Shown here: positions 1 through 64,000 of the stretch, piece after piece | How the letters are laid out: each line of letters starts with the position of its first letter | Position numbering within the stretch: the first letter of the stretch is position 1 | NCBI GenBank assembly: GCA_003014445.1 | Contig: PYGH01000003.1 | Span: forward strand, 1-64,000 | Reading direction: 5' to 3' | Source: Fusobacterium naviforme | GTDB taxonomy: Bacteria; Bacillota; Clostridia; Lachnospirales; Lachnospiraceae | DNA length: 64,000 bases | The notes under the pieces: model-generated | What the model was told of the DNA's origin: nothing | Databases searched by the model: none | Seen by the model: only the letters and a program-made list of their open reading frames with translations | Program-made: the position numbers and the translations under genes

Positions 1-1
1 C

Positions 2-259
2 GAAGAAACATTGACCTACATGGAGTTTCCTGTACAGCACTGGCATCGGATCCGCACCAACAACCTGACAGAACGGGTGAATCGTGAGGTACGCAGACGT
101 ACACGTTCCATAGGCGCGTTCCCAGATGGCAACAGTGCTTTGATGTTGGTATGTGCCCGCCTTCGTTATGTGGCATCCAACGATTGGGGCCAGAAGCGAT
201 ACCTCAACATGAAGCACCTCTATGACCTTGAAACCGAAAACCAGCTGGCGATAGGCTGA
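2..259 (+). CDS. IS256-family (Mutator-type) transposase, C-terminal end, partial
   Basis: The reading frame is open at the left edge and ends at the TGA at 257-259, so only about 85 C-terminal residues are present. They carry the family's signature end: HWHRIRTNNLTERVNREVRR followed by a stretch containing IGAFPDGNSALMLVCARLR and then a KRYLNMKHL block. In this family the segment lies just after the last acidic residue of the DDE catalytic core and is followed closely by the terminal inverted repeat. The gene continues to the left, so it is impossible to say whether the transposase is intact. The short sequence after the stop, up to about 306, should be the element's right end. Confidence 0.9.
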   Translation, partial: EETLTYMEFPVQHWHRIRTNNLTERVNREVRRRTRSIGAFPDGNSALMLVCARLRYVASNDWGQKRYLNMKHLYDLETENQLAIG

Positions 260-306
260 CGCTCAGCTACCGATGGTTTGAATTTGCGAAAAAATCTTGA
301 CACTAG
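260..306 (+). mobile_element. Probable right terminus of the IS256-family element
   Basis: The 47 bases after the transposase stop end in TTTGCGAAAAAATCTTGACACTA, placed exactly where the reading frame of the neighbouring IS3-type transposase (opposite strand) is interrupted. This is where the terminal inverted repeat should be. The left inverted repeat is outside the window, so the end cannot be proven by pairing. Confidence 0.55.
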
Positions 307-1007
307 GCGCTTACTGCGTTATCATATGGGCTTCCTTTTTTACTTAGCGATCTTTTTATCCCAAATACCTTTAATATTTCTTCTATTTTTATATTTTTAA
401 ATTCTCTTCCTCTGTCTGTGTGAAATATTTTTATACGATTTAGTGGCTGCCTTATTGAGTAAAATGCTTCTGCTACTAGATTTGCATCTTTGTTTTTACC
501 TGATGAGTATCCTATTATTTCACGGCTGTTTAAGTCTATTATTAAACATATATAATTCCATGTTTTTCCTACTCTTACATATGTTAGGTCGCTTACTATT
601 GCTTCTAAATAGTCTCTATTGTCAAATTATCTATTTAAAAGGTTATGGATGTCTTCTTCGTTGCATTTGGATCTTATTACTTTATATTGTGCTACTGTAT
701 AGTTTGAGACTAGGCCATTTTTCTTCATTATTCGGCCTATTTTTCTTCTCGATATTTTATATCCAATTTTCCCTAGTTCTTTTTTTATTTTGCGTGTTCC
801 ATAGTTGTTTCTACTTCTTCTGAATATTTCTTTTATTTCTTCTATTAGTTTTTCATCTTCATCTAATTTCACATCTTTTTCTTTGTTCAAATGATAATAG
901 ACTAAACTTCTTGTGACCCCAAGTAGTCTACATATTGCACTAATGCTATATTTATCTCGGTTCGAGATAATGAGGTCTATTTTTTGCCTAACAGTAGTGC
1001 AGCTTGC
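307..1007 (-). pseudogene. IS3-family (IS150-like) orfB transposase, interrupted and carrying a nonsense codon
   Basis: On the minus strand one continuous frame encodes an HTH_21-type N terminus (around YSISAICRLLGVTRSLVYYH), then the integrase core: SDLTYVRVG (first catalytic D), FHTDRGREF (second D) and KKGSPYDNAVS, after which the frame meets the IS256 end before the catalytic glutamate. A TAA stop sits in frame at 627-629 between NLLNR and FDNRDYLEAIVSDLTY; the frame is conserved on both sides, so it looks like a single GAA-to-TAA change. The translated core from 890 to 627 would be an 87-residue fragment. The element is therefore dead twice over: a nonsense codon and a truncated 3' part. 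Composition is strongly AT-rich, unlike the host. Confidence 0.88.
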
Positions 1008-1102
1008 TTTAAAATATCATTCTCCATTTCAACCTGTTTCAATTTTTTACGAAGTCTGATTATCTCTTTTTGTTTCGCATCCACATTATCAAAATGGTTA
1101 CT
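977..1102 (-). pseudogene. IS3-family orfA, C-terminal fragment
   Basis: Minus-strand frame reading SNHFDNV then [20 protein letters not shown] and [12 protein letters not shown] followed by a TAG at 977-979. This is the typical leucine-zipper C terminus of IS3-family OrfA, and orfB begins in the -1 frame just past it, the normal IS3 arrangement that allows a programmed frameshift fusion. Upstream there is an in-frame TAG at 1103-1105 and no recognisable helix-turn-helix half, so the N terminus is missing or replaced. Confidence 0.75.
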
Positions 1103-1105
1103 CTA

Positions 1106-1300
1106 AGCAGCACACCAACTATTTATTTTTTGAGTTTTAAACTTTGGTAGAAGTCTTGAACTCTTTATATTTACATAACTATTTGCCTCTATCACTATTA
1201 TGACACGAAACCCTGCACAATGATCTAAAATTTTCAATTCTAACAAGTCTTTTTCAGTATTTTTAACTTCATAAAAACCTCTTTGGCAATAATGCCTAAT
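1106..1300 (-). pseudogene. Unidentified AT-rich coding remnant
   Basis: In the same minus frame as the orfA fragment lies an uninterrupted stretch of about 65 codons that looks coding: CQRGFYEVKNTEKDLLELKI, then LDHCAGFRVIIVIEANSYVN, and a basic tail ending INSWCAA before the TAG at 1103-1105. No start codon or ribosome site fits it; upstream the frame hits a TAA. The F-Y-E-V-K strand next to a hydrophobic VIIVIE strand is reminiscent of a small nuclease or archaeal-Holliday-like fold, but I do not recognise the family. The 1300-1447 stretch contains only AT-rich sequence with a good ribosome site followed by ATGATGGTAAAATAA, a four-codon dead end. Confidence 0.35.
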
Positions 1301-1447
1301 TCTTCTTTAGTTGTTAAAATTTTTTATTTTACCATCATCGTTCCCCTGATTTTCAATTAATCTTCTTAGGTTATATAAGAAGTACATATCTTTTTAATCT
1401 TAAAGTTTTTAAGTCTTAATTTTAAAATTTTCAATCTTAGATATTAT

Positions 1448-3103
1448 TTAAATCATTCCAAAATGCTCTAAAGCATCTTCGATTGCTTTTTCTTTTTCTT
1501 CTGGGCAATTTGGCACTCTTTGATTTTCTTTCTTACTAAAATTATAATTTTCTCTCTCTATTAGACCATGTTTCCTTTTTATTTGTGCAATATATAGGCT
1601 CGAAACTTTTAGTCCGTATTTATCTAACACATACTTTTTAATTTCTCCATAAGTTGCGTCTTTTGAAAAGTCAATTTCAGATAATTCATCTTCCCCTATT
1701 TCTATATCTAAATGATGTTCTGTATTTAGTTTGGACAACAGAGCTACCGTCTCAACATGCACCGTCTGCGGGAACATATCGACCATCTGCAGCTCCCGAA
1801 GGGTGTAGCATCCATCGGCAAGCAGATATTTAAGATCCCTCGCGAGCGTCGCAGAGTCGCAGCTCACATAGACGATGCGTTCGGGAGCCATGCGCAGCAT
1901 AGTAGCAAGACACTGCTCATCGCAGCCCTTTCTGGGCGGATCGACCACAATCACGTCCGCGCGCTCCCTCGTTTCTTCATACTGGCGGGGCAATACCTCC
2001 TCCGCTTTTCCGACAAAGAATTCCGCATTTGTGATGCCATTCCGCGCGGCGTTCCTCCGCGCGTCTTCGATGGCCTGCGGAATAATCTCCACTCCGTAGA
2101 CCTTTCGCGCGCTGCGTGCCAGAAAGAGAGAGATCGTCCCAATGCCGCAGTACAGATCCCACACGGTCTCCCGTCCGCTGAGCCCCGCATAGGAGAGTGC
2201 AGTTGCGTACAGCCGCTCTGTCTGTACCGGGTTTACCTGATAGAAGGACTGCGCGGAGATGAGAAACTCTGTACTGCCGATCCGGTCGCGGATCACCCCT
2301 GCGCCCGCAAGCAGCTGCGTCTTCTTTCCAAGAATCACATTGCTTCTCTCCGTATTGATATTCTGCACCACTGTCGTCACCGCAGGGAGCTTCATCAACC
2401 TCTCTGACAGAAGCTGCAAGGCAGAATTCTCACCACAGCACTCTCCGTTTGTCACGAGACAGACCATCATCTCCCCGCTCTGGAAGCCCTTCCGCACCAG
2501 AATATGCCGCAGAAATCCCTTCCCGCTCTGCTCATCGTAGGCAGGCACGCCGCACTCCTCCATCCAGCGAAGCACACAGCGGCGAATCTCTGCATTCTCC
2601 TCCACACCAAGAAGACAGTCCTCACAGGGAATGATACTGTGCGTGCGCCCTGCGTAGAAGCCTGCCGTCGGTCTGCCGTCGCGCCCTGTCCCCACCGGAA
2701 ACTGCGCTTTATTCCTGTAACGGAAGGGCTGCTTCATTCCTATGATGGGATGCAGCTGCACGCCGGAGAGCTCCAGTCCGCCGATACGCCGCAGATTTCC
2801 CAGTACCTTCTGCTCCTTAAATTTAAGCTGTGCCTCATAGCGCAGAGCCTGAAGCGAGCAGCCGCCGCAGGAAGCCGCCACCGGACAAGGCGGCGCGACG
2901 CGGTCCGGACTTTTTCGCAGCAGCTCCTGAAGCCGCGCGTAGCCATAGCTCTTCTTGAGCTTCATGACAGAAGCGCGGACTCTGTCTCCCGGCAGAGCCC
3001 CCTTTACAAACCAAAGAAAGGCACCGGTGCGCCCGATGCCCTCCCCCTCCGACCCGAGATCAGTGATATCCAGCTCGATCAGCTGATTCTTACGATAATC
3101 CAT
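1448..3103 (-). CDS. rlmD: 23S rRNA (uracil-5-)-methyltransferase RlmD with an AT-rich C-terminal replacement tail
   Basis: Methylates U1939-type uridine in 23S rRNA using S-adenosylmethionine. The start at 3103 follows GAAAGAGGGACC; a longer frame upstream has no ribosome site. Visible in order: TRAM domain (residues about 1-60), iron-sulfur cysteines CPVAASCGGC (about 75), SAM fold with DLYCGIGTISLFLA, and the catalytic cysteine in YVSCDSATLARDL. The normal enzyme ends near HVETVALLSK. Here about 93 more residues follow, rich in K, E, Y and N (YLDIE/DKYGLKVSSLYIAQIKRKHG type), encoded in AT-rich DNA while the body is GC-rich. Such tails are common on clostridial RlmD, and the 3' end of this gene (rum) is a known integration site of streptococcal conjugative elements. 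The abrupt composition change near 1735 suggests the tail came with the island. Confidence 0.93.
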   Translation of the reverse strand: MDYRKNQLIELDITDLGSEGEGIGRTGAFLWFVKGALPGDRVRASVMKLKKSYGYARLQELLRKSPDRVAPPCPVAASCGGCSLQALRYEAQLKFKEQKVLGNLRRIGGLELSGVQLHPIIGMKQPFRYRNKAQFPVGTGRDGRPTAGFYAGRTHSIIPCEDCLLGVEENAEIRRCVLRWMEECGVPAYDEQSGKGFLRHILVRKGFQSGEMMVCLVTNGECCGENSALQLLSERLMKLPAVTTVVQNINTERSNVILGKKTQLLAGAGVIRDRIGSTEFLISAQSFYQVNPVQTERLYATALSYAGLSGRETVWDLYCGIGTISLFLARSARKVYGVEIIPQAIEDARRNAARNGITNAEFFVGKAEEVLPRQYEETRERADVIVVDPPRKGCDEQCLATMLRMAPERIVYVSCDSATLARDLKYLLADGCYTLRELQMVDMFPQTVHVETVALLSKLNTEHHLDIEIGEDELSEIDFSKDATYGEIKKYVLDKYGLKVSSLYIAQIKRKHGLIERENYNFSKKENQRVPNCPEEKEKAIEDALEHFGMI

Positions 3104-3171
3104 GGTCCCTCTTTCCTGCATTTCCCGCTGAAATACAGACTCCGCGTGCCTTCTATTTCCGCCCACAGACC

Positions 3172-4116
3172 TCACTCTGAGGTCTTTCTCAGATTGCTGT
3201 CCAGAAAACGATTGAAGCCAAGCCAGCCATTGTTGCTGCCGGCCTGCACCAGTATCTCCCTGAAGGTCTCCATCTTCGCATCCGCATTATCCGCGAGATT
3301 CAGAGCCATCGCCTCAATGAGCGCCGGCTTCTTTGGCGACCCGTACTCATACTCTCCGTGATGCGCGAGAATACAGTGGCGGAGCTCCGCTGCCTTCTTT
3401 GCAGGGAAGTCCGGTATCTCCCGTATCTTCTCACCAATCATCTCACAGCCAATCACAATATGTCCGAGCAGCTGTCCCTCATCTGTATAGCTGTTCTCCG
3501 GAAACGCGGAGAGCTCCCGCACCTTGCCGATATCGTGACAGAGCGCCGCTGTGATGAGCAGATCGTGATTCAGGATCGGATAATTGACGCAAAAAAATTC
3601 ACAGAGTCTCGCCACACTCAGGCTGTGTTCGATCAACCCTCCCACAAAGCCATGATGCACGCTCTTCGCAGCAGAATGAATGCGAAACTCCTTCAGAAAC
3701 GTGCTGTCCTCCGCAAAGATCTTCCGCAGCAGCGCATTGAACTGCGCGTCCTTCACCCCGGCGATGCGCTTCTTCAGCTCCTCATACATTTCTTCCGGAT
3801 CGCGCTCTGAGGCGGGAAGATAATCTGCCGGGACATACTCCCCCTCATCCGCGCGCCGTATCCGGCGCACATTTAGCTGCAGGTTTCCGTTAAAGAGGGT
3901 CACATCCGCTTCCACTGCCACATAATCCGGTGCATCAAAATCCCCTATGCCCGGATTCCCGGGATCCCATATCTTTGCGTCCACAGTCCCCGTCCTGTCC
4001 TGCAGGAGCAAACTCTCATACTCCTTGCCGCTCTTGGTCAGAAAAGTTGATTTCTGACGGCAGAGATAGATTGAGGATACGTGTGTATTTTCCCGCAGTG
4101 TCGCTATAAACTTCAT
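3172..4116 (-). CDS. yhaM: YhaM-family 3'-5' exoribonuclease (OB fold + HD domain)
   Basis: 314 residues, the usual YhaM length. An N-terminal OB-fold nucleic-acid-binding domain (about 1-100, including a DAKIWDP motif) is followed by an HD-type metal-dependent domain: H in GGLIEHSLSVARL, the HD pair in ALCHDIGKVRELS, and downstream HCILAHHGEYEYGSPK, then a D in LNLADNADAKMETF. These are the family's metal ligands. YhaM trims single-stranded RNA and DNA from the 3' end in the cytoplasm. The stop lies 68 bases before the rlmD start and both genes share the strand, so co-transcription is likely. The ribosome site is weak (GCGAGAC). Confidence 0.93.
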   Translation of the reverse strand: MKFIATLRENTHVSSIYLCRQKSTFLTKSGKEYESLLLQDRTGTVDAKIWDPGNPGIGDFDAPDYVAVEADVTLFNGNLQLNVRRIRRADEGEYVPADYLPASERDPEEMYEELKKRIAGVKDAQFNALLRKIFAEDSTFLKEFRIHSAAKSVHHGFVGGLIEHSLSVARLCEFFCVNYPILNHDLLITAALCHDIGKVRELSAFPENSYTDEGQLLGHIVIGCEMIGEKIREIPDFPAKKAAELRHCILAHHGEYEYGSPKKPALIEAMALNLADNADAKMETFREILVQAGSNNGWLGFNRFLDSNLRKTSE

Positions 4117-4152
4117 CGCTGTCTCGCTTTCTACTATATAATTGCGGTGCGG

Positions 4153-5541
4153 CTATGAGCGCGCTCCTACCGTAACCTGAAACTCAATCGGCGTGTAGCT
4201 CTCCCGTCCGTTCCGCATCACCGTAATGCCGATATGATCCTCTGCATGCATCTCCTCCAGCTTCACCGTGAGATCCCGGACAGAATCGATCTCGCTGTCA
4301 TCGATGCGGGTAATGATGTCTCCGGGCTGAATCCCCGCATCATAGAGCGGTTCATTTCGCAGCACATCCACAACATAGACCCCCGCAGGAATTCCCTGCT
4401 CCTGCATCTCGGGCAGCACTGCGCTCCCGCGGAGCCCGAGCATGGGAGAGGCCTGACCGTTCATCATCCGTTCCAGTACAGGCTTGAAATCCGAAACTCC
4501 AAGCAGAGCCGTGTGTGGAGCAGCTTCCTCAGAAAATGCCTCCGTTGCCCAACCGACCAGCTCTCCGTCCAGATTCAGCATCCATGTACCCCGTTCCGGA
4601 TTGCTTCCACAGCTCGTATAGGCGACAGACGCCAGTCCGTCCGTGACGCTGACTCCATTTGTGAGATAGGAGACCACGCCATAATCCACCGAGTGAACCT
4701 TGCCAAGCGGCGCACCGAGCGCCAACAGCATATCCCCCCGCCGCACGCGGTAGGAATTTCCCAGCGGCACCGGAGTAATATCCTGAATAAGCGACCGGTT
4801 CTCCTCTGTCACCGGAACGCTGAGCACCGCAAGTCCTGTCGGGCTGTCCGTCCGCTTTACCCGTGCGCTCATCGCACTTCCCCGCAGAAAGCTTACCGTC
4901 AGAGTATCCGCCTCCAGGGCTGCCTCCTCCGTCGTGAGTATCAAAAGCTCCGTCTCTGTCTTCGCCAGCGCCACACCGGAATAAATTCCCGCAGTGCGCA
5001 GCGGGTTATCAAACCAGTCCTTCTGCTCTCTGAGATGTGTCACCGAAGCGATCGAGGCATCTGCAGCATTTGCCATGCCCTTCAGTATGTCCGCGAGCCT
5101 CTGCACATCTGCCGCACTGTACTCCCGCTTCTCCGGAAGCGTCTCTGCCTGTGCAGCGCTCTCTGAAGCGCTCTGCCCGGCAGCCGCACTCTCCGCCGCA
5201 CCGCTCTCCTGTGACGCAGCTTTCGTCTCCGCCTCCGTGCCGGTGTCCTTCGTCTCCATCGCAGCTGCAAGTCTTTTCCCCGGCGCTGTGCTGTCTCTCT
5301 CATCCCGCGGGAGAGTCACCAGCGCCGCACCGCTCTCCTCCGCTGCAAGGCGCGCCTGTACATGCGGAAGCAGAAAAACTGCCGTCATAACTGCCGCCAT
5401 CGAAAAAATCGCCCCAGCAAAGGCCGCCTTCAATCCGTGCTTTATGAGACGTCTCCCGCGGCTCTCCCGCCCGACGATCTTTTCTGTAATAAAATGCTTT
5501 ACTTCCTCCGGACGTTTTTCCGGCCCCAGCCCTTCAGACAT
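4153..5541 (-). CDS. HtrA/DegP-like membrane-anchored protein with PDZ domain; catalytic triad lost (pseudoprotease)
   Basis: 462 residues from the ATG at 5541 (ribosome site CGGAGG, 8 bases). Layout: basic cytoplasmic head, one membrane anchor (about 45-65, FAGAIFSMAAVMTAVFLLP), a long A/S/E/T-rich linker, a trypsin-like S1C fold (about 190-350) and a PDZ domain (about 365-455) with GVYVVDVLRNEPLYDAGIQP and a GDIITRIDDSEI pocket. HtrA proteases carry H in TNNHV, D before LAVL and S in GNSGGP. At the matching places this protein has LILTTEEAA, DSPTGLAVLSV and NPERGTWMLNLDG, so no His, Asp or Ser is available. The PDZ and fold are intact, so it may act as a scaffold or sensor of misfolded envelope proteins. 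It follows a divergent intergenic region shared with mutS2. Confidence 0.85.
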   Translation of the reverse strand: MSEGLGPEKRPEEVKHFITEKIVGRESRGRRLIKHGLKAAFAGAIFSMAAVMTAVFLLPHVQARLAAEESGAALVTLPRDERDSTAPGKRLAAAMETKDTGTEAETKAASQESGAAESAAAGQSASESAAQAETLPEKREYSAADVQRLADILKGMANAADASIASVTHLREQKDWFDNPLRTAGIYSGVALAKTETELLILTTEEAALEADTLTVSFLRGSAMSARVKRTDSPTGLAVLSVPVTEENRSLIQDITPVPLGNSYRVRRGDMLLALGAPLGKVHSVDYGVVSYLTNGVSVTDGLASVAYTSCGSNPERGTWMLNLDGELVGWATEAFSEEAAPHTALLGVSDFKPVLERMMNGQASPMLGLRGSAVLPEMQEQGIPAGVYVVDVLRNEPLYDAGIQPGDIITRIDDSEIDSVRDLTVKLEEMHAEDHIGITVMRNGRESYTPIEFQVTVGARS

Positions 5542-5793
5542 TCTCTGTCCTCCGTTCCCATCACCGCAGTGCCATCTGTATCCCTTCTGATACCGCTCTG
5601 CATTCCGCTTTGTCGGCACAGTTTTCTCTCATTCTCTTAAGCGACAAAGTGCGCCGCTGTATGTCACATTATAGCATAAAACTCTGTCTGCATACGATAT
5701 CTGTGTTATACTTCTATAGGTAAATATCGAGATCTGCGGGATCTCCCCGGACTCTCTCCGCCGCTTCGCTTATATCCTTCCTCCGGAGGTTTT

Positions 5794-8175
5794 ATGAATA
5801 CAAAGGCACTCAGAATACTGGAATATGAAAAGATCACGGAGCTGCTCTCCGCCTGCGCTACCAGCGCCCCCGGAAGGGCGCTCTGCGCATCGCTCCTTCC
5901 ATCAACAGACATAGCAGAGATCACCGCCGCACAGCGTGAGACCAGCGATGCCTGCGCGAGGATACGCATGAAGGGGCCCGTGAGCTTTGGTGAAGCGCGG
6001 GAGATCAGTCCCTCCCTCATGCGCCTTACAGTCGGCGCCTCCCTGTCCATCGCAGAGCTCCTGCACATCGGCTCTCTCCTTCGGGGCGTCGCACGGGTTC
6101 GCCGCTACGGCGTTCACGATGATCCCGAGCAGGAACCCGATTCCATCGAGGCAGATTTCTGCGCGCTGGAGCCACTGAGCCAGGAGGCCAGAGAACTGAA
6201 CCGCTGCATTCTCTCTGAGGACATGGTCGCGGATGATGCTTCTTCGGAGCTGAGTCGCATCCGGAGGCAGCTCCGCACGGTGGATGAGCGCATGCACGCG
6301 GAGCTGAATGCCGCGCTGAATCAGTATCGCAGCTGTCTGATGGACAGTGTCATCACCATGCGAAACGGAAGCTACTGTCTCGCCGTGAAGAGCGAGTACA
6401 AGACAAAGGTTCCGGGCGTCATCCACGATCAGAGCTCCACCGGCTCTACGATCTTTATCGAGCCCATGGCAGCGATCCGTATGAACAACGAGCGCCGCGA
6501 GCTGGAGCTGAAGGAGCAGCGGGAGATTGCCGAAGTGCTGAGACACTTGAGCCTCCTCCTCGCTCCGCACAGCGCCGTGATCCGCGAAAATTTAAGGCTC
6601 ATGGCGCGCCTCGACTTCATCTTTGCCAAGGCGAAGCTCTCTGTCCAGCTCTCCGGAACAGAGCCCAGCTTCAACACCCGCGGCTTTCTGGAGATCAAGG
6701 ACGGCCGTCACCCGCTGATTCCGCGGGACCAGGTGGTTCCGATCACCGTGCGGCTGGGCGATACCTTCGACCTGCTGGTCATCACCGGTCCAAACACCGG
6801 CGGCAAGACCGTCTCACTGAAAACAGTCGGCCTCTTCACACTCATGGGACAGGCAGGACTCCACATCCCGGCGTTCCAGGGCAGCTCCCTCGCGGTCTTT
6901 GATGACGTCTTTGCCGATATCGGAGACGAGCAGAGCATAGAGCAGTCCCTCTCCACCTTCTCCGGCCACATGAAAAATGTTGTTGAGATTCTTCAGAAGG
7001 CCGATTCCCGCTCCCTCTGCCTCTTTGACGAGCTTGGTGCCGGCACGGATCCGACGGAGGGCGCAGCACTCGCGATCTCCATCCTGTCCTTCCTGCACGG
7101 CATGAAGACCCGTACCGTCGCCACCACCCACTACAGCGAACTGAAGGTCTATGCACTCTCGACTCCCGGCGTGGAAAACGCCTCCTGTGAGTTTGACGTG
7201 GAGACTCTTCGTCCGACCTACCGCATCCTGATCGGCGTTCCCGGAAAGTCCAACGCCTTCGCGATCTCAAAGAAGCTCGGTCTTCCGGACTACATCATAG
7301 AAGATGCCAAGACCCATATCGAGAGAAATGACGCCGCCTTCGAGGATCTCCTCACAAAGCTGGAGACAGACCGCAGCACCATCGAGCGGGAGCGTCTTGA
7401 AATCGACCGCTACCGGAGAGAGATCGAGAGCCTGAAAGCCCGCTACGAAAAGCAGGACGAGACCCTCGACGAGCGCCGCGAGAAGTATCTCAGAAAGGCG
7501 AAGGAAGAGGCAGAACGCATACTCTCGGAGGCAAAGGAGACCGCTGACGACTCGATACGGCGCATCAACCGTCTGACAAGCGATGCCGGCCTCATGCGGG
7601 AGCTGGAGAAGGAGCGCAGCCGGCTCCGCGAGAATCTGAAGAAGGTTGAAAAGACCGATTCCCTCCGCCCCGCAAAGCGCCCGGAGAAGACAAAGAGCGA
7701 AAAGCCCCTGAAGCTGAAGCTCGGAGACAGTGTCCGCGTCATCAGCATGAATCACAGCGCCATCGTCTCCTCCCTGCCGGATAAGAACGGAAAGCTCTTC
7801 GTTCGCATGGGCATACTCCGGACTCAGGTCAGTGTTGACGATCTGATTCCGCTTGAGGAGGAGAGCTCCGGCAGCACAAAGGGACGTCAGAGCTCCGGCA
7901 GCTTTGCGCCAGGCTTTTCAAAAGCCGCCAGCATCTCCCCGGAGATCAATCTCATCGGTCTGAATGTGGACGAAGCCACTGCAAAGCTGGACAAGTATCT
8001 GGATGATGCACTCCTCGCGCATCTGAATTCCGTCCGCGTGATCCACGGCCGCGGCACCGGAGCCCTGAAAAAAGGCATACACAACTGGCTCCGTAAGCAG
8101 AGCTACATAAAATCCTACAAGCAGGCGGAGTACGACGACGGCGGCGACGCAATCACCGTCGTCACCTTCAAATAA
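5794..8175 (+). CDS. mutS2: MutS2 family ATPase/endonuclease (ribosome collision splitter)
   Basis: 793 residues, full length, starting after CCGGAGG. It lacks the MutS mismatch-recognition domain. N-terminal core and clamp region (about 1-300) leads to an ABC-type ATPase: Walker A TGPNTGGKT, a Q-loop, Walker B LFDELGAGTDPTEG and an H-loop ATTHYSELK. A long charged coiled coil (about 510-630) precedes a KOW-like segment and the C-terminal Smr nuclease domain (about 715-793) with LNVDEATAKLDKYLDDA and VIHGRGTGALKKGI. MutS2 (RqcU in Bacillus) splits collided ribosomes and has been linked to suppression of recombination. The next gene follows after 21 bases, so mutS2 and the two-component pair probably share a transcript. 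Confidence 0.96.
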   Translation: MNTKALRILEYEKITELLSACATSAPGRALCASLLPSTDIAEITAAQRETSDACARIRMKGPVSFGEAREISPSLMRLTVGASLSIAELLHIGSLLRGVARVRRYGVHDDPEQEPDSIEADFCALEPLSQEARELNRCILSEDMVADDASSELSRIRRQLRTVDERMHAELNAALNQYRSCLMDSVITMRNGSYCLAVKSEYKTKVPGVIHDQSSTGSTIFIEPMAAIRMNNERRELELKEQREIAEVLRHLSLLLAPHSAVIRENLRLMARLDFIFAKAKLSVQLSGTEPSFNTRGFLEIKDGRHPLIPRDQVVPITVRLGDTFDLLVITGPNTGGKTVSLKTVGLFTLMGQAGLHIPAFQGSSLAVFDDVFADIGDEQSIEQSLSTFSGHMKNVVEILQKADSRSLCLFDELGAGTDPTEGAALAISILSFLHGMKTRTVATTHYSELKVYALSTPGVENASCEFDVETLRPTYRILIGVPGKSNAFAISKKLGLPDYIIEDAKTHIERNDAAFEDLLTKLETDRSTIERERLEIDRYRREIESLKARYEKQDETLDERREKYLRKAKEEAERILSEAKETADDSIRRINRLTSDAGLMRELEKERSRLRENLKKVEKTDSLRPAKRPEKTKSEKPLKLKLGDSVRVISMNHSAIVSSLPDKNGKLFVRMGILRTQVSVDDLIPLEEESSGSTKGRQSSGSFAPGFSKAASISPEINLIGLNVDEATAKLDKYLDDALLAHLNSVRVIHGRGTGALKKGIHNWLRKQSYIKSYKQAEYDDGGDAITVVTFK

Positions 8176-8196
8176 GCGCTACGGAAAGGAAAACCC

Positions 8197-8901
8197 ATGG
8201 CCGAAAAGCAGAAAATACTGATCGTCGACGATGATGAAAATATCGCAGAGCTCATCTCTCTCTACCTGAAAAAGGAATGCTACGATACCCTGATCGTGAA
8301 CGACGGGGAGGAAGCACTTCGCGCCTTCACGGAATTCTCTCCGAATCTCGTTCTTCTGGATCTCATGCTGCCCGGAATCGACGGCTATCAGGTCTGCCGG
8401 GATATCCGCACAAAGTCACAGGTCCCGGTGATCATGCTCTCCGCAAAGGGAGAAATCTTTGATAAGGTGCTGGGGCTTGAGCTCGGTGCGGACGATTATA
8501 TGGTGAAGCCCTTTGACTCCAAGGAGCTGGTCGCGCGGGTGAAGGCCGTGCTGCGGCGCTATCATCAGCCCCGCCCGGAAACGGCGGAGACGGCACCCGG
8601 CAGCGCAGTTGTCTCCTATCCGGATCTCACCATCAATCTCACCAACTATGCAGTCGTCTATATGGGCTCTCAGGTGGAAATGCCGCCAAAGGAGCTGGAG
8701 CTCCTCTACTTTCTGGCCTCTCACCCCAATCAGGTTTTCACAAGGGAACAGCTACTGGATCACATCTGGGGCTATGAGTATGCGGGAGATACTCGCACCG
8801 TGGACGTCCATATCAAGCGGCTCAGGGAGAAGATCAAAGACAGGCAGAACTGGTCTCTGACAACTGTATGGGGTGTTGGCTACAAATTTGATGTGCGCTG
8901 A
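8197..8901 (+). CDS. OmpR/PhoB-type response regulator
   Basis: 234 residues. Receiver domain (about 5-118) has the acidic pair in LIVDDDENI, the phospho-acceptor aspartate in LVLLDLMLPGIDGY, T/S in VIMLSAKGE and K in DYMVKPF. The C-terminal winged helix (about 140-232) shows MPPKELELLYFLASHPNQVF and RTVDVHIKRLREKI, ending GVGYKF, a standard PhoB-type DNA-binding domain. It lies between mutS2 and its partner kinase (14-base gap to the kinase). The signal and target genes cannot be read from the sequence. Confidence 0.96.
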   Translation: MAEKQKILIVDDDENIAELISLYLKKECYDTLIVNDGEEALRAFTEFSPNLVLLDLMLPGIDGYQVCRDIRTKSQVPVIMLSAKGEIFDKVLGLELGADDYMVKPFDSKELVARVKAVLRRYHQPRPETAETAPGSAVVSYPDLTINLTNYAVVYMGSQVEMPPKELELLYFLASHPNQVFTREQLLDHIWGYEYAGDTRTVDVHIKRLREKIKDRQNWSLTTVWGVGYKFDVR

Positions 8902-8915
8902 GGAGAGGAGTCAAT

Positions 8916-10325
8916 ATGAAGCGCTCTCTCTACCTGAAATTTCTGCTCGGTTATCTCTTTTTCGGCGTCGCGGGCTTTATCGCCGTCGCGACGCTCTCCT
9001 CGCGCCTCACCTACAACTACCTGACGCGCTCCCGCAGCAAAACACTATACGACGAGGCAAGTCTCATCGCCTCCACCTATTCCACGGTCTATCAGGGGAA
9101 CAATATCGAGCTGGCCAATGCCTACCCGCAGCTACGCGCAGTCGCGACCTATCTTCAGGCGCAGATCTGGGTCATGGAGCGCGGCGGCAATATCATCGTG
9201 GACTCGGACGGAAAGCGGGACGGGGACATCATCCCAAATTTTGATCCCACCGCTACCGGAAACCGCTCCTACATGACCGGCTCCTACTTCGGCTCCTTTC
9301 CCTACACGGTTTTAAGTGTGTCTGCCCCCATCACGGGAAATTATCGGACCTACGGCTATGTGGTCATCCATCTTCCTATGGAACGGGTGCAGGACAGCGC
9401 AAACGAAATTCTGAACATCGTGTACATTACCTTCGGCATCGTATTTCTGCTCTCGCTCTTCATTCTTCTGCTCTTCGGACTGCTGGTTTACCGTCCGCTG
9501 AAGGAGATCACCGAAGGGGCGCGGCAGTTTGCAGAGGGAACGCTCTCCTACCGCATTCACACTGCCTCCCGGGATGAGATGGGCTATCTCGCTCACACCA
9601 TGAACTACATGGCAGAGCGACTGGAGCGCTCCGAGGCGGACGAAAAAAAATTCATCGCGAACGTCTCCCATGATTTCCGCTCACCGCTCACCTCCATCAA
9701 GGGCTACCTCGAGGCCATCCTGGACGGCACCATTCCGCCTGAGCTCCAGGAGAAGTACCTGCGCCGCGTAATCGGGGAGACCGAGCGGCTCACAAAGCTC
9801 ACGCAGGGAATGCTCACTCTGAACTCCCTGGATCGCGATCACGGACTTTCCAGAAGCAATTTCGACATCAACCGCGTCATACGGAGCACCGCGGAGAGCT
9901 TTGAGGGGCAGTGCACAGAAAAGCACATACGGCTGGATCTGAGCTTCGCCGTCGAGCAGGAGATGGTCTACGCAGATCTGGGACGCATTCAGCAGGTGCT
10001 CTACAATCTCATCGACAACGCAATCAAGTTCTCGGAGGCGGATAGCTCCATCGACATCCAGAGCTACGAAAACCGCGGAAAGATTTTTGTCTCTGTAAAG
10101 GACCGGGGCTGCGGCATCTCAAAGCGCGACCGGACGCACATCTTCGACCGCTTCTATAAATCCGACCGCTCCCGCGGCAGGGACAAAAAAGGGACCGGGC
10201 TCGGACTCTCGATTGTACGGGATGTGATTCAGGCGCACGGAGAACATATCGACCTGATCAGCACAGAGGGAGTCGGTTCAGAATTCATCTTCTCTCTCCC
10301 GCAGGCGAGAGAGCCGGACGCATAA
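8916..10325 (+). CDS. Membrane sensor histidine kinase, partner of the preceding regulator
   Basis: 469 residues after AGGAGAGGAG. Two membrane segments (about 8-28 and 168-190) bracket an extracytoplasmic domain of about 140 residues with no recognised ligand motif. A HAMP linker (YRPLKEITEGARQFAEG) leads to the HisKA phospho-acceptor in FIANVSHDFRSPLTSIKGYL (His near residue 252), then the ATP-binding domain with N box LIDNAIKF, G1 DRGCGI, F box IFDRFY and G2 GTGLGLSIV. The architecture resembles the WalK/VicK-PhoR group without a PAS domain. The stop is followed by 87 bases to a tRNA gene. Confidence 0.95.
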   Translation: MKRSLYLKFLLGYLFFGVAGFIAVATLSSRLTYNYLTRSRSKTLYDEASLIASTYSTVYQGNNIELANAYPQLRAVATYLQAQIWVMERGGNIIVDSDGKRDGDIIPNFDPTATGNRSYMTGSYFGSFPYTVLSVSAPITGNYRTYGYVVIHLPMERVQDSANEILNIVYITFGIVFLLSLFILLLFGLLVYRPLKEITEGARQFAEGTLSYRIHTASRDEMGYLAHTMNYMAERLERSEADEKKFIANVSHDFRSPLTSIKGYLEAILDGTIPPELQEKYLRRVIGETERLTKLTQGMLTLNSLDRDHGLSRSNFDINRVIRSTAESFEGQCTEKHIRLDLSFAVEQEMVYADLGRIQQVLYNLIDNAIKFSEADSSIDIQSYENRGKIFVSVKDRGCGISKRDRTHIFDRFYKSDRSRGRDKKGTGLGLSIVRDVIQAHGEHIDLISTEGVGSEFIFSLPQAREPDA

Positions 10326-10366
10326 AAACTCCTGCGGATAAAAATGTTCTGTAACGCAAAAAATAA

Positions 10367-10395
10367 TTGACAACAACGAATGAACAGGATATAAT
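10367..10395 (+). promoter_or_regulatory. Consensus promoter of tRNA-Gln(CUG)
   Basis: TTGACA at 10367-10372 and TATAAT at 10390-10395 are separated by exactly 17 bases, a perfect sigma-70/sigma-A type promoter. Transcription should start near 10402, about 11 bases before the mature tRNA. Confidence 0.88.
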
Positions 10396-10409
10396 ACATT
10401 CGTTGTTGT
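10370..10409. repeat. 13-bp perfect inverted repeat straddling the tRNA-Gln promoter
   Basis: ACAACAACGAATG at 10370-10382 and its exact complement CATTCGTTGTTGT at 10397-10409 flank a 14-base centre that contains the -10 box. The left arm overlaps the last three bases of the -35 box and the right arm covers the expected transcription start. This is operator-like geometry on DNA; there is no T tract, so it does not look like a terminator for the kinase gene. Confidence 0.8.
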
Positions 10410-10412
10410 AAT

Positions 10413-10485
10413 TGGGCTATCGCCAAATGGTAAGGCAACGGACTCTGACTCCGTCATTTTCAAGGTTCGAATCCTTGTAGCCCAG
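10413..10485 (+). tRNA. tRNA-Gln (anticodon CUG)
   Basis: 73 bases. Acceptor TGGGCTA pairs with TAGCCCA, discriminator G. Anticodon stem ACGGA/TCCGT encloses loop CTCTGAC with anticodon CTG, reading CAG. T arm has GGTTCGAATCC. The U1-A72 end pair is typical of glutamine tRNA. CCA is not encoded. Confidence 0.95.
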
Positions 10486-10488
10486 CTT

Positions 10489-10540
10489 TTAAAAATCCCT
10501 GAAAGCCTCGTAAAAGCGTTGGTTTTCGGGGGTTTTTCTG
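10489..10540 (+). terminator. Rho-independent terminator after tRNA-Gln(CUG)
   Basis: AAAATCCCTGAAA pairs, with G-U pairs, to TTTTCGGGGGTTTT about 18 bases later, and the hairpin ends in a T run (GGGGGTTTTTC). Confidence 0.6.
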
Positions 10541-10565
10541 CATCACTGAAAATCTTCCGATTATG

Positions 10566-10742
10566 TCAGTTTAGGGCTGTATTTGAGAGTATCGGTTGCA
10601 TTTCGGTTTCCATCAGACGACACCAGCGAGCCTCTGACAATCCCAATCCATCTTTACTTAGAGATTCTATGCTTGACTCTTTCAAGTCCAGGGACAGTTC
10701 AAGGATTTTCAACATCTTATAGATTGCTATGAAGTTTCCCAT
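10566..10742 (-). pseudogene. YjcQ-like small protein, truncated remnant
   Basis: 58 codons from an ATG with an excellent site (GGAGGTGAGG). The N terminus MGNFIAIYKMLKILELSLDL followed by a segment ending in GLSEARWCRLMETE resembles the YjcQ family, small winged-helix-like proteins of about 90-100 residues found in prophages and mobile elements. The family's second half is missing; the frame ends in an unrelated QPILSNTALN. It sits next to tRNA-Gln, a common integration target, so a decayed prophage or element is a reasonable source. It could still be translated as a short peptide. Confidence 0.6.
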
Positions 10743-10756
10743 CCTCACCTCCGGGT

Positions 10757-10787
10757 ATAAAAATACCACCAGTCGATTGACTGGTGG
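10757..10787 (-). terminator. Terminator of the 41-residue ORF
   Basis: On the minus strand CCACCAGTC (10779-10787 complement) and GACTGGTGG form a perfect 9-bp stem with a 4-base loop, followed by TATTTTTATA. It sits immediately after the stop of the small gene at 10789. Confidence 0.85.
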
Positions 10788-10788
10788 T

Positions 10789-10914
10789 TTAGATACGTCC
10801 TTCCTTCTTAAGCTTTTCGAGCTCTTCAGGAGTAATTTTTCTGAATTTTACAGGCTCTTTAGCCCAAGCCTCATATCGCTCTTTTAAAGCCTGCTTATAT
10901 TCCTTTCTTGTCAT
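10789..10914 (-). CDS. Small basic protein of unknown function (41 residues)
   Basis: The ATG at 10914 follows GGAGGTGCTTAC and the gene ends directly in front of a clean terminator, so it is very probably expressed. The sequence MTRKEYKQALKERYEAWAKE continues PVKFRKITPEELEKLKKEGRI: highly charged, no cysteine, predicted all-helical. I do not recognise a family. It lies between the truncated rpoN and the YjcQ remnant, in the scar beside tRNA-Gln, so it may belong to the same lost element. Confidence 0.65.
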   Translation of the reverse strand: MTRKEYKQALKERYEAWAKEPVKFRKITPEELEKLKKEGRI

Positions 10915-10976
10915 GTAAGCACCTCCAATTCCGCAAAATTTCCTTGTTTTAATAATACTCTCACCGCAGTTACTTT

Positions 10977-12085
10977 TCAAGCAATAGGGATAATGCCGAT
11001 CGGAACTTTGATATACTTATCCTTAAGCGCCCAATTGATCGTCGAAGGATGCACGCCCAAGCGCTCTGCTATAGTCTTTTGCTGCAATTTTCGTTTGGCT
11101 CCGTTCCCTAAAGCATATTCTTTCTGTTCTTCCAGCGCATAATACAAAAGTGCCTTTATTGTATCTTCTCTCTGCTGCACAGCCGCTGCGAGCTGTCTCG
11201 CCCTGTGGATTTTATTCGCGAAATAGTTGATAGTCTCTGTGTCCTCCGCCTCTTTTGCCATCCGAATATACTCGTGGTTCAGTCGAACCATGACCGCTGC
11301 CGGACGCAGAAAACGCAGCACCCACACCTGATTTTCATACTCTGCTATGACATCCGGTACGATATACTGCGTTTCGCTCCCATTAAAATTTTCTGTGGGA
11401 TGCGGAGACAGACTTTGTATCAATACATAGGCTTCCCGAACTCTGGCTGTACTGATCTTCATGCGACGCGAAATGCCGGAAAACTTTCTTTCTGCCACTT
11501 CCTTCAGATAATCATCAATTATTTCATACGGGATCCTGTCCGTAACTCCCCGCCTTTCCAGCTGCAGTTTAAAACAGTCCCGCATATCATAGGCACAGAC
11601 ACCCGCCGGATCTAAAGTGCGAATAAGGCGAATTGCCGATTCCAGCTCTTCAGCGTCCACATTCCATTCGTTTAAGAGCGTTTTTGTCATCTCAGGCAAA
11701 AATCCCGTATCTCTGTCCAGATACCGAATAATCTTTTTACAGAGTTTGTACTGCTTTGAGTCCAGTTCATTGACAGGCAGTTGTGCTATGAGATAATCTT
11801 CCAGACTTTCCGATTTTTTCCCGGAATATTTTCCAGCAAAGACGACACGTCCGTTCTTTCTTTATTGTACTGATGTTGCGACAACAGAATAGAAGGAGTA
11901 TTCTCAGCCATCTCCGCCTCTATACCATTTTCAGGAAGCTCCAGCATCGGGTTGATCATCTGCTCCTCAGAGATAAACTTTTCCAGATTCTGTGTGCTCA
12001 TTGCAAGCACTTGAAGACTTTCCACCTGGCGGGAGCTCATATATACCTTCAGCTGTTCCTTCTGTTCCAATCTCGCTCTGTTCAT
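10977..12085 (-). pseudogene. rpoN: RNA polymerase sigma-54 factor, frameshifted and lacking the RpoN box
   Basis: The N-terminal part (start 12085) has the activator-interacting region I (QVESLQVLAMSTQNLEKFI, NPMLELPEN). At a run of six A residues (minus strand, 11814-11819) the frame shifts: dropping one A joins LLENIPEK to SESLEDYLIAQLPV and restores the core-binding domain (DLDRDTG..., LDPAGVCAYDMRDC) and a helix-turn-helix (TIAERLGVHPSTINWAL). As it stands the first frame stops at 11786. The protein then ends at KVPIGIIPIA at 10977 without the ARRTVAKYRE-type RpoN box that reads the -24 element. Two independent lesions mean the gene is inactive. Its GC content is lower than that of its neighbours, as expected for a decaying gene. 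Confidence 0.88.
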
Positions 12086-12117
12086 CCGGCATTCCTCGCT
12101 TTAACTCAGCACTCCGT

Positions 12118-13323
12118 TCACCTTCTCCCCACTTCTTTTAGCCTAGATCTTCCTATTGTTCCTTCCGGCATCCTCACGCCGAAGTTATCGCAGATCGTCG
12201 CTCCCAGTACGGCAAAGCTCTCTGCATCCGGAAGTCTCCCACCGCTTCCCTCCGCAAAGGATGGGGAATATGCAATCAGCGGTACCTGCTCTCTCGTGTG
12301 ATCTGTGCCATGCCAGGTCGGATCATTGCCATGATCCGCGGTGAGAAGCAGGAGATCCGCCTCCCCAAGGAGCGGGATCAGCTGTCCCAGCTTCTCATCA
12401 AAGCGCTCTATCTCCCGCGCATAGCCGAGCGGGTCACGTCTGTGTCCCCAGAGGGCATCAAAATCCACGAGATTCACAAAGCACAGCCCCTCAAACTCCC
12501 TGCTCCGGCAGAGCTCTGTCGTCTGCTCCATGCCATGGACACTGCTCTCTGAATGCTGCGCCTCTCCAATCCCACTGCCGTCAAAAATATCCCGGATCTT
12601 TCCGACAGAGATCGTCGCAAGTCCGGCTTCCTGGAGTGCATTCAGTGCAGTGGGCTTCGGCGGCTTCAGCGCATAGTCGTGCCGGTTCGCCGTGCGTCTG
12701 AACTCTCCGCGTCTCCTTCCGACATAGGGACGCGCAATCACACGCCCCACCTTCCACTCGTCGCGCATCGTCAGCTCTCGTGCGATCTCGCAGTAGCGAT
12801 ACAGGGTTTCCAGACCCATTGTCTCCTCATTGCCGCAGATCTGCAGTACAGAATCCGCGGAGGTATACACAATGAGCTTTCCCTCCTGAATCTCCTGCTC
12901 GCCAAGCTCATCCAGGATCACAGTCCCGCTGGCTGCCTTGTTTCCGATGATCTCTCTGCCGGTGCGTCTGGACAGCTCTGCAATGAGCTCCGGAGGAAAG
13001 CCGTGCTCCGTAAAGGTGACAAAGGGCTTCTCCGTGTAAATACCCATCATCTCCCAGTGACCGGTCATCGTATCCTTGCCGCAGCTCTGCTCATTCAGCG
13101 CACAGTAACGGCCGAGCGGCCTCTCGCTCGCAGCGATTCCATCAAGCGGCTTCAAATTCACCATTCCAAGCTTCTGAAGATTCGGAATGTCCAGCACTCC
13201 TGCACGCTCCGCAATATGTCCCAGCGTGTCCGCCCCTGCATCTCCAAAATCTGCTGCGTCCTTTGCCCCGCCGATTCCGAGAGAATCCAGTACAATCAGA
13301 AATATACGTCTGTATCTCTTCAT
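12118..13323 (-). CDS. deoB: Phosphopentomutase DeoB
   Basis: 401 residues; start at 13323 after GGTGGAGGC. Interconverts (deoxy)ribose 1-phosphate and 5-phosphate, the step after nucleoside phosphorolysis. Alkaline-phosphatase fold with the two-metal site: [13 protein letters not shown] near the start, the phospho-acceptor threonine in [13 protein letters not shown] (about residue 90), and [20 protein letters not shown] near the end. Last gene of the udp-cdd-deoC-deoB operon, 58 bases downstream of deoC. Confidence 0.97.
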
Positions 13324-13381
13324 TTTGCCTCCACCTCTGACAGGCGAGCCTGTGCTGCCTGCTCCTCCTGTGCTTTTACCA

Positions 13382-14077
13382 TCACAGCCTTTTATCATAA
13401 TAACAGCGATTTGCCTCTATATCCTGCTCCCTGACGAGCTTCACAATCCGGCTGGTTCCCAGCCGATCTGCCCCCAGTGCCAGAAAAGCCTCCGCATCCT
13501 CCAGAGAGCTGATTCCTCCGGCCGCCTTGATCTTCACGTCTTTTCCGACATGATCCCGGAACAGCTTAATGTCCTCTCTCGTCGCACCTCCGGTGGAAAA
13601 ACCCGTGGAGGTCTTGATATAGTCCGCTCCCGCCGCTGTAACAATGCGGCAGGCCGCAATCTTTTCCTGCTCCGTGAGCAGACAGGTTTCTATGATCACC
13701 TTCAGTATCTTACCCATGCAAACCCTGCGGAGCGCCCGGAGCTCCTCCTCAACCTCCGAGAGCTTCCCTGCCTTCAGCGCTCCGATGTGAATCACCATAT
13801 CAATCTCTTCCGCACCGTTTTGCAGAGCCTCCTCCGCTTCAAACAGCTTCGCCTTTGTTGTCATGGCCCCGCTCGGAAAGCCAACCACAGTGCAGATCCG
13901 CATTTGCTCTCCGACATAGGCCCGCGCCTGCTTCACATAACAGGGACTTATACAAACGGACGCCGTTCCATAGCGGATCGCGTCGTCGCAGAGCACCTGT
14001 ACTTCCTCCCAGCGTGCCTCCGGCTTTAAAAGTGTGTGATCCACATGTGCCAGAATTCTCTGTTCTCTCTCGGTCAT
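13382..14077 (-). CDS. deoC: Deoxyribose-phosphate aldolase DeoC
   Basis: 231 residues after GAGAGGGGAGAA. Cleaves deoxyribose 5-phosphate to glyceraldehyde 3-phosphate and acetaldehyde. TIM barrel with DHTLLKPEA (N terminus), [10 protein letters not shown], the Schiff-base lysine in [14 protein letters not shown] (about 160) and the second lysine in [10 protein letters not shown] (about 190). With DeoB upstream in the pathway it routes the sugar of deoxynucleosides into glycolysis. It lies 66 bases after cdd. Confidence 0.97.
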
Positions 14078-14143
14078 TTCTCCCCTCTCTCTACACTCTC
14101 TGAATATTCTCCACTTCTCTGGGCGCCGGAATTCCGTCTCCGT

Positions 14144-14560
14144 TTACTCTCCCTTCAGTGCCGCTCCGAAGCCCAGCGGCAAAAGCTCCTTCAGAAGAAA
14201 ACTCTTCAGCACACCGTCAGAACGTCCCAGAATAATGCGGAAACGCTCCGGTTCACAAAATTCCTGCATCACCTGGCGGCACACGCCACAGGGCGGGCAG
14301 AAATCAAGCCGCTCCTCGCCCGCATGTCCTCCGGCAATCGCAATTGCCAGAAAGTGCCTGTCTCCCTCGCTGACTGCCTTAAAAAAAGCGGTGCGCTCAG
14401 CACAATTGCTCGGCCCGTAGGCCGCATTTTCCACATTACAGCCAGTATAAAGCTTTCCGCTCTCCGCAAGCAGCGCCGCCCCGACCGCATAAGCGGAATA
14501 GGGCGAGTAGGAATGCGCTCTCGCTGCCTCCGCCGCACGATACAGCTCCATATCCGTCAT
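14144..14560 (-). CDS. cdd: Cytidine deaminase
   Basis: 138 residues. Zinc site: CNVENAAYGPSNCAERTAF (catalytic Glu in CAE, first Cys ligand) and CPPCGVCRQVMQEF (two further Cys ligands), the homotetrameric small type. Converts cytidine and deoxycytidine to uridine and deoxyuridine, the substrate of the phosphorylase encoded just upstream. Its ATG directly follows the udp stop codon (TAA-ATG), strong evidence of translational coupling. The C terminus is slightly longer than in Bacillus (LLPLGFGAALKGE). Confidence 0.97.
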   Translation of the reverse strand: MTDMELYRAAEAARAHSYSPYSAYAVGAALLAESGKLYTGCNVENAAYGPSNCAERTAFFKAVSEGDRHFLAIAIAGGHAGEERLDFCPPCGVCRQVMQEFCEPERFRIILGRSDGVLKSFLLKELLPLGFGAALKGE

Positions 14561-15343
14561 TTACTTCTCCCCTCTGTCTGCCCGGATCAGCCCTCTCAGT
14601 GCCTGAACGGCAACTTCAATAGCTCCCTCCGTATCATGCACCTGTGGATTTGGAAGCCCTGCCTTCGCCCGCTCCTGATTTGCGATCACCAGGAAGCAGG
14701 AACCGACCCGGACTCTCAGAAAGCTGCCCTCGATAAAGAGCGCTGCGGATTCCATCTCTGAAGCGAGGCAGCCAAGCCTGAGCCATGCCTGCCATTTATT
14801 CTCCAGCTCATACGACACCGGCATCTGCTCCGGCTCATGCTGACCAAAGAAAGAATCCTTGCACTGCACAACTCCTACATGGTATCTGCGCTCCAGAGTC
14901 TTTGCAGCACAGACCAGTGCTGAGGTGACAGTCCAGTCCGGTACCGCTGGATATTCGATCGGCGCAAATTCCCGGCTCGTTCCCTCCATGCGAACCGCGC
15001 CGTTTGCAATCACGATATCGCCTCCGAGCACTTCCTCCTGCATTCCGCCGCAGGTTCCGACGCGGATGAAAGTATCTGCGCCGCTCTTTACGAGCTCATT
15101 CAGTGCGATGCTCGCCGAGGGACCTCCGATTCCGGTGGAAGTAACGCTGACCTTCTCTCCCTCCAGCAATCCCGTCCAGGTGACGAATTCCCGGACATCC
15201 GCAATACACTCCGCCTTCTCAAAATGCGCCGCTATTTTCTCGCAACGCTTCGGATCGCCGGGCAGTATCACATAGCGTCCCACGTCTCCTCTTCCAATTC
15301 CGGTGTGATACTGCTTTCCGGAGCCCTCTGTATAGTCAATCAT
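14561..15343 (-). CDS. udp: Uridine phosphorylase
   Basis: 260 residues; ATG at 15343 after GGAGGTGAACGC. Nucleoside phosphorylase family [14 protein letters not shown] near the N terminus, phosphate-binding RVGTCGGMQ (about residue 95), and the substrate-specificity region [10 protein letters not shown] (about 200) that binds ribose. The length and [13 protein letters not shown] segment fit uridine rather than purine phosphorylase. It opens the pyrimidine-nucleoside salvage operon. Upstream lies a repeat-rich gap without a clear promoter box. Confidence 0.93.
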
Positions 15344-15368
15344 GCGTTCACCTCCGATTGTTTGATAT

Positions 15369-15490
15369 ATGCACGATAGCACTGCTTATTACGTGCTGCT
15401 CGCGCTTCGCGCTCTCTCAGCGCTGCTTCATGCTCGATGACATCGGTTATTACGCGCTGCTCGCGCTTCGCGCTCTCTCAGCGCTGCCAC
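15369..15490. repeat. Two-unit tandem repeat, about 61 bp each
   Basis: TTATTACG(T/C)GCTGCTCGCG and the following bases to CAGCGCTGC occur at 15386-15426 and 15447-15487, 41 bases with one mismatch. The flanking 18 bases (GCACGATAGCACTGC / GCTCGATGACATCGG) are also related, giving a unit of about 61 bp. The repeat contains the palindromic motif GCGCTTCGCGC. It is part of the dispersed repeat described next. Confidence 0.8.
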
Positions 15491-15615
15491 ATTCCGCACT
15501 CCCGTGTCGCTTCCGCGCCACTTCGTGCTCCATGTGGGGCGCGTCAAAAGCACTTCCACCCACACGAAAGCAAGCTTTCGTGTGGGTTCAGTGCTCTTGA
15601 CGCTGTAATAACAGT
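15481..15615 (-). repeat. Dispersed repeat, copy 1, with embedded 63-bp hairpin
   Basis: Read on the minus strand it runs ACTGTTATTACAGCG, a 63-bp hairpin (15541-15603), then GCCCCACATGGAGCACGAAG and on to ACACGGGAGTGCGGAAT and CAGCGCTGAGAGAGCGCG. A second copy at 52236-52320 has the same order without the hairpin. About 43 of 60 bases of the core agree. No protein of either strand is credible here. The whole 15344-15739 gap contains only these repeats and the short leader of the next plus-strand gene. Confidence 0.75.
15541..15603. repeat. 63-bp near-perfect hairpin inserted in the repeat
   Basis: GCGTCAAAAGCACT at 15541-15554 pairs with AGTGCTCTTGACGC at 15590-15603 (one mismatch or wobble), and inside it CCCACACGAAAG (15559-15570) pairs perfectly with CTTTCGTGTGGG (15575-15586) around a CAAG loop. 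Small unpaired bulges (TCCA, TTC) separate the two stems. No T tract follows on either strand, so it is not a standard terminator. Confidence 0.85.
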
Positions 15616-15739
15616 ATACCACCATTCTCTCAGCTGTACTGAAATATATACATTTCAATGGGGCAATCGCCCTTGATTTCAGCATACAAAACAGGCACAA
15701 TAAAGGAGACCCCATCGTTCTTTTGTGAGAGGAGCCGAG

Positions 15740-16381
15740 ATGACGGACCACAGTTCCTATGAACACTTCATGCAGGAAACGATGCTTCGCGATCAGGTGG
15801 CACAGGAAGCCGAGCGCCTTGGCTTTAACCAAACCCTGAACGCGCTTTTTTTTGCAGAGCGCTGTCATGCGGGGCAGCTTAGAAAAGGTCCGGCAAAGCT
15901 TCCATACATCATCCACCCCCTCACCATGGCCTGTCACGCACTGGCACTGAATCTCTGCGAGGACGATCTCCTCTCAACCATATTGCTGCACGATACCTGC
16001 GAGGACTGCGGTATCCGACCCGAGGATCTTCCGGTGTGTCAGGAGGTGCGCGAGGCCGTCCGTCTTCTCACTTTTTCAAGGCTTCCCGGAGAGAACCGGA
16101 TTGCAGCAAAGGATCGCTATTTTTCTCACATTCCCGAAAACCGTCTCGCGGTACTGACCAAACTCCTGGATCGCTGCAACAATCTCTCCTACATGGTTTA
16201 CGGCTTCTCCCGCGAGAAGCTCCAGGACTACATCGACGAGACACGCCGCTGCGTAATTCCCATTCTTGAACACGCAAAAAGGCACTACCCCGACTGTGGC
16301 AGCGCCCTCTTTCTTCTGAGCTATCAGATTTTCTCTGTTATGAACTCCATCCAGGTGCTTCTTGAGCGCAGGCTCCCCTGA
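15740..16381 (+). CDS. HD-domain protein of the RelA/SpoT hydrolase type
   Basis: 213 residues; the ATG at 15740 follows GAGAGGAGCCGAG. Metal-dependent HD fold: H in CHAGQLRKG, IIHPLTMA, the HD pair in ILLHDTCEDCGI with the ED typical of (p)ppGpp hydrolases, and D in KLLDRCNNLSYM. The HTKDRYF-like segment (AAKDRYF) and length fit a stand-alone small alarmone hydrolase without a synthetase domain. The substrate is inferred by family only. Its last 44 bases overlap the 3' end of the convergent rsmH-like gene. Confidence 0.75.
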   Translation: MTDHSSYEHFMQETMLRDQVAQEAERLGFNQTLNALFFAERCHAGQLRKGPAKLPYIIHPLTMACHALALNLCEDDLLSTILLHDTCEDCGIRPEDLPVCQEVREAVRLLTFSRLPGENRIAAKDRYFSHIPENRLAVLTKLLDRCNNLSYMVYGFSREKLQDYIDETRRCVIPILEHAKRHYPDCGSALFLLSYQIFSVMNSIQVLLERRLP

Positions 16382-17441
16382 CTGCCCAGCGCAGCTTCGC
16401 TGACCGCGCACGCGGATTCCGCACACATTCCTCTGCGGAGGGGCGAGTGAGCTCCTCTGCAATCTCCGCGTATATTCCGGCTCGCTTCAGCTCCTTAAAA
16501 CTACGCTTCACCAACCTGTCCTCTCCCGAATGAAAGCTCAGGATTGCCACCCGGCCTCCCGGATTCAGAACTCCGGGCAGCTTTGTGAGCAGCTGCTCCA
16601 GAACCTCATACTCATGGTTGATATCAATGCGCAGCGCCTGAAAGCTTCTCTGACAGGATTTCTTTAGCTCTTCCTTCCGCCCTGCTGCGCTCAGAGCCTG
16701 CACAGACTTCAGAGCTCCGAGCGTCTGCTCGATCAGCTCTCGCAGTGCCGATGTAGTATCCAGACACTTTCCGGCACGGAAGCAGCGGGTAATCGCCGCC
16801 GCCAGCTCGTGCGCATAGGGCTCGTCTGCATTTTCCCGGAGCATCCCCTCAATCTCTTCCCGCGAGAGCTCACGCAGCCGCTCCGCCGCACTCATACCGC
16901 GCTCCGGATTCATGCGGAGATCCAGCGGGCCTTCTACCTTATAGGAAAAGCCCCTCGCAGGGTCATCGATCTGCATGGAGGAGACACCGAGATCCGCCAG
17001 AACAAAATCAAAACGCCCCTGTTCCTCCGCCACACGGTCTATCTCTGCAAAATTTATCCGCCGCACAGAAAAGATATCCTCTCCATAGCCCAGTGCGCGA
17101 AGCCGAGCCTCCGTCTTGACAGATTCGATCGGATCAATGTCCAGAGAGGTAAGATGTCCCCGCCCCGCAAGGCGCTCCAGCAGTCTTCTGCTGTGTCCTC
17201 CGTATCCAAGCGTACAGTCCAGCCCGCGCTCTCCCGGCTGCACAGCGAGAATCGAGAGTATCTCATCCACACAGATAGGAATATGCATACCCGCGGGCGT
17301 GCTTCCCTTGTTCACGATATGCTCCACGGTGTCCGCGTACTTCTCGGGCGCATGCTCCTTGTACTTCTCCTCAAAACGCCGCGGATATCTGCCCGCGTAG
17401 TGAACGCGACGTCTGTGTCCGCTCTTTCTCTCCTCTCCCAT
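16338..17441 (-). CDS. rsmH: RsmH-type 16S rRNA (cytosine-1402-N4)-methyltransferase, extended paralogue outside the dcw cluster
   Basis: 367 residues against about 310 for standard RsmH. A basic extension of about 50 residues (HYAGRYPRRFEEKYKEHAPE) precedes the normal start at HIPICVDEILSIL. The SAM fold is complete: DCTLGYGGHSRRLLERL, SLDIDPIESV, DFVLADLGVSSMQID, GFSYKVEGPLDLRM, and the late ILSFHSGEDRLVKRSFK and NPRARSAKLRW. A canonical copy normally sits with mraZ, ftsL and pbp genes; none is here, so this is probably a second copy of the kind common in Lachnospiraceae. Its rRNA target may differ. It converges on and overlaps the HD-domain gene. Confidence 0.88.
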   Translation of the reverse strand: MGEERKSGHRRRVHYAGRYPRRFEEKYKEHAPEKYADTVEHIVNKGSTPAGMHIPICVDEILSILAVQPGERGLDCTLGYGGHSRRLLERLAGRGHLTSLDIDPIESVKTEARLRALGYGEDIFSVRRINFAEIDRVAEEQGRFDFVLADLGVSSMQIDDPARGFSYKVEGPLDLRMNPERGMSAAERLRELSREEIEGMLRENADEPYAHELAAAITRCFRAGKCLDTTSALRELIEQTLGALKSVQALSAAGRKEELKKSCQRSFQALRIDINHEYEVLEQLLTKLPGVLNPGGRVAILSFHSGEDRLVKRSFKELKRAGIYAEIAEELTRPSAEECVRNPRARSAKLRWAVRGACAQEAPGWSS

Positions 17442-17510
17442 CTGAACTCCCTCCTCTGTCGCTGATGCTCTCCTCTGAATCGAGGCTTTCCATCCTTCGT
17501 CTGCCGGGGC

Positions 17511-18194
17511 TTATTCCTTTACGAGCTCCGGAGCAATCATTGCAATGCCCTTTCGCAGAGTATCCCGGTCTATGGCTCCCGCTGCCTGTGCCGCAACTTT
17601 GCCCTCCGCATCAATAAAATAGGTCGTCGGAATTGAGTATACACTGTAGCTGCGCGCGCCGTCCGCAGCTGTATCAAAATATACCGGCAGCGTGTAGCCC
17701 TCCTTCTCCACATAGCGGGAGGCACTGGCCATGCTCTCCCGCTGGCCGTCTGTGAGATTTACCATGAAAAACTGCACGCTGTCACCGAGCTCCTCATGCA
17801 GCGCATTGAATTCCGGCATCTCATGCTTACAGGGCCCGCACCAGCTCGCCCAGAAATTCAGCACCACCGGCTTTCCGTAAAAATCAGAGAGTCGGACAGC
17901 GTTGCCCTCTGCATCCTGCACTGCAAAATCCGGTGCGATGGCGCGCTCCGCCTCCTCGGAGGAGGCTCCGCTTTCTCCAGCCTCTGACGCAGCATCGCTT
18001 TCTGCACTATCTGCCCCCAGAGCCTTTGCAGCCTCCTGAACGGAGAGATCTCCGCCCGTCTTCACAGCAGAAGCACTCTCCGCTTTCAGCTGCTCCGGTG
18101 CTGCTGCGCTGCCGAGGCTCCGATAAAGCACGGACACCGCTCCCAGCAGCACGACAAAAAACAGTGCAATCAGTAGTATCTTCTTATTCTTCAT
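17511..18194 (-). CDS. TlpA/ResA-like membrane-anchored thiol-disulfide oxidoreductase
   Basis: 227 residues. One N-terminal signal anchor (IALFFVVLLGAVSVLY), an A/S/E-rich linker (about 30-90), then a thioredoxin domain of the TlpA type: DFYGKPVVLNFWASWCGPCK with the active CxxC, the insertion typical of the family, and the cis-proline loop SIPTTYFID. It works outside the membrane, reducing or oxidising protein cysteines. It lies 50 bases downstream of ccdA, which feeds electrons across the membrane to such proteins. Confidence 0.92.
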   Translation of the reverse strand: MKNKKILLIALFFVVLLGAVSVLYRSLGSAAAPEQLKAESASAVKTGGDLSVQEAAKALGADSAESDAASEAGESGASSEEAERAIAPDFAVQDAEGNAVRLSDFYGKPVVLNFWASWCGPCKHEMPEFNALHEELGDSVQFFMVNLTDGQRESMASASRYVEKEGYTLPVYFDTAADGARSYSVYSIPTTYFIDAEGKVAAQAAGAIDRDTLRKGIAMIAPELVKE

Positions 18195-18244
18195 TCTTAT
18201 CCCATCCTGTCTGTTTGCTTATTTCAGTGTGGAAGCGAGATGCT

Positions 18245-18910
18245 TCACGCAGCGAACAGCGCCAGCATACGCCCCATGAGCCCGCTCGCCATCAGCACGC
18301 CAACCAGTATCAGAAAGCCGCCGCTCACGGCATTCACCGCCGCATAGTGCCGTTTCACCCAGCTGAGCGCCCCCTTCAGGCTGTCTATCAGCACTGCACT
18401 TATGAGAAAGGGGATACCCAAGCCGAGCGAGTACAGAAGCAGCATGAGCACTCCCTCCAGCGCATGCCCCCGCTGAGAGGCAAGGACCAGCGCCGAGCCA
18501 AGAAAAGCGCCGACGCAGGGCGTCCAGCCGACTGAAAAAATGACACCGAAGAGCAGTGAGGAGAAAAATCCCAGCTTTCCGCTGTTCAGCTGAAAACCAT
18601 TTCCCTGAAACAGTCTCAGCTTCAGAAACCCCAGAAAATTCAGTCCGAAGAGAATCACAACTGCTCCGGAGACGAGATTCAGCTCCCGCTGGTGACTTTT
18701 CAGAAAGCTCCCCACCGTTCCGGCCAGCGCCCCCATCGTCACAAAGACAAGAGTGAAGCCCAGCACAAAGCCGAGCGCATTCCGCACTGTCCGCGCACTG
18801 TTTTGCTCCTCTCCGCCCGCAAAATAGCTGATATAGATCGGAAGCATGGGAAGCAGGCACGGCGACAAAAAGGTGATGATTCCCTCCAGAAACACTATGA
18901 CATACTGCAT
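18245..18910 (-). CDS. ccdA: CcdA-type transmembrane electron carrier
   Basis: 221 residues, start at 18910 (GGAGG then 10 bases to ATG). Six hydrophobic helices; the two functional cysteines lie in FLSPCLLPMLP (first helix) and GWTPCVGAFLG (fourth), the classic DsbD-beta/CcdA signature. It carries reducing power from cytoplasmic thioredoxin (trxA is the next gene upstream) to the external TlpA-like protein encoded downstream. A longer frame upstream exists but has no ribosome site. Confidence 0.95.
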   Translation of the reverse strand: MQYVIVFLEGIITFLSPCLLPMLPIYISYFAGGEEQNSARTVRNALGFVLGFTLVFVTMGALAGTVGSFLKSHQRELNLVSGAVVILFGLNFLGFLKLRLFQGNGFQLNSGKLGFFSSLLFGVIFSVGWTPCVGAFLGSALVLASQRGHALEGVLMLLLYSLGLGIPFLISAVLIDSLKGALSWVKRHYAAVNAVSGGFLILVGVLMASGLMGRMLALFAA

Positions 18911-19027
18911 TATAAAAGCTTCCTCCATCTCTCCAGCCTGCGGCAGGAGTTCCCCGCCCGGCTGATCAGGCTTCGCCCTGACATCAGATACATCATTACA
19001 TCCAATGAACGGGCTCATAGCCCTGAC

Positions 19028-19073
19028 AAAAAAGCATCCATGAGAGTGGTTCTGCGCCATATCCCATGGATGC
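19028..19073 (-). terminator. Terminator after trxA
   Basis: On the minus strand GCATCCATG (19065-19073) pairs perfectly with CATGGATGC (19034-19042) around a 22-base loop and is followed by TTTTTTG. It separates trxA from ccdA-tlpA, so the redox genes are at least partly on separate transcripts. Confidence 0.8.
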
Positions 19074-19093
19074 CCTGTGTTCTTACGTTTCGC

Positions 19094-19405
19094 TTACTTC
19101 AGCATCGCCTCGAGCTGCGCCTTTGGACGAGCTCCCACAGAGGTCTGCACCGGCTGGCCGTCCTTAAAGAGAATCACGGTCGGAATGCTGGCTACGCGGT
19201 ATTTCATTGCAAGCTCCTGCTGCTCATCGACATTGACCTTGCCGACCTTGACTCTGCCCTCATACTCCTCTGCGAGCTCGGAAATAACCGGGGAGAGCAT
19301 ACGACAGGGGCCGCACCAGGTCGCCCAGAAGTCTACCAGCACCGGCTTGTCCGACTTCAGAACCTCATTTTCAAAATTTACCTCTGTTAATGTAATCTCT
19401 GCCAT
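19094..19405 (-). CDS. trxA: Thioredoxin
   Basis: 103 residues after AAAAGGAG. Active site [15 protein letters not shown], buried aspartate in VLVDFWA, cis-proline in [10 protein letters not shown]. Cytoplasmic disulfide reductase, here very likely the electron donor to CcdA. It has a long structured leader (19441-19521) and its own terminator. Confidence 0.97.
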
Positions 19406-19440
19406 AATTTTTCTCCTTTTCTGAATCCGCTGCCGCGGCT

Positions 19441-19521
19441 TCGGGTCTTCAATACCTGTCTGTAGCTCCGCTCCATCTGGCGGAGCTCTGAGGTTTTCCC
19501 CTGTAGCTACAGACTACCCGA
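19441..19521 (-). promoter_or_regulatory. Structured leader of trxA with two mutually exclusive helices
   Basis: On the minus strand TCGGGT and ACCCGA (19516-19521 and 19441-19446) close a domain. Inside, GTCTGTAGCT (19505-19514) can pair perfectly with AGCTACAGAC (19458-19467), but the AGCT of the second partner (19464-19467) is also needed by the apical stem AGCTCCGC/GCGGAGCT (19464-19471 with 19480-19487). CTGTAGCTACAG is itself a palindrome. The alternatives look like a switch, but I recognise no known riboswitch. Confidence 0.5.
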
Positions 19522-19553
19522 TTTCAGAACAGAAGAATGTAACCAGGTCTCAT

Positions 19554-20225
19554 TCAACTCTCATTCAGCGCACGAAGTCCTGCGATATCTGTGAGGCACA
19601 GAACGCCGCGCCTCATTTTGACAAGTCCCTCTCCGGCAAAGCGCTTCAGCATGCGCGCAACCACCTCCCGCGCAGAGCTTGTGTGCTGCGCAATCTGCTC
19701 ATGCGTGAGGTGAAGCTCTGTCTCCCCGGTTCTGTCGTACTCCTCAATGAGAAAAGCTGCGAGCCGCTGATCAAAGCGCTTGAAGAGTATCTCCTGCAGA
19801 GTCCACATCACAGTCGAAAAGCGCTCTGTCGCAAGCTCATAGAGATAGCAGCGCACATGGATATTCTGCTCCGAGAGCTGCGCCGTGAGACTGCTGTTCA
19901 CAATCATGAGCTCCGTCTCCTCCGCTGCGACCATCTGCGTATCAAAGGTGATCTGCCGCATGACGCAGGAAGCGGACAGCACACAGATATCCCCCGCATG
20001 AGAGCGAAACAGCGTGATCTCCCGTCCCTCATCCGACACAAGATAGCTGCGCACGCTTCCCGAGAGCACCAGAACCATGCCAAGGCAGTCACTCTCCGTA
20101 TCATAGATCAGCTGACCACGCGCATAGTGCCGCTGTACGGCTGCACGCCGCACTCTGTCTTGCTCCTCCGGCCTGAGCTTCGCCCAGTAGGGAAGCTTCT
20201 CCAGATAGCGCTCATTTACCGCCAT
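19554..20225 (-). CDS. Crp/Fnr-family transcription regulator
   Basis: 223 residues. Cyclic-nucleotide-binding-like beta barrel (about 20-130), with the clostridial motif GDICVLSASCVMRQITFD, then a long dimer helix and a winged helix (about 150-215): LTHEQIAQHTSSAREVVARMLKRF. The four N-terminal cysteines of Fnr iron-sulfur proteins are absent, so oxygen sensing by that route is unlikely. Its ATG overlaps the end of nhaC (TGATATG), so the two are co-transcribed; it lies just upstream of trxA and may control the redox genes. Confidence 0.92.
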   Translation of the reverse strand: MAVNERYLEKLPYWAKLRPEEQDRVRRAAVQRHYARGQLIYDTESDCLGMVLVLSGSVRSYLVSDEGREITLFRSHAGDICVLSASCVMRQITFDTQMVAAEETELMIVNSSLTAQLSEQNIHVRCYLYELATERFSTVMWTLQEILFKRFDQRLAAFLIEEYDRTGETELHLTHEQIAQHTSSAREVVARMLKRFAGEGLVKMRRGVLCLTDIAGLRALNES

Positions 20226-20226
20226 A

Positions 20227-21531
20227 TCAGTCTTCCTTCTTCTCCTTCAGTATGGAAATCACAACCATCACCAGCAAAAGATAGGGATAGAAAAGCCAGG
20301 GCATAATCATGACGCCCGGAATGCCGGAGATGGAGGCCGCAATCAGCACCTGCGCGCCATAGGGAATGATCCCCTGCGCAATACAGGAACAGGTATCGAG
20401 GAGCGAGGCAGTTTTCTTCGGCGCGATGTGATATTCCTCGCTGATGGTCTTCGCTATGGGGCCCGCCACAACAATTGCAACGGTATTATTGGCTGTCGCA
20501 ATGTCCATGAGTATGGTGAGGAGGGAGATGCCGAACAGCCCGCCTCTTCTTCCCCTGAAGCTGCTGCGGATAAAGCTCAGCACCGCCGCAAAGCCACCGT
20601 GCTCCTTCATGAGCGAGCTGATGGAAACAACCAGAATCGTGACCACCATGGTCTCGAACATCCCGGAGGTTCCCGCTCCCATCGCAGAAAAAGCAGTTGC
20701 CACTGTCAGGCTTCCGCCCGCCAGTCCTGCGGCGAAGAAGAGCAGCACGCCAATCCCCAGCACCACAAAGACATTGACGCCCATCAGAGCCATGACGAGA
20801 ACCACAAGATAGGGAAAGGCCAGAATCATGGAATATTCATAGCTTCCGAAAGCTGCGCTCTCTCCCCGGAGGGCGATGACGCAGAGTATCGCCAGAGTCA
20901 CCAGCGCTGCAGGCAGAGCAATGCCCAGATTTTCGCGAAACTTATCCTTCATATCAACGCCCTGAGTCTTCGTTGCCGCAATGGTCGTATCAGAAATAAA
21001 AGAAAGATTGTCTCCAAACATTGCGCCGCCGACCACAGTTCCCACGCAGAGCGGCAGAGAAAAACCTGCTGTGCCGGCGATGGAGCTCGCGATCGGGACG
21101 AGCACCGTGATGGTCCCCACGCTGGTTCCCATGGACATGGAGATGAGGCAGGCTATGATGAAGAGTCCCGGAATCGCAAGGCGCCCCGGAATGATGCTGA
21201 GCAGAAGATTCGAGGTGGACTCCACGCCGCCCGCCTGCTTTGCAATGCCGCCGAAGGCTCCTGCCATCAGAAAGATGAAGAGCATCAGGACGATATTCTC
21301 ATCGCCGACTCCCTGCGCACACACGTGGATCTTCTGCTCAAAGCTGAGCTCCTTGTTCTGCATGAAAGCCACGATCAGCGCGAGGCCGAAGGCCACCACC
21401 ACAGACATCACGTAAAACCCCATCTGTCCTTCTGTGGGATGAATATACTCAAAATAAATCCCGCTGCCGAGATAAAATAGCAGAAAGACGAGGATGGGTA
21501 TCAATGCCAGTGAATTGCCTTTTTCTTTCAT
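20227..21531 (-). CDS. nhaC: NhaC-family Na+/H+ antiporter
   Basis: 434 residues with 11-12 predicted membrane helices. NhaC signatures: MSMGTSVGTITVLVPIAS (about 150), GGAMFGDNLSFISDTTIAA (about 185) and MDIATANNTVAIVVAGPI (about 345). The start at 21531 follows AGGGGGAATT; a frame a few codons longer lacks a site. It exchanges Na+ (or H+/lactate-type substrates in some members) across the cytoplasmic membrane, and is coupled to a Crp/Fnr regulator. Confidence 0.9.
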   Translation of the reverse strand: MKEKGNSLALIPILVFLLFYLGSGIYFEYIHPTEGQMGFYVMSVVVAFGLALIVAFMQNKELSFEQKIHVCAQGVGDENIVLMLFIFLMAGAFGGIAKQAGGVESTSNLLLSIIPGRLAIPGLFIIACLISMSMGTSVGTITVLVPIASSIAGTAGFSLPLCVGTVVGGAMFGDNLSFISDTTIAATKTQGVDMKDKFRENLGIALPAALVTLAILCVIALRGESAAFGSYEYSMILAFPYLVVLVMALMGVNVFVVLGIGVLLFFAAGLAGGSLTVATAFSAMGAGTSGMFETMVVTILVVSISSLMKEHGGFAAVLSFIRSSFRGRRGGLFGISLLTILMDIATANNTVAIVVAGPIAKTISEEYHIAPKKTASLLDTCSCIAQGIIPYGAQVLIAASISGIPGVMIMPWLFYPYLLLVMVVISILKEKKED

Positions 21532-21651
21532 AATTCCCCCTGTATGACACAAAAGTCCATGAAACCAAACACCATGCTACAGATATTCTTTTCATTCTAA
21601 TGCTCTGCGCCCGGTTTTGCAATTGTTATCTGCTGAAACTTAGAAATGACA

Positions 21652-21691
21652 GTGAGGGCCGAACAGCAAAACCCGCTGCTCATGCCCTCAC
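21652..21691 (-). terminator. Hairpin after the membrane pyrophosphatase gene
   Basis: GTGAGGGC (21652-21659) and GCCCTCAC (21684-21691) pair perfectly, with an inner AGCAG/CTGTT-type stem. On the minus strand only a weak T-rich tail (TGTCATTTCT) follows. Confidence 0.5.
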
Positions 21692-21754
21692 CTCTCCCGC
21701 TGATCCTATGCAATTGTAGCCACAGCTTCAGATATTCTTATACAGCAGACATTC

Positions 21755-23857
21755 TCACATAAAGAAATTCGTCAGGTTCGCCGCCACAATCAGACCGGAG
21801 AACACAATGGAGATCGTGGAGCAGAGCTTGATGAGAATATTCAGAGACGGACCGGAGGTATCCTTGAAGGGATCGCCCACGGTGTCGCCCACGACTGCTG
21901 CCTTGTGACTCTCGGAGCCCTTGCCCCCGAAATTGCCTTTCTCTATGTATTTCTTCGCGTTGTCCCATGCACCGCCAGCATTGGACATGAATACCGCCAT
22001 CGCAAAGCCGGTGACAGACACACCGCCCAGAAGTCCGACCACACCCTCGCAGCCGAGCAGCAGCCCGGTGACAATGGGGACGATGACCGCGAGAAGCGCG
22101 GGAACTATCATTTCATGCAGCGCTCCTTTGGTGCAGATGGAGACGCAGGTCGCGTAATCCGGATCTGCAGTTCCCTCCATAATACCCTGAATCTCCTTGA
22201 ACTGACGGCGCACCTCGGCGACGATGTGCTGCGCGGAGGTCTGCACCGCACTCATGGTATAGGAAGCAAAGACAAAGGTCAGCATGGCGCCGATGAAGAG
22301 ACCGACCAGCACGCCCGGATTCGTGAGAGAGAGATTCATCGCTGCCTTCCCTGCTGCCGCGAGCTTGGCATCTGCGATAGAGACATAGGAAACCAGAAGA
22401 GCCAGCGCAGTCAGAGAAGCGGAGCCAATCGCAAAGCCCTTTCCTGTGGCTGCGGTGGTGTTGCCGAGAGAATCCAGCGCATCCGTGCGCTCACGCACCT
22501 CCTCCGGGAGTCCGGACATCTCTGCGATGCCGCCGGCATTGTCCGCGACAGGGCCATAGGCGTCTGTAGCGAGGGTGATGCCGAGAGTGGAGAGCATGCC
22601 GACAGCGGCGATACCGATGCCGTAGAGGCCCTGATTGTAACTCTGATAGCCGCCCGCGCTGATAAAGGAAATAATAACAGCCGCTGCGACGATCAGGATA
22701 GAGGACATCGTAGACTTTAAGCCGAGAGAGATGCCGCCGATGATCAGCGGGCCGGTTCCGCTCTGTGAGGACGCGGAGAGCTCCTGCGTGGGCTTATAGG
22801 TATCGGAGGTGTAATACTCCGTGAAGTAGCCGATCAGCGTTCCGCCGAGCAGACCGCAGAGGATGGAGACGTAGACTCCCATATTGCCGAGCAGGAACCA
22901 GGTGAGCGGTGCCGCGAGAAGGGCTGCGAGAACCGCAGCGGAGTAGGTGCCCTTTCTCAGAGAGGAGAGCAGCGCCTTCTGATCGGTATTTTCCTCCGTC
23001 TTCACAAGGAAGGTTCCGAGCACGGAGCAGAGGATGCCGGTCACGGCGAGCGCCACGGGAAGCAGCATGCCCTGATAGCCGTAGCCTGCCAGTGGTCCAA
23101 GTGCGAAGGTCGCGAGTATGGAGCCGACATAGGACTCATAGAGGTCCGCGCCCATTCCGGCGACATCGCCCACGTTGTCGCCGACATTATCCGCGATGGT
23201 GGCCGGGTTTCTGGGGTCGTCCTCCGGGATACCGACCTCAACCTTTCCGACGAGATCTGCGCCGACGTCTGCGGCCTTGGTATAGATACCGCCGCCGACT
23301 CTTGCAAAGAGGGCCATAAAGGAGGCGCCCATTCCGTTCATAACCATGATATTGCCGAGCTCAAGCGGATCCGCAATGCCAAAGACAAAGCGAAGCAGGA
23401 AGAACCACACGGAGATATCCAGCATGCCGAGGCCTACCACCGTGAAGCCCATCACAGAGCCGGAGGCAAAGGCGACGCGAAGGCCACGGTTCAGATTCTC
23501 AGAGGCCGCATTTGCTGTGCGTGAATTGGCCTGCGTGGAAATCTTCATGCCAATGTAGCCCGCAAGCATGGAGAAGATGCCGCCGCTTAAGAATGCGAAG
23601 GGCGTAAAGCGGGACAGCATGCCGCCCCCGGTTCCGAATGCCATAGCCAGAAGCACGAAGAAGACCACGACAAAGATTCTTGCAACCGTAGAGTACTGCT
23701 GCTTCAGATACGCATTTGCTCCGTCGCGGATGGCGGAGGCAATCTTCTGCATTCGCTCATTGCCCTCGGAGCAGGACATCACCGCGACTCTGCGGCTCTG
23801 AGCGAAGGCCAGCGCAATCAGTGCGCCGATGAAACCAATTGCAAAATAGCTTTCCAT
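21755..23857 (-). CDS. hppA: Membrane ion-pumping pyrophosphatase (K+-dependent type)
   Basis: 700 residues, about 16 membrane helices. Uses pyrophosphate hydrolysis to pump H+ and/or Na+ across the membrane. Catalytic loops: EDDPRNPATIADNVGDNVGD (about 215), ATDAYGPVADNAGGIAEM (about 435) and the late VGDTVGDPFKDTSGPSLN (about 665). The residue that separates K+-dependent from independent enzymes is Ala in GNTTAATGKGFAIGSA (a Lys in the K+-independent class), so this is the K+-dependent class. Whether Na+ or H+ is pumped cannot be fixed without alignment. Single gene with its own hairpin downstream. Confidence 0.96.
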   Translation of the reverse strand: MESYFAIGFIGALIALAFAQSRRVAVMSCSEGNERMQKIASAIRDGANAYLKQQYSTVARIFVVVFFVLLAMAFGTGGGMLSRFTPFAFLSGGIFSMLAGYIGMKISTQANSRTANAASENLNRGLRVAFASGSVMGFTVVGLGMLDISVWFFLLRFVFGIADPLELGNIMVMNGMGASFMALFARVGGGIYTKAADVGADLVGKVEVGIPEDDPRNPATIADNVGDNVGDVAGMGADLYESYVGSILATFALGPLAGYGYQGMLLPVALAVTGILCSVLGTFLVKTEENTDQKALLSSLRKGTYSAAVLAALLAAPLTWFLLGNMGVYVSILCGLLGGTLIGYFTEYYTSDTYKPTQELSASSQSGTGPLIIGGISLGLKSTMSSILIVAAAVIISFISAGGYQSYNQGLYGIGIAAVGMLSTLGITLATDAYGPVADNAGGIAEMSGLPEEVRERTDALDSLGNTTAATGKGFAIGSASLTALALLVSYVSIADAKLAAAGKAAMNLSLTNPGVLVGLFIGAMLTFVFASYTMSAVQTSAQHIVAEVRRQFKEIQGIMEGTADPDYATCVSICTKGALHEMIVPALLAVIVPIVTGLLLGCEGVVGLLGGVSVTGFAMAVFMSNAGGAWDNAKKYIEKGNFGGKGSESHKAAVVGDTVGDPFKDTSGPSLNILIKLCSTISIVFSGLIVAANLTNFFM

Positions 23858-24039
23858 TGTTGGGATCCCCCTAAAAATTGGTAGTCAGCTGTCTCAGCTG
23901 CCAGCGGAACGGCCAGATGTGAGTCGCTCCGCGCTCTGTACTATAGAGTACACGCCCGCGCCGAAAAAGACAAGAATAGATATATTTTAAACAAAATCGA
24001 AAAAATCTCTCTTAACTGCCGAAATACAGAGAGTCTAAA

Positions 24040-24068
24040 TTGCCATGAGAAAGGAGTTGTGATAAGAT
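24040..24068 (+). promoter_or_regulatory. Probable promoter of tRNA-Gln(UUG)
   Basis: TTGCCA at about 24040 and TAAGAT at about 24063 are 17 bases apart; the start would fall near 24075, at the first base of the leader hairpin. Confidence 0.45.
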
Positions 24069-24073
24069 AATGC

Positions 24074-24098
24074 TCACGGGAGAGCTGTGCTCCCGTGA
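24074..24098 (+). repeat. Hairpin in the tRNA-Gln(UUG) leader
   Basis: TCACGGGAG (24074-24082) pairs perfectly with CTCCCGTGA (24090-24098), 7-base loop, 11 bases before the mature tRNA. No useful T tract, so it is not a clear terminator. Confidence 0.7.
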
Positions 24099-24109
24099 AT
24101 TTTCAACAT

Positions 24110-24181
24110 TGGGCTGTCGCCAAGCGGTAAGGCAAAGGACTTTGACTCCTTCATTCGACGGTTCGAATCCGGCCAGCCCAG
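24110..24181 (+). tRNA. tRNA-Gln (anticodon UUG)
   Basis: 72 bases. Acceptor TGGGCTG/CAGCCCA, discriminator G; anticodon stem AAGGA/TCCTT with loop CTTTGAC, anticodon TTG reading CAA (and CAG by wobble). T arm GGTTCGAATCC. CCA not encoded. Confidence 0.95.
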
Positions 24182-24183
24182 CG

Positions 24184-24224
24184 AGAGAGCTCCCATCCAT
24201 GAATGGATGGGAGCTCTCTTTTTT
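24184..24224 (+). terminator. Strong terminator after tRNA-Gln(UUG)
   Basis: AGAGAGCTCCCATCCA (24184-24199) pairs over all 16 bases with its complement at 24204-24219, TGAA loop, then TTTTT. Confidence 0.95.
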
Positions 24225-24263
24225 ATCCTGTCGGAAATTCCTTCGGGGGATGCGCAGGACATG

Positions 24264-24698
24264 TCACTCGGGCGCTGCTTCATCCAGCTCGCTGCTGTCC
24301 AGCAGCTTCACGCCGCGCGCGGAGAGCGCCTCCGCGAACATGCCGCGCCCCTCTATGAGCTTTCCCGAAAAGCTTCCGTCATAGACCTTCAGTACTCCGC
24401 AGCTCGGACTGCGGGACTTAAGAATCGCGAGGTCTATCCTCTCTTTTTCCAGCTCCTTCAGTGTCCTCTCCGTACCTCTTATAAAGTCCTGTGTCCTGTT
24501 GACGCCGTCTCTATCTATCACTTCTGCCCCGACGCGCTCCGCCGGAACCCGCGGGATTGGAAGCCCGCCCGCGCACTCCGGACAGACCGGAATCACTCTG
24601 TGCCCCTCACAGAAATCGAGCACGGCCTGACTTCTGTTGTTTCCACCGTTGTACTTACAGTTTTCTCCGAGAAGACATGCACTCACCACAATATTCAT
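24264..24698 (-). CDS. DUF523 family protein
   Basis: 144 residues. Conserved cysteine groups VSACLLGENCKYNGG, VIPVCPECAGGLP and SRSPSCGVLKVYDG are the hallmarks of DUF523 (YbbK-like) proteins. The function is not established; the cysteines suggest metal or iron-sulfur binding. Its start overlaps the end of the upstream TPR protein by 4 bases (ATGA), so the two are translationally coupled. Confidence 0.9.
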   Translation of the reverse strand: MNIVVSACLLGENCKYNGGNNRSQAVLDFCEGHRVIPVCPECAGGLPIPRVPAERVGAEVIDRDGVNRTQDFIRGTERTLKELEKERIDLAILKSRSPSCGVLKVYDGSFSGKLIEGRGMFAEALSARGVKLLDSSELDEAAPE

Positions 24699-25429
24699 TC
24701 CGACCTCCCGCTGTTTTCCGATCCTCCGGAGAGCTGTATCTCCGACCGCAAATCTCTGCTCTTCTCTCTCAGCAGCTCCTCCAGCTCTTGAAATTCGGCC
24801 TGCAGCCGCGCGTCGTGCCAGCGCTCCCGCGCGGTTTTTAAAAGTGCCTCCGCCGTCTCATACTGTCCCTCTGCCATCACAGACAGTATTTCGAGCTCTG
24901 CGATATTTCCGCCGTAGCGCCTGTGCTCTCTGAACTTTTCAAACAATTCCCTGTGAGACAGAAAACTCTCCTTTGCCCGCTCATACTGCGCTGTCTTAAA
25001 GTACGCGATACAGAGGTTGATGCCATGCACCAGCTTCACTTCTCTTCCTCTGAGCCGCTCAGCGGACAGCTCCTCCAGCATGCGCAGCGCAGTCTCATAC
25101 TCCTCTGCCTCCAGATATCCGGCTGATAAATTCAGCTTTAAAATACCGCGAAGTGTCTTTCCCTTCGCCTTTTGCAGCAGCGCCTCTGTAGCGGCTATGT
25201 ATTCCGACGCAGAGCTCTCCTTGAGAAGGAGCTCCAGCCTGTGCATCCGCAACATAAAAAGCAGGTAATACAGAATATTAAACAGCGCAGCCCCTATGAC
25301 AATGAAGGGTGCGGCTATCCAGTAACCGCGCATGAATACGGACTCATCCATTCCGCTTCCTCTCTGCAACAGGAGCAGGAGTATGCCGGCGCATATTCCG
25401 ATCATGACTGTTCTGCGTACTCGTCTCAT
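24695..25429 (-). CDS. Membrane protein with TPR-like helical repeats
   Basis: 244 residues. Two membrane helices (about 5-22 and 35-58) followed by a cytoplasmic helical region of about 170 residues with TPR character (NLSAGYLEAEEYETALRMLE, NLCIAYFKTAQYERAKESF, MAEGQYETAEALL). No enzyme motif. Such proteins usually serve as assembly platforms; nothing in the neighbourhood names a partner apart from the coupled DUF523 gene. Confidence 0.8.
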   Translation of the reverse strand: MRRVRRTVMIGICAGILLLLLQRGSGMDESVFMRGYWIAAPFIVIGAALFNILYYLLFMLRMHRLELLLKESSASEYIAATEALLQKAKGKTLRGILKLNLSAGYLEAEEYETALRMLEELSAERLRGREVKLVHGINLCIAYFKTAQYERAKESFLSHRELFEKFREHRRYGGNIAELEILSVMAEGQYETAEALLKTARERWHDARLQAEFQELEELLREKSRDLRSEIQLSGGSENSGRSE

Positions 25430-25495
25430 TCCTGCCCACCTCTCCTGTTCCCGGACTATTTTCCTGTCTGCATTATAACAGCTTCAGGAGTTATA

Positions 25496-25909
25496 TCACA
25501 CTACCATAATCAGGGTTCCGGCAGTCAGGAGCATCGCGCCGAGCAGTGTTTTCAGTGTACAGCTCTCATGCAGAAACAGAAACGCAAGTACAAGTGTGAT
25601 CACAACACTCAGCTTGTCGACAGAAACCACCTTCGACGCCTCTCCCAGCTGCAGCGCCCTGTAATAGCAGAGCCAGGATGCACCGGTGGCGAGACCCGAC
25701 AATCCCAGAAACAGCCAGCTCTTTCTGCTGATCTCCATGATGCCGCGCTGACTGCCCGTGAGAAACACCATCCCCCAGGCCATTCCCAGCACCACCAGTG
25801 TGCGGATCGCCGTCGCCAGATTGGAGTTTACGCCCTCGATGCCGATCTTTGCCAGAATCGAAGTAAACGCCGCAAAAACAGAAGATAAAACTGCAAATAG
25901 TAACCACAT
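25496..25909 (-). CDS. EamA-type half-size permease (small DMT transporter)
   Basis: 137 residues, five predicted membrane helices, one EamA unit (SSVFAAFTSILAKIGIEGVN ... WLCYYRALQLGEASKV ... KTLLGAMLLTAGTL). Full-length DMT exporters have two such units in one chain; single-unit members are expected to act as dimers. Substrate unknown. The start follows GGGAGGCGCGCG. Confidence 0.9.
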   Translation of the reverse strand: MWLLFAVLSSVFAAFTSILAKIGIEGVNSNLATAIRTLVVLGMAWGMVFLTGSQRGIMEISRKSWLFLGLSGLATGASWLCYYRALQLGEASKVVSVDKLSVVITLVLAFLFLHESCTLKTLLGAMLLTAGTLIMVV

Positions 25910-25956
25910 CGCGCGCCTCCCTGTTTCGCTGTATTTCCTTTTTTCTATTATAAACT

Positions 25957-25992
25957 GAAAAAGCCTCCTGTCACAGTGACAGAAGACTTTTC
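25957..25992 (-). terminator. Terminator after the ECF S-component gene
   Basis: On the minus strand AGTCTTCTGTCA pairs (with wobbles) with TGACAGGAGGCT around a short loop and runs into TTTTT. Confidence 0.7.
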
Positions 25993-26016
25993 AAACATCT
26001 GACGGGAAAACTTATA

Positions 26017-26646
26017 TCATATCTTATACAAATACCCGGTCTTTTTCAGTATCGGACGAAGCGCTGCATAGACGACCACAACAACGACAGTTCCGACCAC
26101 CGCGTTGAAGGCTGTCGCGCCCGCCGCCCAAGTCGCCATGATCTTCGAGGCCTCCTGCGGGATGCCCAGAAGGTAGGTCTTATAGAGGTAGCCCACCAGT
26201 GGATCCATGATAACATTGAAGCCGAGCCCCGCCGCTGAGGCGAGAACGCTCCACTTCATGATGTAGCCTCTGTCGTGCTCCTCTGTGATGTGTGCAATCC
26301 TGTGCGCCACAAAGCCCGAAATCAACCCGATCATCAGCTTCAGCACAAAGGTCTTTGGCGCACTCGCAACATAGGCCGGGCTCATGAGATCCGCAATGGT
26401 CATTCCCAGCGAACCGGCAACCCCGCCATACCCTCCACCTAGTATCAGCGCGGCCAGCACACAGAAGGCATTGCCGATATGAAGCGCTGTCGCCCCTCCT
26501 CCCGGCGTCGGAATCGGAATCTTCAAAAACGTAAATGCCACATAGCAGAGCGCCGCCATCAGTCCGGTCAGCACCAGCTTGTGAAGCCGCTCACTTTCTC
26601 TCTCATATGCGGTCTCCCGCGTCGCAGTGCTTTTCTCCTCGTTCAT
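26017..26646 (-). CDS. ECF transporter substrate-binding (S) component, probably for vitamin B6
   Basis: 209 residues, five or six membrane helices, ECF-S fold: LTGLMAALCYVAFTFLKIPI followed by a GGGATALHIGNAF segment and VAGSLGMTIADLMSPAY. It binds a vitamin and docks onto a shared EcfAA'T module encoded elsewhere. The gene is divergent from a MocR-type PLP-dependent regulator, and MocR proteins of the PdxR kind control pyridoxal supply, so the ligand is probably pyridoxine or pyridoxal (PdxU-like). That assignment rests on context only; riboflavin-type or other S components look alike. Confidence 0.82.
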   Translation of the reverse strand: MNEEKSTATRETAYERESERLHKLVLTGLMAALCYVAFTFLKIPIPTPGGGATALHIGNAFCVLAALILGGGYGGVAGSLGMTIADLMSPAYVASAPKTFVLKLMIGLISGFVAHRIAHITEEHDRGYIMKWSVLASAAGLGFNVIMDPLVGYLYKTYLLGIPQEASKIMATWAAGATAFNAVVGTVVVVVVYAALRPILKKTGYLYKI

Positions 26647-26693
26647 TTTCAGTTCCCCCTTGATCTGCTCCGGCTTGTGTTTTTATGCAAATC

Positions 26694-26724
26694 CTATTAT
26701 ACTTTCTTTTGATATGTTTGATAT
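26694..26724 (-). promoter_or_regulatory. Promoter of the ECF S gene with direct repeats at the -35 position
   Basis: On the minus strand TATAAT (26694-26699) lies downstream of two copies of ATATCAAA (26717-26724 and 26708-26715, 9-base period) that sit where a -35 box should be; the -35 itself is poor. MocR/PdxR regulators bind direct repeats and activate weak promoters, so this is a plausible operator. Confidence 0.5.
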
Positions 26725-26851
26725 TCCCAGTTTTTGCATATTTTATAAGTTCAAAAACCAGTTCAGTTTTGAGTCTGATATCCCTGCCCGGATGCCATTG
26801 CGGGAAAGGTAAAAGCCGCAGCAAAGTCCTGCAGACAGAAAGGAGCTTCCC

Positions 26852-28162
26852 ATGCTGACCTACCCTCTCGATGAACGCGGTCACGAGCGAAAATACGAAT
26901 ATCTGTATCGCAGAATCAAGGAGGACATTCTGTCCGGAGCCATCTCCGCGGGAGAGCGTCTCCCCTCAAAGCGCGCTCTCGCGGAGCACCTCGGCATCAG
27001 TGTGGTCACAGTGGAAAATGCCTACAACCAGCTGCTGGACGAGGGCTATGTCGAGGTACGGGCGCGCAGCGGCTTCTATGTAAATCATCTGCAGCTCCCC
27101 ACAGCTTCGTCCGGCACTCTGCAGCCGCCGCACACACACCCGGAAAGTCAAGAGTCATATGGGCCCGCGGCTCAGACTATCCTGCAAGCGCAGCTGCCCG
27201 TCCGGGAGACAGAAGCTTCCCTCCCGCAGGATCAGATGCAGATGACGCTTCCATCTGCGCACACACCCCGGTCTGCCTCTGTCTCCGCTCCTGCATATAG
27301 TCCGGAGGCCGCTCCCTCTGCACCGGAGCTTGAGCAGTCGCTCCCCGCAAAGAATACTCCGACAGCAGAGCCTGCTGATACAGCGCCGGACTTCCCCTTT
27401 GGATCCTTCCTCCGCATTGTACGGGAGGTACTGAATGACTACCGGGAGCAGCTCCCGCTCCGTCCGCCGAATGCAGGCAGCCGGGAGCTCCGCTCTGCAC
27501 TCTCCAGCTACCTGAAGCACTACCGCGGAATGCAGGCAAAGCCGGAGCAGATTATCATCGGCTCCGGCTCGGAATATCTCTACGGGCTGGTGGCACAGCT
27601 CTTCGACCGCAGAGTGGTCTATGCAATTGAGGGGCAGTCCTATGAGAAGATCCGCCTGATCTACAGCGCCTATGCGCGCCCCTACGAGCTGCTTCCGATG
27701 GACAGCTGCGGCGTGAGCTCTGAGGGACTTCAGAACTCTCAGGCAGGAGTGCTCCATGTGACCCCTTTTCACAGCTACCCGACCGGAATCACCGCACCAG
27801 CCGCAAAGCGCTATGAGTATCTCGCCTGGGCGAAAAAGCGAAGCGCCTTCATCGTGGAGGACGACTACGAGTCCGAATTTGCGGTGCTCCGCAAGCCGCT
27901 CGAAACCATGTACGCCATGGATCACAGCGGCTCTGTGATCTACCTGAACACCTTCACCAAGAGTCTTGCCCCCTCCATGCGCGTGGGCTACATGGTACTG
28001 CCGGAGCGTCTCCTCCCCGTATATCAGGAGAAGCTGGGCTTCTACTCCTGCACCGTACCCTCACTGGATCAGTACGTGCTCGCAGAATATATCGGCCGGG
28101 GATATCTTGAGCGAAGGCTGAACCGCATCCGCAGAAAGCTGCGGCAGGCCGCGGAGAGCTGA
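26852..28162 (+). CDS. MocR/PdxR-type GntR regulator with aminotransferase-like domain, C terminus short
   Basis: 436 residues after AAAGGAG. GntR winged helix (about 10-78): YLYRRIKEDILSGAISAGER, LPSKRALAEHLGISVVTVEN. An unusually long P/S/A/T-rich linker (about 80-185) leads to a fold-type I PLP domain with the cofactor lysine in NTFTKSLAPSMRVGYM and the AEIDD-like site VEDDYESEF. MocR proteins normally continue 60-80 residues beyond this point to complete the small C-terminal subdomain; here the chain stops at RRKLRQAAES. The truncation may be recent. Divergent from the ECF S gene it probably regulates, with PLP as effector. Confidence 0.88.
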   Translation: MLTYPLDERGHERKYEYLYRRIKEDILSGAISAGERLPSKRALAEHLGISVVTVENAYNQLLDEGYVEVRARSGFYVNHLQLPTASSGTLQPPHTHPESQESYGPAAQTILQAQLPVRETEASLPQDQMQMTLPSAHTPRSASVSAPAYSPEAAPSAPELEQSLPAKNTPTAEPADTAPDFPFGSFLRIVREVLNDYREQLPLRPPNAGSRELRSALSSYLKHYRGMQAKPEQIIIGSGSEYLYGLVAQLFDRRVVYAIEGQSYEKIRLIYSAYARPYELLPMDSCGVSSEGLQNSQAGVLHVTPFHSYPTGITAPAAKRYEYLAWAKKRSAFIVEDDYESEFAVLRKPLETMYAMDHSGSVIYLNTFTKSLAPSMRVGYMVLPERLLPVYQEKLGFYSCTVPSLDQYVLAEYIGRGYLERRLNRIRRKLRQAAES

Positions 28163-28295
28163 GCTATGCCCAGAGCTTTCGCAGCTCCTCCTGCAACAGC
28201 GCACCGACGATCTCCGCAAATTAATCTCATGTTGTAAAAGGTCATTTTGCCCTGCTTCTCACTCTTGATGGTCCTCGCAATAAGTGATTCTTACT

Positions 28296-28760
28296 TCAGC
28301 CCTTTGGAAACAGCTGCTCTGAATCAAGAATCACAGTAAACGGTCCATCATTTAAGAGACTTATCTTCATGTCCGCTCCAAAGATGCCGCGCTCCACTTT
28401 TATGCCCGGATGCTTCTCTCTGCACAGTTCCATAATATACTCGTACAGCCGCTCCGCGTGCTCCGGCTTTCCTGCCTTTATAAAGGAAGGGCGGTTCCCC
28501 TTCCTGCAGTCCGCATAGAGCGTGAACTGAGAGATGAGCAGCAGCTCTCCCCCCACATCGTGCAGGGCGAGGTTCGTCTTTCCCTCGCTGTCCTGAAAAA
28601 TGCGGAGACCACACATCTTCCGCACCATCTGCTCCGCTGTCTCCTCCGTATCACTGTCGGAGACGCCGATCAGCACCAGAAAGCCCGGGCCGATCGCCCC
28701 CGTTACCTCGCCATCCACTGTGCATGCCGCGTGCGTCACGCGCTGAATTACAAATCTCAT
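28296..28760 (-). CDS. dtd: D-aminoacyl-tRNA deacylase
   Basis: 154 residues. Hydrolyses D-aminoacyl-tRNA (and Gly-tRNA-Ala) to protect translation. Diagnostic motifs: [17 protein letters not shown] (about residue 78) and [12 protein letters not shown] (about 135), forming the cross-subunit active site. Its ATG overlaps the end of the MoxR gene by 4 bases, so it is the last gene of that operon. The 133 bases between it and the convergent MocR gene contain nothing I recognise. Confidence 0.97.
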
Positions 28761-30316
28761 AAAAGTCTCATGACCTCCTCCTTTAATTCCTCCCGCCTGT
28801 CCTTTAAGAGCAGGATGCGATTATAGCGGTAATACGCCTCATTTCCCGTCTCCTGCACGAAACGCAGACTGTAATAACCTGCATCTAGCTCAGAGAGAAA
28901 GAGCACCAGCTCCTGCTGCTCCCCGAAGGTCTCCGCAAGAAAACGAAACACATTCGTGAGATGGCGGTCTGTCTCCTGCTCCCGCGCCCGGCGCTCCTCC
29001 TCCGAGATGGCAAAGCGCTGCTTTAAAAAGCTATAGTCCGCTCTCCTCTCCCGCAGCATCTCCCCGCAAAGCTCCTGAAGCCGCAGAAGGAGTCCCCGCT
29101 CCCGCTGCGCCTCCTCTCTCCCCAGAAGCTGCGCCTCCTCACGCTCTTTCAGCTGCGCTCTCTGCGCGCGCAGGGTTGCCTCGAGCCAGTCCTTCAGATA
29201 AATGCACTGCCCGCGAAGCTCCGGAGCTGTGCTCCCGGCTTTCCGCTCCGCATTGCTCCCCTCTCTCAGCTCGCCCCGCGAGAGCATGTCCCGCACCGTC
29301 TTCAGTATCTCAAAGAGCTCCCTCTGCACCGAGAGCTCCAGCGCCCAGCGCTGAAATTCCTGTCCGAGCGCAGACACCAGAAGACCGATGAGACTCAGCT
29401 TCTCGTCAAAGGGGGCCTCCTTCAGCTGCCCTGTGTTCTCCGGGCGCTCCCCGCGAAGGAGCTCCGGAATACGGTATTGCGTCCGGTACTTCCGGTAGAG
29501 CTCATAGTAGATAGAGAAATCCTCCGCGATCTCCGGGTCCTGCAAAAATGAGGCGGCAAATTCGCGCTCCACGGAGAGCCCCAGACGCTCATACACCTTC
29601 AGACTGTCCGAGAGATCCTCCCAGCCGCGCGCCGTCACAAAACGCGTTCCGCCCGCCGCAGCGCGGACAGAGTAGAAGCGGTCCTTCTTAATCTCCAGAT
29701 AGCTCAGCACCGCGCCGTGAATGCCCTGCCGCAGCGCATACTTTTTCCATACGGGGAAATCCTCCCTGACATCAAGCCGGCGCACACGATCCAGCGTCAC
29801 GATATCGAAGTCCCGCACAGATTTATTGTACTCGGGGGGATTGCCCGCCGTGACGATCACATAGCCTGCGGGCACCTCGTGCGTGCCGAAGCGCTTGTAC
29901 TGCAAAAATTGCAGCATGGTCGGCGCAAGTGTCTCCGAGACACAGTTGATCTCATCAAGAAACAATATGCCCTCCGCAATTTTAGAGCGCTCTATCTGCT
30001 CATAGACCGAGGCTACGATCTCGCTCATGGTGTACTCCGTCACGGAGCAGCGCTTTCCGCCATAGCGCTTCTCGCTGACCACCGGAAGTCCGATGGCGCT
30101 CTGACGCGTGTGGTGTGTGATCGTGTAGGAGACGAGGCTGATGCCGAGCTCCTCCGCGATCTGTCTCATCACAGCGGTCTTTCCGATGCCCGGAGCCCCC
30201 ATCAGCAGCACGGGGCGCTGACGCTCCCGCGGGATAAGATAGCTTCCGTCCTCATCCTTTGCGAGATAGGCGCGCACTGTCCGGATGATTTCTTCCTTTG
30301 CTTCCTGTATATTCAT
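28757..30316 (-). CDS. MoxR-type AAA+ ATPase
   Basis: 519 residues. AAA+ core in the first 260: Walker [13 protein letters not shown], Walker [14 protein letters not shown], sensor 1 [10 protein letters not shown], arginine-finger region. The second half is a long, charged, helical arm rich in E/R ([20 protein letters not shown]), not found in small MoxR proteins. MoxR ATPases act as chaperones with a partner that has a von Willebrand A domain; the gene upstream (86-base gap) encodes exactly that. Confidence 0.9.
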
Positions 30317-30402
30317 GTCTTTATCTCCATTTCTCCCTCTGCGCAGCGCTTCTGTCTCACGCGGGACTGCCCGCTGCTCCGCCAGAATCTTCTCCGCCGC
30401 AT

Positions 30403-31707
30403 CTACAGATAGAGCCGCAGCGCCCAGTTCGGAACCTTCTCGTCCGCAAAATCCTGATCCCTTCGGAATACAAAAGCAGTCTCATAATCCGTGGGCCTCT
30501 CCGGAAAGCGCCCGAAGCCGTCTGTAAAGTAGATGAGTCCCTTCAGAGAACGCAGCTCACCGCGCTCCCTAAGCCGCTCCACATGCCGGAAGACCGGGCG
30601 AAAATCCGTTCCCCCGCCGCCGTGCACGGTATACTGTCCCGCATAGCGCGAGAGCTCCGGGAGCTCTGTGAGTGCCGTGTCCGTCCGCACGCGCTCATCA
30701 CACTCCAGAATACGTATCCTGAGCTTATGAAAGAAGCTCTCCCGCTCTGAGAGTATTGCCGCCGTCTCGTTCAGAAATTCCTGCACCAGCACCGCCTGAC
30801 AGGAGGCCGAGGTGTCGATCGCGATCACCAGCTCCTCCACCCTTCTCTGCTCACTGTACTCATTTTCCTCAATGAGCGGCATATTCCCGTAGCGCTCCAT
30901 CCCATAGTGATAAAAACCGTAGTCAAAAGAATCCGGATCGATCTCCGCGACCTCCCGGAGCACTGCGAAGCGCTCCAGAAATTCGCGATAGAGCGGACGC
31001 TCCTTCAGCTCCAGACGCAGGATGTATTCAAGCGCCTCTCCGCCGCTGCCAGCCTCCTTTCCGAAGGTCTCCAGCTCCGTCCGCACGCGCTTTGCCCGCC
31101 GCCTCCAGTCCTCCGCCGAGGCGCGAGGAGGCAGAGAGGCGGAGCGCGGCGCCGGGGGCTTCTTCTGTCCCTCCCTGTCCCAGAAGCTGTGATCACAGCG
31201 ATGAAACTCCCGCATGAGCCTCTCTCGCTGTTCCTCTGTCAGCGGCTCCCGCTCGAAGTACGCATAGATTTTCTCCGCGCTCAGCAGACCGCAGCGCTCT
31301 TTCAGCCGACAGTACCACTCCTCCCTGAGCTCCGAGGGCAGACGCTGCACGGCCTCGCTCCGTATCGTGTCCAGCACCGACTCCGCTGCGATATCCGAGG
31401 ACAGATCCCAGAGCGCTGCATCGCTGTGCGCTGCAGCGGCATAGAGCTGACGAAAGAGACAGTGAAAAAGCATATGCAGATAGCAGCGCCGGAGAGACAG
31501 CGGATGCTCGATGAATTCCGTCATGAGGTAGTGCGGATGAAACAGAAGCTCGCTCCCGTCTGTTCCAACAGAGCGCGTCCTGAGATCCATGCGGCAGGGC
31601 AGCGCATCCAATACCGGCACCATAAAGGGCAGGGCGAGGCAGAGCTCTGTCCGCGTCTGCGCGAGAATCTTCTGCCCCATCCTGTCGAGCTCTTCCCTGT
31701 TTCCCAT
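30403..31707 (-). CDS. VWA-domain protein of the DUF2201 (metallopeptidase-like) group
   Basis: 434 residues. N-terminal half resembles the DUF2201 metallopeptidase-like domain, but the zinc motif HExxH is altered (YLHMLFHCLFR, Met for Glu). The C-terminal half is a VWA fold with a metal-binding MIDAS site: AIDTSAS (DxSxS), a conserved T in HGGGGTDFRP and D in YFTDGFGRF. Together with the MoxR ATPase immediately downstream it forms a MoxR-VWA pair, the usual layout of metal-insertion or complex-remodelling chaperones. The client is not evident. Confidence 0.88.
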   Translation of the reverse strand: MGNREELDRMGQKILAQTRTELCLALPFMVPVLDALPCRMDLRTRSVGTDGSELLFHPHYLMTEFIEHPLSLRRCYLHMLFHCLFRQLYAAAAHSDAALWDLSSDIAAESVLDTIRSEAVQRLPSELREEWYCRLKERCGLLSAEKIYAYFEREPLTEEQRERLMREFHRCDHSFWDREGQKKPPAPRSASLPPRASAEDWRRRAKRVRTELETFGKEAGSGGEALEYILRLELKERPLYREFLERFAVLREVAEIDPDSFDYGFYHYGMERYGNMPLIEENEYSEQRRVEELVIAIDTSASCQAVLVQEFLNETAAILSERESFFHKLRIRILECDERVRTDTALTELPELSRYAGQYTVHGGGGTDFRPVFRHVERLRERGELRSLKGLIYFTDGFGRFPERPTDYETAFVFRRDQDFADEKVPNWALRLYL

Positions 31708-31900
31708 ACCGTCTCTCCTTCTGCTGATTCAGGCTGATCCATCTCTGTCCGCCGGCTTCTCTTCCTCACTCAGCCCTTATTCCTGCAATCATCTCCACTG
31801 TCTCTCAGACGACACCGTCCCCTGCTGTCCCATCTCCGCCTGCACTGAAGATCAGCGCCACTGATGGCCGGACAGACACTCTGCTTAATCTACGCAGTGC

Positions 31901-32809
31901 TCAGAGCTCATCCAGAGAGAAGCGTGTGCCTTTCCCCGCGGAGCTCCGGCCGCGTCCGTACTCCATGAGCAGTCCGCAGAGCTCCGGCTGTCTCTCCTCC
32001 GCCGCGGTGCGAAGCCCTGCCGCTGCCGCCGCTGAGGACAATAGCTCCCGCTCTGCAAGCAGGCGGAGCCGTGCTACATCCCGACTGTGAATGAGCTCCG
32101 GAACCAGCTCCTCCGCATGATCCCGGAGATGGCTCTGATACTGCGCCTCCGCCTCTCCCGAGAGCTGATACGGATACTGAAGCCTAGAAAACGCGATCTC
32201 CACCGCCGGGGCGCACTCTCCGAGCGCGCCTCTCCCGTCCGCGACTGCCCGCGGAAAGAGCCTGTCATAGCCCCGGAAATCGATCCGTCTCCGGGTGACC
32301 GTCTCACGATAGCTGTAGCCGCAGCCCTCGATGCGCGGATGTATGGCACGCGCCATGGTATCCTCGTCAAAATCATTCACGAAGGCCGGGAAAAAGAGGC
32401 GCGACATACCATCCGGAAACCACAGCTCTGCGCTGATCGCCTGATCCAGATCTGAGAGTATATCCTTAAAACCGGCAAAGCTCCCCTGTTTCACCCGAAG
32501 CACAAGAAGGGAGAGCGCTCCGCAGCCGCGAAACGCTCCCGAGCCGATCTCTGTCGTGTAATCTGTAAGTTCCAGTCGCTCAAGCCGCGCACAGTCATAA
32601 AAGGCAAATTCTCCGATCTCCGCGACGCTTCCCGGAATCCTGAGCTCCTCTGCCCCGCATCGCCCGGCAAATGCGTTCCGAGCGATGCTCCGCACCGGAA
32701 GTCCTCCGACCCTCTCCGGGATACTAAGAATCCGGAAATCTCCCTCCGCTCCGATCAACACTGCACCGCGCGCTTCACCTGCGCCCTCTGTCTCATAACA
32801 AAAATTCAT
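31901..32809 (-). CDS. BspA-type leucine-rich repeat protein
   Basis: 302 residues; ATG at 32809 (GGGGAGAG upstream) overlapping the tcdA end by 17 bases. Three LRR_5 units at about 30-130, e.g. PVRSIARNAFAGR, EELRIPGSVAEIGEFAFYDC, TTEIGSGAFRGC. The rest is helical and may contain ankyrin-like repeats at the end (ARLRLLAERELLSSAAAAA). There is no signal peptide or membrane segment, so unlike surface BspA proteins this one is cytoplasmic. Function unknown. Confidence 0.8.
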   Translation of the reverse strand: MNFCYETEGAGEARGAVLIGAEGDFRILSIPERVGGLPVRSIARNAFAGRCGAEELRIPGSVAEIGEFAFYDCARLERLELTDYTTEIGSGAFRGCGALSLLVLRVKQGSFAGFKDILSDLDQAISAELWFPDGMSRLFFPAFVNDFDEDTMARAIHPRIEGCGYSYRETVTRRRIDFRGYDRLFPRAVADGRGALGECAPAVEIAFSRLQYPYQLSGEAEAQYQSHLRDHAEELVPELIHSRDVARLRLLAERELLSSAAAAAGLRTAAEERQPELCGLLMEYGRGRSSAGKGTRFSLDEL

Positions 32810-33569
32810 TTTTTCTCTCCCCGGCAGCTCCGATGCCGGAGAGCTCCCGCACCACTTCGCCCGCAATGAGGAGTCCCGCTGCTGCCGGAACGAAGGCAGT
32901 ACTCCCCGGTACCGCCCGGCGCGCCGTGCCGCCTCCATCATCCGCACAATCGCTGTTCTCAGAGTATGCCTCTGCCCGCGGCCTTAATGGCTCCTCCCTC
33001 GAGTAAACCACCTTAAGACGCCTCACTCCCCGTTTCTTCAGCTCCCTGCGCATCACGCGCGCAAGCGGACAGACCGAGGTATCATAAATATCCGCAATTT
33101 CCAGTGCTGACGCCCGAAGCTTGTTGCCCGTGCCCATCGAGCTGATGATGCGCGTCCCCGCCGCTTCCGCCTGCATCACCAGCTGAAGCTTCCCTGTGAC
33201 TGTATCAATCGCATCCACCACATAATCATACTGTGTGAAATCAAACTGCTCCGCCGTCTCCGGGAGATAGAAGCAGCGGAAGATGTTGACCTGAGCCTCC
33301 GGGTTGATGTCCAGCACGCGCTCCCGCGCGACCTCCACCTTATAGCGCCCGAGCGCACTGTGCGTCGCGATGATCTGACGGTTCAGATTTGAGAGACTCA
33401 CCCTGTCATTGTCGATGAGATCCAGAGTCCCTATGCCGCTTCTTGACAGCGCCTCCACGACGTAGCTGCCGACGCCGCCGATACCGAACACCGCGACGTG
33501 CGAGGCATGAAGCCGCTCCACACCCTCCCGGCCGAGGAGCAGCTCTGTTCTTAAAAATTGATCTGACAT
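32793..33569 (-). CDS. tcdA: tRNA threonylcarbamoyladenosine dehydratase
   Basis: 258 residues; start at 33569 after CAGGAGAAAAACA. ThiF/E1-like fold: nucleotide loop AVFGIGGVGSYVVEAL, LIDNDRVSLSNLNRQII with the catalytic R, and AIDTVTGKLQL. The ISSMGTGNKLRAS segment and the late VYSREEP are typical of TcdA (CsdL), which cyclises t6A37 to ct6A in tRNAs using ATP. Divergent from the Nudix gene. Confidence 0.93.
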   Translation of the reverse strand: MSDQFLRTELLLGREGVERLHASHVAVFGIGGVGSYVVEALSRSGIGTLDLIDNDRVSLSNLNRQIIATHSALGRYKVEVARERVLDINPEAQVNIFRCFYLPETAEQFDFTQYDYVVDAIDTVTGKLQLVMQAEAAGTRIISSMGTGNKLRASALEIADIYDTSVCPLARVMRRELKKRGVRRLKVVYSREEPLRPRAEAYSENSDCADDGGGTARRAVPGSTAFVPAAAGLLIAGEVVRELSGIGAAGERKNEFLL

Positions 33570-33732
33570 TGTTTTTCTCCTGTTCGCTCCATGGTACAGA
33601 GATTTTTCCGGGCTGTCAATCCGAGTAAAAAGCTTTTCTTTTTCTGCCGCGGAGGATGGGCGAGGGGGCAAAAATATGCTATACTGATTTGGGAATAATC
33701 ACCAAAATCTCCAGAAATTTCGGGAAGGTATT

Positions 33733-34419
33733 ATGCAGAATATTGAGACAGATTCAACGACACTCCCCTTTATCCGGGAGCGGCTGAAGCTTCACAGTAC
33801 GCAGCTTTACCCGGACGACTGCCGCGCCGCGGTGCTGCTTCCTCTTCTTATAAAAAAGGGAGAACTGCATCTCCTCTTTGAGCAGCGGGCGCTGAGCTTA
33901 AAGACCCAGCCCGGCGACATCTGCTATCCCGGCGGCGCAATCGAGCTTGGTGAGCGCGCAGAGGCGGCCGCCGTGCGGGAGATGATGGAGGAGCTTCTCG
34001 TAAAGCGGGAACAGATTCAGCTGCTCGGCGAGATAGGCCGCATCCCCGGCCCTACCGGCCGTCCGGTTCACGCCTTTGCGGCGCTTCTCACCGACTACGA
34101 CGGGTGCAGCTCCCCCGATGAGGTGGATCACGTCTTCACTCTGCCGCTCCGCTGGTTTGCAGAGCATCCGCCGCTCCTCTACCGCGGCGTACAGAGCTGC
34201 GCCCCCGGGGACGATTTCCCCTTTGAGCTGATTCCGGGCGGGCGTAGCTACCCCTTCGCAGAGCGACACTACACCATACCGCTCTATCTCGGAACCAGCC
34301 CGCTGATCTGGGGCATGACTGCCCGCATCACAAGCGCCTTTTGTGATATCCTGAGAGGCGATGCTTCTGTATCTCCTAAAAAGACAACCCCGGCGGAGGT
34401 GCCCCATGAAAAAAACTAA
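33733..34419 (+). CDS. Nudix hydrolase, coenzyme A pyrophosphatase-like
   Basis: 228 residues. The Nudix box is GGAIELGERAEAAAVREMME followed by E, matching GX5EX7REUXEE, preceded by LLFEQRALSLKTQPGDICYP, the upstream motif that marks the CoA-diphosphatase group (NudL/YeaB). Cleaves CoA or CoA esters to phosphopantetheine and 3',5'-ADP in related enzymes. The last 14 bases overlap the start of the DUF3048 lipoprotein gene. Confidence 0.9.
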   Translation: MQNIETDSTTLPFIRERLKLHSTQLYPDDCRAAVLLPLLIKKGELHLLFEQRALSLKTQPGDICYPGGAIELGERAEAAAVREMMEELLVKREQIQLLGEIGRIPGPTGRPVHAFAALLTDYDGCSSPDEVDHVFTLPLRWFAEHPPLLYRGVQSCAPGDDFPFELIPGGRSYPFAERHYTIPLYLGTSPLIWGMTARITSAFCDILRGDASVSPKKTTPAEVPHEKN

Positions 34420-35584
34420 AACCTTCCTCCTGCTTGCCGCAGCCTGCACCGCAGCGCTTCTGCTCGCCTCCTGTGGCGGTGCTCCCGCGTCAGAGACAGC
34501 CCCGTCCACCGGGAGCAGCACCGCGGAGAGCACTGCGGCAGAAATCTCAGTTGAAGCGCCGACAGAAGTCCCGGAGACTGAGGCAGCTCCGGATATCCCA
34601 CCGGAGCCGGGTCTCGTCCGAAGCGCGCTGACATACGCGTGGATTCCGGAGGCCGAGGCGGAGAAGCGTCCCATTGCAGTCATGTTCCCGATTGACCGAA
34701 AGGCTCAGCCCCAGTACGGCATCAGCCGCGCTGAGATCTTCTATGAGATCATGGAGGAGGGAAGCATGAGCCGCCAGATGGGCATACTCCAGAATTGGGA
34801 GGATCTGGCGCGCATCGGCAATATCCGCTCCATCCGCGACTACTTTATCTATGCGGCGCTTGAATGGGATTCCATCATAGTCCACTTCGGAGGACCGGAG
34901 ATTTTTGTAAAGCCTCTGCTGACCCGCTCCGATGTGGAGAATATCAACGGTGTCGGCGGCGCCATGGGAAGCAGCTACAACGCCTTCTTCCGCATTCCGA
35001 AGAACAGCCGCTCCGAGCACACGGCCTACACCGACTGCGAAAGACTTCAGGCTGCCATAGAGAAGGCGGGCTTCTCCCGCACACACCGCCAAGACTGCTG
35101 GAAGAAAGAACACTGGAAGTTCACTCCCACGGAACGTCCCTACAGCTTTGAGGATCACCCGGAGGCGGCCCCCGCGGCAGAGATCGACCTAAAGAGCTGC
35201 TATCCCGTGACCAGGCCTGCGATGCACTATGACCCGGAGACGCGGCTCTACTACCGCTCCATCTACGGAAAACCGCAGGTCGACGCCGCGACAGGCGAGC
35301 AGCTTGCCTTCTCGAATATACTCGTGCAGAGCGCCGTGTTCGGAAGACATCCAAACACGGAGTATCTCTATTTCCACATGCTCGACTCCGTACAGGACGG
35401 CTGGTACATGACGGCGGGGAAGATACTCCACGTCCACTGGATCAGGAATTCAGACTATGAGCCGACGAAATTTTACGATGACAACGGAGAGGAGATCACT
35501 CTGAACAGCGGAAAAACCATGGTCTTTGTCACGCGGGAGGGCGTGGACAGCTTCATCGCGGACGATGTCGTCTATGGCGTGTGA
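34406..35584 (+). CDS. DUF3048 (YerB-like) lipoprotein
   Basis: 392 residues from ATG at 34406 (GGAGGTGCCCC). Lipoprotein signal: KKTKTFLLLAAACTAALLLA then SCGG, with lipidation at the Cys. A 45-residue T/E/S/P-rich tether precedes the DUF3048 domain (RPIAVMFPIDRKAQPQYGIS ... IGNIRSIRDYFIYAALEWDS ... VHFGG) and its C-terminal DUF3048_C part (YKILHVHWIRNSDYEPTKFY type). Surface-anchored, function unknown. Coupled to the Nudix gene by overlap. Confidence 0.9.
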   Translation: MKKTKTFLLLAAACTAALLLASCGGAPASETAPSTGSSTAESTAAEISVEAPTEVPETEAAPDIPPEPGLVRSALTYAWIPEAEAEKRPIAVMFPIDRKAQPQYGISRAEIFYEIMEEGSMSRQMGILQNWEDLARIGNIRSIRDYFIYAALEWDSIIVHFGGPEIFVKPLLTRSDVENINGVGGAMGSSYNAFFRIPKNSRSEHTAYTDCERLQAAIEKAGFSRTHRQDCWKKEHWKFTPTERPYSFEDHPEAAPAAEIDLKSCYPVTRPAMHYDPETRLYYRSIYGKPQVDAATGEQLAFSNILVQSAVFGRHPNTEYLYFHMLDSVQDGWYMTAGKILHVHWIRNSDYEPTKFYDDNGEEITLNSGKTMVFVTREGVDSFIADDVVYGV

Positions 35585-35621
35585 GCGCTGTGTATTTCCT
35601 GAAGGAATTTCCTGTATGACG

Positions 35622-35661
35622 AAAGAGGATCCCCGATCTGACTCAGAGATCCTCTTTTGCA
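35622..35661 (+). terminator. Terminator after the DUF3048 gene, shared with the convergent ABC exporter
   Basis: AAAGAGGATC (35622-35631) pairs with GATCCTCTTT (35648-35657), followed by TTGC on the plus strand; on the minus strand the A-rich side also gives a short T tail. Its sequence is strikingly like the hairpin at 39189-39224. Confidence 0.75.
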
Positions 35662-35716
35662 TCGCAACGGGGAAGGAGCGGCCTGTCTGCACAGCTGCTC
35701 CTTCCCCCTTCCGATT

Positions 35717-36943
35717 TTATTCGTACCGCAGCGCAACAATCGGGTCCTCCTGCGCCGCCTTCTTCGCAGGATAAATTCCGAAGAAGACACCCACCGTCGC
35801 TGAAAACGCAACTGCGAGCACAATGACAGAGGGCTTCACCACAACAGCCACTCTGAAAATCGCCCCTCCAAGTCCCACGAGCAGCATGGACAGCAGTATT
35901 CCTATAATTCCTCCCATGGCGGAGAGCAGCGCGGACTCCGTAAGAAACTGAATCAGTATATCTCTGGTACTGGCTCCCAGCGCCTTTCGTATCCCGATCT
36001 CTCTGGTGCGCTCCGTCACAGACACCAGCATGATATTCATAATGCCGATCCCCCCCACCAGGAGGGAGATCGCTGCGATCCCGCCGACTGCCGCGGCGAT
36101 TCCGGCCATGACGCCATCCACCTGCTTCATCTGCGTCTGCACGGTCTGAATGTTCCAGTCCTCCGGTCTCCGGTTCTTCGTGCGGGAAACAAACGCCTTC
36201 AGCTCATTGGTGTACTCTAAAATCTCCTCCTCGCTCGCATCCAGCTTCCAAAAATAGCGCATATAATAGCTTGTATCATCCGCTCCCCGCATTAAGGTCT
36301 CCGGAATATACGCCTCGCCGCTGTCGTCGTTATTGCCGGACAAGAGCTTCTGAAACGGGCTCACCTCCTGCCGGTAGACTCCGACCACCCGGAACTCTCT
36401 GATCTCCCGGCCGAGCTCGGAGCGAAATGTCTGTCCGACAGCGTGCTCGCTTCCGAACAGCTTCCGGGCAGTCTCGACGTTCACCACGGCATTTTCCCTG
36501 CGCTCACGGAGATCCGCCTCATTCAGATAGCGTCCCTCCAGCAGAATGGCAGGCTGAACCTCCCAGTACTTCTCCTTCACGCCGAAAAAGTTCAGCTTTA
36601 ATTTTTTTCGATTGTTTCTTGCCTCTCCCCGCTCTGAAGCGTAGCTGTCGGTGTAAACCATCCGGTCGCTGAAAAGCTCCTGAATTCTTTCCATCTCTTC
36701 CATAGAGAAGTAGTCCGTATCGCGGTACTCACTGTCATCAAGCCAGTAGCCGATACTGATCGCCCCCTGCGTGACACCGACATTTTTTGCAATATCTGCA
36801 AACATCTTCCGCATCGTATCCCCGATAGACACGATGGAAATCACGGAGCCTATGCCGATGATGATTCCGAGCATCGTGAGGGCAGAGCGCATTTTATTGG
36901 CGCGCAGCGAGGTCAGCGCCATCTTCATATTCTCAACCAGCAT
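35717..36943 (-). CDS. MacB-type ABC transporter permease
   Basis: 408 residues. Membrane helix at 20-45 (TMLGIIIGIGSVISIVSIGD), a large extracytoplasmic MacB-core domain (about 50-270), then three helices forming the FtsX domain (about 285-408) with the conserved GIMNIMLVSVTERTREIGIR and IRKALGASTRDILIQFL. It ends YPAKKAAQEDPIVALRYE as usual. It works with the ATPase and adaptor encoded upstream to move a substrate (peptide, lantibiotic or lipid in relatives) out of the membrane. Overlaps the ATPase gene by 11 bases. Confidence 0.93.
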   Translation of the reverse strand: MLVENMKMALTSLRANKMRSALTMLGIIIGIGSVISIVSIGDTMRKMFADIAKNVGVTQGAISIGYWLDDSEYRDTDYFSMEEMERIQELFSDRMVYTDSYASERGEARNNRKKLKLNFFGVKEKYWEVQPAILLEGRYLNEADLRERRENAVVNVETARKLFGSEHAVGQTFRSELGREIREFRVVGVYRQEVSPFQKLLSGNNDDSGEAYIPETLMRGADDTSYYMRYFWKLDASEEEILEYTNELKAFVSRTKNRRPEDWNIQTVQTQMKQVDGVMAGIAAAVGGIAAISLLVGGIGIMNIMLVSVTERTREIGIRKALGASTRDILIQFLTESALLSAMGGIIGILLSMLLVGLGGAIFRVAVVVKPSVIVLAVAFSATVGVFFGIYPAKKAAQEDPIVALRYE

Positions 36944-37700
36944 CGTCTACCTCTCTTCTTCGATACAGTCCCTCAAACAGGCTGCTGTCTCTGACCTCAG
37001 TCGGATGCGGATTCTCAAGGTCAGAGACGAGCTTTCCGTCTGAAAAGCGCAGAATGCGCCGCGTGTATGCCGCGATATTCTCCTCGTGTGTCACAACCAC
37101 CACCGTCGCCCCGGCCCTGTGAAGCTCTGCAAAGAGCTCCATGATCTCCACAGAGCTCGCCGTGTCCAGATTGCCTGTCGGCTCATCCGCAAGTATCAGC
37201 GGAGGCTCATTTGCGAGGGCCCTGGCGATCGCCACGCGCTGCCGCTGTCCGCCCGAGAGCTCATGCGGCTGATGATGGACCCGCTCTCCGAGCCCCACCT
37301 TGCAAAGGAGCATTGCCGCCCGCTCCCTGCGCGCTCCCTGCGACTGCTCATGCGCATAAATCATGGGAATCTCTACATTTTTCAGTGCGCTCATGCGACT
37401 GATGAGATTGAAGCTCTGGAAGACAAAGCCTATCTTTTTATTTCTCACCAGATTCAGCTTTTCCGGAGGCATCTCTGCGACATCCTCTCCGTCAAGATAG
37501 TAGTGCCCCAGCGTCGGGCGATCGAGACAGCCCAGAATATTCATCAAGGTGGACTTGCCGGAGCCGGACTGTCCCATGATGGCGACAAATTCTCCCCTCT
37601 GTATTCTGAGATTGACCTTATTCAGTCCCAGCACCCGGAACGCCCCTGTATCATAGATCTTGACAAGATTTTTCAGTTCAATCAGCGGCATTCCCATCAC
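36933..37700 (-). CDS. MacB-type ABC transporter ATP-binding protein
   Basis: About 255 residues (possible starts GTG at 37700, ATG at 37697 or 37691). Walker [16 protein letters not shown], signature [19 protein letters not shown], Walker [14 protein letters not shown]-loop [10 protein letters not shown]: the LolD/MacB subfamily. A short C-terminal extension ([20 protein letters not shown]) is not essential to the family. The start overlaps the end of the adaptor gene, so all three exporter genes form one operon. Confidence 0.95.
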
Positions 37701-39079
37701 TTTGCACCCGCAGCTGCATCAGAGGCCGTCATCTTCAGCAGGCTCTCTCTGACCGCCACTCCCTCTGCAATCTCTTCTCCGGGTGTCAAAATAAAGTGTC
37801 GTCCCTCCGCAAAATGCGGGTCCGCGGCATCCAGCGGCGAGACCTCCACCGCAATGTCGCTCTCCACCCCTGTCCTGACAGGGCTCAGGAACACTGTCCC
37901 GCCCTCGACAAAAGCCAGCGCACTTCCTCCCTCCGGGGTCTGAACAAGCGCGGAGAGCGGCACGACAAACACATCCTTCGCCTCATCGAGGAGTATCTCT
38001 GCCCTCGCGGTAATGCCGGAGATCAGTCCCGACTCTCTGCTGTCCACCCTGATTTTTGTCGGAATGACACGCTCAGTAGAGCCGTTCCCCTTCATCTCTC
38101 CGGTAGGCGAAATCGACAAAACCTCCCCCTCTGCCTGCCTATCTCCCATGATACTGGCAGAAATCATCGCCTTCTGTCCCACGCTGACCTTTCCTATGGA
38201 ATACTCAGATATCCGTATTTCCAGCTCCAGCTCATCCAGATTTTCAATTGTGAACAGCGGCTTGTGCTCCTCCAGTCTGTCAACAAACTGCCCCGGCTTT
38301 GTATTAACCCTCGTGACCGTCCCCGCAATCGGAGAGAGCACTGTGGTCTCTGCCAGTCTGTCCTGTGCCTTCTCCAGCTCCTTCTCCGCAATTTGAATCT
38401 GAATACTATAGGAATCGTTGATCTGTACCTTTCCCTTCTTCACAGTGAAGGTCTGCATCGTGGCCCTTGCATTCTGAAGCGCCGCTTCTGCCGCCTCCAG
38501 CTCTGCCGCGGAAACCGCGCCTGTCTGAAACAGCGCAAGCTTTCTTGCGTGCTCTGTCTCAGCACTCTGGAGTGCCTGCTGTGCTTTTGCATAATCGGCG
38601 CCTGTATTCTTTGCGGCCTCCGCCTGATTCGCCTTCGCGAGAGCGAGCTGATGCTCCGCAAGCTCCAGAGCCTGCTCTGCACTCCGCGAATTCAGGTATG
38701 CGAGTACCTGTCCCTTCTCGACATGATCCCCCTCACGCACCAGAATATCGCGCACCTCCGCATGAATGTCCGACATAACATCCGCAGAATTGGTGCCGCT
38801 CACCGGTCCGCTCACCTTCAGCTTCTCCTGAACCTCTCCTCTCGTAAGCTCTGCCGTCGAAACGGCAAGGCCGCCTCCGCCCTTTCCCGAAAGCATGCGC
38901 ATCACCAGTGAAAGGATAAACAGCACTGCGATCACAGCCACCGCCAGCAGCAGGCTCTTCCCTCTGAACTTCCTTTTTTTCCCTATCTTCTCCGCCGTGT
39001 GCTCCCCGCCCTGCATCAGTTTCTGAATTTCTGCATCTATGATTTGCTCTTCATTCTGCTCCATATCCAGTTCGCCCAC
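37697..39079 (-). CDS. MacA-type membrane-fusion (periplasmic adaptor-like) protein
   Basis: About 460 residues. Cytoplasmic head, one membrane helix (about 45-65, SLLLAVAVIAVLFILSLVM), barrel-sandwich hybrid/lipoyl halves (VREGDHVEKGQVLAYLNSRS and SPIAGTVTRVNTKPGQFV), a long coiled-coil hairpin (about 135-230), and a beta-barrel domain (ELEIRISEYSIGKVSVGQKA). MacA-like proteins link an ABC exporter to the outside or to a TolC-type duct. TolC-like genes exist at the far end of this window. GTG at 39079 or ATG at 39064 could be the start; AAGGAG lies at 39085. Confidence 0.9.
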   Translation of the reverse strand: MGELDMEQNEEQIIDAEIQKLMQGGEHTAEKIGKKRKFRGKSLLLAVAVIAVLFILSLVMRMLSGKGGGGLAVSTAELTRGEVQEKLKVSGPVSGTNSADVMSDIHAEVRDILVREGDHVEKGQVLAYLNSRSAEQALELAEHQLALAKANQAEAAKNTGADYAKAQQALQSAETEHARKLALFQTGAVSAAELEAAEAALQNARATMQTFTVKKGKVQINDSYSIQIQIAEKELEKAQDRLAETTVLSPIAGTVTRVNTKPGQFVDRLEEHKPLFTIENLDELELEIRISEYSIGKVSVGQKAMISASIMGDRQAEGEVLSISPTGEMKGNGSTERVIPTKIRVDSRESGLISGITARAEILLDEAKDVFVVPLSALVQTPEGGSALAFVEGGTVFLSPVRTGVESDIAVEVSPLDAADPHFAEGRHFILTPGEEIAEGVAVRESLLKMTASDAAAGAK

Positions 39080-39113
39080 ACTCCTTTACATTCCTTCCAT
39101 AAAAGCTGCACGG

Positions 39114-39144
39114 ATTCTATCAGTTTTCCGTCTGATTGTGTCAA
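39114..39144 (-). promoter_or_regulatory. Possible promoter of the ABC exporter operon
   Basis: On the minus strand TTGACA (39139-39144) is followed after 19 bases by TAGAAT (39114-39119); the spacing is a little long. Confidence 0.4.
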
Positions 39145-39188
39145 TTTTACACCAAACTGCGTATTCTATGCAAGTTATAAGACATAGA

Positions 39189-39224
39189 GAAGAGGATCTC
39201 CGAACAAAATCAGAGATCCTCTTC
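39189..39224 (-). terminator. Terminator-like hairpin after the EFR1 gene
   Basis: GAAGAGGATCTC (39189-39200) pairs perfectly with GAGATCCTCTTC (39213-39224). On the minus strand the tail is TCTATGTCTT, only moderately T-rich. Near-identical in sequence to the hairpin at 35622-35657. Confidence 0.65.
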
Positions 39225-39235
39225 CTGCTTTCTAC

Positions 39236-40069
39236 TCAGATATAATAGAATTCGTTTTTCTTCAGCGGCTTTGCAAAATTCTGCTCCAGCATTGCGACAT
39301 GAGAGAGGAAGGCCACATCGTCAAAATATTTTGCTCCCGCACTGCATCCGCGGACGCAGGCCTGACACTTGATACAGATGCCCGGAACGTTTGCGACATC
39401 CTCCGGATCGATCGAAGCCACGGGACAGAGCCTCACGCAGTCGCCGCAGTTTGTACACTTCTCCATATCCGTGAGCGGCTTTGCCTTCAGAAACTTTGCG
39501 GGCTGTCCGTCCGTTCCCCTCGGTATGTAGTAGGGCGCAGCCGCATCTCCCGGAACATCCAGCGCTCTGTCCGCATGCCCTGCATGCAGCTCCTCTGCCA
39601 GAGCTCCGACTCTCTCTGCAAATTTTGCCGCATCCCGCATATCCTCTGCATCCGGTCTTCCACCCGCAAGCAGATCTGTAAAGGCATGGCGGCAGGCAAA
39701 GGCTGCTCCCGCCACCGGGACAAAGCCACCCGCCCGAAGTGTCTCCGTGAGCTCCGCAAGAGAATTGTCATAGCTTCGGTTTCCATAGGTCACGACCGCC
39801 GCGGCGAGAGCCCCATGTCCCGCAAGCTTCGTCTGAAAGTCAGGTAGTATCTTGTTTGGGAGCTTCCCGGCATAGGTCGGCGAGCCGACCACCACAAAAT
39901 CACCTGTGCCAAAGCTCTGCACATCCTCCCGCGCTTTCTGCAATGTAAAATCATACACCTCCATAGGACAGGCAAGCCTATGTGCGAGCTCCTGCCCAAT
40001 CCGCTTCACCACCGAAGCTGTGTTGCCGGTCGCACTCCAGTAGAGCGCGACAACACGCTGTATCTTCAT
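39236..40069 (-). CDS. EFR1-type flavodoxin/ferredoxin fusion protein
   Basis: 277 residues; ATG at 40069 after GAGGAGGAAGAGTG. Flavodoxin-like domain (about 1-165) with the FMN loop YWSATGNTASVV and VGSPTYAGKLPNKI. The C-terminal part holds two [4Fe-4S] motifs: CTNCGDCVRLCP and CIKCQACVRGC, then KNEFYYI. Known as the EFR1 family of anaerobes; likely an electron carrier, partner enzymes unknown. No redox enzyme is adjacent. Confidence 0.93.
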   Translation of the reverse strand: MKIQRVVALYWSATGNTASVVKRIGQELAHRLACPMEVYDFTLQKAREDVQSFGTGDFVVVGSPTYAGKLPNKILPDFQTKLAGHGALAAAVVTYGNRSYDNSLAELTETLRAGGFVPVAGAAFACRHAFTDLLAGGRPDAEDMRDAAKFAERVGALAEELHAGHADRALDVPGDAAAPYYIPRGTDGQPAKFLKAKPLTDMEKCTNCGDCVRLCPVASIDPEDVANVPGICIKCQACVRGCSAGAKYFDDVAFLSHVAMLEQNFAKPLKKNEFYYI

Positions 40070-40159
40070 CACTCTTCCTCCTCTCCGGAGATTGCATCAC
40101 GGCACTCCAGACTGTATACTTAGTACAAATTTACCATAGGAACAAGGGAGAGACAAGCC

Positions 40160-41473
40160 ATGTGGTTTGAAGAAAGTGTATTCTACCAGATCTACCCGCT
40201 GACGCTCTGCGGCGCTCCCGCGGATCATGAACTCCTGCCCGCTGCTGCCCCGGGCGCGCTGCCTCCGGACGGCGTCCCCGCCCCCGCACACCGCATCCTG
40301 CGCCTCACGGACTTTGCCCCTTATCTCAGGACGCTCGGCATACGCGCAGTCTACTTAAATCCGCTCATGGAGAGCGATACGCACGGCTACGACACCCGCG
40401 ACTACCGGCTGCCGGACCGCCGTCTCGGGAGCGCAGAGGATGTAAAAGCTGTCGTCACAGCCTTTCATGAAAACGGCATACGCGTGGTGTTCGACGGCGT
40501 GTTCAACCACGCGGGGCGCGGATTCTTCGCCTTTCAGGATGTAAAGCGCTACGGCCGGGAGAGCCGCTACCGCGACTGGTTTCACCTCGATTTCAACGGC
40601 GACTCCCCCTATGGCGACGGCTTCTGGTACGAGGGCTGGGAGGGACATTACGAGCTGGTGCGCCTTAAGCTTGAAAACCCGGAGCTGCAGCAGTATCTGC
40701 TTGAGAGCGTGCGCCTCTGGTTCCATGAATTTGATATTGACGGGCTGCGCCTCGACGTCGCCTACCTCCTGCCGCTGTGGTTCATCTCCATGCTGAAACA
40801 AGAGATGCGCGCGCTGAAGCCGGACACCTTTCTTCTCGCGGAGATACTCGGGGACAACGCCGGGCGCTTCTACAGCGAGGGACAGGCAGATGCAATCACG
40901 GACTACCCCGGCTACAAGGCGCTCTGGTCCTCCTTCAATTCTCTGAATCTCTTTGAGCTCGCACACACGGTGCGTCGAAACTACCTGGAGATGTACCGCG
41001 GACAGCGTCTCTTTTCATTTGCGGACAATCACGACGTGGAGCGCATCGCATCCAGGCTCACTGATCCGGAGAAGCTGCCGCTGATCTATGCACTGCTCCT
41101 GACTCTTCCCGGCATTCCCTGCATCTACTACGGCAGCGAGTGGGGCACGGAGGGCCGGAAGGAGGCGGGAAGCGACGCTTCTCTGCGTCCCGCCTTTGCT
41201 GCGCCGCAGCCAAACACACTGACAGAGCAGATTTCCGCGTTGATCCACCTCCGGAACGACACGCCGGAGCTCTCCTCCGGAAGCTACCGGGAGCTTCTGC
41301 TGACAAACCGCAGCTTTGCCTTTGCAAGGGAATACGAGGGTAATGTCAGCACCGTCGCAGTGAATCTCGACAGTGAGACGGCAGAGCTCCACCTCCCGGA
41401 CGGGCGCACACTCACTCTGCCGCCGAAGCGCGCGGCAATCAGCCGGAGAGACGATACATTCCGACTGCTCTGA
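40160..41473 (+). CDS. GH13 alpha-amylase-family glycosidase
   Basis: 437 residues after AAGGGAGAGACAAGCC. TIM barrel with all catalytic parts: region I DGVFNHAG, nucleophile Asp in IDGLRLDVAYLLP (about 200), acid/base Glu in FLLAEILGD (about 230) and Asp in FADNHDVERI (about 290). No signal peptide, so it acts on imported oligosaccharides. The family hydrolyses or transfers alpha-glucosidic links; the compact C-terminal domain (about 375-437) and short loops suggest a small-oligosaccharide enzyme. No transporter or other sugar gene is next to it. Confidence 0.92.
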   Translation: MWFEESVFYQIYPLTLCGAPADHELLPAAAPGALPPDGVPAPAHRILRLTDFAPYLRTLGIRAVYLNPLMESDTHGYDTRDYRLPDRRLGSAEDVKAVVTAFHENGIRVVFDGVFNHAGRGFFAFQDVKRYGRESRYRDWFHLDFNGDSPYGDGFWYEGWEGHYELVRLKLENPELQQYLLESVRLWFHEFDIDGLRLDVAYLLPLWFISMLKQEMRALKPDTFLLAEILGDNAGRFYSEGQADAITDYPGYKALWSSFNSLNLFELAHTVRRNYLEMYRGQRLFSFADNHDVERIASRLTDPEKLPLIYALLLTLPGIPCIYYGSEWGTEGRKEAGSDASLRPAFAAPQPNTLTEQISALIHLRNDTPELSSGSYRELLLTNRSFAFAREYEGNVSTVAVNLDSETAELHLPDGRTLTLPPKRAAISRRDDTFRLL

Positions 41474-41512
41474 TTCATACCGCGCTTCGTCTGCATTTCC
41501 CGCACCCTGCCC

Positions 41513-41541
41513 TTGACTTTACTGCTGCCCCGGCTTATAAT
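41513..41541 (+). promoter_or_regulatory. Promoter of the decarboxylase beta-subunit leader
   Basis: TTGACT (41513-41518) and TATAAT (41536-41541) with exactly 17 bases between them; transcription should start around 41548, at the first bases of the aptamer-like RNA. Confidence 0.85.
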
Positions 41542-41550
41542 GGCGCCAAT

Positions 41551-41660
41551 AAAGGGGAGTAGCTGGCAGTGCATCTGCACAGGCAACCGGATCCGACATA
41601 CCCGATGGGCACCGCTCATCCGAGTCCGGTTTAGGAAAATGACCGACAGCGAGACTTTTA
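41551..41660 (+). ncRNA. Riboswitch-like leader, yybP-ykoY (manganese) type by sequence
   Basis: The leader starts AAAGGGGAGTAGC and ends AGCGAGACTTTTA. Both blocks match the two sides of the P1/internal loop of yybP-ykoY aptamers (AAAGGGGAGUAGC ... AGCAAGACCUUU in the Lactococcus RNA), and conserved GACATAC and CACCG blocks lie between them (41595 and 41610). A stem GGCAGTGCATCTGCAC-type arm follows the first block. Its 3' side is shared with the terminator stem described next, the geometry of a transcriptional ON switch. Downstream is a sodium-pump subunit rather than a Mn2+ exporter, so a Na+-sensing class is an alternative reading. Confidence 0.65.
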
Positions 41661-41698
41661 TCAGGCTCAATTGCCATGATAAGAGTCCCGCTGTTTTT
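41647..41698 (+). terminator. Regulated terminator of the riboswitch-like leader
   Basis: CAGCGAGACTTTTATCA (41647-41663) pairs over 17 positions (two G-U) with TGATAAGAGTCCCGCTG (41677-41693), followed by TTTTTC. The 5' arm is also the 3' arm of the aptamer's closing stem, so aptamer and terminator exclude each other. Confidence 0.85.
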
Positions 41699-41734
41699 CA
41701 TTCCCTGACTTTCTAAATTTAAAGGAGACAGTAT

Positions 41735-42883
41735 ATGAGCTTTTTACTGGAAGGACTGCTGTCCGTGACCTGGCAGCAGCTTGTGATGTATCTGGTCGGA
41801 ATCGCGCTGATCTGGCTCGCCGTTGAGAAGGAATACGAGCCCTCGCTGCTGCTTCCCATGGGCTTTGGCGCCATCCTCGTCAATCTGCCGCTCTCCGGTG
41901 TTCTGGATCAGCTCGTGCAGGGAAAGGTTCCGGCTGCCGGCATCATCGAGTGGCTGTACAAGGTCGGCATCGAGTCCTCCGAGATGATGCCCCTGCTGCT
42001 CTTTATCGGCATCGGTGCGATGATTGATTTCGGTCCGCTCCTCTCACAGCCCTTTTATTTTCTCTTCGGAGCGGCGGCGCAGTTCGGCATCTTTGCGGCC
42101 ATCCTCATTGCCTGTCTCATGGGCTTTGACTTAAAGGACGCGGCCTCCATCGGTATCATCGGCGCGGCGGACGGCCCCACCTCCATACTGGTATCGCAGG
42201 TGCTGGGCTCCAACTACATCGGACCGATCGCAGTCGCAGCCTACTCCTATATGGCTCTGGTCCCGATCATCCAGCCCTTTGCAATCAAGCTGGTGACAAC
42301 CGAGAAGGAGCGCCGCATTCATATGAGCTACAGCCCGAAAAGCATCTCCCGCACTACGCGCATTGCCTTTCCGATCGCCGTGACGATCATCGTGGGCTTT
42401 GTGTCACCGCAGTCCGTGGCGCTGGTCGGCTTTCTGATGTTCGGAAATCTGCTCCGGGAATGCGGTGTTCTGAACAGCCTCAGCAAGACCGCGCAGGATG
42501 ATCTCGTCAATCTCATCACCCTGCTCCTCGGCCTCACGATCTCCTTCAGCATGCGCGCCGAACAGTTCGTAAATCCGCAGACCATCATGATCATGGCACT
42601 GGGACTGGTCGCCTTCATTTTTGACACCGTAGCCGGCGTGCTCTTTGCAAAGCTGGTCAATGTCGTGCTTCGGATCTTCAGAAGGCCCCCCGTGAATCCG
42701 ATGATCGGCGGCTGCGGCATCTCCGCCTTCCCCATGTCCTCACGCGTTGTGCAGCGTCTCGCGACGGAGGCTGAGAAGGGCAATATCATACTCATGCAGG
42801 CGGCCGGCACCAATGTCGCGGGTCAGGTCGCTTCCGTTATTGCGGGTGGGCTGGTGATCAGCATCGTCTCTCCGTACCTGTAA
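41735..42883 (+). CDS. Sodium ion-translocating decarboxylase, beta subunit
   Basis: 382 residues after AAAGGAG. Nine or so membrane helices with the hallmark ADGPTSILVSQVLGSN (Asp in the Na+ channel) and GGCGISAFPMSSRVVQ near the C terminus, as in OadB/GcdB/MmdB. The beta subunit couples decarboxylation of a biotin-bound carboxyl group to Na+ export. No alpha (carboxyltransferase) or biotin carrier gene follows, so those must lie elsewhere, or the subunit has another role. The gene is controlled by the riboswitch-like leader and is followed by a miniature gamma-like partner. Confidence 0.93.
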   Translation: MSFLLEGLLSVTWQQLVMYLVGIALIWLAVEKEYEPSLLLPMGFGAILVNLPLSGVLDQLVQGKVPAAGIIEWLYKVGIESSEMMPLLLFIGIGAMIDFGPLLSQPFYFLFGAAAQFGIFAAILIACLMGFDLKDAASIGIIGAADGPTSILVSQVLGSNYIGPIAVAAYSYMALVPIIQPFAIKLVTTEKERRIHMSYSPKSISRTTRIAFPIAVTIIVGFVSPQSVALVGFLMFGNLLRECGVLNSLSKTAQDDLVNLITLLLGLTISFSMRAEQFVNPQTIMIMALGLVAFIFDTVAGVLFAKLVNVVLRIFRRPPVNPMIGGCGISAFPMSSRVVQRLATEAEKGNIILMQAAGTNVAGQVASVIAGGLVISIVSPYL

Positions 42884-42913
42884 GGCTCAGCACATTTCCA
42901 AAGGAGGAAAGCT

Positions 42914-43033
42914 ATGAATACAACCCAGATTGCCCTGGAAATCATGGCGAAGGGCATGGGCGGCATCTTCGCCGCCGCGATTATCATCATGTTTGCAATT
43001 ATGATTCTTCAGAAGATCACAGCAAAGAAATGA
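42914..43033 (+). CDS. OadG-related small subunit (39 residues)
   Basis: Starts 30 bases after the beta-subunit gene with an ideal AAGGAGG. The protein MNTTQIALEIMAKGMGGIFA continues with one membrane helix (AAAIIIMFAIMIL) and ends KITAKK. OadG gamma subunits share this single N-terminal helix with a GMG motif, but carry a longer soluble tail with zinc ligands that is absent here. It matches the miniature OadG-related subunits found beside orphan beta subunits and probably stabilises the membrane pump. Confidence 0.85.
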   Translation: MNTTQIALEIMAKGMGGIFAAAIIIMFAIMILQKITAKK

Positions 43034-43050
43034 GTCCCGAAGATAGAAAA

Positions 43051-43110
43051 CAGCCCCCGGATGAGACTCCTGAAACGGAGCACTCCGGGGGCTGACTATT
43101 GTTTTTCAGG
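43051..43110 (+). terminator. Terminator after the decarboxylase pair
   Basis: CAGCCCCCGGA (43051-43061) pairs with TCCGGGGGCTG (43084-43094) with an inner CTCC/GGAG stem, followed by ACTATTGTTTTTC. Confidence 0.85.
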
Positions 43111-43175
43111 GAAGCGCGGTTCTGCTCTGCCTTTCAACGACCATTCCGTTTAAAAAATGCGGGCACCATTTATAA

Positions 43176-43844
43176 TCACAGCATCACCGCCGCGAGCTCT
43201 TTGTAGGACCACTCTATATGTGCCCTCAGCAGCTCTCTTGCCTCATCCAGATTCCTCTCCTCAATTTTCTGCAGGATGCCCAGATGCTGCCCGGCGCTCT
43301 CCTCAAAGGTATCCGTCAGGCTGTAGGCCACAGCCTGATATCTCCGAATCTGAGCTGCCAGTACGCGAACCAGATTTTTGATATAATTATTGTTGCTCTT
43401 ATCTACGATCAGCTGATGAAATCTGGCATCTATCTCTGCAATTCTCTGATCAGAAATCCCCCCGGCTCTCCTGTAAGCTTCCAGCTCTCTCTGGAAATCT
43501 CCGCGGAGCTCTGCAATTTCAGCCGGCCTGATATTATGGATAGAGGTCTTTAAAGCCAAGAGCTCCATGCTGATGCGCACATCATAAATATCTCTCAGAT
43601 CCGAGAGAGACAGCCCCACCACCACAGTTCCGATTCCATCCAGACAGCGCACATAGTTTTCGCTCTCCAGCTGTGTCAATGCCTTTTTGACCGGTGTTCT
43701 GCTCATACCCAGAGCGCGACCTATATTATTCTCTGTGATGACATCACCTTCCCGAATGACCCCCGATATGATTTGCTCCTTTAAATACCGGTAGGCGACT
43801 TCCGATAATGTCTCTTTTTCAGTTCTTATTAGATCGCTCCTCAT
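43176..43844 (-). CDS. GntR/FCD-family transcription regulator
   Basis: 222 residues. N-terminal winged helix (about 15-75): YLKEQIISGVIREGDVITEN then NIGRALGMSRTPVKKALTQL. C-terminal FCD helical bundle (about 85-215) with the metal-site residues D in DARFHQLIV and H in QHLGILQKI and AHIEW. FCD regulators bind organic acids. It is the last gene of the aconitase X/TRAP operon and the natural regulator of it; a GTATAC-centred palindrome lies at the operon start (49488). Confidence 0.93.
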   Translation of the reverse strand: MRSDLIRTEKETLSEVAYRYLKEQIISGVIREGDVITENNIGRALGMSRTPVKKALTQLESENYVRCLDGIGTVVVGLSLSDLRDIYDVRISMELLALKTSIHNIRPAEIAELRGDFQRELEAYRRAGGISDQRIAEIDARFHQLIVDKSNNNYIKNLVRVLAAQIRRYQAVAYSLTDTFEESAGQHLGILQKIEERNLDEARELLRAHIEWSYKELAAVML

Positions 43845-43883
43845 ATGCTGCTCCCCTTACCGTAGTCTTATAATTCTTTTATC

Positions 43884-44855
43884 TCAGTTTACAAGATCTC
43901 TCGGTTTTTTTCCATCCAGCATGGCAAAAAGATTTTGCAGCGCATATTCCTTCAGCGCGCGGAAGGACTCCACAGAGATGTAGGATACATGCGGCGTCAC
44001 ATAGATACCGGGCGTATTCAGAATCGCCTCATCCCCTCTGGGAGGCTCATTTTTGATCACGTCAAGGACCGCGCCTTCGATCTCGCGCCCCTTTACTGCC
44101 TCTATGAGCTCCCGCTCATTCACCACCCGGCCGCGCGAGGTGTTGATCAGCCATGCGGTATTTTTCATCATTTCAAACTCATGCTTCCCGATTCTGTCCT
44201 CATTTTCAACACAACCCTTCAGATTAATGCTGACATAGTCTGCGCACCGGAAGCCCTCCTCCCAACTCAGCTTCTCCACATTCAGTGCCTTCATCTCCGC
44301 CTCTGAGACGTATTCATCGTAGGCTGCAACATGCACTCCCAGCTGATTGGCTCTCTCTGCTACAGCCTTTCCAATGACTCCCAGTCCTACAATGAGCAAG
44401 GTCTCGTTTCTGAGCCTGTGCCGGTTCTCGGCTGCCGCCATAGCTCCCCAGCGACCATTTCTCACATTTTCCGCAGCACAGCTGCTGTAGGCCGCGATCC
44501 GCTTGTTCACAAAAAACATTGCCGCGAGCACGTAATCGGCCAGATCCTCCGCACAGTAGCCGCTGATATTGGTGACGCTGATGCCTCTGGCTCTCGCTGC
44601 CTCTGTGTCAATGCGGTCATAGCCGCCGCCATAGACAGCGATTCCCTTACAGCGCTCTAACCGCTCCATGACAGCAGCCGGAATATTGGCATAGACCTGA
44701 GCCAGGATACCATCTGCCTGATATCCGAATTCCGCCAGATCCTTTTCATAATTGTAGCCTGAAGTACGTATCTCAACTCCCGGATACTTTTTCTGCAGCT
44801 CCTCCATCTCCAGGTCATAGTCCTTCCATTCCTCATCAATAATCCAGATAAGCAT
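43884..44855 (-). CDS. D-isomer-specific 2-hydroxyacid dehydrogenase
   Basis: 323 residues after AGGAGG. NAD-binding loop LLIVGLGVIGKAVAERA (about 155), catalytic arginine in INTSRGRVVNERELIEAV (about 235), Glu in VIKNEPP (about 265) and His in TPHVSYIS (about 290). Interconverts a 2-keto acid and its D-2-hydroxy acid. In this operon it probably reduces or oxidises an intermediate from the aconitase X step. The substrate cannot be told from sequence; it resembles the phosphoglycerate/hydroxypyruvate and C-terminal-binding-protein-like branches. Confidence 0.93.
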   Translation of the reverse strand: MLIWIIDEEWKDYDLEMEELQKKYPGVEIRTSGYNYEKDLAEFGYQADGILAQVYANIPAAVMERLERCKGIAVYGGGYDRIDTEAARARGISVTNISGYCAEDLADYVLAAMFFVNKRIAAYSSCAAENVRNGRWGAMAAAENRHRLRNETLLIVGLGVIGKAVAERANQLGVHVAAYDEYVSEAEMKALNVEKLSWEEGFRCADYVSINLKGCVENEDRIGKHEFEMMKNTAWLINTSRGRVVNERELIEAVKGREIEGAVLDVIKNEPPRGDEAILNTPGIYVTPHVSYISVESFRALKEYALQNLFAMLDGKKPRDLVN

Positions 44856-44873
44856 ACGACACCTCCTCTTAAG

Positions 44874-46142
44874 TTATAAGAATATCATGGTCATAGGGGC
44901 AAAATAAGTGACCAGCAGCAACACAATGAGCAGCGCAGCAATCATTTTCACAATCTCTCTGGAGAGCGCCTCCATCTTTACCTTTGAGATAGCTGTGGCA
45001 ACAAACAGGTTAATCCCATACGGCGGGGTGCAGAAGCCTATTGCCAGATTCATAGTCAGCATAATACCAAAAGTAATAGGACTCATTCCGAACCCCTTTG
45101 CAATTGGAAGAAGAATTGGTGTAAGTATAATGGTCGCCGGTATATTGTCAATGAACATTCCGACCAGGAGCAGCAGAATATTGATCATCAAAAGCACCAG
45201 AATCCCATTATTACTCAGACCTGTAATCACAGCCGCGATTTTCAGAGGAATCTGCTCCATTGTGAGCAGAGCGGCAAAGGCAGTAGAGAGCCCCACCATA
45301 AATGTAGTGGCCCCATTGATTACAACTGCATCCCTGACGGCCTTATAAGCCCCCGCAAGGTTCAATTCCTTATAAACGAAAACACCGATCACAAAAGAAT
45401 ACACCACTGAAATAACAGCCGCCTCGGTTGGAGTGAACTTTCCAGAATAGATTCCCCCCAGAATAATAACAGGCGAAAGTATCGCCCAGAAGGCTTCCTT
45501 AAAAGACTGTACGATCTCTTTTAGGCTTGCCCGCCTTTCATTCCCCTTGTAACCCTTTTTCTTTGATACCAGATAGCAGACGATCATCAGTGCAATTCCC
45601 ATCATAATGCCAGGCAAAAAACCAGCAGTAAACATATCTGTGATAGAAGAGCCGGATACAACGCCATATATAACAAAGGGAACTGACGGAGGTATAATAA
45701 CCCCTATTGTTCCGGCCGCTGCGGTGAGAGCAGCAGAAAACGACTTGCTATATCCATGCTCTACCATCTGAGGAATCATAAATGCACCGACGGCTGAAAC
45801 GGTCGCTACAGCTGAGCCGGAAATGGCTGCAAAGAACATACATACCACAATCGTAACCATGCCAAGGCCACCTGTGATATGGCCGATGAAGCTCTCGAAA
45901 AAATTGACCAGCCGTCGGGCAATCCCACCGCTGCTCATCAGGTTTCCAGCCAGCATAAAAAACGGAATCGCCAGAAGCGGAAATGAATCAACACCGGCAA
46001 TCGCATTCTGAGATATCAGCAGTGTCGGCATATCCGTAAAGTTCAGCATCGTAATCAGCGTCACAATGCCAATTGCATATCCAATCGGCACGCTGAGAAA
46101 CAGCAGTACAAAGAATAAACCAAATAAAAATAAAGCTTCCAT
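44874..46142 (-). CDS. dctM: TRAP transporter large permease (DctM)
   Basis: 422 residues, about 11-12 membrane helices, typical DctM motifs IPFFMLAGNLMSSGGIARRL, GTIGVIIPPSVPFVIYG and NLAIGFCTPPYGINLFVA. It forms, with the small permease 4 bases upstream, the Na+-coupled channel of a TRAP system for an organic acid. Codon use and AT content differ from the surrounding host genes, as across the whole operon. Confidence 0.96.
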   Translation of the reverse strand: MEALFLFGLFFVLLFLSVPIGYAIGIVTLITMLNFTDMPTLLISQNAIAGVDSFPLLAIPFFMLAGNLMSSGGIARRLVNFFESFIGHITGGLGMVTIVVCMFFAAISGSAVATVSAVGAFMIPQMVEHGYSKSFSAALTAAAGTIGVIIPPSVPFVIYGVVSGSSITDMFTAGFLPGIMMGIALMIVCYLVSKKKGYKGNERRASLKEIVQSFKEAFWAILSPVIILGGIYSGKFTPTEAAVISVVYSFVIGVFVYKELNLAGAYKAVRDAVVINGATTFMVGLSTAFAALLTMEQIPLKIAAVITGLSNNGILVLLMINILLLLVGMFIDNIPATIILTPILLPIAKGFGMSPITFGIMLTMNLAIGFCTPPYGINLFVATAISKVKMEALSREIVKMIAALLIVLLLVTYFAPMTMIFL

Positions 46143-46145
46143 ACG

Positions 46146-46643
46146 TTACTCCTCCCACTGTATTCCCTTAATCGCACACCTCACTTGCTCCGCTAGAGTT
46201 TCCAGAAGCTTGACGCTCAGCACAAATGCACTCAGCGGCAGCACGGAATATACACAGGTCAAAGGGATTCTCATACCGGAGGAGAGCGCCTTCCTCGCCG
46301 CCATGGAGCTACACACCTCACTGCCCTTAATAACTAAAAACACATTGAAGCTAAACCACATCAGATTAATCAGAATTTTTAATATCTCCCTTGCTCTGGG
46401 CCCCTTCAGAAGAGAAAATATCATTTCAACCCTGATGTGCTCTTTTGCGCTGTAAGCTAGGCTGGCCCCAATCCAGATCTGCCAGATGAAAATATACCGT
46501 GCAAGCTCCTCTGACCAGGACAATGAGGCATTAAAAACAGAGCGCATAATGATTTGAAAGAATATAATCAAGGTATTGAAGACCAGACTTGCAACCAAGA
46601 CTCTTTCCTCAAAAAGGGAGAGCGCAGCTACTATTTTTTTCAT
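46146..46643 (-). CDS. dctQ: TRAP transporter small permease (DctQ)
   Basis: 165 residues, four membrane helices. Recognised by position and by SWSEELARYIFIWQIWIGAS with the AYSAKEHIRVEMI motif of the DctQ family. Completes the three-part TRAP system with DctP (upstream) and DctM (downstream). Confidence 0.95.
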   Translation of the reverse strand: MKKIVAALSLFEERVLVASLVFNTLIIFFQIIMRSVFNASLSWSEELARYIFIWQIWIGASLAYSAKEHIRVEMIFSLLKGPRAREILKILINLMWFSFNVFLVIKGSEVCSSMAARKALSSGMRIPLTCVYSVLPLSAFVLSVKLLETLAEQVRCAIKGIQWEE

Positions 46644-46714
46644 GAATTTACCTCTTTAGGAAATACTGCTGTGAGGCTTTGAAACAGCCAGGCCTCACAG
46701 CAGCGTAAACTCAG

Positions 46715-47779
46715 TTAATGATTGTACTTTTCACACATATCGAAGAGCTCTTTTCCAAATTGGCTTTCATACTTCTCATACATCGGAACCAATGCCTCTT
46801 TAAATGCCTTTTTCTGATCTTCACTTAAAATATTGATCTGGAGTCCTCCCTCCGTCTCCAGATCCTTAATCGCCTTTTCATTGTCCTCCAGTTCCATATT
46901 GCGCTGTTCATCGACATAGTTCTTTGCCTCCTCCTTCAGAATCGTCTTCTGATCTTCACTCAGGCTCTGGAACTTCGCATCGTTTATGATAAAGGCAAGG
47001 AAGTTGTGCACGTGCTCATCAATTGTAGAGTACTTCTGAACCTCATAAAACTTATTTGCAAAGGTAAGGGACGGCGGATTCTCCTGTGCCTCAACCGTTC
47101 CCTGCTGAAGTCCGGTATACAGCTCTGTAAAGCTCATCGGTGTCGGATTGGCTCCCAGTGTTTTATAAAAATCTATAAAAATGGGACTCTCCATAACCCT
47201 CATCTTGACTCCTTTTAAATCCTCCGGTTTTTCTATTGCGCCTGTATTTGTAGTTGTACTTCTGGGACCATTGTAGCTGTAGCCCAGGATATCTATTCCG
47301 TTTTGTACAACCTTCTCCGAGAGATAGGCCCCAACCTCATTATCCAGTGCATCAAATGCCGCCTTCGAGCTTGTAAACAGATAGGGCATATCCAGCACAC
47401 CAAATTCTTCTGAATAGGCAGTTAAAACTGAGGTAGAGGGCAGTGCCATATCCAGTGATCCCATCGCAACTGATTCTGTAAGCTGCACATCACCTCCCAG
47501 CGCGCCGTTGGGAAAGATATCTATTTTCAGGCTCCCTCCACTTCTTTCTTCCACATTCTTTTTAAAATTCAGCAACGCTTTATGTGTAGATCTGTCCTCG
47601 GGCTCTACATGTCCGATCTTCAGCACGACCGCATCCTCAGCAGCAGCTCCCTGCTGCGCTTCCCCCGCTGTTTCATTCTGTGCAGCACCTGCATCAGTTC
47701 CCTGTGTCTTCCCTCCGCACGCAGCCAGGGTAACTGCAAAAAGTCCCACTGCTAATAATGTAACCAGATTTTTTTTCAT
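46715..47779 (-). CDS. dctP: TRAP transporter solute-binding lipoprotein (DctP)
   Basis: 354 residues; start at 47779 (GAGGAGGAACTT). Lipoprotein signal VTLLAVGLFAVTLAACGG. DctP fold with the carboxylate-binding arginine in LKGVKMRVMESPIFIDFYKT and the conserved VEAQENPPSLTFANKFYEVQ. The ligand should be a carboxylate, inferred from the family and from the acid-metabolising enzymes in the operon. Confidence 0.95.
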   Translation of the reverse strand: MKKNLVTLLAVGLFAVTLAACGGKTQGTDAGAAQNETAGEAQQGAAAEDAVVLKIGHVEPEDRSTHKALLNFKKNVEERSGGSLKIDIFPNGALGGDVQLTESVAMGSLDMALPSTSVLTAYSEEFGVLDMPYLFTSSKAAFDALDNEVGAYLSEKVVQNGIDILGYSYNGPRSTTTNTGAIEKPEDLKGVKMRVMESPIFIDFYKTLGANPTPMSFTELYTGLQQGTVEAQENPPSLTFANKFYEVQKYSTIDEHVHNFLAFIINDAKFQSLSEDQKTILKEEAKNYVDEQRNMELEDNEKAIKDLETEGGLQINILSEDQKKAFKEALVPMYEKYESQFGKELFDMCEKYNH

Positions 47780-47845
47780 AAGTTCCTCCTCTTCCATTTC
47801 TATTTGTATGTTTGTGTACCTTTGCTTCCAGTGTTTCCTGAGCTA

Positions 47846-48247
47846 TTACTCTATAATCACCTCTTCATGATCCGCGTCTACCGTCACAATATCACCCTCT
47901 CTGACATCCTGATAGAACTGAGGGTCCACCTGATCCACCATCGGAATTTCAAACAGAATCGCGCTTGTCACCAGAACGGTCTCCGGTCTCTCTACGATCA
48001 TGGCATAGGGCTGATTCTCATGCTTCATCAGCTGAAACAGACCGTCCGCCTGTACCACTGAGCTTCCCTTGCCGCTCGGAAACGCAAGCACCTTGTTTGC
48101 AATGATCTTCCCGCAGAGATCATGTGCCTGTTCGATCACCTCTCCGGTCTCTGGCCGAATCAGATAAAACATTACATCATCCTTCGACAGCACAATTTCT
48201 GCTTTTGCACATCCATCCGATATCTTATGGCAATGATATTTTTTCAT
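47846..48247 (-). CDS. Aconitase X small (swivel) subunit, DUF126
   Basis: 133 residues. DUF126-type swivelling domain with a SSVVQ-loop in LAFPSGKGSSVVQADGLF, which in the family forms part of the active site, and a C-terminal PQFYQDVREGDIVTVDADHE strand pair. It works only with the large subunit whose stop codon overlaps its ATG (TAATG). Confidence 0.9.
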   Translation of the reverse strand: MKKYHCHKISDGCAKAEIVLSKDDVMFYLIRPETGEVIEQAHDLCGKIIANKVLAFPSGKGSSVVQADGLFQLMKHENQPYAMIVERPETVLVTSAILFEIPMVDQVDPQFYQDVREGDIVTVDADHEEVIIE

Positions 48248-49452
48248 TATCGAACCTCCCCGCTAACTGCCGCCTCAATACAGGTGTCCAGATCTCTGAT
48301 TACAAAGTGAATATCTCTTCTCTGTGGGTAATATGCACACTTGGGAGACTCTGTCACTCCGACCTTTCCTTTCAGAAAGTGCCAGCAGGGCTGATCCGGA
48401 CAGCTGTCCGGAACGATATGCGCGCCAACAGCCTCAAGCGCATCATATATCCCCATCCTCTGCGCCATCTGCTCCACATGGCTCGAGGTCAGAATCCACA
48501 TATCCTTCTTCAGTTTTCTGTCTCCTATTCTGCTGAGAATATGCCGGCACTCCTCCAGCGTGAAGTGCGGACATCCAAACATTGCGAAATCAATCTCCCT
48601 GTTTCCCTTAAGAGATATTTCCTCCAGCACCTCCTCGAAATCCTGATCCGTTATTGTGACAACTCTCTCCGGCTCTTTTCCGCCAAACGCAGTCTCAAGA
48701 TCCGGTGCTTCCGGTGTAAAGCCTGCAATGTGGTACATGTCATAGGCACCCGAGGTATTCAGCTCTGCGCCGAGATTTCTGAGAGCCTCCTTGCTGATGT
48801 TCTCCGGCAGGCCGGTGAAAACCGGAATGCCATGGCCTATCTTCTTCCCGCACATACCCAGAATGTGATAGCAGTAATCGTTCTTCATCTCCGCTTCCAC
48901 ATTCACCAGTATAGTTCCTCTGCGATTTTCATCAAAGAGCAGACCATACTCCGGTACATAGCCGGTAATTGCCGCAAACAGAGCGGAGTTTGCTCCCTCT
49001 CTGTTGGATCGGGCTCCCCAGACTGCATTTACAAAGGGAGTTGCACTGGACTCAGAAAACGCACAGACCTCTCCAAAGGTTGGGACATTGGTGTCAATAT
49101 AAGGTGTACAATTATAACTGAGCTGGGCTCCCAGAGCCCGATACGCCTTTTCTGTTCTTTCCATCATCCTGTAATCTTCATCGCTGACCTTCTGAATCCT
49201 CTTAAAGTAAGAGAGACAAAATCCCGGGTTTACCGTGGGCGTCACACGACATTTTGCTCCGAGCCCGACCATTTTTTCAGCCAGCCACAGATCCGCATCC
49301 TGATTGCTCAGCGCTACATGAGCCCTTGTAATCGGAACCATGCGCTCAGCACCGAAAGATTCTCCAATCGCCACCTGAATTTTCATGGCAAGTTGTGCGC
49401 CCTCGCCATATCTTCCCTCCAGCAGATCCCGTTGATCCTGTGTCAGTTTCAT
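48247..49452 (-). CDS. Aconitase X large catalytic subunit, DUF521
   Basis: 401 residues; ATG at 49452 after GGAGGTAATC. DUF521 (AcnX) enzyme with iron/cluster cysteines in TPTVNPGFCLSYF, DFAMFGCPHFTLEEC and VPDSCPDQPCWHF. In bacteria separate-subunit AcnX enzymes are cis-3-hydroxy-L-proline dehydratases; archaeal relatives dehydrate phosphomevalonate. The presence of a TRAP transporter, a GntR regulator and a 2-hydroxyacid dehydrogenase, but no proline-type reductase or pyrroline enzyme, leaves the true substrate open. First gene of the operon. Confidence 0.9.
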   Translation of the reverse strand: MKLTQDQRDLLEGRYGEGAQLAMKIQVAIGESFGAERMVPITRAHVALSNQDADLWLAEKMVGLGAKCRVTPTVNPGFCLSYFKRIQKVSDEDYRMMERTEKAYRALGAQLSYNCTPYIDTNVPTFGEVCAFSESSATPFVNAVWGARSNREGANSALFAAITGYVPEYGLLFDENRRGTILVNVEAEMKNDYCYHILGMCGKKIGHGIPVFTGLPENISKEALRNLGAELNTSGAYDMYHIAGFTPEAPDLETAFGGKEPERVVTITDQDFEEVLEEISLKGNREIDFAMFGCPHFTLEECRHILSRIGDRKLKKDMWILTSSHVEQMAQRMGIYDALEAVGAHIVPDSCPDQPCWHFLKGKVGVTESPKCAYYPQRRDIHFVIRDLDTCIEAAVSGEVR

Positions 49453-49487
49453 GATTACCTCCCGCAAATTATTTCCTCTTTAAGGAT

Positions 49488-49537
49488 GTATACTTCTTGT
49501 ATTCTTTAAGTATGCTTCTCTTCTCTCCCTTTGTCAA
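49488..49537 (-). promoter_or_regulatory. Promoter and probable GntR operator of the aconitase X operon
   Basis: On the minus strand TTGACA (49532-49537) and CATACT (49509-49514) are 17 bases apart. Just downstream of the expected start lies the palindrome core GTATAC (49488-49493), part of AAGTATACATC, the kind of site FCD-GntR repressors bind. ATACTT and AAGTAT also form a 6-bp inverted repeat across the start. Confidence 0.55.
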
Positions 49538-49605
49538 TATCGCTATTATTATCATTTTTTCTTCAGATTTTTGTGCATATTTTTATTACAGGCGTTTTAC
49601 TCCAC

Positions 49606-49639
49606 AAAAAAGAAGAGACCGAATTATTCGATCTCTTCT
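49606..49639 (-). terminator. Terminator of the metY/ATP-grasp operon
   Basis: On the minus strand AGAAGAGA(T)CGAA pairs with TTCG(G)TCTCTTCT around TAA and runs into TTTTTTG. Confidence 0.85.
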
Positions 49640-49661
49640 GCCATCGCTATTCTTCTATCTC

Positions 49662-50852
49662 TTATCTCTTCTTCTGCACGTACTTCACAAAGCTCTCCGC
49701 TTCCTCAAAGGAAGCAAATCTTGCTGTGTACATTCGGTTTCCCATCGTCGGAGCCATGATCTCCGGCATTTCCTCCGCCATGACGATCTGACGTCCGAAC
49801 TTCGCCTGTATGTCCTGCGCGCTGTGCAGGTAGTTGTAGCGGTCTCTCTGCCCGGCATAGACGCAGTAGTGGTCGTGCCGCGGATCAGAGAGCACATTTG
49901 CATCCAGTGCAATCATGTCCGCCCAGATCTGGTACACATCTGTCGCGTGTGCATAGTTCATCATGTCTGTGGTGTAACCGCCCGCCGGTCGCATATTGAC
50001 CTCGAGCCCCACATAATCTCCCAGCTCACCGAGTCCCGGCTTCGCTTCCGTCAGCCGAAAAAACTCCAGATGGACAAAGCGGCTCCGGACACCAAAGGCC
50101 TCCACCGTAGCCCGCCCGATCTCTCGAAACTTCTCCGGCATCTCGGCCATAACGCAGTAAGAAAGATCCCTCTGCTCATTCACAATATCTGCAATGGACG
50201 GCGGCCACACGGTCTCCGATTCAAAAAGCGGCTCCCCATAGGAATCAATGATTGCATCGTAGCAGCAGATATCGCCCTCGACGAACTCCTCCATCACGTA
50301 GCGCTCCTCCGGGAGCTCCTCGAAGAAGTGCGCAAGCATCTTCTTATTCTCCAGCTTCCAGGTATGGCGGGAGCCCAGGCCCTCGTCCGGCTTTATAATG
50401 ACCGGATATCCCACCTCTCGGATAAAGTCCTCCGCGGCCTTCCTATCACTCACAATGATATGTTTCGGTACGGGCACACCGGCTTTTTTATAAAACTGCT
50501 TCATCTCCGACTTGCTGCGGAAACGACTCACATCCGAGGCCTGAACACCGGTCTTGATATTGAAATCCGTGCGGAGACGTGCGTCCTGACGCAGCCAATA
50601 CTCATTATTTGATTCAATCCAGTCGATCTTTCCATACTTGAAGGAAAAAAAGGCAACGGCGCGGAACATCTGATCATAATCCTGCATGGAATCCACACGG
50701 TAGTACTCCGTCAGCACAGAGGTGAGCTCCGGATCCAGAGACGCATAGGGCATATCTCCGATGCCGAGTACATTTACCCCATCCTTGTGCAGACGGTCAC
50801 AGTATTTCCAGTGATTGCTGGGAAAATGGGGGGATATGAAGATAAAGTTCAT
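49662..50852 (-). CDS. ATP-grasp ligase
   Basis: 396 residues. ATP-grasp fold: preATP domain (about 1-105), lysine and glycine loop VIIKPDEGLGSRHTWKL (about 150), EEFVEGDICCYDAI (about 195), metal ligands in LEVNMRPAGGYTTDMM (about 285). It should form an amide or thioester by way of an acyl phosphate. Substrate unknown. Its ATG overlaps the end of metY by 4 bases and the pair has its own terminator, so the two proteins work in the same process: MetY can supply a sulfur or modified amino acid and the ligase may couple it to another molecule. No known pathway with exactly this pair is identified here. Confidence 0.88.
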   Translation of the reverse strand: MNFIFISPHFPSNHWKYCDRLHKDGVNVLGIGDMPYASLDPELTSVLTEYYRVDSMQDYDQMFRAVAFFSFKYGKIDWIESNNEYWLRQDARLRTDFNIKTGVQASDVSRFRSKSEMKQFYKKAGVPVPKHIIVSDRKAAEDFIREVGYPVIIKPDEGLGSRHTWKLENKKMLAHFFEELPEERYVMEEFVEGDICCYDAIIDSYGEPLFESETVWPPSIADIVNEQRDLSYCVMAEMPEKFREIGRATVEAFGVRSRFVHLEFFRLTEAKPGLGELGDYVGLEVNMRPAGGYTTDMMNYAHATDVYQIWADMIALDANVLSDPRHDHYCVYAGQRDRYNYLHSAQDIQAKFGRQIVMAEEMPEIMAPTMGNRMYTARFASFEEAESFVKYVQKKR

Positions 50853-52141
50853 GCGCTTACCTCCAGTGCCTGAGTGATATCTGCGATCAGATCCTCCTTG
50901 TCCTCCAAGCCGCAGGAGAGACGAATGAGCCCTGCCGGAATGCCCGCCTCCTTAAGCTGCTCCTCCGTGAGCTGTCTGTGCGTGGTGCTCGCCGGATTCA
51001 GGCAGCAGCTCCGCGCATCTGCGACATGTGTCTCGATCGCAATCAGCTGTAAGGCCCGCATGAAGCGCTCCGCTGCACCGCGTCCGCCCTTCAGCTCAAA
51101 GGCCACAACCCCGCAGCCGCCGTTCGGCATATATTTCCTCGCGAGCTCTGTGTAGGGATTGCCCGGCAGTCCGGGGTAGTTTACAAACTCCACCTCCGGC
51201 CGCGTCCGAAGAAATTCTGCGACCGCTCTTCCATTCTCTACATGGCGCGGCATACGCACATGCAGGGACTCCAGTCCCAGATTCAGGTAGAAGGCATTCT
51301 GCGGGGACTGAATGCTGCCGAGGTCACGCATCAGCTGTGTCGTTGCCTTGGTAATAAAGGCGCCCTCCTGTCCGAAGCGCTCCGCGTAAATGATGCCATG
51401 ATAGGAGTCGTCCGGCTCACAGAGTCCCGGATACTTGTCGGCGTGTGCCATCCAGTCAAAGTTTCCGCTGTCCACGATGGCGCCGCCGACTGCCACGCCG
51501 TGCCCATCCATGTACTTCGTCGTGGAATGCGTCACAATATCTGCTCCCCACTCGATCGGCCTCAGATTTATCGGAGTCGGGAAAGTATTGTCTACAATAA
51601 GAGGAACCCCATGCGCATGCGCCACCTGTGCAAATTTCTCGATGTCCAGCACGGTGAGCGCCGGATTTGCAATGCTCTCGCCGAACACAGCCCGCGTATT
51701 CTCGCGGAACGCGGCGTTCAGCTCCTCTTCTCCCGCATCCGGAGAGACAAAAGTCACATCAATCCCCATCTTTTTCATCGTGACTGCGATCAGATTAAAG
51801 GTACCACCATAGATTGAGGAGGACGCCACAATATGGCTGCCGGCCTCACAGATATTGAAGAGTGCAAAGAAATTGGCCGCCTGTCCGGAAGAAGTCAGCA
51901 TCGCCGCCGTGCCTCCCTCCAGCGCCGCAATCTTCGCTGCCACATAGTCGTTCGTCGGGTTCTGAAGCCGGGTGTAGAAGTAGCCGGACGCCTCCAGATC
52001 AAAGAGCTTTCCCATATCCGCCCCGGTGTCGTACTTAAAGGTCGTGGACTGGACGATCGGAATCTGTCGCGGCCCTCCGTTCTCCGGGCGGTATCCCGCC
52101 TGAACACATTTTGTGCTGATTTTATACTCTTTCTCGTCCAT
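50849..52141 (-). CDS. metY: O-acetylhomoserine sulfhydrylase (MetY-type PLP enzyme)
   Basis: 430 residues after GGAGGTGTGTA. Cys/Met-metabolism PLP fold (fold type I): PLP-phosphate binding SSSIYGGTFN, cofactor Asp in VPLIVDNTFPTP, Schiff-base lysine in VTHSTTKYMDGHGVAVGG (about 210), and the C-terminal SCCLNPASTTHRQL and IRLSCGLED. Length and HRQLTEEQL segment fit O-acetylhomoserine (thiol)-lyase, making homocysteine from sulfide or homologues from other thiols. It is coupled to an ATP-grasp ligase, unusual for a plain methionine gene. Confidence 0.93.
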   Translation of the reverse strand: MDEKEYKISTKCVQAGYRPENGGPRQIPIVQSTTFKYDTGADMGKLFDLEASGYFYTRLQNPTNDYVAAKIAALEGGTAAMLTSSGQAANFFALFNICEAGSHIVASSSIYGGTFNLIAVTMKKMGIDVTFVSPDAGEEELNAAFRENTRAVFGESIANPALTVLDIEKFAQVAHAHGVPLIVDNTFPTPINLRPIEWGADIVTHSTTKYMDGHGVAVGGAIVDSGNFDWMAHADKYPGLCEPDDSYHGIIYAERFGQEGAFITKATTQLMRDLGSIQSPQNAFYLNLGLESLHVRMPRHVENGRAVAEFLRTRPEVEFVNYPGLPGNPYTELARKYMPNGGCGVVAFELKGGRGAAERFMRALQLIAIETHVADARSCCLNPASTTHRQLTEEQLKEAGIPAGLIRLSCGLEDKEDLIADITQALEVSA

Positions 52142-52235
52142 TACACACCTCCGATTTTTGATTTTTCTGTATTCTACTATATCTACCCTCTTCGCGCAAA
52201 CAGTTTTCCCTTACTTTTCTGCGCGTTTTCGGCTA

Positions 52236-52320
52236 CACTGATTACAGCGCCCGCATGGAGCCCAAAGTGGGATTCAACTCACACGGGAGTATGGAATATA
52301 ACAGCGTTGTGAAAGCGCGC
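52236..52320 (+). repeat. Dispersed repeat, copy 2 (without hairpin)
   Basis: ACTGATTACAGCGCCCGCAT then GGAGCCCAAAGTGGGATTC, ACACGGGAGTATGGAATAT and CAGCGTTGTGAAAGCGCGC. Order and sequence match copy 1 at 15481-15615 read on the minus strand, but the 63-bp hairpin between ATTACAGCG and GCCC is missing. It lies just before the capA start and may provide part of its leader. Confidence 0.75.
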
Positions 52321-52354
52321 AGTCAGTTTTACTTCCCTAAAAAGGAGACGAAGC

Positions 52355-53509
52355 ATGAAAAAGCTCTGCTACTTCCCTCGATTTCTCTGCATACTCTCTC
52401 TCTGCACAGCAGTGCTGTTCTCCGCCTGCGGTCCTAAGACAGCGACAGCTCCCGAAGACAGCACGGCCAGAATGGCAGCCCCGCCCTCGACAGCCGAGAT
52501 CAGAGTAGATGCACCGGTTCCTTCCATGGACGCGGATCATGAAAGCCAGCCCGCCACGTCGCAGGCCACTGTCTCCGGCAACGCGACAGGAGCTGCGGAA
52601 ACTGTAGAGGACAGCGGTACAGATGTCTCCGCCATACAGCTTGCCTTCTGCGGCGATATCTACCTCTCCGAGCACGTCCTCTCCGCCTATGACCGCGCGG
52701 GCTCTGTCTCCGGAATTCTGGATGATACCCTGCTCTCTGCCGGACGGGACGCCGATCTCTTCATCGCAAATCAGGAGTTTCCCTTCGGGACCGGAGGCAC
52801 GCCCGCAGCGGACAAGCAGTTTACCTTCCGCGTCGCACCGGAACGCTGCGCCATCTTTAATGAGCTCGGCATAGACCTCGTGACTCTCGCAAACAACCAC
52901 ACTCTCGATTACGGACGGGACTGCCTCACAGAGAGCTTTGAGACTCTGGAGCGCTACGGAATTCCCTACATCGGCGCCGGAGCGAACCTAAAGCGCGCCT
53001 CCTCCCTGCACCGTGTGGAGCTGAAGGGACGGAGCATCGGCTTTCTCGCCGCCTCCCGCGTCATTCCGGATTACAGCTGGAATGCCGGAGAATCGCAGTC
53101 CGGGCTCTTCACAACCTACGATCCGGCCGCTCTCATCTCAGAGATCCGTGCAGCGGAGCAAAGCTGCGACTTCACCGTCGTCTATGTCCACTGGGGACTT
53201 GAGCGGCACAGCGAGCCGGAAGCCTACCAGACCGAGCTTGCAAAACAGTATATCGACGCGGGCGCGGATCTCGTGATTGGCTCACACCCGCACGTGCTTC
53301 AACCCATACGCAGCTACCGTAACGTTCCCATCGTATACAGCCTCGGAAATTACCTCTTCGGCTCCTCCATCCCGGAGACAGAACTGCTGCTCGCAGAGCT
53401 CGACGCGGACAACCATCTGACTCTCTCCGTGATTCCCGCAAGCGGAAGTGCCGGAAAAACCGTCTCCACCGCAGAGCTGCGTCAGATCATACCGGAAGAA
53501 ATACCTTGA
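52355..53509 (+). CDS. CapA-family surface lipoprotein (calcineurin-like)
   Basis: 384 residues after AAAAAGGAGACGAAGC. Lipoprotein signal ILSLCTAVLFSACG; an A/T/S-rich spacer (about 25-90). CapA/PgsA fold motifs in order: FCGDIYLSE, LFIANQEFPF, TLANNHTLDYG, VVYVHWGLE, VIGSHPHVLQ, VYSLGNYLF, which together form the metal site. In Bacillus this protein takes part in poly-gamma-glutamate export, but no pgs partners are present. It could be a surface phosphoesterase. The ribosome site is preceded by copy 2 of the dispersed repeat. Confidence 0.92.
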   Translation: MKKLCYFPRFLCILSLCTAVLFSACGPKTATAPEDSTARMAAPPSTAEIRVDAPVPSMDADHESQPATSQATVSGNATGAAETVEDSGTDVSAIQLAFCGDIYLSEHVLSAYDRAGSVSGILDDTLLSAGRDADLFIANQEFPFGTGGTPAADKQFTFRVAPERCAIFNELGIDLVTLANNHTLDYGRDCLTESFETLERYGIPYIGAGANLKRASSLHRVELKGRSIGFLAASRVIPDYSWNAGESQSGLFTTYDPAALISEIRAAEQSCDFTVVYVHWGLERHSEPEAYQTELAKQYIDAGADLVIGSHPHVLQPIRSYRNVPIVYSLGNYLFGSSIPETELLLAELDADNHLTLSVIPASGSAGKTVSTAELRQIIPEEIP

Positions 53510-53544
53510 TTGTGAAATGGTACACCCGCGCGTCAAGAGAGCGC

Positions 53545-53573
53545 TTGCAGTCTCCGGCGAAATCGTGTATATT
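53545..53573 (+). promoter_or_regulatory. Promoter of tRNA-Arg(CCG)
   Basis: TTGCAG (53545-53550), 17 bases, TATATT (53568-53573); start expected about 7 bases later, just before the mature tRNA. Confidence 0.7.
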
Positions 53574-53585
53574 AGTAATCGCACT

Positions 53586-53659
53586 GTGTCTGTAGCGCAG
53601 CTGGATAGCGCGTCAGACTCCGACTCTGAAGGTCGCGGGTTCGAATCCCGCCAGACACA
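53586..53659 (+). tRNA. tRNA-Arg (anticodon CCG)
   Basis: 74 bases. Acceptor GTGTCTG/CAGACAC with discriminator A; D arm AGCGCAGCTGGATAGCGC; anticodon stem TCAGA/TCTGA with loop CTCCGAC, anticodon CCG for CGG; T arm GCGGGTTCGAATCCCGC. CCA not encoded. Confidence 0.96.
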
Positions 53660-53670
53660 TGAATATTTTA

Positions 53671-53710
53671 TGAAGCGGAAGTCCTGTTTACCGGGCTTCC
53701 GCTTGATTTA
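53671..53710 (+). terminator. Terminator after tRNA-Arg
   Basis: AAGCGGAAG(T)CC pairs with GG(G)CTTCCGCTT around TGTTTACC, then GATTTATTTC. Confidence 0.75.
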
Positions 53711-53779
53711 TTTCACCGTTCTTTTACCGGATTTCGTACCTGTCTGTATCCATACACTCCGAAGAGCACGGTCAGAAAT

Positions 53780-54667
53780 TTACTCCTGCTTCCCAAAAAC
53801 CTGCTCGCGCAGTCTCCGACCGGTCGGCGTGGCGGCAAGCCCTCCTCCGGCAGTCTCCTTCAGCGACTCCGGAAGGCTCTCCCCGACCTCCCGCATCGCG
53901 TCGATGCACTCGTCCGCAGGAATCTTCAGATCTATCCCCGACAGAGCCATATCCGCGGAGGAAAAGGCAATCATAACTCCCGCGACATTTCTCTTGATGC
54001 AGGGAATCTCCACAAGCCCCGCGACCGGATCACACACCAGCCCCAGCTGATTGGCAATCGCCATGCCAAAGGCCGCAGCACACTCCTCTGGATTTCCTCC
54101 CATGAGCTCCACCAGCGCAGCGGCAGCCATGCCTGCGGCGCTTCCGCACTCCGCCTGACATCCGCCCTGTGCTCCGGCGACAGAGGCCTTCTCCGCGACC
54201 ACCATGCCGAAGGCACCTGCAGTGAAGAGCGAGAGCACGATATCACGCTTCTCTGCGCGCTTCTCCTCGTACATGCTCACGAGACAGCCAGGCAGTATCC
54301 CGCAGCTCCCCGCAGTTGGTGCGGCGACGATCCGCCCCATCGCGGCGTTGCAGTTGGAGACTGCCATGGCCCGGGACATAGCCCGTGTCATAAAACCGCC
54401 GCTTAAGCCCCCGCTCCGCTCTGTGGCGTAGCGCATCATCTTATACCCCTCTCCTCCGGTAAGACCGGAGGTGGAGCGCATATCGGGATCCTGTCCCCGC
54501 ACAGTGGACTCGACCATGACGTCGAAGCTCTCCTCCATGTGCCGGAAGACCTCCTCCTCTGTGTGACCAAGCTCTTCCGCCTGATCCGCAAGACAGAGCT
54601 CACTGATTCTTATTCCCCGCGCCCCGGCCTCCCTGACAAGCGCAGCGATACTGTCATACTTTATCAT
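53780..54667 (-). CDS. sdaAA: L-serine dehydratase, alpha subunit
   Basis: 295 residues after AGAGGTGAGGG. Iron-sulfur enzyme turning L-serine into pyruvate and ammonia. Cysteines of the [4Fe-4S] site in VAAPTAGSCGILPGCLVSMY (about 120), AGGCQAECGSAAGMAAAAL (about 175) and LVEIPCIKRN (about 225). Works with the beta subunit encoded 13 bases upstream. Serine catabolism to pyruvate fits an amino-acid-fermenting anaerobe. Confidence 0.96.
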   Translation of the reverse strand: MIKYDSIAALVREAGARGIRISELCLADQAEELGHTEEEVFRHMEESFDVMVESTVRGQDPDMRSTSGLTGGEGYKMMRYATERSGGLSGGFMTRAMSRAMAVSNCNAAMGRIVAAPTAGSCGILPGCLVSMYEEKRAEKRDIVLSLFTAGAFGMVVAEKASVAGAQGGCQAECGSAAGMAAAALVELMGGNPEECAAAFGMAIANQLGLVCDPVAGLVEIPCIKRNVAGVMIAFSSADMALSGIDLKIPADECIDAMREVGESLPESLKETAGGGLAATPTGRRLREQVFGKQE

Positions 54668-54680
54668 CCCTCACCTCTGT

Positions 54681-55349
54681 TCAGACCGCACGGATCAGAA
54701 TCGCCTTTTCGACATTTCCCAGCTTCTCGATGTCCTCCGTCATACCGCGCGGCGGCAGCTCATCCAGCTCCATCATCATGAGCGCAAGTCCGCCCCTCTC
54801 CTGACGACTCAGGCGGAAATTTCCGATATTCACATCGCTGTACTTCTCGTGCATCAGATTTGTGACATCCGCAATCACGCCCGGTCTGTCGTGATGCAGC
54901 ACCAGTATGGTCGTGTGCTCCCCGGTGAAGTCCACCCGGAGCCCGTTCACATAGTCCACGCGGATATTTCCCCCACCGATGCTCGCCCCCTGCACCACGC
55001 CGCTGCTCCCATCCTCACAGCGGAAATGGATGCGCGCAGTGTTGGGATGCGCTCCCGCTATGCTCACCGGGACAAATTCATAGCGTATGCCCCTCTCCTC
55101 CGCAATGCGAAGCGCATCCCGTATCTCCTCTGAGTAGCTGTGAAAACCCATGATACCAGCCAGAAGTGCGCGGTCTGTGCCGTGTCCCTGATAGGTCTTT
55201 GCAAAGGATCCGGAGAGCTCTATCCTGAGCTCCGCGGGTCTGGACCCATCCATGATTTTATTTGCGACTCTTCCGAGCCGCACAGCTCCTGCTGTGTGGG
55301 AGCTGGAGGGGCCTATCATCACCGGGCCTATCATCTGAAATATATTCAC
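54681..55349 (-). CDS. sdaAB: L-serine dehydratase, beta subunit with ACT domain
   Basis: 222 residues from GTG at 55349 (GAGGCAGGTGCGGC). The beta domain has the substrate motif IGPSSSHTAGAVRLGRVA near the N terminus and SGSFAKTYQGHGTDRALLAG. An ACT domain (about 145-220, HDRPGVIADVTNLMHEKYSD) may sense serine. A pronounced hairpin (55409-55440) lies in the leader. Confidence 0.95.
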   Translation of the reverse strand: MNIFQMIGPVMIGPSSSHTAGAVRLGRVANKIMDGSRPAELRIELSGSFAKTYQGHGTDRALLAGIMGFHSYSEEIRDALRIAEERGIRYEFVPVSIAGAHPNTARIHFRCEDGSSGVVQGASIGGGNIRVDYVNGLRVDFTGEHTTILVLHHDRPGVIADVTNLMHEKYSDVNIGNFRLSRQERGGLALMMMELDELPPRGMTEDIEKLGNVEKAILIRAV

Positions 55350-55408
55350 GCCGCACCTGCCTCGTCCTGTAAGATTTCGCCGACTGCCTCAAAAAATACT
55401 GCCGTAAT

Positions 55409-55446
55409 GCACAGATTCCGGGCTCTCGCCCGGAATGTGCGCTTTT
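55409..55446 (+). terminator. Strong hairpin with T tract on the plus strand, in the sdaAB leader region
   Basis: GCACAGATTCCGGGC (55409-55423) pairs, one bulge, with GCCCGGAATGTGC (55428-55440), TCTC loop, then GCTTTTTTAT on the plus strand. Both neighbouring genes are on the minus strand, where the T tract comes only 12 bases later (55391-55396), so its role as a terminator for the symporter remnant is uncertain. Confidence 0.55.
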
Positions 55447-55528
55447 TTATATTATAACTCCCATACCCGCTTTGTGAAAGCGGCGTTTTCTGAGGCCTCT
55501 GCCTGCCGCGCCGCTCTTCTCATGCCAA

Positions 55529-56874
55529 TTACTTCCAGCAGTCAACCTTGCCCTCAAGTCCGACTGTGGAGGCCTTGAACACCGGATTCTTGCCCTCCTG
55601 CTTCTGCTTCGTGTAGTCTGAAAGCGCTCCCAGCGTGACAGAGTGCAGAATCAGAATGACAGGAATATTGATGATCGCCATAATGCCCATCAGTACGTCA
55701 GAGATATCCCAGAGCAGCCCCATCTTGGAGATCGCGCCGACAAATACGATGATGGAGCAGACGATGCGAAAACCAAACATAAAGCTCTTGCTGGGAACCT
55801 TCTTCATCATATAGGCCAGAAGATTGTCCGTGTAATAGATATTTCCGATCAGTGTCGTAAATGCAAAGAGTATCATTGCGACCGTAATGAAGATCGGACC
55901 GGCATCTCCCAGAGTGGTTCTGAGCGCCTCCTGCACATAGGGTGCACCTGCGATCTCTGCATTCGGCTCAATGCCGGAGCAGAGGCACATCAGAGCAGTT
56001 GCAGAGCAGAGCAGCAGCGTATCAATAAATACAGAGAGCATCTGCACAAGACCCTGCTTGACCGGATGGCTGACATCTGCCGCTGCCGCCGCGTTCGGCG
56101 CAGAGCCGACACCCGCCTCGTTGGAGTACAGACCGCGCTTGATTCCGAACATCACACAGGAACCTGCGAAGCCGCCAAAGATTGCCTGAAAATCAAAGGC
56201 CTCTGCAAAAATGCGTGCAAACACCTCCGGAATCAGATTCGCGTGTGTCAGCAGAACAAAGAGGGATACCAGCACATAGAGGATACCCATGATCGGAACC
56301 AGAGTAGAGGTCGTCTTCACGATTCGCTTTCCGCCGCCGAGCAGGCAGTAGCCGAATATAATCGCCAGAATCGCGCCGATTATAATCGGGGAGACCTTCG
56401 GATCGTAGAAGCTGTACGCACTGAAGGTGGACTGCAGATTATATGCACAGAGCATATTGAAGCCGCCTCGATGTAATAAGCCGGTCCGCCGTAATAATTG
56501 CCCTCGTCGTCCTTCTTCTTATAGATCTGCGCGAGCGTGCTCTCCACAAAGGCAGAGGCGCCGCCCACAATGGCGATGAGCCACATCCAGAATACCGCGC
56601 CGTAGCCGCCGAGGCCGATCGCCGATGCGACACCGACAATATTTCCGGTGCCGACTCGGGATGCTGTCGAGACCATAAGCGCCTGGAAGGAGGAGACCGC
56701 TCCCTCCTTGGTCGGCTTCTCGCCGATTACGCTGATTGCCTCCTTAAACATGCGTCCCTGAATGAACTTCGTCGCAACTGTGAAGTAGATTCCTCCGCCC
56801 AGCAGCAGAATGATGAGAAGCTTACTGTACATGAATCCGCTGATCGCTCCTATGATGTTACTGAACACTTCCAT
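55529..56874 (-). pseudogene. AGCS-family sodium:alanine/glycine symporter, internal deletion with frameshift
   Basis: The N-terminal frame (from ATG at 56874, GGGGGGACAT) gives the start of an AGCS protein (LLGGGIYFTVATKFIQGRMF, RVGTGNIVGVASAIGLGGYG) up to GNYYGGPAYYIE, then runs into nonsense and stops at 56380. A second frame takes over near 56460 at GFNMLCAYNLQST and continues correctly to the end (GIKRGLYSNEAGVGSAPN, NIYYTDNLLAYM). About 25-28 residues between YYIE and GFNM, including most of a membrane helix, are missing, so the gene has suffered a deletion that also changed the frame. The transporter is surely inactive. It lies next to serine dehydratase, whose substrate supply it may have served. 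Confidence 0.88.
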
Positions 56875-57071
56875 ATGTCCCCCCGTCCTTTCTCATAAAC
56901 ATTTTCCAGTAATTCCGAAACAAAATATCCTGCAGCCTGTAATGATTACCTCCTTTTGAACATTTTCCTTTTTTATATTGTCCATATTATACACATAATA
57001 TGATAAACTCGCAGCTTCTTTTTTAAAAGTTTGCCTGTCCGATAGCTGCTATTTACGATATCGATAGGCGA

Positions 57072-59066
57072 TTATTTTTTCCTGCTGCCCGGATCGCCAA
57101 GCATCCTCAGAACCTCGCTCATGCGGTCGCGCAGCCTTGCAGCCTCCTCAAAGTTCAGCTCTGCTGCCGCCCGGAGCATACTCTTCTCCAGCTCCTTTGA
57201 GAGCTTTTTCAGCTCTGCATCGCTCATGGACTCCGGATCCTTCTTCCAGCTCTCCTCATCCCGGATCACTGCCTTCGTCATCGTGATCACATCGCGCACC
57301 GCCTTCTTTATGGTAGTCGGCGTGATGCCGTGCAGCGCATTGTACTCCTCCTGAAGCTTCCGCCTCCGCTCCGTCTCATCAATTGCCCGGCGCATCGAGT
57401 CCGTGATGGTATCCGCATACATAATCACATGCCCCTCAGCATTTCGCGCGGCGCGCCCTATGGTCTGAATCAGCGAGGTCTCGCTGCGCAGAAACCCCTC
57501 CTTGTCCGCATCCAGTATCGCCACCAGCGTAATTTCAGGAATATCCAGCCCCTCTCTTAAGAGGTTGATGCCGACAAGCACATCAAATTCGTCGAGGCGC
57601 ATCGCGCGGATGATCTGCGCGCGCTCCAGCGTGTCGATGTCCGAGTGCAGATAGCGCACGCGGATCCCGACCTCCCGCATGTAGTCGGTGAGATCCTCCG
57701 CCATGCGCTTTGTGAGTGTGGTGATCAGGATCTTATGCTTTGCCTCCGTCTCCTTCCGCACCTCGGAGATCAGATCGTCGATCTGCCCCTCCACCGGGCG
57801 CACGGAGATCTCCGGATCCAGAAGGCCGGTCGGCCGGATGATCTGCTCCGCCCGGAGCATCTCGTGCGCCGCCTCATAGTCGGAGGGCGTCGCAGAGACA
57901 AAGAGCATCTGGTCTATCCTCTGCTCAAACTCCTGAAAATTCAGCGGACGGTTGTCCAGCGCACTCGGCAGGCGGAAACCGAAGTCCACCAGCGTGTTCT
58001 TTCTGGACAGATTTCCGTTGAACATCCCACCGATCTGCGGAATGGTGATGTGGCTCTCGTCCACGATGGTCAGATAGTCCTCCGGAAAATAGTCCATGAG
58101 CGTGAAGGGCGGCTCTCCCGGCTTCTGCCCGGTAAGAAAGCGCGTGTAGTTCTCAATGCCGGAGCAGAAGCCCGTCTCCCGCAGCATCTCCACATCGTAG
58201 TGTGTGCGCTCCTCAATGCGCTGTGCCTCGAGGAGCCTGTCCTCGCTCTTTAAATACGCCACTCTCTCCTCGCACTCCGCAAGTATCTCCCGGCAGGCTT
58301 TCTCAATCTTCTCCTTCGGCACGACATAATGGGAGGCCGGGTATATAGAGATGTGCATGGTCTCCGCCGTGGGGCTTCCGGTCAGCACGTCGATCTCTGT
58401 GATCCGCTCGATCTCGTCCCCGAAGAACTCCACCCGGTACGCGAGCTTGTCCTGATCCGCCGGAAATATCTCCAGCGTGTCCCCCCGCACCCGGAAGCTT
58501 CCGCGGTGAAAGTCCATGTCATTCCGCGTGTACTGAATGTCGATCAGGCGGGAGATCACCTCGTCCCTGTCCTTCTCCTGTCCCGGTCTTAAGCTCACCA
58601 TCATGTCCTTATAATCTACCGGGCTTCCAAGTCCGTAAATACAGGATACACTCGCCACGACAATCACGTCTCTCCGCTCCAGCAGCGCGCTCGTCGCCGA
58701 GTTTCGGAGCTTATCGATCTCATCGTTGGTCGCGGAGTCCTTCTCAATATAGGTGTCTGTCTGCGGCACGTAGGCCTCCGGCTGATAGTAATCATAGTAG
58801 GAGACGAAATATTCCACCGCGTTTTCCGGGAAGAATTCCTTCATCTCACTGTAGAGCTGCGCCGCGAGCGTCTTGTTGTGAGAAATGATGAGCGTCGGCT
58901 TCTGCAGCTTCTGGATTACATTTGCCATGGTAAAGGTCTTCCCGGAGCCTGTGACGCCCACCAGCGTCTCAAACTGATTCCCCTCCGAAAAGCCCTTCGA
59001 AAGTCGCTCGATTGCCTGCGGCTGATCTCCCGTCGGCTGATACTCACTGTGCAGCTTAAATTCCAT
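57072..59066 (-). CDS. uvrB: UvrABC excision nuclease subunit B
   Basis: 664 residues. DNA-damage-verifying helicase-like ATPase of nucleotide excision repair. Walker [11 protein letters not shown], the beta-hairpin [12 protein letters not shown] that threads between strands, helicase motifs including [21 protein letters not shown] and QTIGRAARN, and a C-terminal UVR motif ([15 protein letters not shown]) that binds UvrC. Full length; no uvrA or uvrC adjacent. Confidence 0.98.
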
Positions 59067-59208
59067 ATTCTGCCTCTCAGTCTGATATGCTGCGGGATCA
59101 TCCAGAGTCCCCGCAGCTGCATCCCTTCCATAAAGGAAGGGCCGCTCCCCTCTTCCGGAACTGCCCTTTTCCTGTTATCTCCTCTGTGCGCGGTCTCCCG
59201 GCTGCACT

Positions 59209-60093
59209 TTAGCGTCTTCTCGCCGTGCTTCTCCGTCTGCTGCCCGCGCTGCTGATGTAGCTCACGTAGGCGTGTGTGACAGAGATATCCGCGTGACCCA
59301 GCATCGTCTGCACGGAGTGCAGATCCGTGCCGCTCTTTAAGAGATGCGCCGCAAAGCTGTTTCTCAAGGACTGCGGCGTAATATCCTTCCGGATATCTGC
59401 CCTGTCTCCATAATATTTGATGATCTTCCAGAAGCCCTGACGGCTCATTGCCTTCCCGCTGATATTCACGAACAGCAGCTCCGTTTCATTGCCCTTTAGG
59501 AGCGCCTCGCGCGCATCCTCCAGATAGCTGCAGAGTGCCTCGCGCGCATCCTCCCCGAAGGGCAGCACGCGCACCCGCTCGCCGCTCCTCCTGCAGCTGA
59601 CACAGCCCCGCGCAAAGTCCAGATCCGAGAGCGTCAGCTCTATCACCTCTGATACGCGAAGCCCTGTCGCACAGAGCAGCTCCAGCATAGCGCGGTCTCT
59701 GAGCTTTTTGAGCGTTTTTCCCTCCGTCTGCTGAAGAAAGCGCTCCACCTCATCTGCGGTGAGCACCGTCGGAAGCTTCTTCTCCACCTTCGGCGCCTTC
59801 AGCTCCTTGGCCGGATTCAGCGGAATATCCCCGTATCTCTCCTCAAACGAAAAAAAGGCCTTCATGGAGGCCACAACTCTCGAAATCGTAGTTGTCGCCC
59901 TTCCCTTGCGCTCAAGCCAGAGTACATAAGCGCTCAGCATCTCTGCGCTGATCTCACCGGGTCTCCGTATTCCATAGCCGGAGAGCCATTCCGCCATCTG
60001 GCGCAGATCCCTCTGGTAGGACACCAGCGTATTTTCCGCCATATGCCGCTGATCCCTCAAAAACTCTGCGAAGCGAAGCAGTTCCTCTTCCAT
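59209..60093 (-). CDS. xerD: XerD-like tyrosine recombinase with altered active site
   Basis: 294 residues from ATG at 60093 (GGGGGAACG). N-terminal SAM-like core-binding domain (about 5-90) and catalytic domain (about 105-285). Present: Arg I in CATGLRVSEVIEL, Arg II in TPQSLRNSFAAHLL, His in LGHADISVT and a Tyr in HAYVSYI. Altered: the first residue of the H-x-L-R-H box is Gln and the last is Asn, and the beta-hairpin Lys of GKGxKER is replaced by RRSGER. The C terminus ends in an R-rich tail (SRRRSTARRR). Chromosome dimer resolution is the default role, but the altered site raises doubt or suggests another partner. Possible alternative: a Xer-like structural or regulatory protein. Confidence 0.85.
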   Translation of the reverse strand: MEEELLRFAEFLRDQRHMAENTLVSYQRDLRQMAEWLSGYGIRRPGEISAEMLSAYVLWLERKGRATTTISRVVASMKAFFSFEERYGDIPLNPAKELKAPKVEKKLPTVLTADEVERFLQQTEGKTLKKLRDRAMLELLCATGLRVSEVIELTLSDLDFARGCVSCRRSGERVRVLPFGEDAREALCSYLEDAREALLKGNETELLFVNISGKAMSRQGFWKIIKYYGDRADIRKDITPQSLRNSFAAHLLKSGTDLHSVQTMLGHADISVTHAYVSYISSAGSRRRSTARRR

Positions 60094-60217
60094 CTCGTTC
60101 CCCCGTTTTTCAACTCTCTGTCCGGTGCTCTCTGTGCTCCCGCCCTTTGGCACCGGACGGTCAGTTCACAGTATACCCGCAAGATTATGTAAAATCAAAC
60201 GCCCCGGAACAGCTGAA

Positions 60218-60243
60218 AAGACCGCTTGCGCGGCCTTTTTTTA
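60218..60243 (-). terminator. Bidirectional hairpin after the ADP-ribose Nudix gene
   Basis: AAAGACCGC and GCGGCCTTT pair with a TTGC loop at 60220-60240; a T run follows on the plus strand and a shorter one (TCTTTTC) on the minus strand. Confidence 0.55.
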
Positions 60244-60272
60244 AAAAAATACAAGATGTGGATATATGTCTG

Positions 60273-60845
60273 TCACTGCGGGGATATCTTGCCCTTTTCT
60301 CCTTCAGAAAATATTTTTGCCGCGTAGCCCAGAATCGCAGAAACGGTCTTTCCGTCCCGCAGCTCACCGCGATAGATCATCTGCAGAAGATCGCGGAGCT
60401 CCCACTCCTCCACCTCAATCGACTCATCCTGATCCAGATGCTGCTGTCCCGGAAGAAGCTCCCGCGCGAGAAAGATATCGATCTCCTCATCGCAGAAGGC
60501 GACAGTCGTATCGATGCGCATGAGAAATTCCAGCTTGTCCGGGCTCTCCACCCGGTAACCGGTCTCCTCCTCCAGTTCACGAAAGGCACAGAGCCGCCGC
60601 GGCTCGTCCGGGGAATCGACCTTGCCCGCGGGAATCTCCAGAGTGGCACGATCCAGCGCGTTCCGGTACTGCCGCACCATGAGAAGCTTCCCCTCCGCAG
60701 TCAGCGGAAGCACGGCCGCCGCACCGTTGTGATGAATATAGTCCCAGCTCGCCTGATGACCGCCGATCTCCACGAGATCCCGATATACCTTCAGTATGGT
60801 TCCCTCATAGGCGAGCTCACGCTTTAGGCGCCGTACCTCGTTCAT
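60273..60845 (-). CDS. ADP-ribose pyrophosphatase (Nudix)
   Basis: 190 residues. Nudix box lies in GKVDSPDEPRRLCAFRELEE followed by E-T-G-Y, GX5EX7REUXEEXG pattern, with EIPAG before it as in NudF-type ADP-sugar hydrolases. Breaks ADP-ribose to AMP and ribose 5-phosphate. Its ATG overlaps the proC stop (ATGA), so it is translated with proC. Confidence 0.93.
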   Translation of the reverse strand: MNEVRRLKRELAYEGTILKVYRDLVEIGGHQASWDYIHHNGAAAVLPLTAEGKLLMVRQYRNALDRATLEIPAGKVDSPDEPRRLCAFRELEEETGYRVESPDKLEFLMRIDTTVAFCDEEIDIFLARELLPGQQHLDQDESIEVEEWELRDLLQMIYRGELRDGKTVSAILGYAAKIFSEGEKGKISPQ

Positions 60846-61639
60846 ATCTCACCTCTGCATCTGCGGTAGCAGGCCTCGGCGCCCTTCAGCACGACATTGC
60901 GGAAGCCGGTCTCCTCCAGCGCCGCCACGGCTTCGATGGTTGTGCCTCCGGGAGAGCAGACAGCATCCTTTAAGAGCGAGGGGTGCTCCCCCGTCTCCAG
61001 CACCATCTTCGCGCTGCCCAGCAGAGCCTGCGCCGCCATCTCCAGCGCATCCGTCTTCTTCATGCCGTAGCGGACCCCCGCATCGGAGAGCGCATCGATA
61101 AACATGTAGACAAAGGCCGGAGAGGAGCCGCTGATCACCGTGACGGCATCCATGAGCTGCTCATCCAGCTTCTTCATGCGCCCGAAGGAGAGAAAGAGCT
61201 GCGCAAGCTCCTCCCTGTCGCCGTCTGTAAATCTGCTGTCGTCATAGCAGATGCCTGTCATCCCCTCCCGGATCTGTGCCGGCGTATTCGGCATCGCGCG
61301 GACGATTCTCTTAAAGCCGCCGAGCTTCTCCGAGACCTCCGCGATGGTGATACCCGGCGCGAGAGAGATCACCAGCTTCGATCCGCCGATCTCCGGGCGA
61401 ATCTCCTCCAGCACTCTGTCATAGACCACGGGCTTCACCGCAAGAATCAGAATATCCGCCTCTCTCGCGCAGAGCTGATTGGAGCTCACAAAGCGCACAC
61501 CAGTCTTTTCGTTGATCTTCACCCCGCGCTCCGGATGCGCACAGGTAAAGAGAAGATCCTCTTTTTTATGTGTCTCAATCAGGCTGTTCATAATTGCAGT
61601 CCCGATATGTCCCATACCGATAAACCCTATTTTTGACAT
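60842..61639 (-). CDS. proC: Pyrroline-5-carboxylate reductase
   Basis: 265 residues after AGAAAGGAAATCGG. Last step of proline synthesis. NADPH-binding GFIGMGHIGTAIM at the N terminus, LILAVKP, RAMPNTPAQIREG, and the C-terminal proline-binding signature CSPGGTTIEAVAALEETGF. The DxG variant of SPGGTT is intact, so the enzyme should be active. Confidence 0.97.
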   Translation of the reverse strand: MSKIGFIGMGHIGTAIMNSLIETHKKEDLLFTCAHPERGVKINEKTGVRFVSSNQLCAREADILILAVKPVVYDRVLEEIRPEIGGSKLVISLAPGITIAEVSEKLGGFKRIVRAMPNTPAQIREGMTGICYDDSRFTDGDREELAQLFLSFGRMKKLDEQLMDAVTVISGSSPAFVYMFIDALSDAGVRYGMKKTDALEMAAQALLGSAKMVLETGEHPSLLKDAVCSPGGTTIEAVAALEETGFRNVVLKGAEACYRRCRGEI

Positions 61640-61811
61640 TCCGATTTCCTTTCTGTCCTGCTTGTCGCTGTCGTGCCTTCTATCTTATTCCAGCGCGCCC
61701 ATTCGCGCAAGCCTGAAACTCAAATCCTCCCCGGATCATCCGGCATGGCCGTAAGCTCTGCCCCAGCAGACTTCCGTATGAAGCACGCCCGCGGTATGGC
61801 CTGAGGCGCAC

Positions 61812-63014
61812 TCACTCCACAGAGGAATTGCCCTGAAGTGCCCAGTCATAGAGCTCAAGAGCCTCAAAAAAGCTGCTGTCCGCCGTGTTCAGCTCCGTCC
61901 GTGCAGCCTGATACTGTTTCAGCGCCCCCAGATAGGCCGAGACGGAGAGCATCCCCATCCGGTACTGAAGCTCTGCCGCGTCTTTGCTGAGCTCCGCAGC
62001 CTGCATCCCGCTCTGCGCCGCGTCAAGCCCCGCCTGCTTCGCCAGCGCGTCCTGCTGCATCTCCCGGAGATTCACCAGCAGATTCTGGTTCATAGCCTCC
62101 TCGCTGTCCGCGCGAAGCTCCCAGGATGTCGTTGACTTCACATGAGAGGCATTCCGGAAGTCAATCAATGTTCCGTTTTTGGCAATCGCCGCCCTGAGAT
62201 CTGTCTCCGGATCCATGCCCTCAAGGCGCGCAGCATCCGCCGCCGGCGTCTCCCCGATCTCCGGGTCCGCATCCTCCTTCCAGCCGCAGAGCAGAATGAG
62301 GCTTTTCTTAAGCTTCGCCGCTCCCGCATCGAGTGAGACAAGCTGAGACTCCGCCCGCATGAGCGCTGTCTCCGCAGAGCTAAGATCCAGTGCGGTGCCA
62401 AGCCCCAGCGAGAGACGCTGCGCTGCGTCGTCCCGAAGTCTCCGGTACAGCGTCGCGGACTCTGACGCGATGGCGCGCTGGGTTCTCAGTCCGTTGTAGG
62501 AGATCATCAGCCGTTTCGCCGCGACAGAAACCTGACGCTCCGCCACGCGGAGCGACCGGTTTGAGGCGCTCACCTCCCGCGAGAGCTTATCCGCTGAAGC
62601 CCCGATTCCCTTCGCCGTAGCGGAGAGTATCGCCTCCTGCATGGCATAGTTTCCATAGTCCGCCTGATCTCCCGCCGCCTTCGCGTTCTCCTTCAGCTGC
62701 CGCATATCCCGCTGCCGCGCGTGTAAATTATCGCGTATCGTCTGCATAAGCCGGATGTTGTCCGTAAAGCCTGACCAGGCAGAGACAATTGCCGGATTGA
62801 AGCTGTGTACCAGCTCATCAATCTCATCGTACTCCAGCCGGTTGTCCATCAGCGCAGCCCAGCGCTCCTCCGTGTAACCGTTCAGCTCCGCCGCACTTTT
62901 TCCCGCCTCCGCGGGCTCTCTCGCTGCCTGCACGGCCGCCGATGCGGGAAATGCCGCCGTCCCCGCCAGTACAGCCGCAAGCGCCAGTGCCGCGGCTCTC
63001 CTCTCTCTCCTCAT
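61812..63014 (-). CDS. TolC-family-like secreted coiled-coil protein
   Basis: 400 residues after GCGAGGTGACAGC. Clear signal peptide (AALALAAVLAGTAAFPASAA, cleavage near residue 27). The remainder is almost wholly helical with the two-part TolC repeat: helical arms containing LSLGLGTALDLSSAETALMR (about 205) and LQYRMGMLSVSAYLGALKQY (about 365), the classic OEP motif for the helical barrel. TolC proteins cross an outer membrane, which monoderm Clostridia lack, so a cell-wall duct or scaffold for a MacAB-like exporter is more likely. The upstream gene encodes a paralogue 14 bases away. Confidence 0.85.
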   Translation of the reverse strand: MRRERRAAALALAAVLAGTAAFPASAAVQAAREPAEAGKSAAELNGYTEERWAALMDNRLEYDEIDELVHSFNPAIVSAWSGFTDNIRLMQTIRDNLHARQRDMRQLKENAKAAGDQADYGNYAMQEAILSATAKGIGASADKLSREVSASNRSLRVAERQVSVAAKRLMISYNGLRTQRAIASESATLYRRLRDDAAQRLSLGLGTALDLSSAETALMRAESQLVSLDAGAAKLKKSLILLCGWKEDADPEIGETPAADAARLEGMDPETDLRAAIAKNGTLIDFRNASHVKSTTSWELRADSEEAMNQNLLVNLREMQQDALAKQAGLDAAQSGMQAAELSKDAAELQYRMGMLSVSAYLGALKQYQAARTELNTADSSFFEALELYDWALQGNSSVE

Positions 63015-63028
63015 GCTGTCACCTCGCC

Positions 63029-64000
63029 TCAGCTCGCCGCGCTGGCGCCGGCAAGCCCCCTGACTGCCCAGTCATAGGCCTCCATCGCCTGAAAGAGCGT
63101 GAGCTCCGCCTGCTTTCTTCCAAGCTCTGCCTGCTTTGCGTTCAGCTCTGCCGTCTCATACTCCACCCGGCTTAAAAGTCCCAGCTGATAGCGCTGCGCG
63201 CTCTGTGCGGCAGTCTGCGCGCTGAGCTCCGCATTTGATACGCTGTAGAGATAGCTGCTCTTCGCGCTGAGCACCGTCTGATACGCCGCATTGAGACTGG
63301 CAGCTATGCGGGCCTCATTATCCGCAATGGTGGATTTCAGAGTATTGATATCTGTCTCTCCGACCGCATTCTCAAGCTTTTTTTGATTCACGCGAAGCGT
63401 GTAGTTATTCTGTTTCGCACGCTCAAGATCCGCTTCCGGATTCATGCTGTCAATCCGGGAGAGCTGAAGCTCCGGCAGCGGTGCGATCTCTGCCTCACTG
63501 TCCGCCTTCCAGCCGAGCATCACCTGAAGCTTCTGCCGCGTCGCATCTCTCGCCGCACTGTCACTGATTTTCGTCTTTTCCGCATTCTGAACTGCCTGCT
63601 GCGCTGTGAGCAGCTGGATCTCCGTCCCGGCTCCCACAGCCTTTTGCGCCTCAGCAACAGAGAGCTGCAGCTCGGCGAGCTGCTTCGAGAGCGTATCCGC
63701 CTCCGTGCGGTACTGCCCCGCATAGTAAGCGATCATACTGTTCTGCGCAGTCTGCACCAGCGCCTTCTCTGCGCTCTCATAGTTCAGCCGTATGATCTCC
63801 GCGTCCTCAAGCGTATCGTCCGCCTGCTTCTGAAGGTTCTTCGCCTGCATCTCAGAGGTGAGCGCCGCCGTCATCGCGGCCGCGTAGTTCGCATCTCCCT
63901 CATCGGGATAGCTGATGTCCGCAAGCAGCTCGTCCGCAAGTCTCCGGTACTCTGAGGCCACATCGTCACGGCTGCTGCCGTAGTCCTTCCTGAATTTCCG
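63029..64000 (-). CDS. Second TolC-family-like protein, N terminus beyond the window
   Basis: Open at the right edge; at least 323 residues visible. The same two-part layout as the downstream protein: LAELQLSVAEAQKAVGAGTE, a GWKADSEAEIAPLPE bridge that matches GWKEDADPEIGE of the paralogue, and RYQLGLLSRVEYETAELNAK at the C-terminal OEP repeat. The two genes probably arose by duplication and are co-translated; the pair may form a hetero-oligomeric duct. Confidence 0.8.
   Translation of the reverse strand, partial: RKFRKDYGSSRDDVASEYRRLADELLADISYPDEGDANYAAAMTAALTSEMQAKNLQKQADDTLEDAEIIRLNYESAEKALVQTAQNSMIAYYAGQYRTEADTLSKQLAELQLSVAEAQKAVGAGTEIQLLTAQQAVQNAEKTKISDSAARDATRQKLQVMLGWKADSEAEIAPLPELQLSRIDSMNPEADLERAKQNNYTLRVNQKKLENAVGETDINTLKSTIADNEARIAASLNAAYQTVLSAKSSYLYSVSNAELSAQTAAQSAQRYQLGLLSRVEYETAELNAKQAELGRKQAELTLFQAMEAYDWAVRGLAGASAAS

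Follow-up and report, generated by a model that had tools for sequence, protein, structure and literature searches.

A TRAP-linked aconitase X operon in Fusobacterium naviforme and a possible route from imidazolelactate to urocanate

Introduction

Which compound is taken up and dehydrated by an operon that joins a two-subunit aconitase X (AcnX) to a complete TRAP transporter and a D-2-hydroxyacid dehydrogenase? Such an operon is present at positions 43176-49452 of the window, which is the whole stretch of 64,000 nucleotides analysed here (contig PYGH01000003.1 of Fusobacterium naviforme, a gut-type bacterium of the Lachnospiraceae). A sequence-only reading had considered it a possibly undescribed pathway, in which an organic acid is imported, dehydrated by AcnX to a keto acid and then reduced; histidine was not mentioned. 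The import is supported by the present analysis, while the genes that accompany AcnX in relatives point to a different use of the two enzymes.

The operon and its composition

Profile searches and the open reading frame listing confirm a seven-gene operon on the minus strand, with every frame open and all seven proteins above the Pfam gathering score. The earlier reading of AcnX, TRAP system, dehydrogenase and GntR regulator as one unit is thereby borne out.

49639-49611: terminator-like hairpin (pattern scan)
49509..49537, minus strand (49537-49509): promoter-like site TTGACA-17-CATACT upstream of AcnX_L (pattern scan)
48247..49452, minus strand: AcnX large subunit (AcnX_L, 401 aa); Pfam PF04412, 433 bits; alignment to 7cnr and 7cnp/7d2r, model, conservation
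47846..48247, minus strand: AcnX small (swivel) subunit (AcnX_S, 133 aa); Pfam PF01989, 86 bits; alignment to 7cnr_B
46715..47779, minus strand: DctP, TRAP solute-binding lipoprotein; Pfam PF03480, 291 bits
46146..46643, minus strand: DctQ, TRAP small membrane subunit; Pfam PF04290, 102 bits
44874..46142, minus strand: DctM, TRAP large membrane subunit; Pfam PF06808, 404 bits; TIGR00786, 438 bits
43884..44855, minus strand: D-2-hydroxyacid dehydrogenase; Pfam PF02826 (2-Hacid_dh_C), 152 bits; PF00389, 72 bits
43176..43844, minus strand: GntR-family (FCD) regulator; Pfam PF00392 (GntR), 55 bits; PF07729 (FCD), 75 bits

The promoter-like site and the hairpin are situated between the upstream ATP-grasp gene and AcnX_L, and are pattern matches only, of kinds whose counts barely exceed those in shuffled sequence. 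The two AcnX genes overlap by one base. The DctP frame (46715-47782) opens with CTT, and its start is therefore corrected to the ATG at 47779 as the likely one. The nearest solved structure of DctP, by sequence as well as by model, is the sugar-acid binding DctPAm (7bbr), with many matches tied; since the best-ranked matches, which include sugar-acid, dicarboxylate and other binders, differ by no more than one Z unit, the model cannot name the TRAP ligand. The DctP alignment comprises the window's protein and 27 of its 31 listed relatives. The dehydrogenase has both its NAD-binding and its catalytic domain, its sequence matches in the PDB are general family members, and no NCBIfam equivalog scored above cut-off.

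GC content, computed along the window, is 47.9% in the operon and 55.5% in the remainder, about 8 points lower, and the eight windows of equal length with the lowest GC (500-base steps) all overlap the operon. A second low-GC place, of about 36%, lies at 1-2000. AcnX_L was found in two of the seven genomes of the genus. Furthermore, two Acidaminococcus loci (L036 and L039) contain a homologous operon with no flanking DNA in common over the 10 kb retrieved, at the sensitivity of this blastn comparison, which fits transfer. As had been suspected from the low GC, the operon was probably acquired by transfer.

An uncharacterised subclass of aconitase X

By its sequence, the AcnX of the window is a bacterial type II enzyme, belonging to an uncharacterised subclass. 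An AcnX-domain large subunit and a separate swivel subunit are encoded by overlapping genes, and the catalytic Ser (small subunit), Glu, Lys and Tyr as well as the three cluster cysteines are those of TkAcnX. Alignment places the cluster ligands at C115, C294 and C351 and the catalytic residues at E134, K371 and Y375 of AcnX_L, with S62 in AcnX_S (aligned to 7cnr_B). All but one of these large-subunit residues are present in 90/90 sequences, C351 being found in 89/90 with one X. The AcnX_L model matches 7cnr_A with a Z score of 47.3 and 36% identity over 379 residues.

Five further residues (A47, S49, Q51, D54 and W56) are common to AcnX linked to histidine utilization (hut) genes and to TRAP-linked AcnX, in 89-90 of the 90 sequences, and in the tree both kinds interleave within one clade. 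The large-subunit alignment comprises the window's protein and 48 of its 89 listed relatives, the second AcnX of L061 being dropped for an in-frame stop. Subclasses IIc-IIf were left uncharacterised by a 2021 structural study, and on its residues the window's clade falls among these.

Linkage to urocanate degradation in relatives

The gene company of AcnX in other genomes suggests what the subclass may do. Genes for HutU, HutI, FtcD or cyclodeaminase lie near AcnX in 21 of 83 subclass loci, in comparison with 0/14 loci of other AcnX subclasses (at least 35% identity; Fisher p 0.035, which ignores relatedness). These are counts per locus, with some loci from one genome (L055 and L067; L116 and L117) or one species (L062 and L064; L081 and L094), and with L118-L120 excluded because they share contigs with L108, L106 and L109. 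Conserved neighbour clusters were annotated through representatives rather than gene by gene.

In Heyndrickxia acidiproducens (L101), genes for RpiR, M20, HutF-like, AcnXL, AcnXS, 2HADH, SsuA-like, HutU, HutI, ABC permease and ABC ATPase proteins follow one another on the same strand with gaps of at most 36 bases. L121 has the order HutD-RpiR-M20-HutF-like-AcnXL-AcnXS-HutI-HutU, with neither a dehydrogenase nor a recognised transporter beside AcnX. The HutF-like and M20 enzymes score below the hutF and ErtE equivalog cut-offs, so their roles are assigned from context. Within the window's genus, another genome (L117) contains a same-strand run of AcnX, TRAP, NPN isomerase, cyclodeaminase and FtcD genes, on a contig that also bears a canonical HutH gene at 13545-15047. 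A D-2-hydroxyacid dehydrogenase or a Lar-type nickel-pincer racemase/isomerase is encoded in 64/83 loci. MttB, betaine-transporter and Ldh_2 genes are neighbours of AcnX as well, and find no explanation in a role for imidazolelactate. AcnX carriers include Acidaminococcus, Peptoniphilus, Blautia and Clostridium symbiosum, which are known from gut and vagina.

HutU and HutH across genomes

In six genomes, profile searches found neither HutH (TIGR01225) nor any other member of Pfam PF00221. HutU and HutI are encoded on one strand with AcnX in five of them (G233, G457, G458, G459 and G460) and divergently, adjoining AcnX, in the sixth (G462); HutF-like genes also accompany AcnX, HutU and HutI in these six. 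AcnX appears to replace histidine ammonia-lyase in several relatives. Among genomes with hut-linked AcnX, HutH is present in 11 of the 19 tested (L096 and L098 being left out) and missing in eight, whereas HutU was seen in 17/19, with none in G461 and a fragment only in G480. HutH is missing in 6/17 HutU-positive genomes with hut-linked AcnX versus 8/117 in the HutU-positive background (p 0.003). Collapsed by estimated lineage, this becomes 3/11 lineages (p 0.05) or 2/10 (p 0.18), so that the corrected statistic is weak. Within Sporolactobacillus, two tested species are without HutH and three have it. Moreover, the eight background genomes have no HutH above cut-off (G249 only just) and no AcnX of the subclass, and thus HutU can occur without HutH for other reasons as well.

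HutU is also frequent where AcnX itself stands apart from hut genes. Among 61 genomes reached through AcnX loci without hutU, hutI and ftcD, it exceeds the cut-off in 54 (11/11 and 43/50), compared with 117/393 genomes that were sampled from the window's phylum and have no subclass AcnX (Fisher p 1e-18, ignoring relatedness and the differing samples). One exception, G003, was kept among the 54: of its two AcnX loci, L117 contains ftcD, and its HutU is interrupted by an in-frame stop. A HutH-like gene is present in the loci that led to six of the 61 genomes (L048, L049, L052, L055, L081 and L094). HutU is below cut-off or absent in 7/61, including four without any match (L082, L094, L104 and L114). 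The phylum sample itself contains only five genomes with subclass AcnX, the window's included, which is too few for a HutH test.

In the window's genus there is no tight pairing: HutU occurs in 5/7 genomes and AcnX in 2/7, with HutU in three genomes that have no AcnX. In the window's own genome HutU (433 bits) and HutI (429 bits), both from L192, and HutH all exceed their cut-offs, HutH and HutU being encoded on a different contig from the operon (C3 and C5, respectively). The linkage to hut genes is hence seen in relatives only, and none was found in the examined part of the window round the operon (open reading frames, ten of whose proteins were profile-scanned).

Proposed function

We put the probability at about 0.5 that the operon imports an imidazole hydroxy acid and dehydrates it so that it can feed histidine catabolism, with AcnX making urocanate from imidazolelactate. 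The TRAP system would import imidazolelactate (2-hydroxy-3-(imidazol-4-yl)propanoate), from which AcnX, as a two-subunit Fe-S dehydratase, would remove water to give urocanate for HutU and HutI, here encoded on another contig. The D-2-hydroxyacid dehydrogenase may interconvert D-imidazolelactate and imidazolepyruvate, so that histidine-derived imidazolepyruvate could also enter, and Lar-type nickel-pincer isomerases may act as partners of AcnX. The operon, the subclass with its conserved catalytic core, the hut linkage in relatives and the six HutU/HutI genomes in which no HutH was found are read from sequence; from them we infer the substrate, its chirality, the direction of the reaction and the TRAP ligand.

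Because AcnX occurs among urocanate-degradation genes where no HutH was found, urocanate is a likelier product than the keto acid proposed before. The order of the two steps is then probably reversed, and the dehydrogenase more likely precedes AcnX, or works alongside it, than follows it. One point against imidazolelactate is the position of its hydroxyl: characterised AcnX enzymes take a beta-hydroxyl and an alpha-proton, according to PMC8184944, and a hydroxyl on the alpha carbon would need reversed binding.

In a broader sense, and with slightly less than even confidence, the subclass may provide a new entry into histidine degradation, independent of HutH. Free imidazolelactate would be converted directly to urocanate without CoA activation or MIO cofactor, and the route, equipped with its own importers, racemases and dehydrogenases, would have spread among anaerobes that include many amino-acid fermenters. 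Such a pathway was not found in the literature searched, in agreement with the earlier suspicion that it is undescribed. The proposal gives an uncharacterised aconitase X clade a testable function, and suggests a source of urocanate for bacteria that have HutU and HutI while histidine ammonia-lyase goes undetected. Imidazole propionate, which is of medical interest, has urocanate as its precursor; were the proposal true, imidazolelactate, a known microbial metabolite, would be joined to urocanate and perhaps also to imidazole propionate. Should the substrate be a 2-hydroxy acid, AcnX chemistry would be wider than presently described.

Alternative functions

The order first proposed, AcnX to a keto acid followed by reduction, survives as a rival. 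With the usual beta-hydroxyl chemistry (PMC8184944) on an imidazole compound that bears another polar group at C2, such as imidazole-glycerate or beta-hydroxyhistidine, AcnX would form imidazolepyruvate, to be reduced by the dehydrogenase to imidazolelactate or oxidised by IorAB. Besides the conserved catalytic residues, RidA near AcnX (7/83 loci) fits an enamine or imine product. IorA-like genes occur in 5/83 loci, of which two belong to genomes where HutU had no match, and the IorAB-like genes adjoining AcnX in L082 and L114 suit a keto-acid product; the IorA-like proteins score below the IOR_alpha cut-off and the IorB-like ones below that of their IOR model, and roles were assigned from context. 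In relatives, AcnX also has histidinol-dehydrogenase-like, SDR and Zn-ADH neighbours, whose products could form an acid of this kind by oxidation of a polyol. We nevertheless regard this reading as unlikely, since AcnX accompanies hut genes in the six genomes without detected HutH or relative, and the L121 locus has no dehydrogenase. Imidazolepyruvate is not known to reach HutU other than through transamination and HutH. Catabolism of an imidazole-glycerol polyol as the sole explanation, prompted by the same neighbours, was not retained, since G459, where no HutH was found, carries both SDR and HisD-like genes.

It is rather improbable that the window's TRAP-linked AcnX has shifted to another hydroxy acid (C4-C6 or a sugar acid), making the hut linkage of relatives irrelevant to it. 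The hut-free surroundings of the operon, the genome's own HutH and the sugar-acid binder at the top of the tied DctP matches are in its favour. It is opposed by the subclass-specific residues that TRAP-linked and hut-linked AcnX have in common, by their interleaving in the tree, by ftcD beside TRAP-linked AcnX in the same genus (L117) and by the HutU of the 54/61 genomes.

A little less probable still is the formation of urocanate from 3-hydroxy-3-(imidazol-4-yl)propanoate. This substrate fits the known AcnX geometry, leaves the chemistry unchanged and accounts equally for the hut linkage and the missing HutH, but not for the dehydrogenase or Lar-type genes of 64/83 loci. Characterised members of both families have 2-hydroxy-acid substrates.

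Dehydration of cis-3-hydroxy-L-proline or phosphomevalonate, which the earlier reading had also doubted, is very improbable and was rejected for want of landmark residues. These dehydratases are the best family matches, with NF051439 at 227 bits, far below its cut-off of 700, and genes of the Ldh_2 family, to which pyrroline-2-carboxylate reductases belong, lie near AcnX in 3/83 loci. The proline-enzyme landmarks Asp203 and Thr72, however, align with Ala47 of AcnX_L and Val64 of AcnX_S (the latter placed through TkAcnX), and the archaeal phosphate-binding loop Gly48-Val49-Ser50 is a three-residue deletion in the pairwise alignment. Finally, a histidine ammonia-lyase without MIO in place of HutH, which L121 could suggest through its operon without recognised transporter or dehydrogenase and its genome without detected HutH, deserves almost no credence, as many AcnX carriers also have HutH, the TRAP and 2-hydroxyacid partners would be left without a role, and known members of the aconitase family eliminate a hydroxyl rather than an amine.

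Comparison with known systems

With TkAcnX, the type II phosphomevalonate dehydratase of Thermococcus kodakarensis (7cnr/7cns), the window's AcnX has in common the two subunits, the fold, the cluster cysteines and the Ser62 (small subunit)/Glu/Lys/Tyr set; it differs in the lost GVS loop, in its gene company and in the nearly invariant residues of its own bacterial subclass. With the cis-3-hydroxy-L-proline enzymes it shares the superfamily, the catalytic core and a catabolic operon with transporter. Their Asp203 and Thr72 are replaced here, there are two genes, as in IIa, and the only candidate for proline metabolism among the annotated neighbour families is the Ldh_2 gene. The resemblance to the hut operon lies in the HutU, HutI, HutF-like and, in some loci, HutD genes that occur with AcnX in relatives, whereas several AcnX operons have no HutH and the window's hut genes are on another contig. 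The reductive Stickland route of aromatic amino acids (FldABC) leads from phenyllactate to cinnamate. Its logic, from 2-oxo acid to D-2-hydroxy acid to alkenoate, is the same, and some relatives have IorAB-like and ADP-forming CoA-ligase-like genes; in contrast, the annotated neighbour families include no CoA transferase or radical dehydratase, and the dehydration proposed here would be a direct one of the aconitase type.

A proposed route from imidazolelactate to urocanate

We propose that imidazolelactate would be imported and then dehydrated to urocanate by AcnX of the subclass found in the window (type II large subunits at least 50% identical to the window's). In some genomes this AcnX lies inside operons otherwise made up of urocanate-breakdown genes, without a recognised urocanate-making enzyme. 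In Heyndrickxia acidiproducens (locus L101), one strand carries RpiR, M20, HutF-like, AcnX_L, AcnX_S, 2HADH, SsuA-like, HutU, HutI, ABC permease and ATPase genes, with gaps of at most 36 bases. Locus L121, from a genome with an estimated completeness of 100%, reads HutD, RpiR, M20, HutF-like, AcnX_L, AcnX_S, HutI, HutU; in L065 the hut genes are divergent from AcnX. In the genomes of L101, L107, L099, L059, L065 and L121, neither a match to histidine ammonia-lyase (HutH) nor any member of its family, Pfam PF00221, was found; the genome of L050 has one distant PF00221 member (410 bits, under the hutH cut-off).

HutH over the cut-off is missing from 8 of the 19 tested genomes with hut-linked AcnX, against 8 of 117 HutU-positive genomes of the phylum without this AcnX (p 0.0002), and from 6 of 17 when only genomes with HutU seen are counted (p 0.003). 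Several of these genomes are close relatives, and collapsing them by our own estimate leaves 3 of 11 lineages (p 0.05) or 2 of 10 (p 0.18). The pattern is therefore clear when genomes are counted, but insecure when lineages are. Among the tested Sporolactobacillus species, HutH is absent in two (L099, L107) and present in three (L111-L113). It is the position of AcnX among urocanate-breakdown genes that makes the missing HutH persuasive.

Both the enzyme family and the pathway are known. Their joining was not found described: among the open-access matches listed, with preprints and most subscription papers outside, no paper links AcnX to histidine or imidazolelactate.

The operon of the window

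As the sequence-only reading had it, seven consecutive genes form one unit:

start 49452, minus strand: AcnX_L, first gene
minus strand: AcnX_S, overlapping AcnX_L by one base
minus strand: DctP
minus strand: DctQ
minus strand: DctM
minus strand: D-2-hydroxyacid dehydrogenase
end 43176, minus strand: GntR/FCD regulator, last gene

Upstream lies an ATP-grasp gene, separated from AcnX_L by a predicted terminator-like hairpin and a promoter-like site (pattern matches only). The lower GC content noticed earlier is borne out along the window: it is 47.9% in the operon and 55.5% in the rest, and the eight lowest-GC windows of the operon's length (500-base steps) all overlap it. AcnX_L was detected in two of seven genomes of the genus. 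Homologous operons are common to the window and Acidaminococcus (L036, L039), and blastn of these two loci against the window found no flanking DNA in common within the fetched 10 kb; the AcnX tree places the window and Acidaminococcus, which holds its nearest AcnX relatives, among Peptoniphilus. Low GC, patchy presence, unshared flanks and tree placement together fit horizontal transfer, which had been thought likely. Another stretch of low GC (1-2000, about 36%) reaches into the end of a minus-strand gene (1448-3175) that was named by eye as rRNA uracil methyltransferase-like.

Residues of the subclass

The window's AcnX aligns across its length with the phosphomevalonate dehydratase TkAcnX (7cnr), and its model superposes on it over 379 residues (Z 47.3, rmsd 1.9). 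Catalytic residues Ser62(S), Glu134, Lys371 and Tyr375 are retained, as are the cluster cysteines C115, C294 and C351. The Asp203 and Thr72 that mark the cis-3-hydroxy-L-proline dehydratase are replaced by Ala47 and Val64(S), and the archaeal Gly48-Val49-Ser50 phosphate loop is absent. With the core kept and the landmarks replaced or absent, the protein is, judged by these residues, an AcnX member outside both known functions, in agreement with the earlier view that no known AcnX route applies. In 2021, subclasses IIc-IIf were described as having neither landmark set and no assigned function (PMC8184944). When 90 aligned large subunits of the subclass are compared with 15 from outside, its specific, nearly invariant residues include Ser49, Gln51, Asp54 and Trp56, in the stretch where solved enzymes hold substrate-specific residues, and Asp353, Pro355 and Trp357, adjoining the last cluster cysteine.

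Hut-linked and TRAP-linked AcnX share these residues and intermingle in a single clade of 90 rows with strong support (SH-aLRT 100), with 8 changes for each label on what is a quick tree with long outside branches. In L117, from the window's genus, TRAP-linked AcnX is followed on one strand by NPN isomerase, cyclodeaminase and FtcD genes; the contig also carries canonical HutH. Of 61 genomes with this AcnX, drawn from several phyla and identified by way of loci that carry no hutU, hutI or ftcD (the L117 genome excepted), 54 have HutU over the cut-off; in the phylum, the figure for genomes that lack this AcnX is 117 of 393 (p 1e-18, uncorrected for relatedness). Of the seven that fall short, four have no match and three have fragments. 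In the window's genome, contig C3 carries HutU, HutI and HutH. In the genus, however, HutU is also found in three genomes without AcnX. Two more HutH-like genes of the window's genome stay under the hutH cut-off (G000:C18:18907-20388, 480 bits; G000:C3:759557-761047, 359 bits), and HutU of the L117 genome (G003:C139:2052-3629) has one in-frame TAA.

Neighbouring genes

Scanning a single genome for each species yielded 174 relatives. From these, 80 were retained; with loci of further genomes added, 83 distinct subclass loci were compared with 14 of other AcnX subclasses. Neighbour families were assigned through representatives: those of HutU and HutI are over NCBIfam cut-offs, HutD was called by Pfam, and the HutF-like, M20 amidohydrolase and IorAB-like proteins and the HutH-like neighbour in L055 are below equivalog cut-offs. 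At least one of hutU, hutI, ftcD or cyclodeaminase accompanies 21 of 83 subclass loci and 0 of 14 others (Fisher p 0.035); for a randomly chosen gene of a 3 Mb genome, the chance of having a 10 kb hut cluster no more than 10 kb away would be about 1%, as a rough estimate. TRAP genes (DctP or DctM) occur in 35 of the 83, D-2-hydroxyacid dehydrogenase (at least 35% identity to the window's) in 29, nickel-pincer isomerase group 22 in 32 and a LarA-type racemase relative in 9; 64 loci have one or more of the dehydrogenase, the isomerase and the racemase relative. Histidinol-dehydrogenase-like (9/83), RidA-like (7/83) and IorA-like (5/83) proteins also occur.

Other associations stand beside these. 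Group 22 isomerase (NF052515; for example L063:8679-9941) may share with AcnX the same imidazole hydroxy acid as substrate. SDR, Zn-alcohol dehydrogenase and histidinol-dehydrogenase-like genes (L098:5957-9029; L072, L095, L100, L110, L111), sometimes joined by an RbsA-type ABC importer, lie near AcnX and perhaps serve to form the hydroxy acid by oxidation of an imidazole diol. L109:2667-18309 (L106 is similar) combines AcnX and HutU with an OpuAC betaine-type binding protein, two MttB methyltransferases and a corrinoid protein, and its substrate is possibly a methylated, hercynine-like histidine. Synergistaceae MAGs (L087, L089-L092) pair AcnX and group 22 isomerase with an ADP-forming acyl-CoA-synthetase-like gene, three of them (L089, L091, L092) also with IorAB-like and D-2-hydroxyacid dehydrogenase genes, and may gain ATP by disproportionating the hydroxy acid. 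At L051:3252-4966 and L055:11633-13350, the hut- or HutH-linked AcnX is directly followed by a second, distantly related pair (26-27% identical). L114:722-9929 has AcnX with FAD-linked oxidase and Fe-S (GlcD/GlcF-like), IorAB-like and IlvD/EDD-family dehydratase genes.

Choice of substrate

D-2-hydroxyacid dehydrogenases and Lar-type racemases have 2-hydroxy acids as substrates. Since the partner enzymes act on such compounds, they point to the 2-hydroxy isomer, imidazolelactate, as the substrate of AcnX. Its D- and L-forms are both under study as microbial-derived metabolites (PMC12583827). The sequence-only reading had AcnX form a keto acid that is then reduced to a D-2-hydroxy acid, for which beta-hydroxyhistidine or imidazole-glycerate could be the source. 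That order suits the RidA and IorAB-like neighbours, and also the genomes of L082 and L114, which have IorAB-like genes and no HutU match, but it conflicts with the operons without HutH and seems unlikely to us.

Dehydration of imidazolelactate does not match known AcnX chemistry, as the characterised enzymes remove a beta-hydroxyl and an alpha-proton (PMC8184944). A 3-hydroxy isomer would avoid this conflict but leaves the partner enzymes unexplained, and is the more improbable of the two alternatives. In imidazolelactate, the proton would be activated by the ring instead of the carboxylate. Aconitase acting on isocitrate is somewhat alike, as there too the proton is activated by another group.
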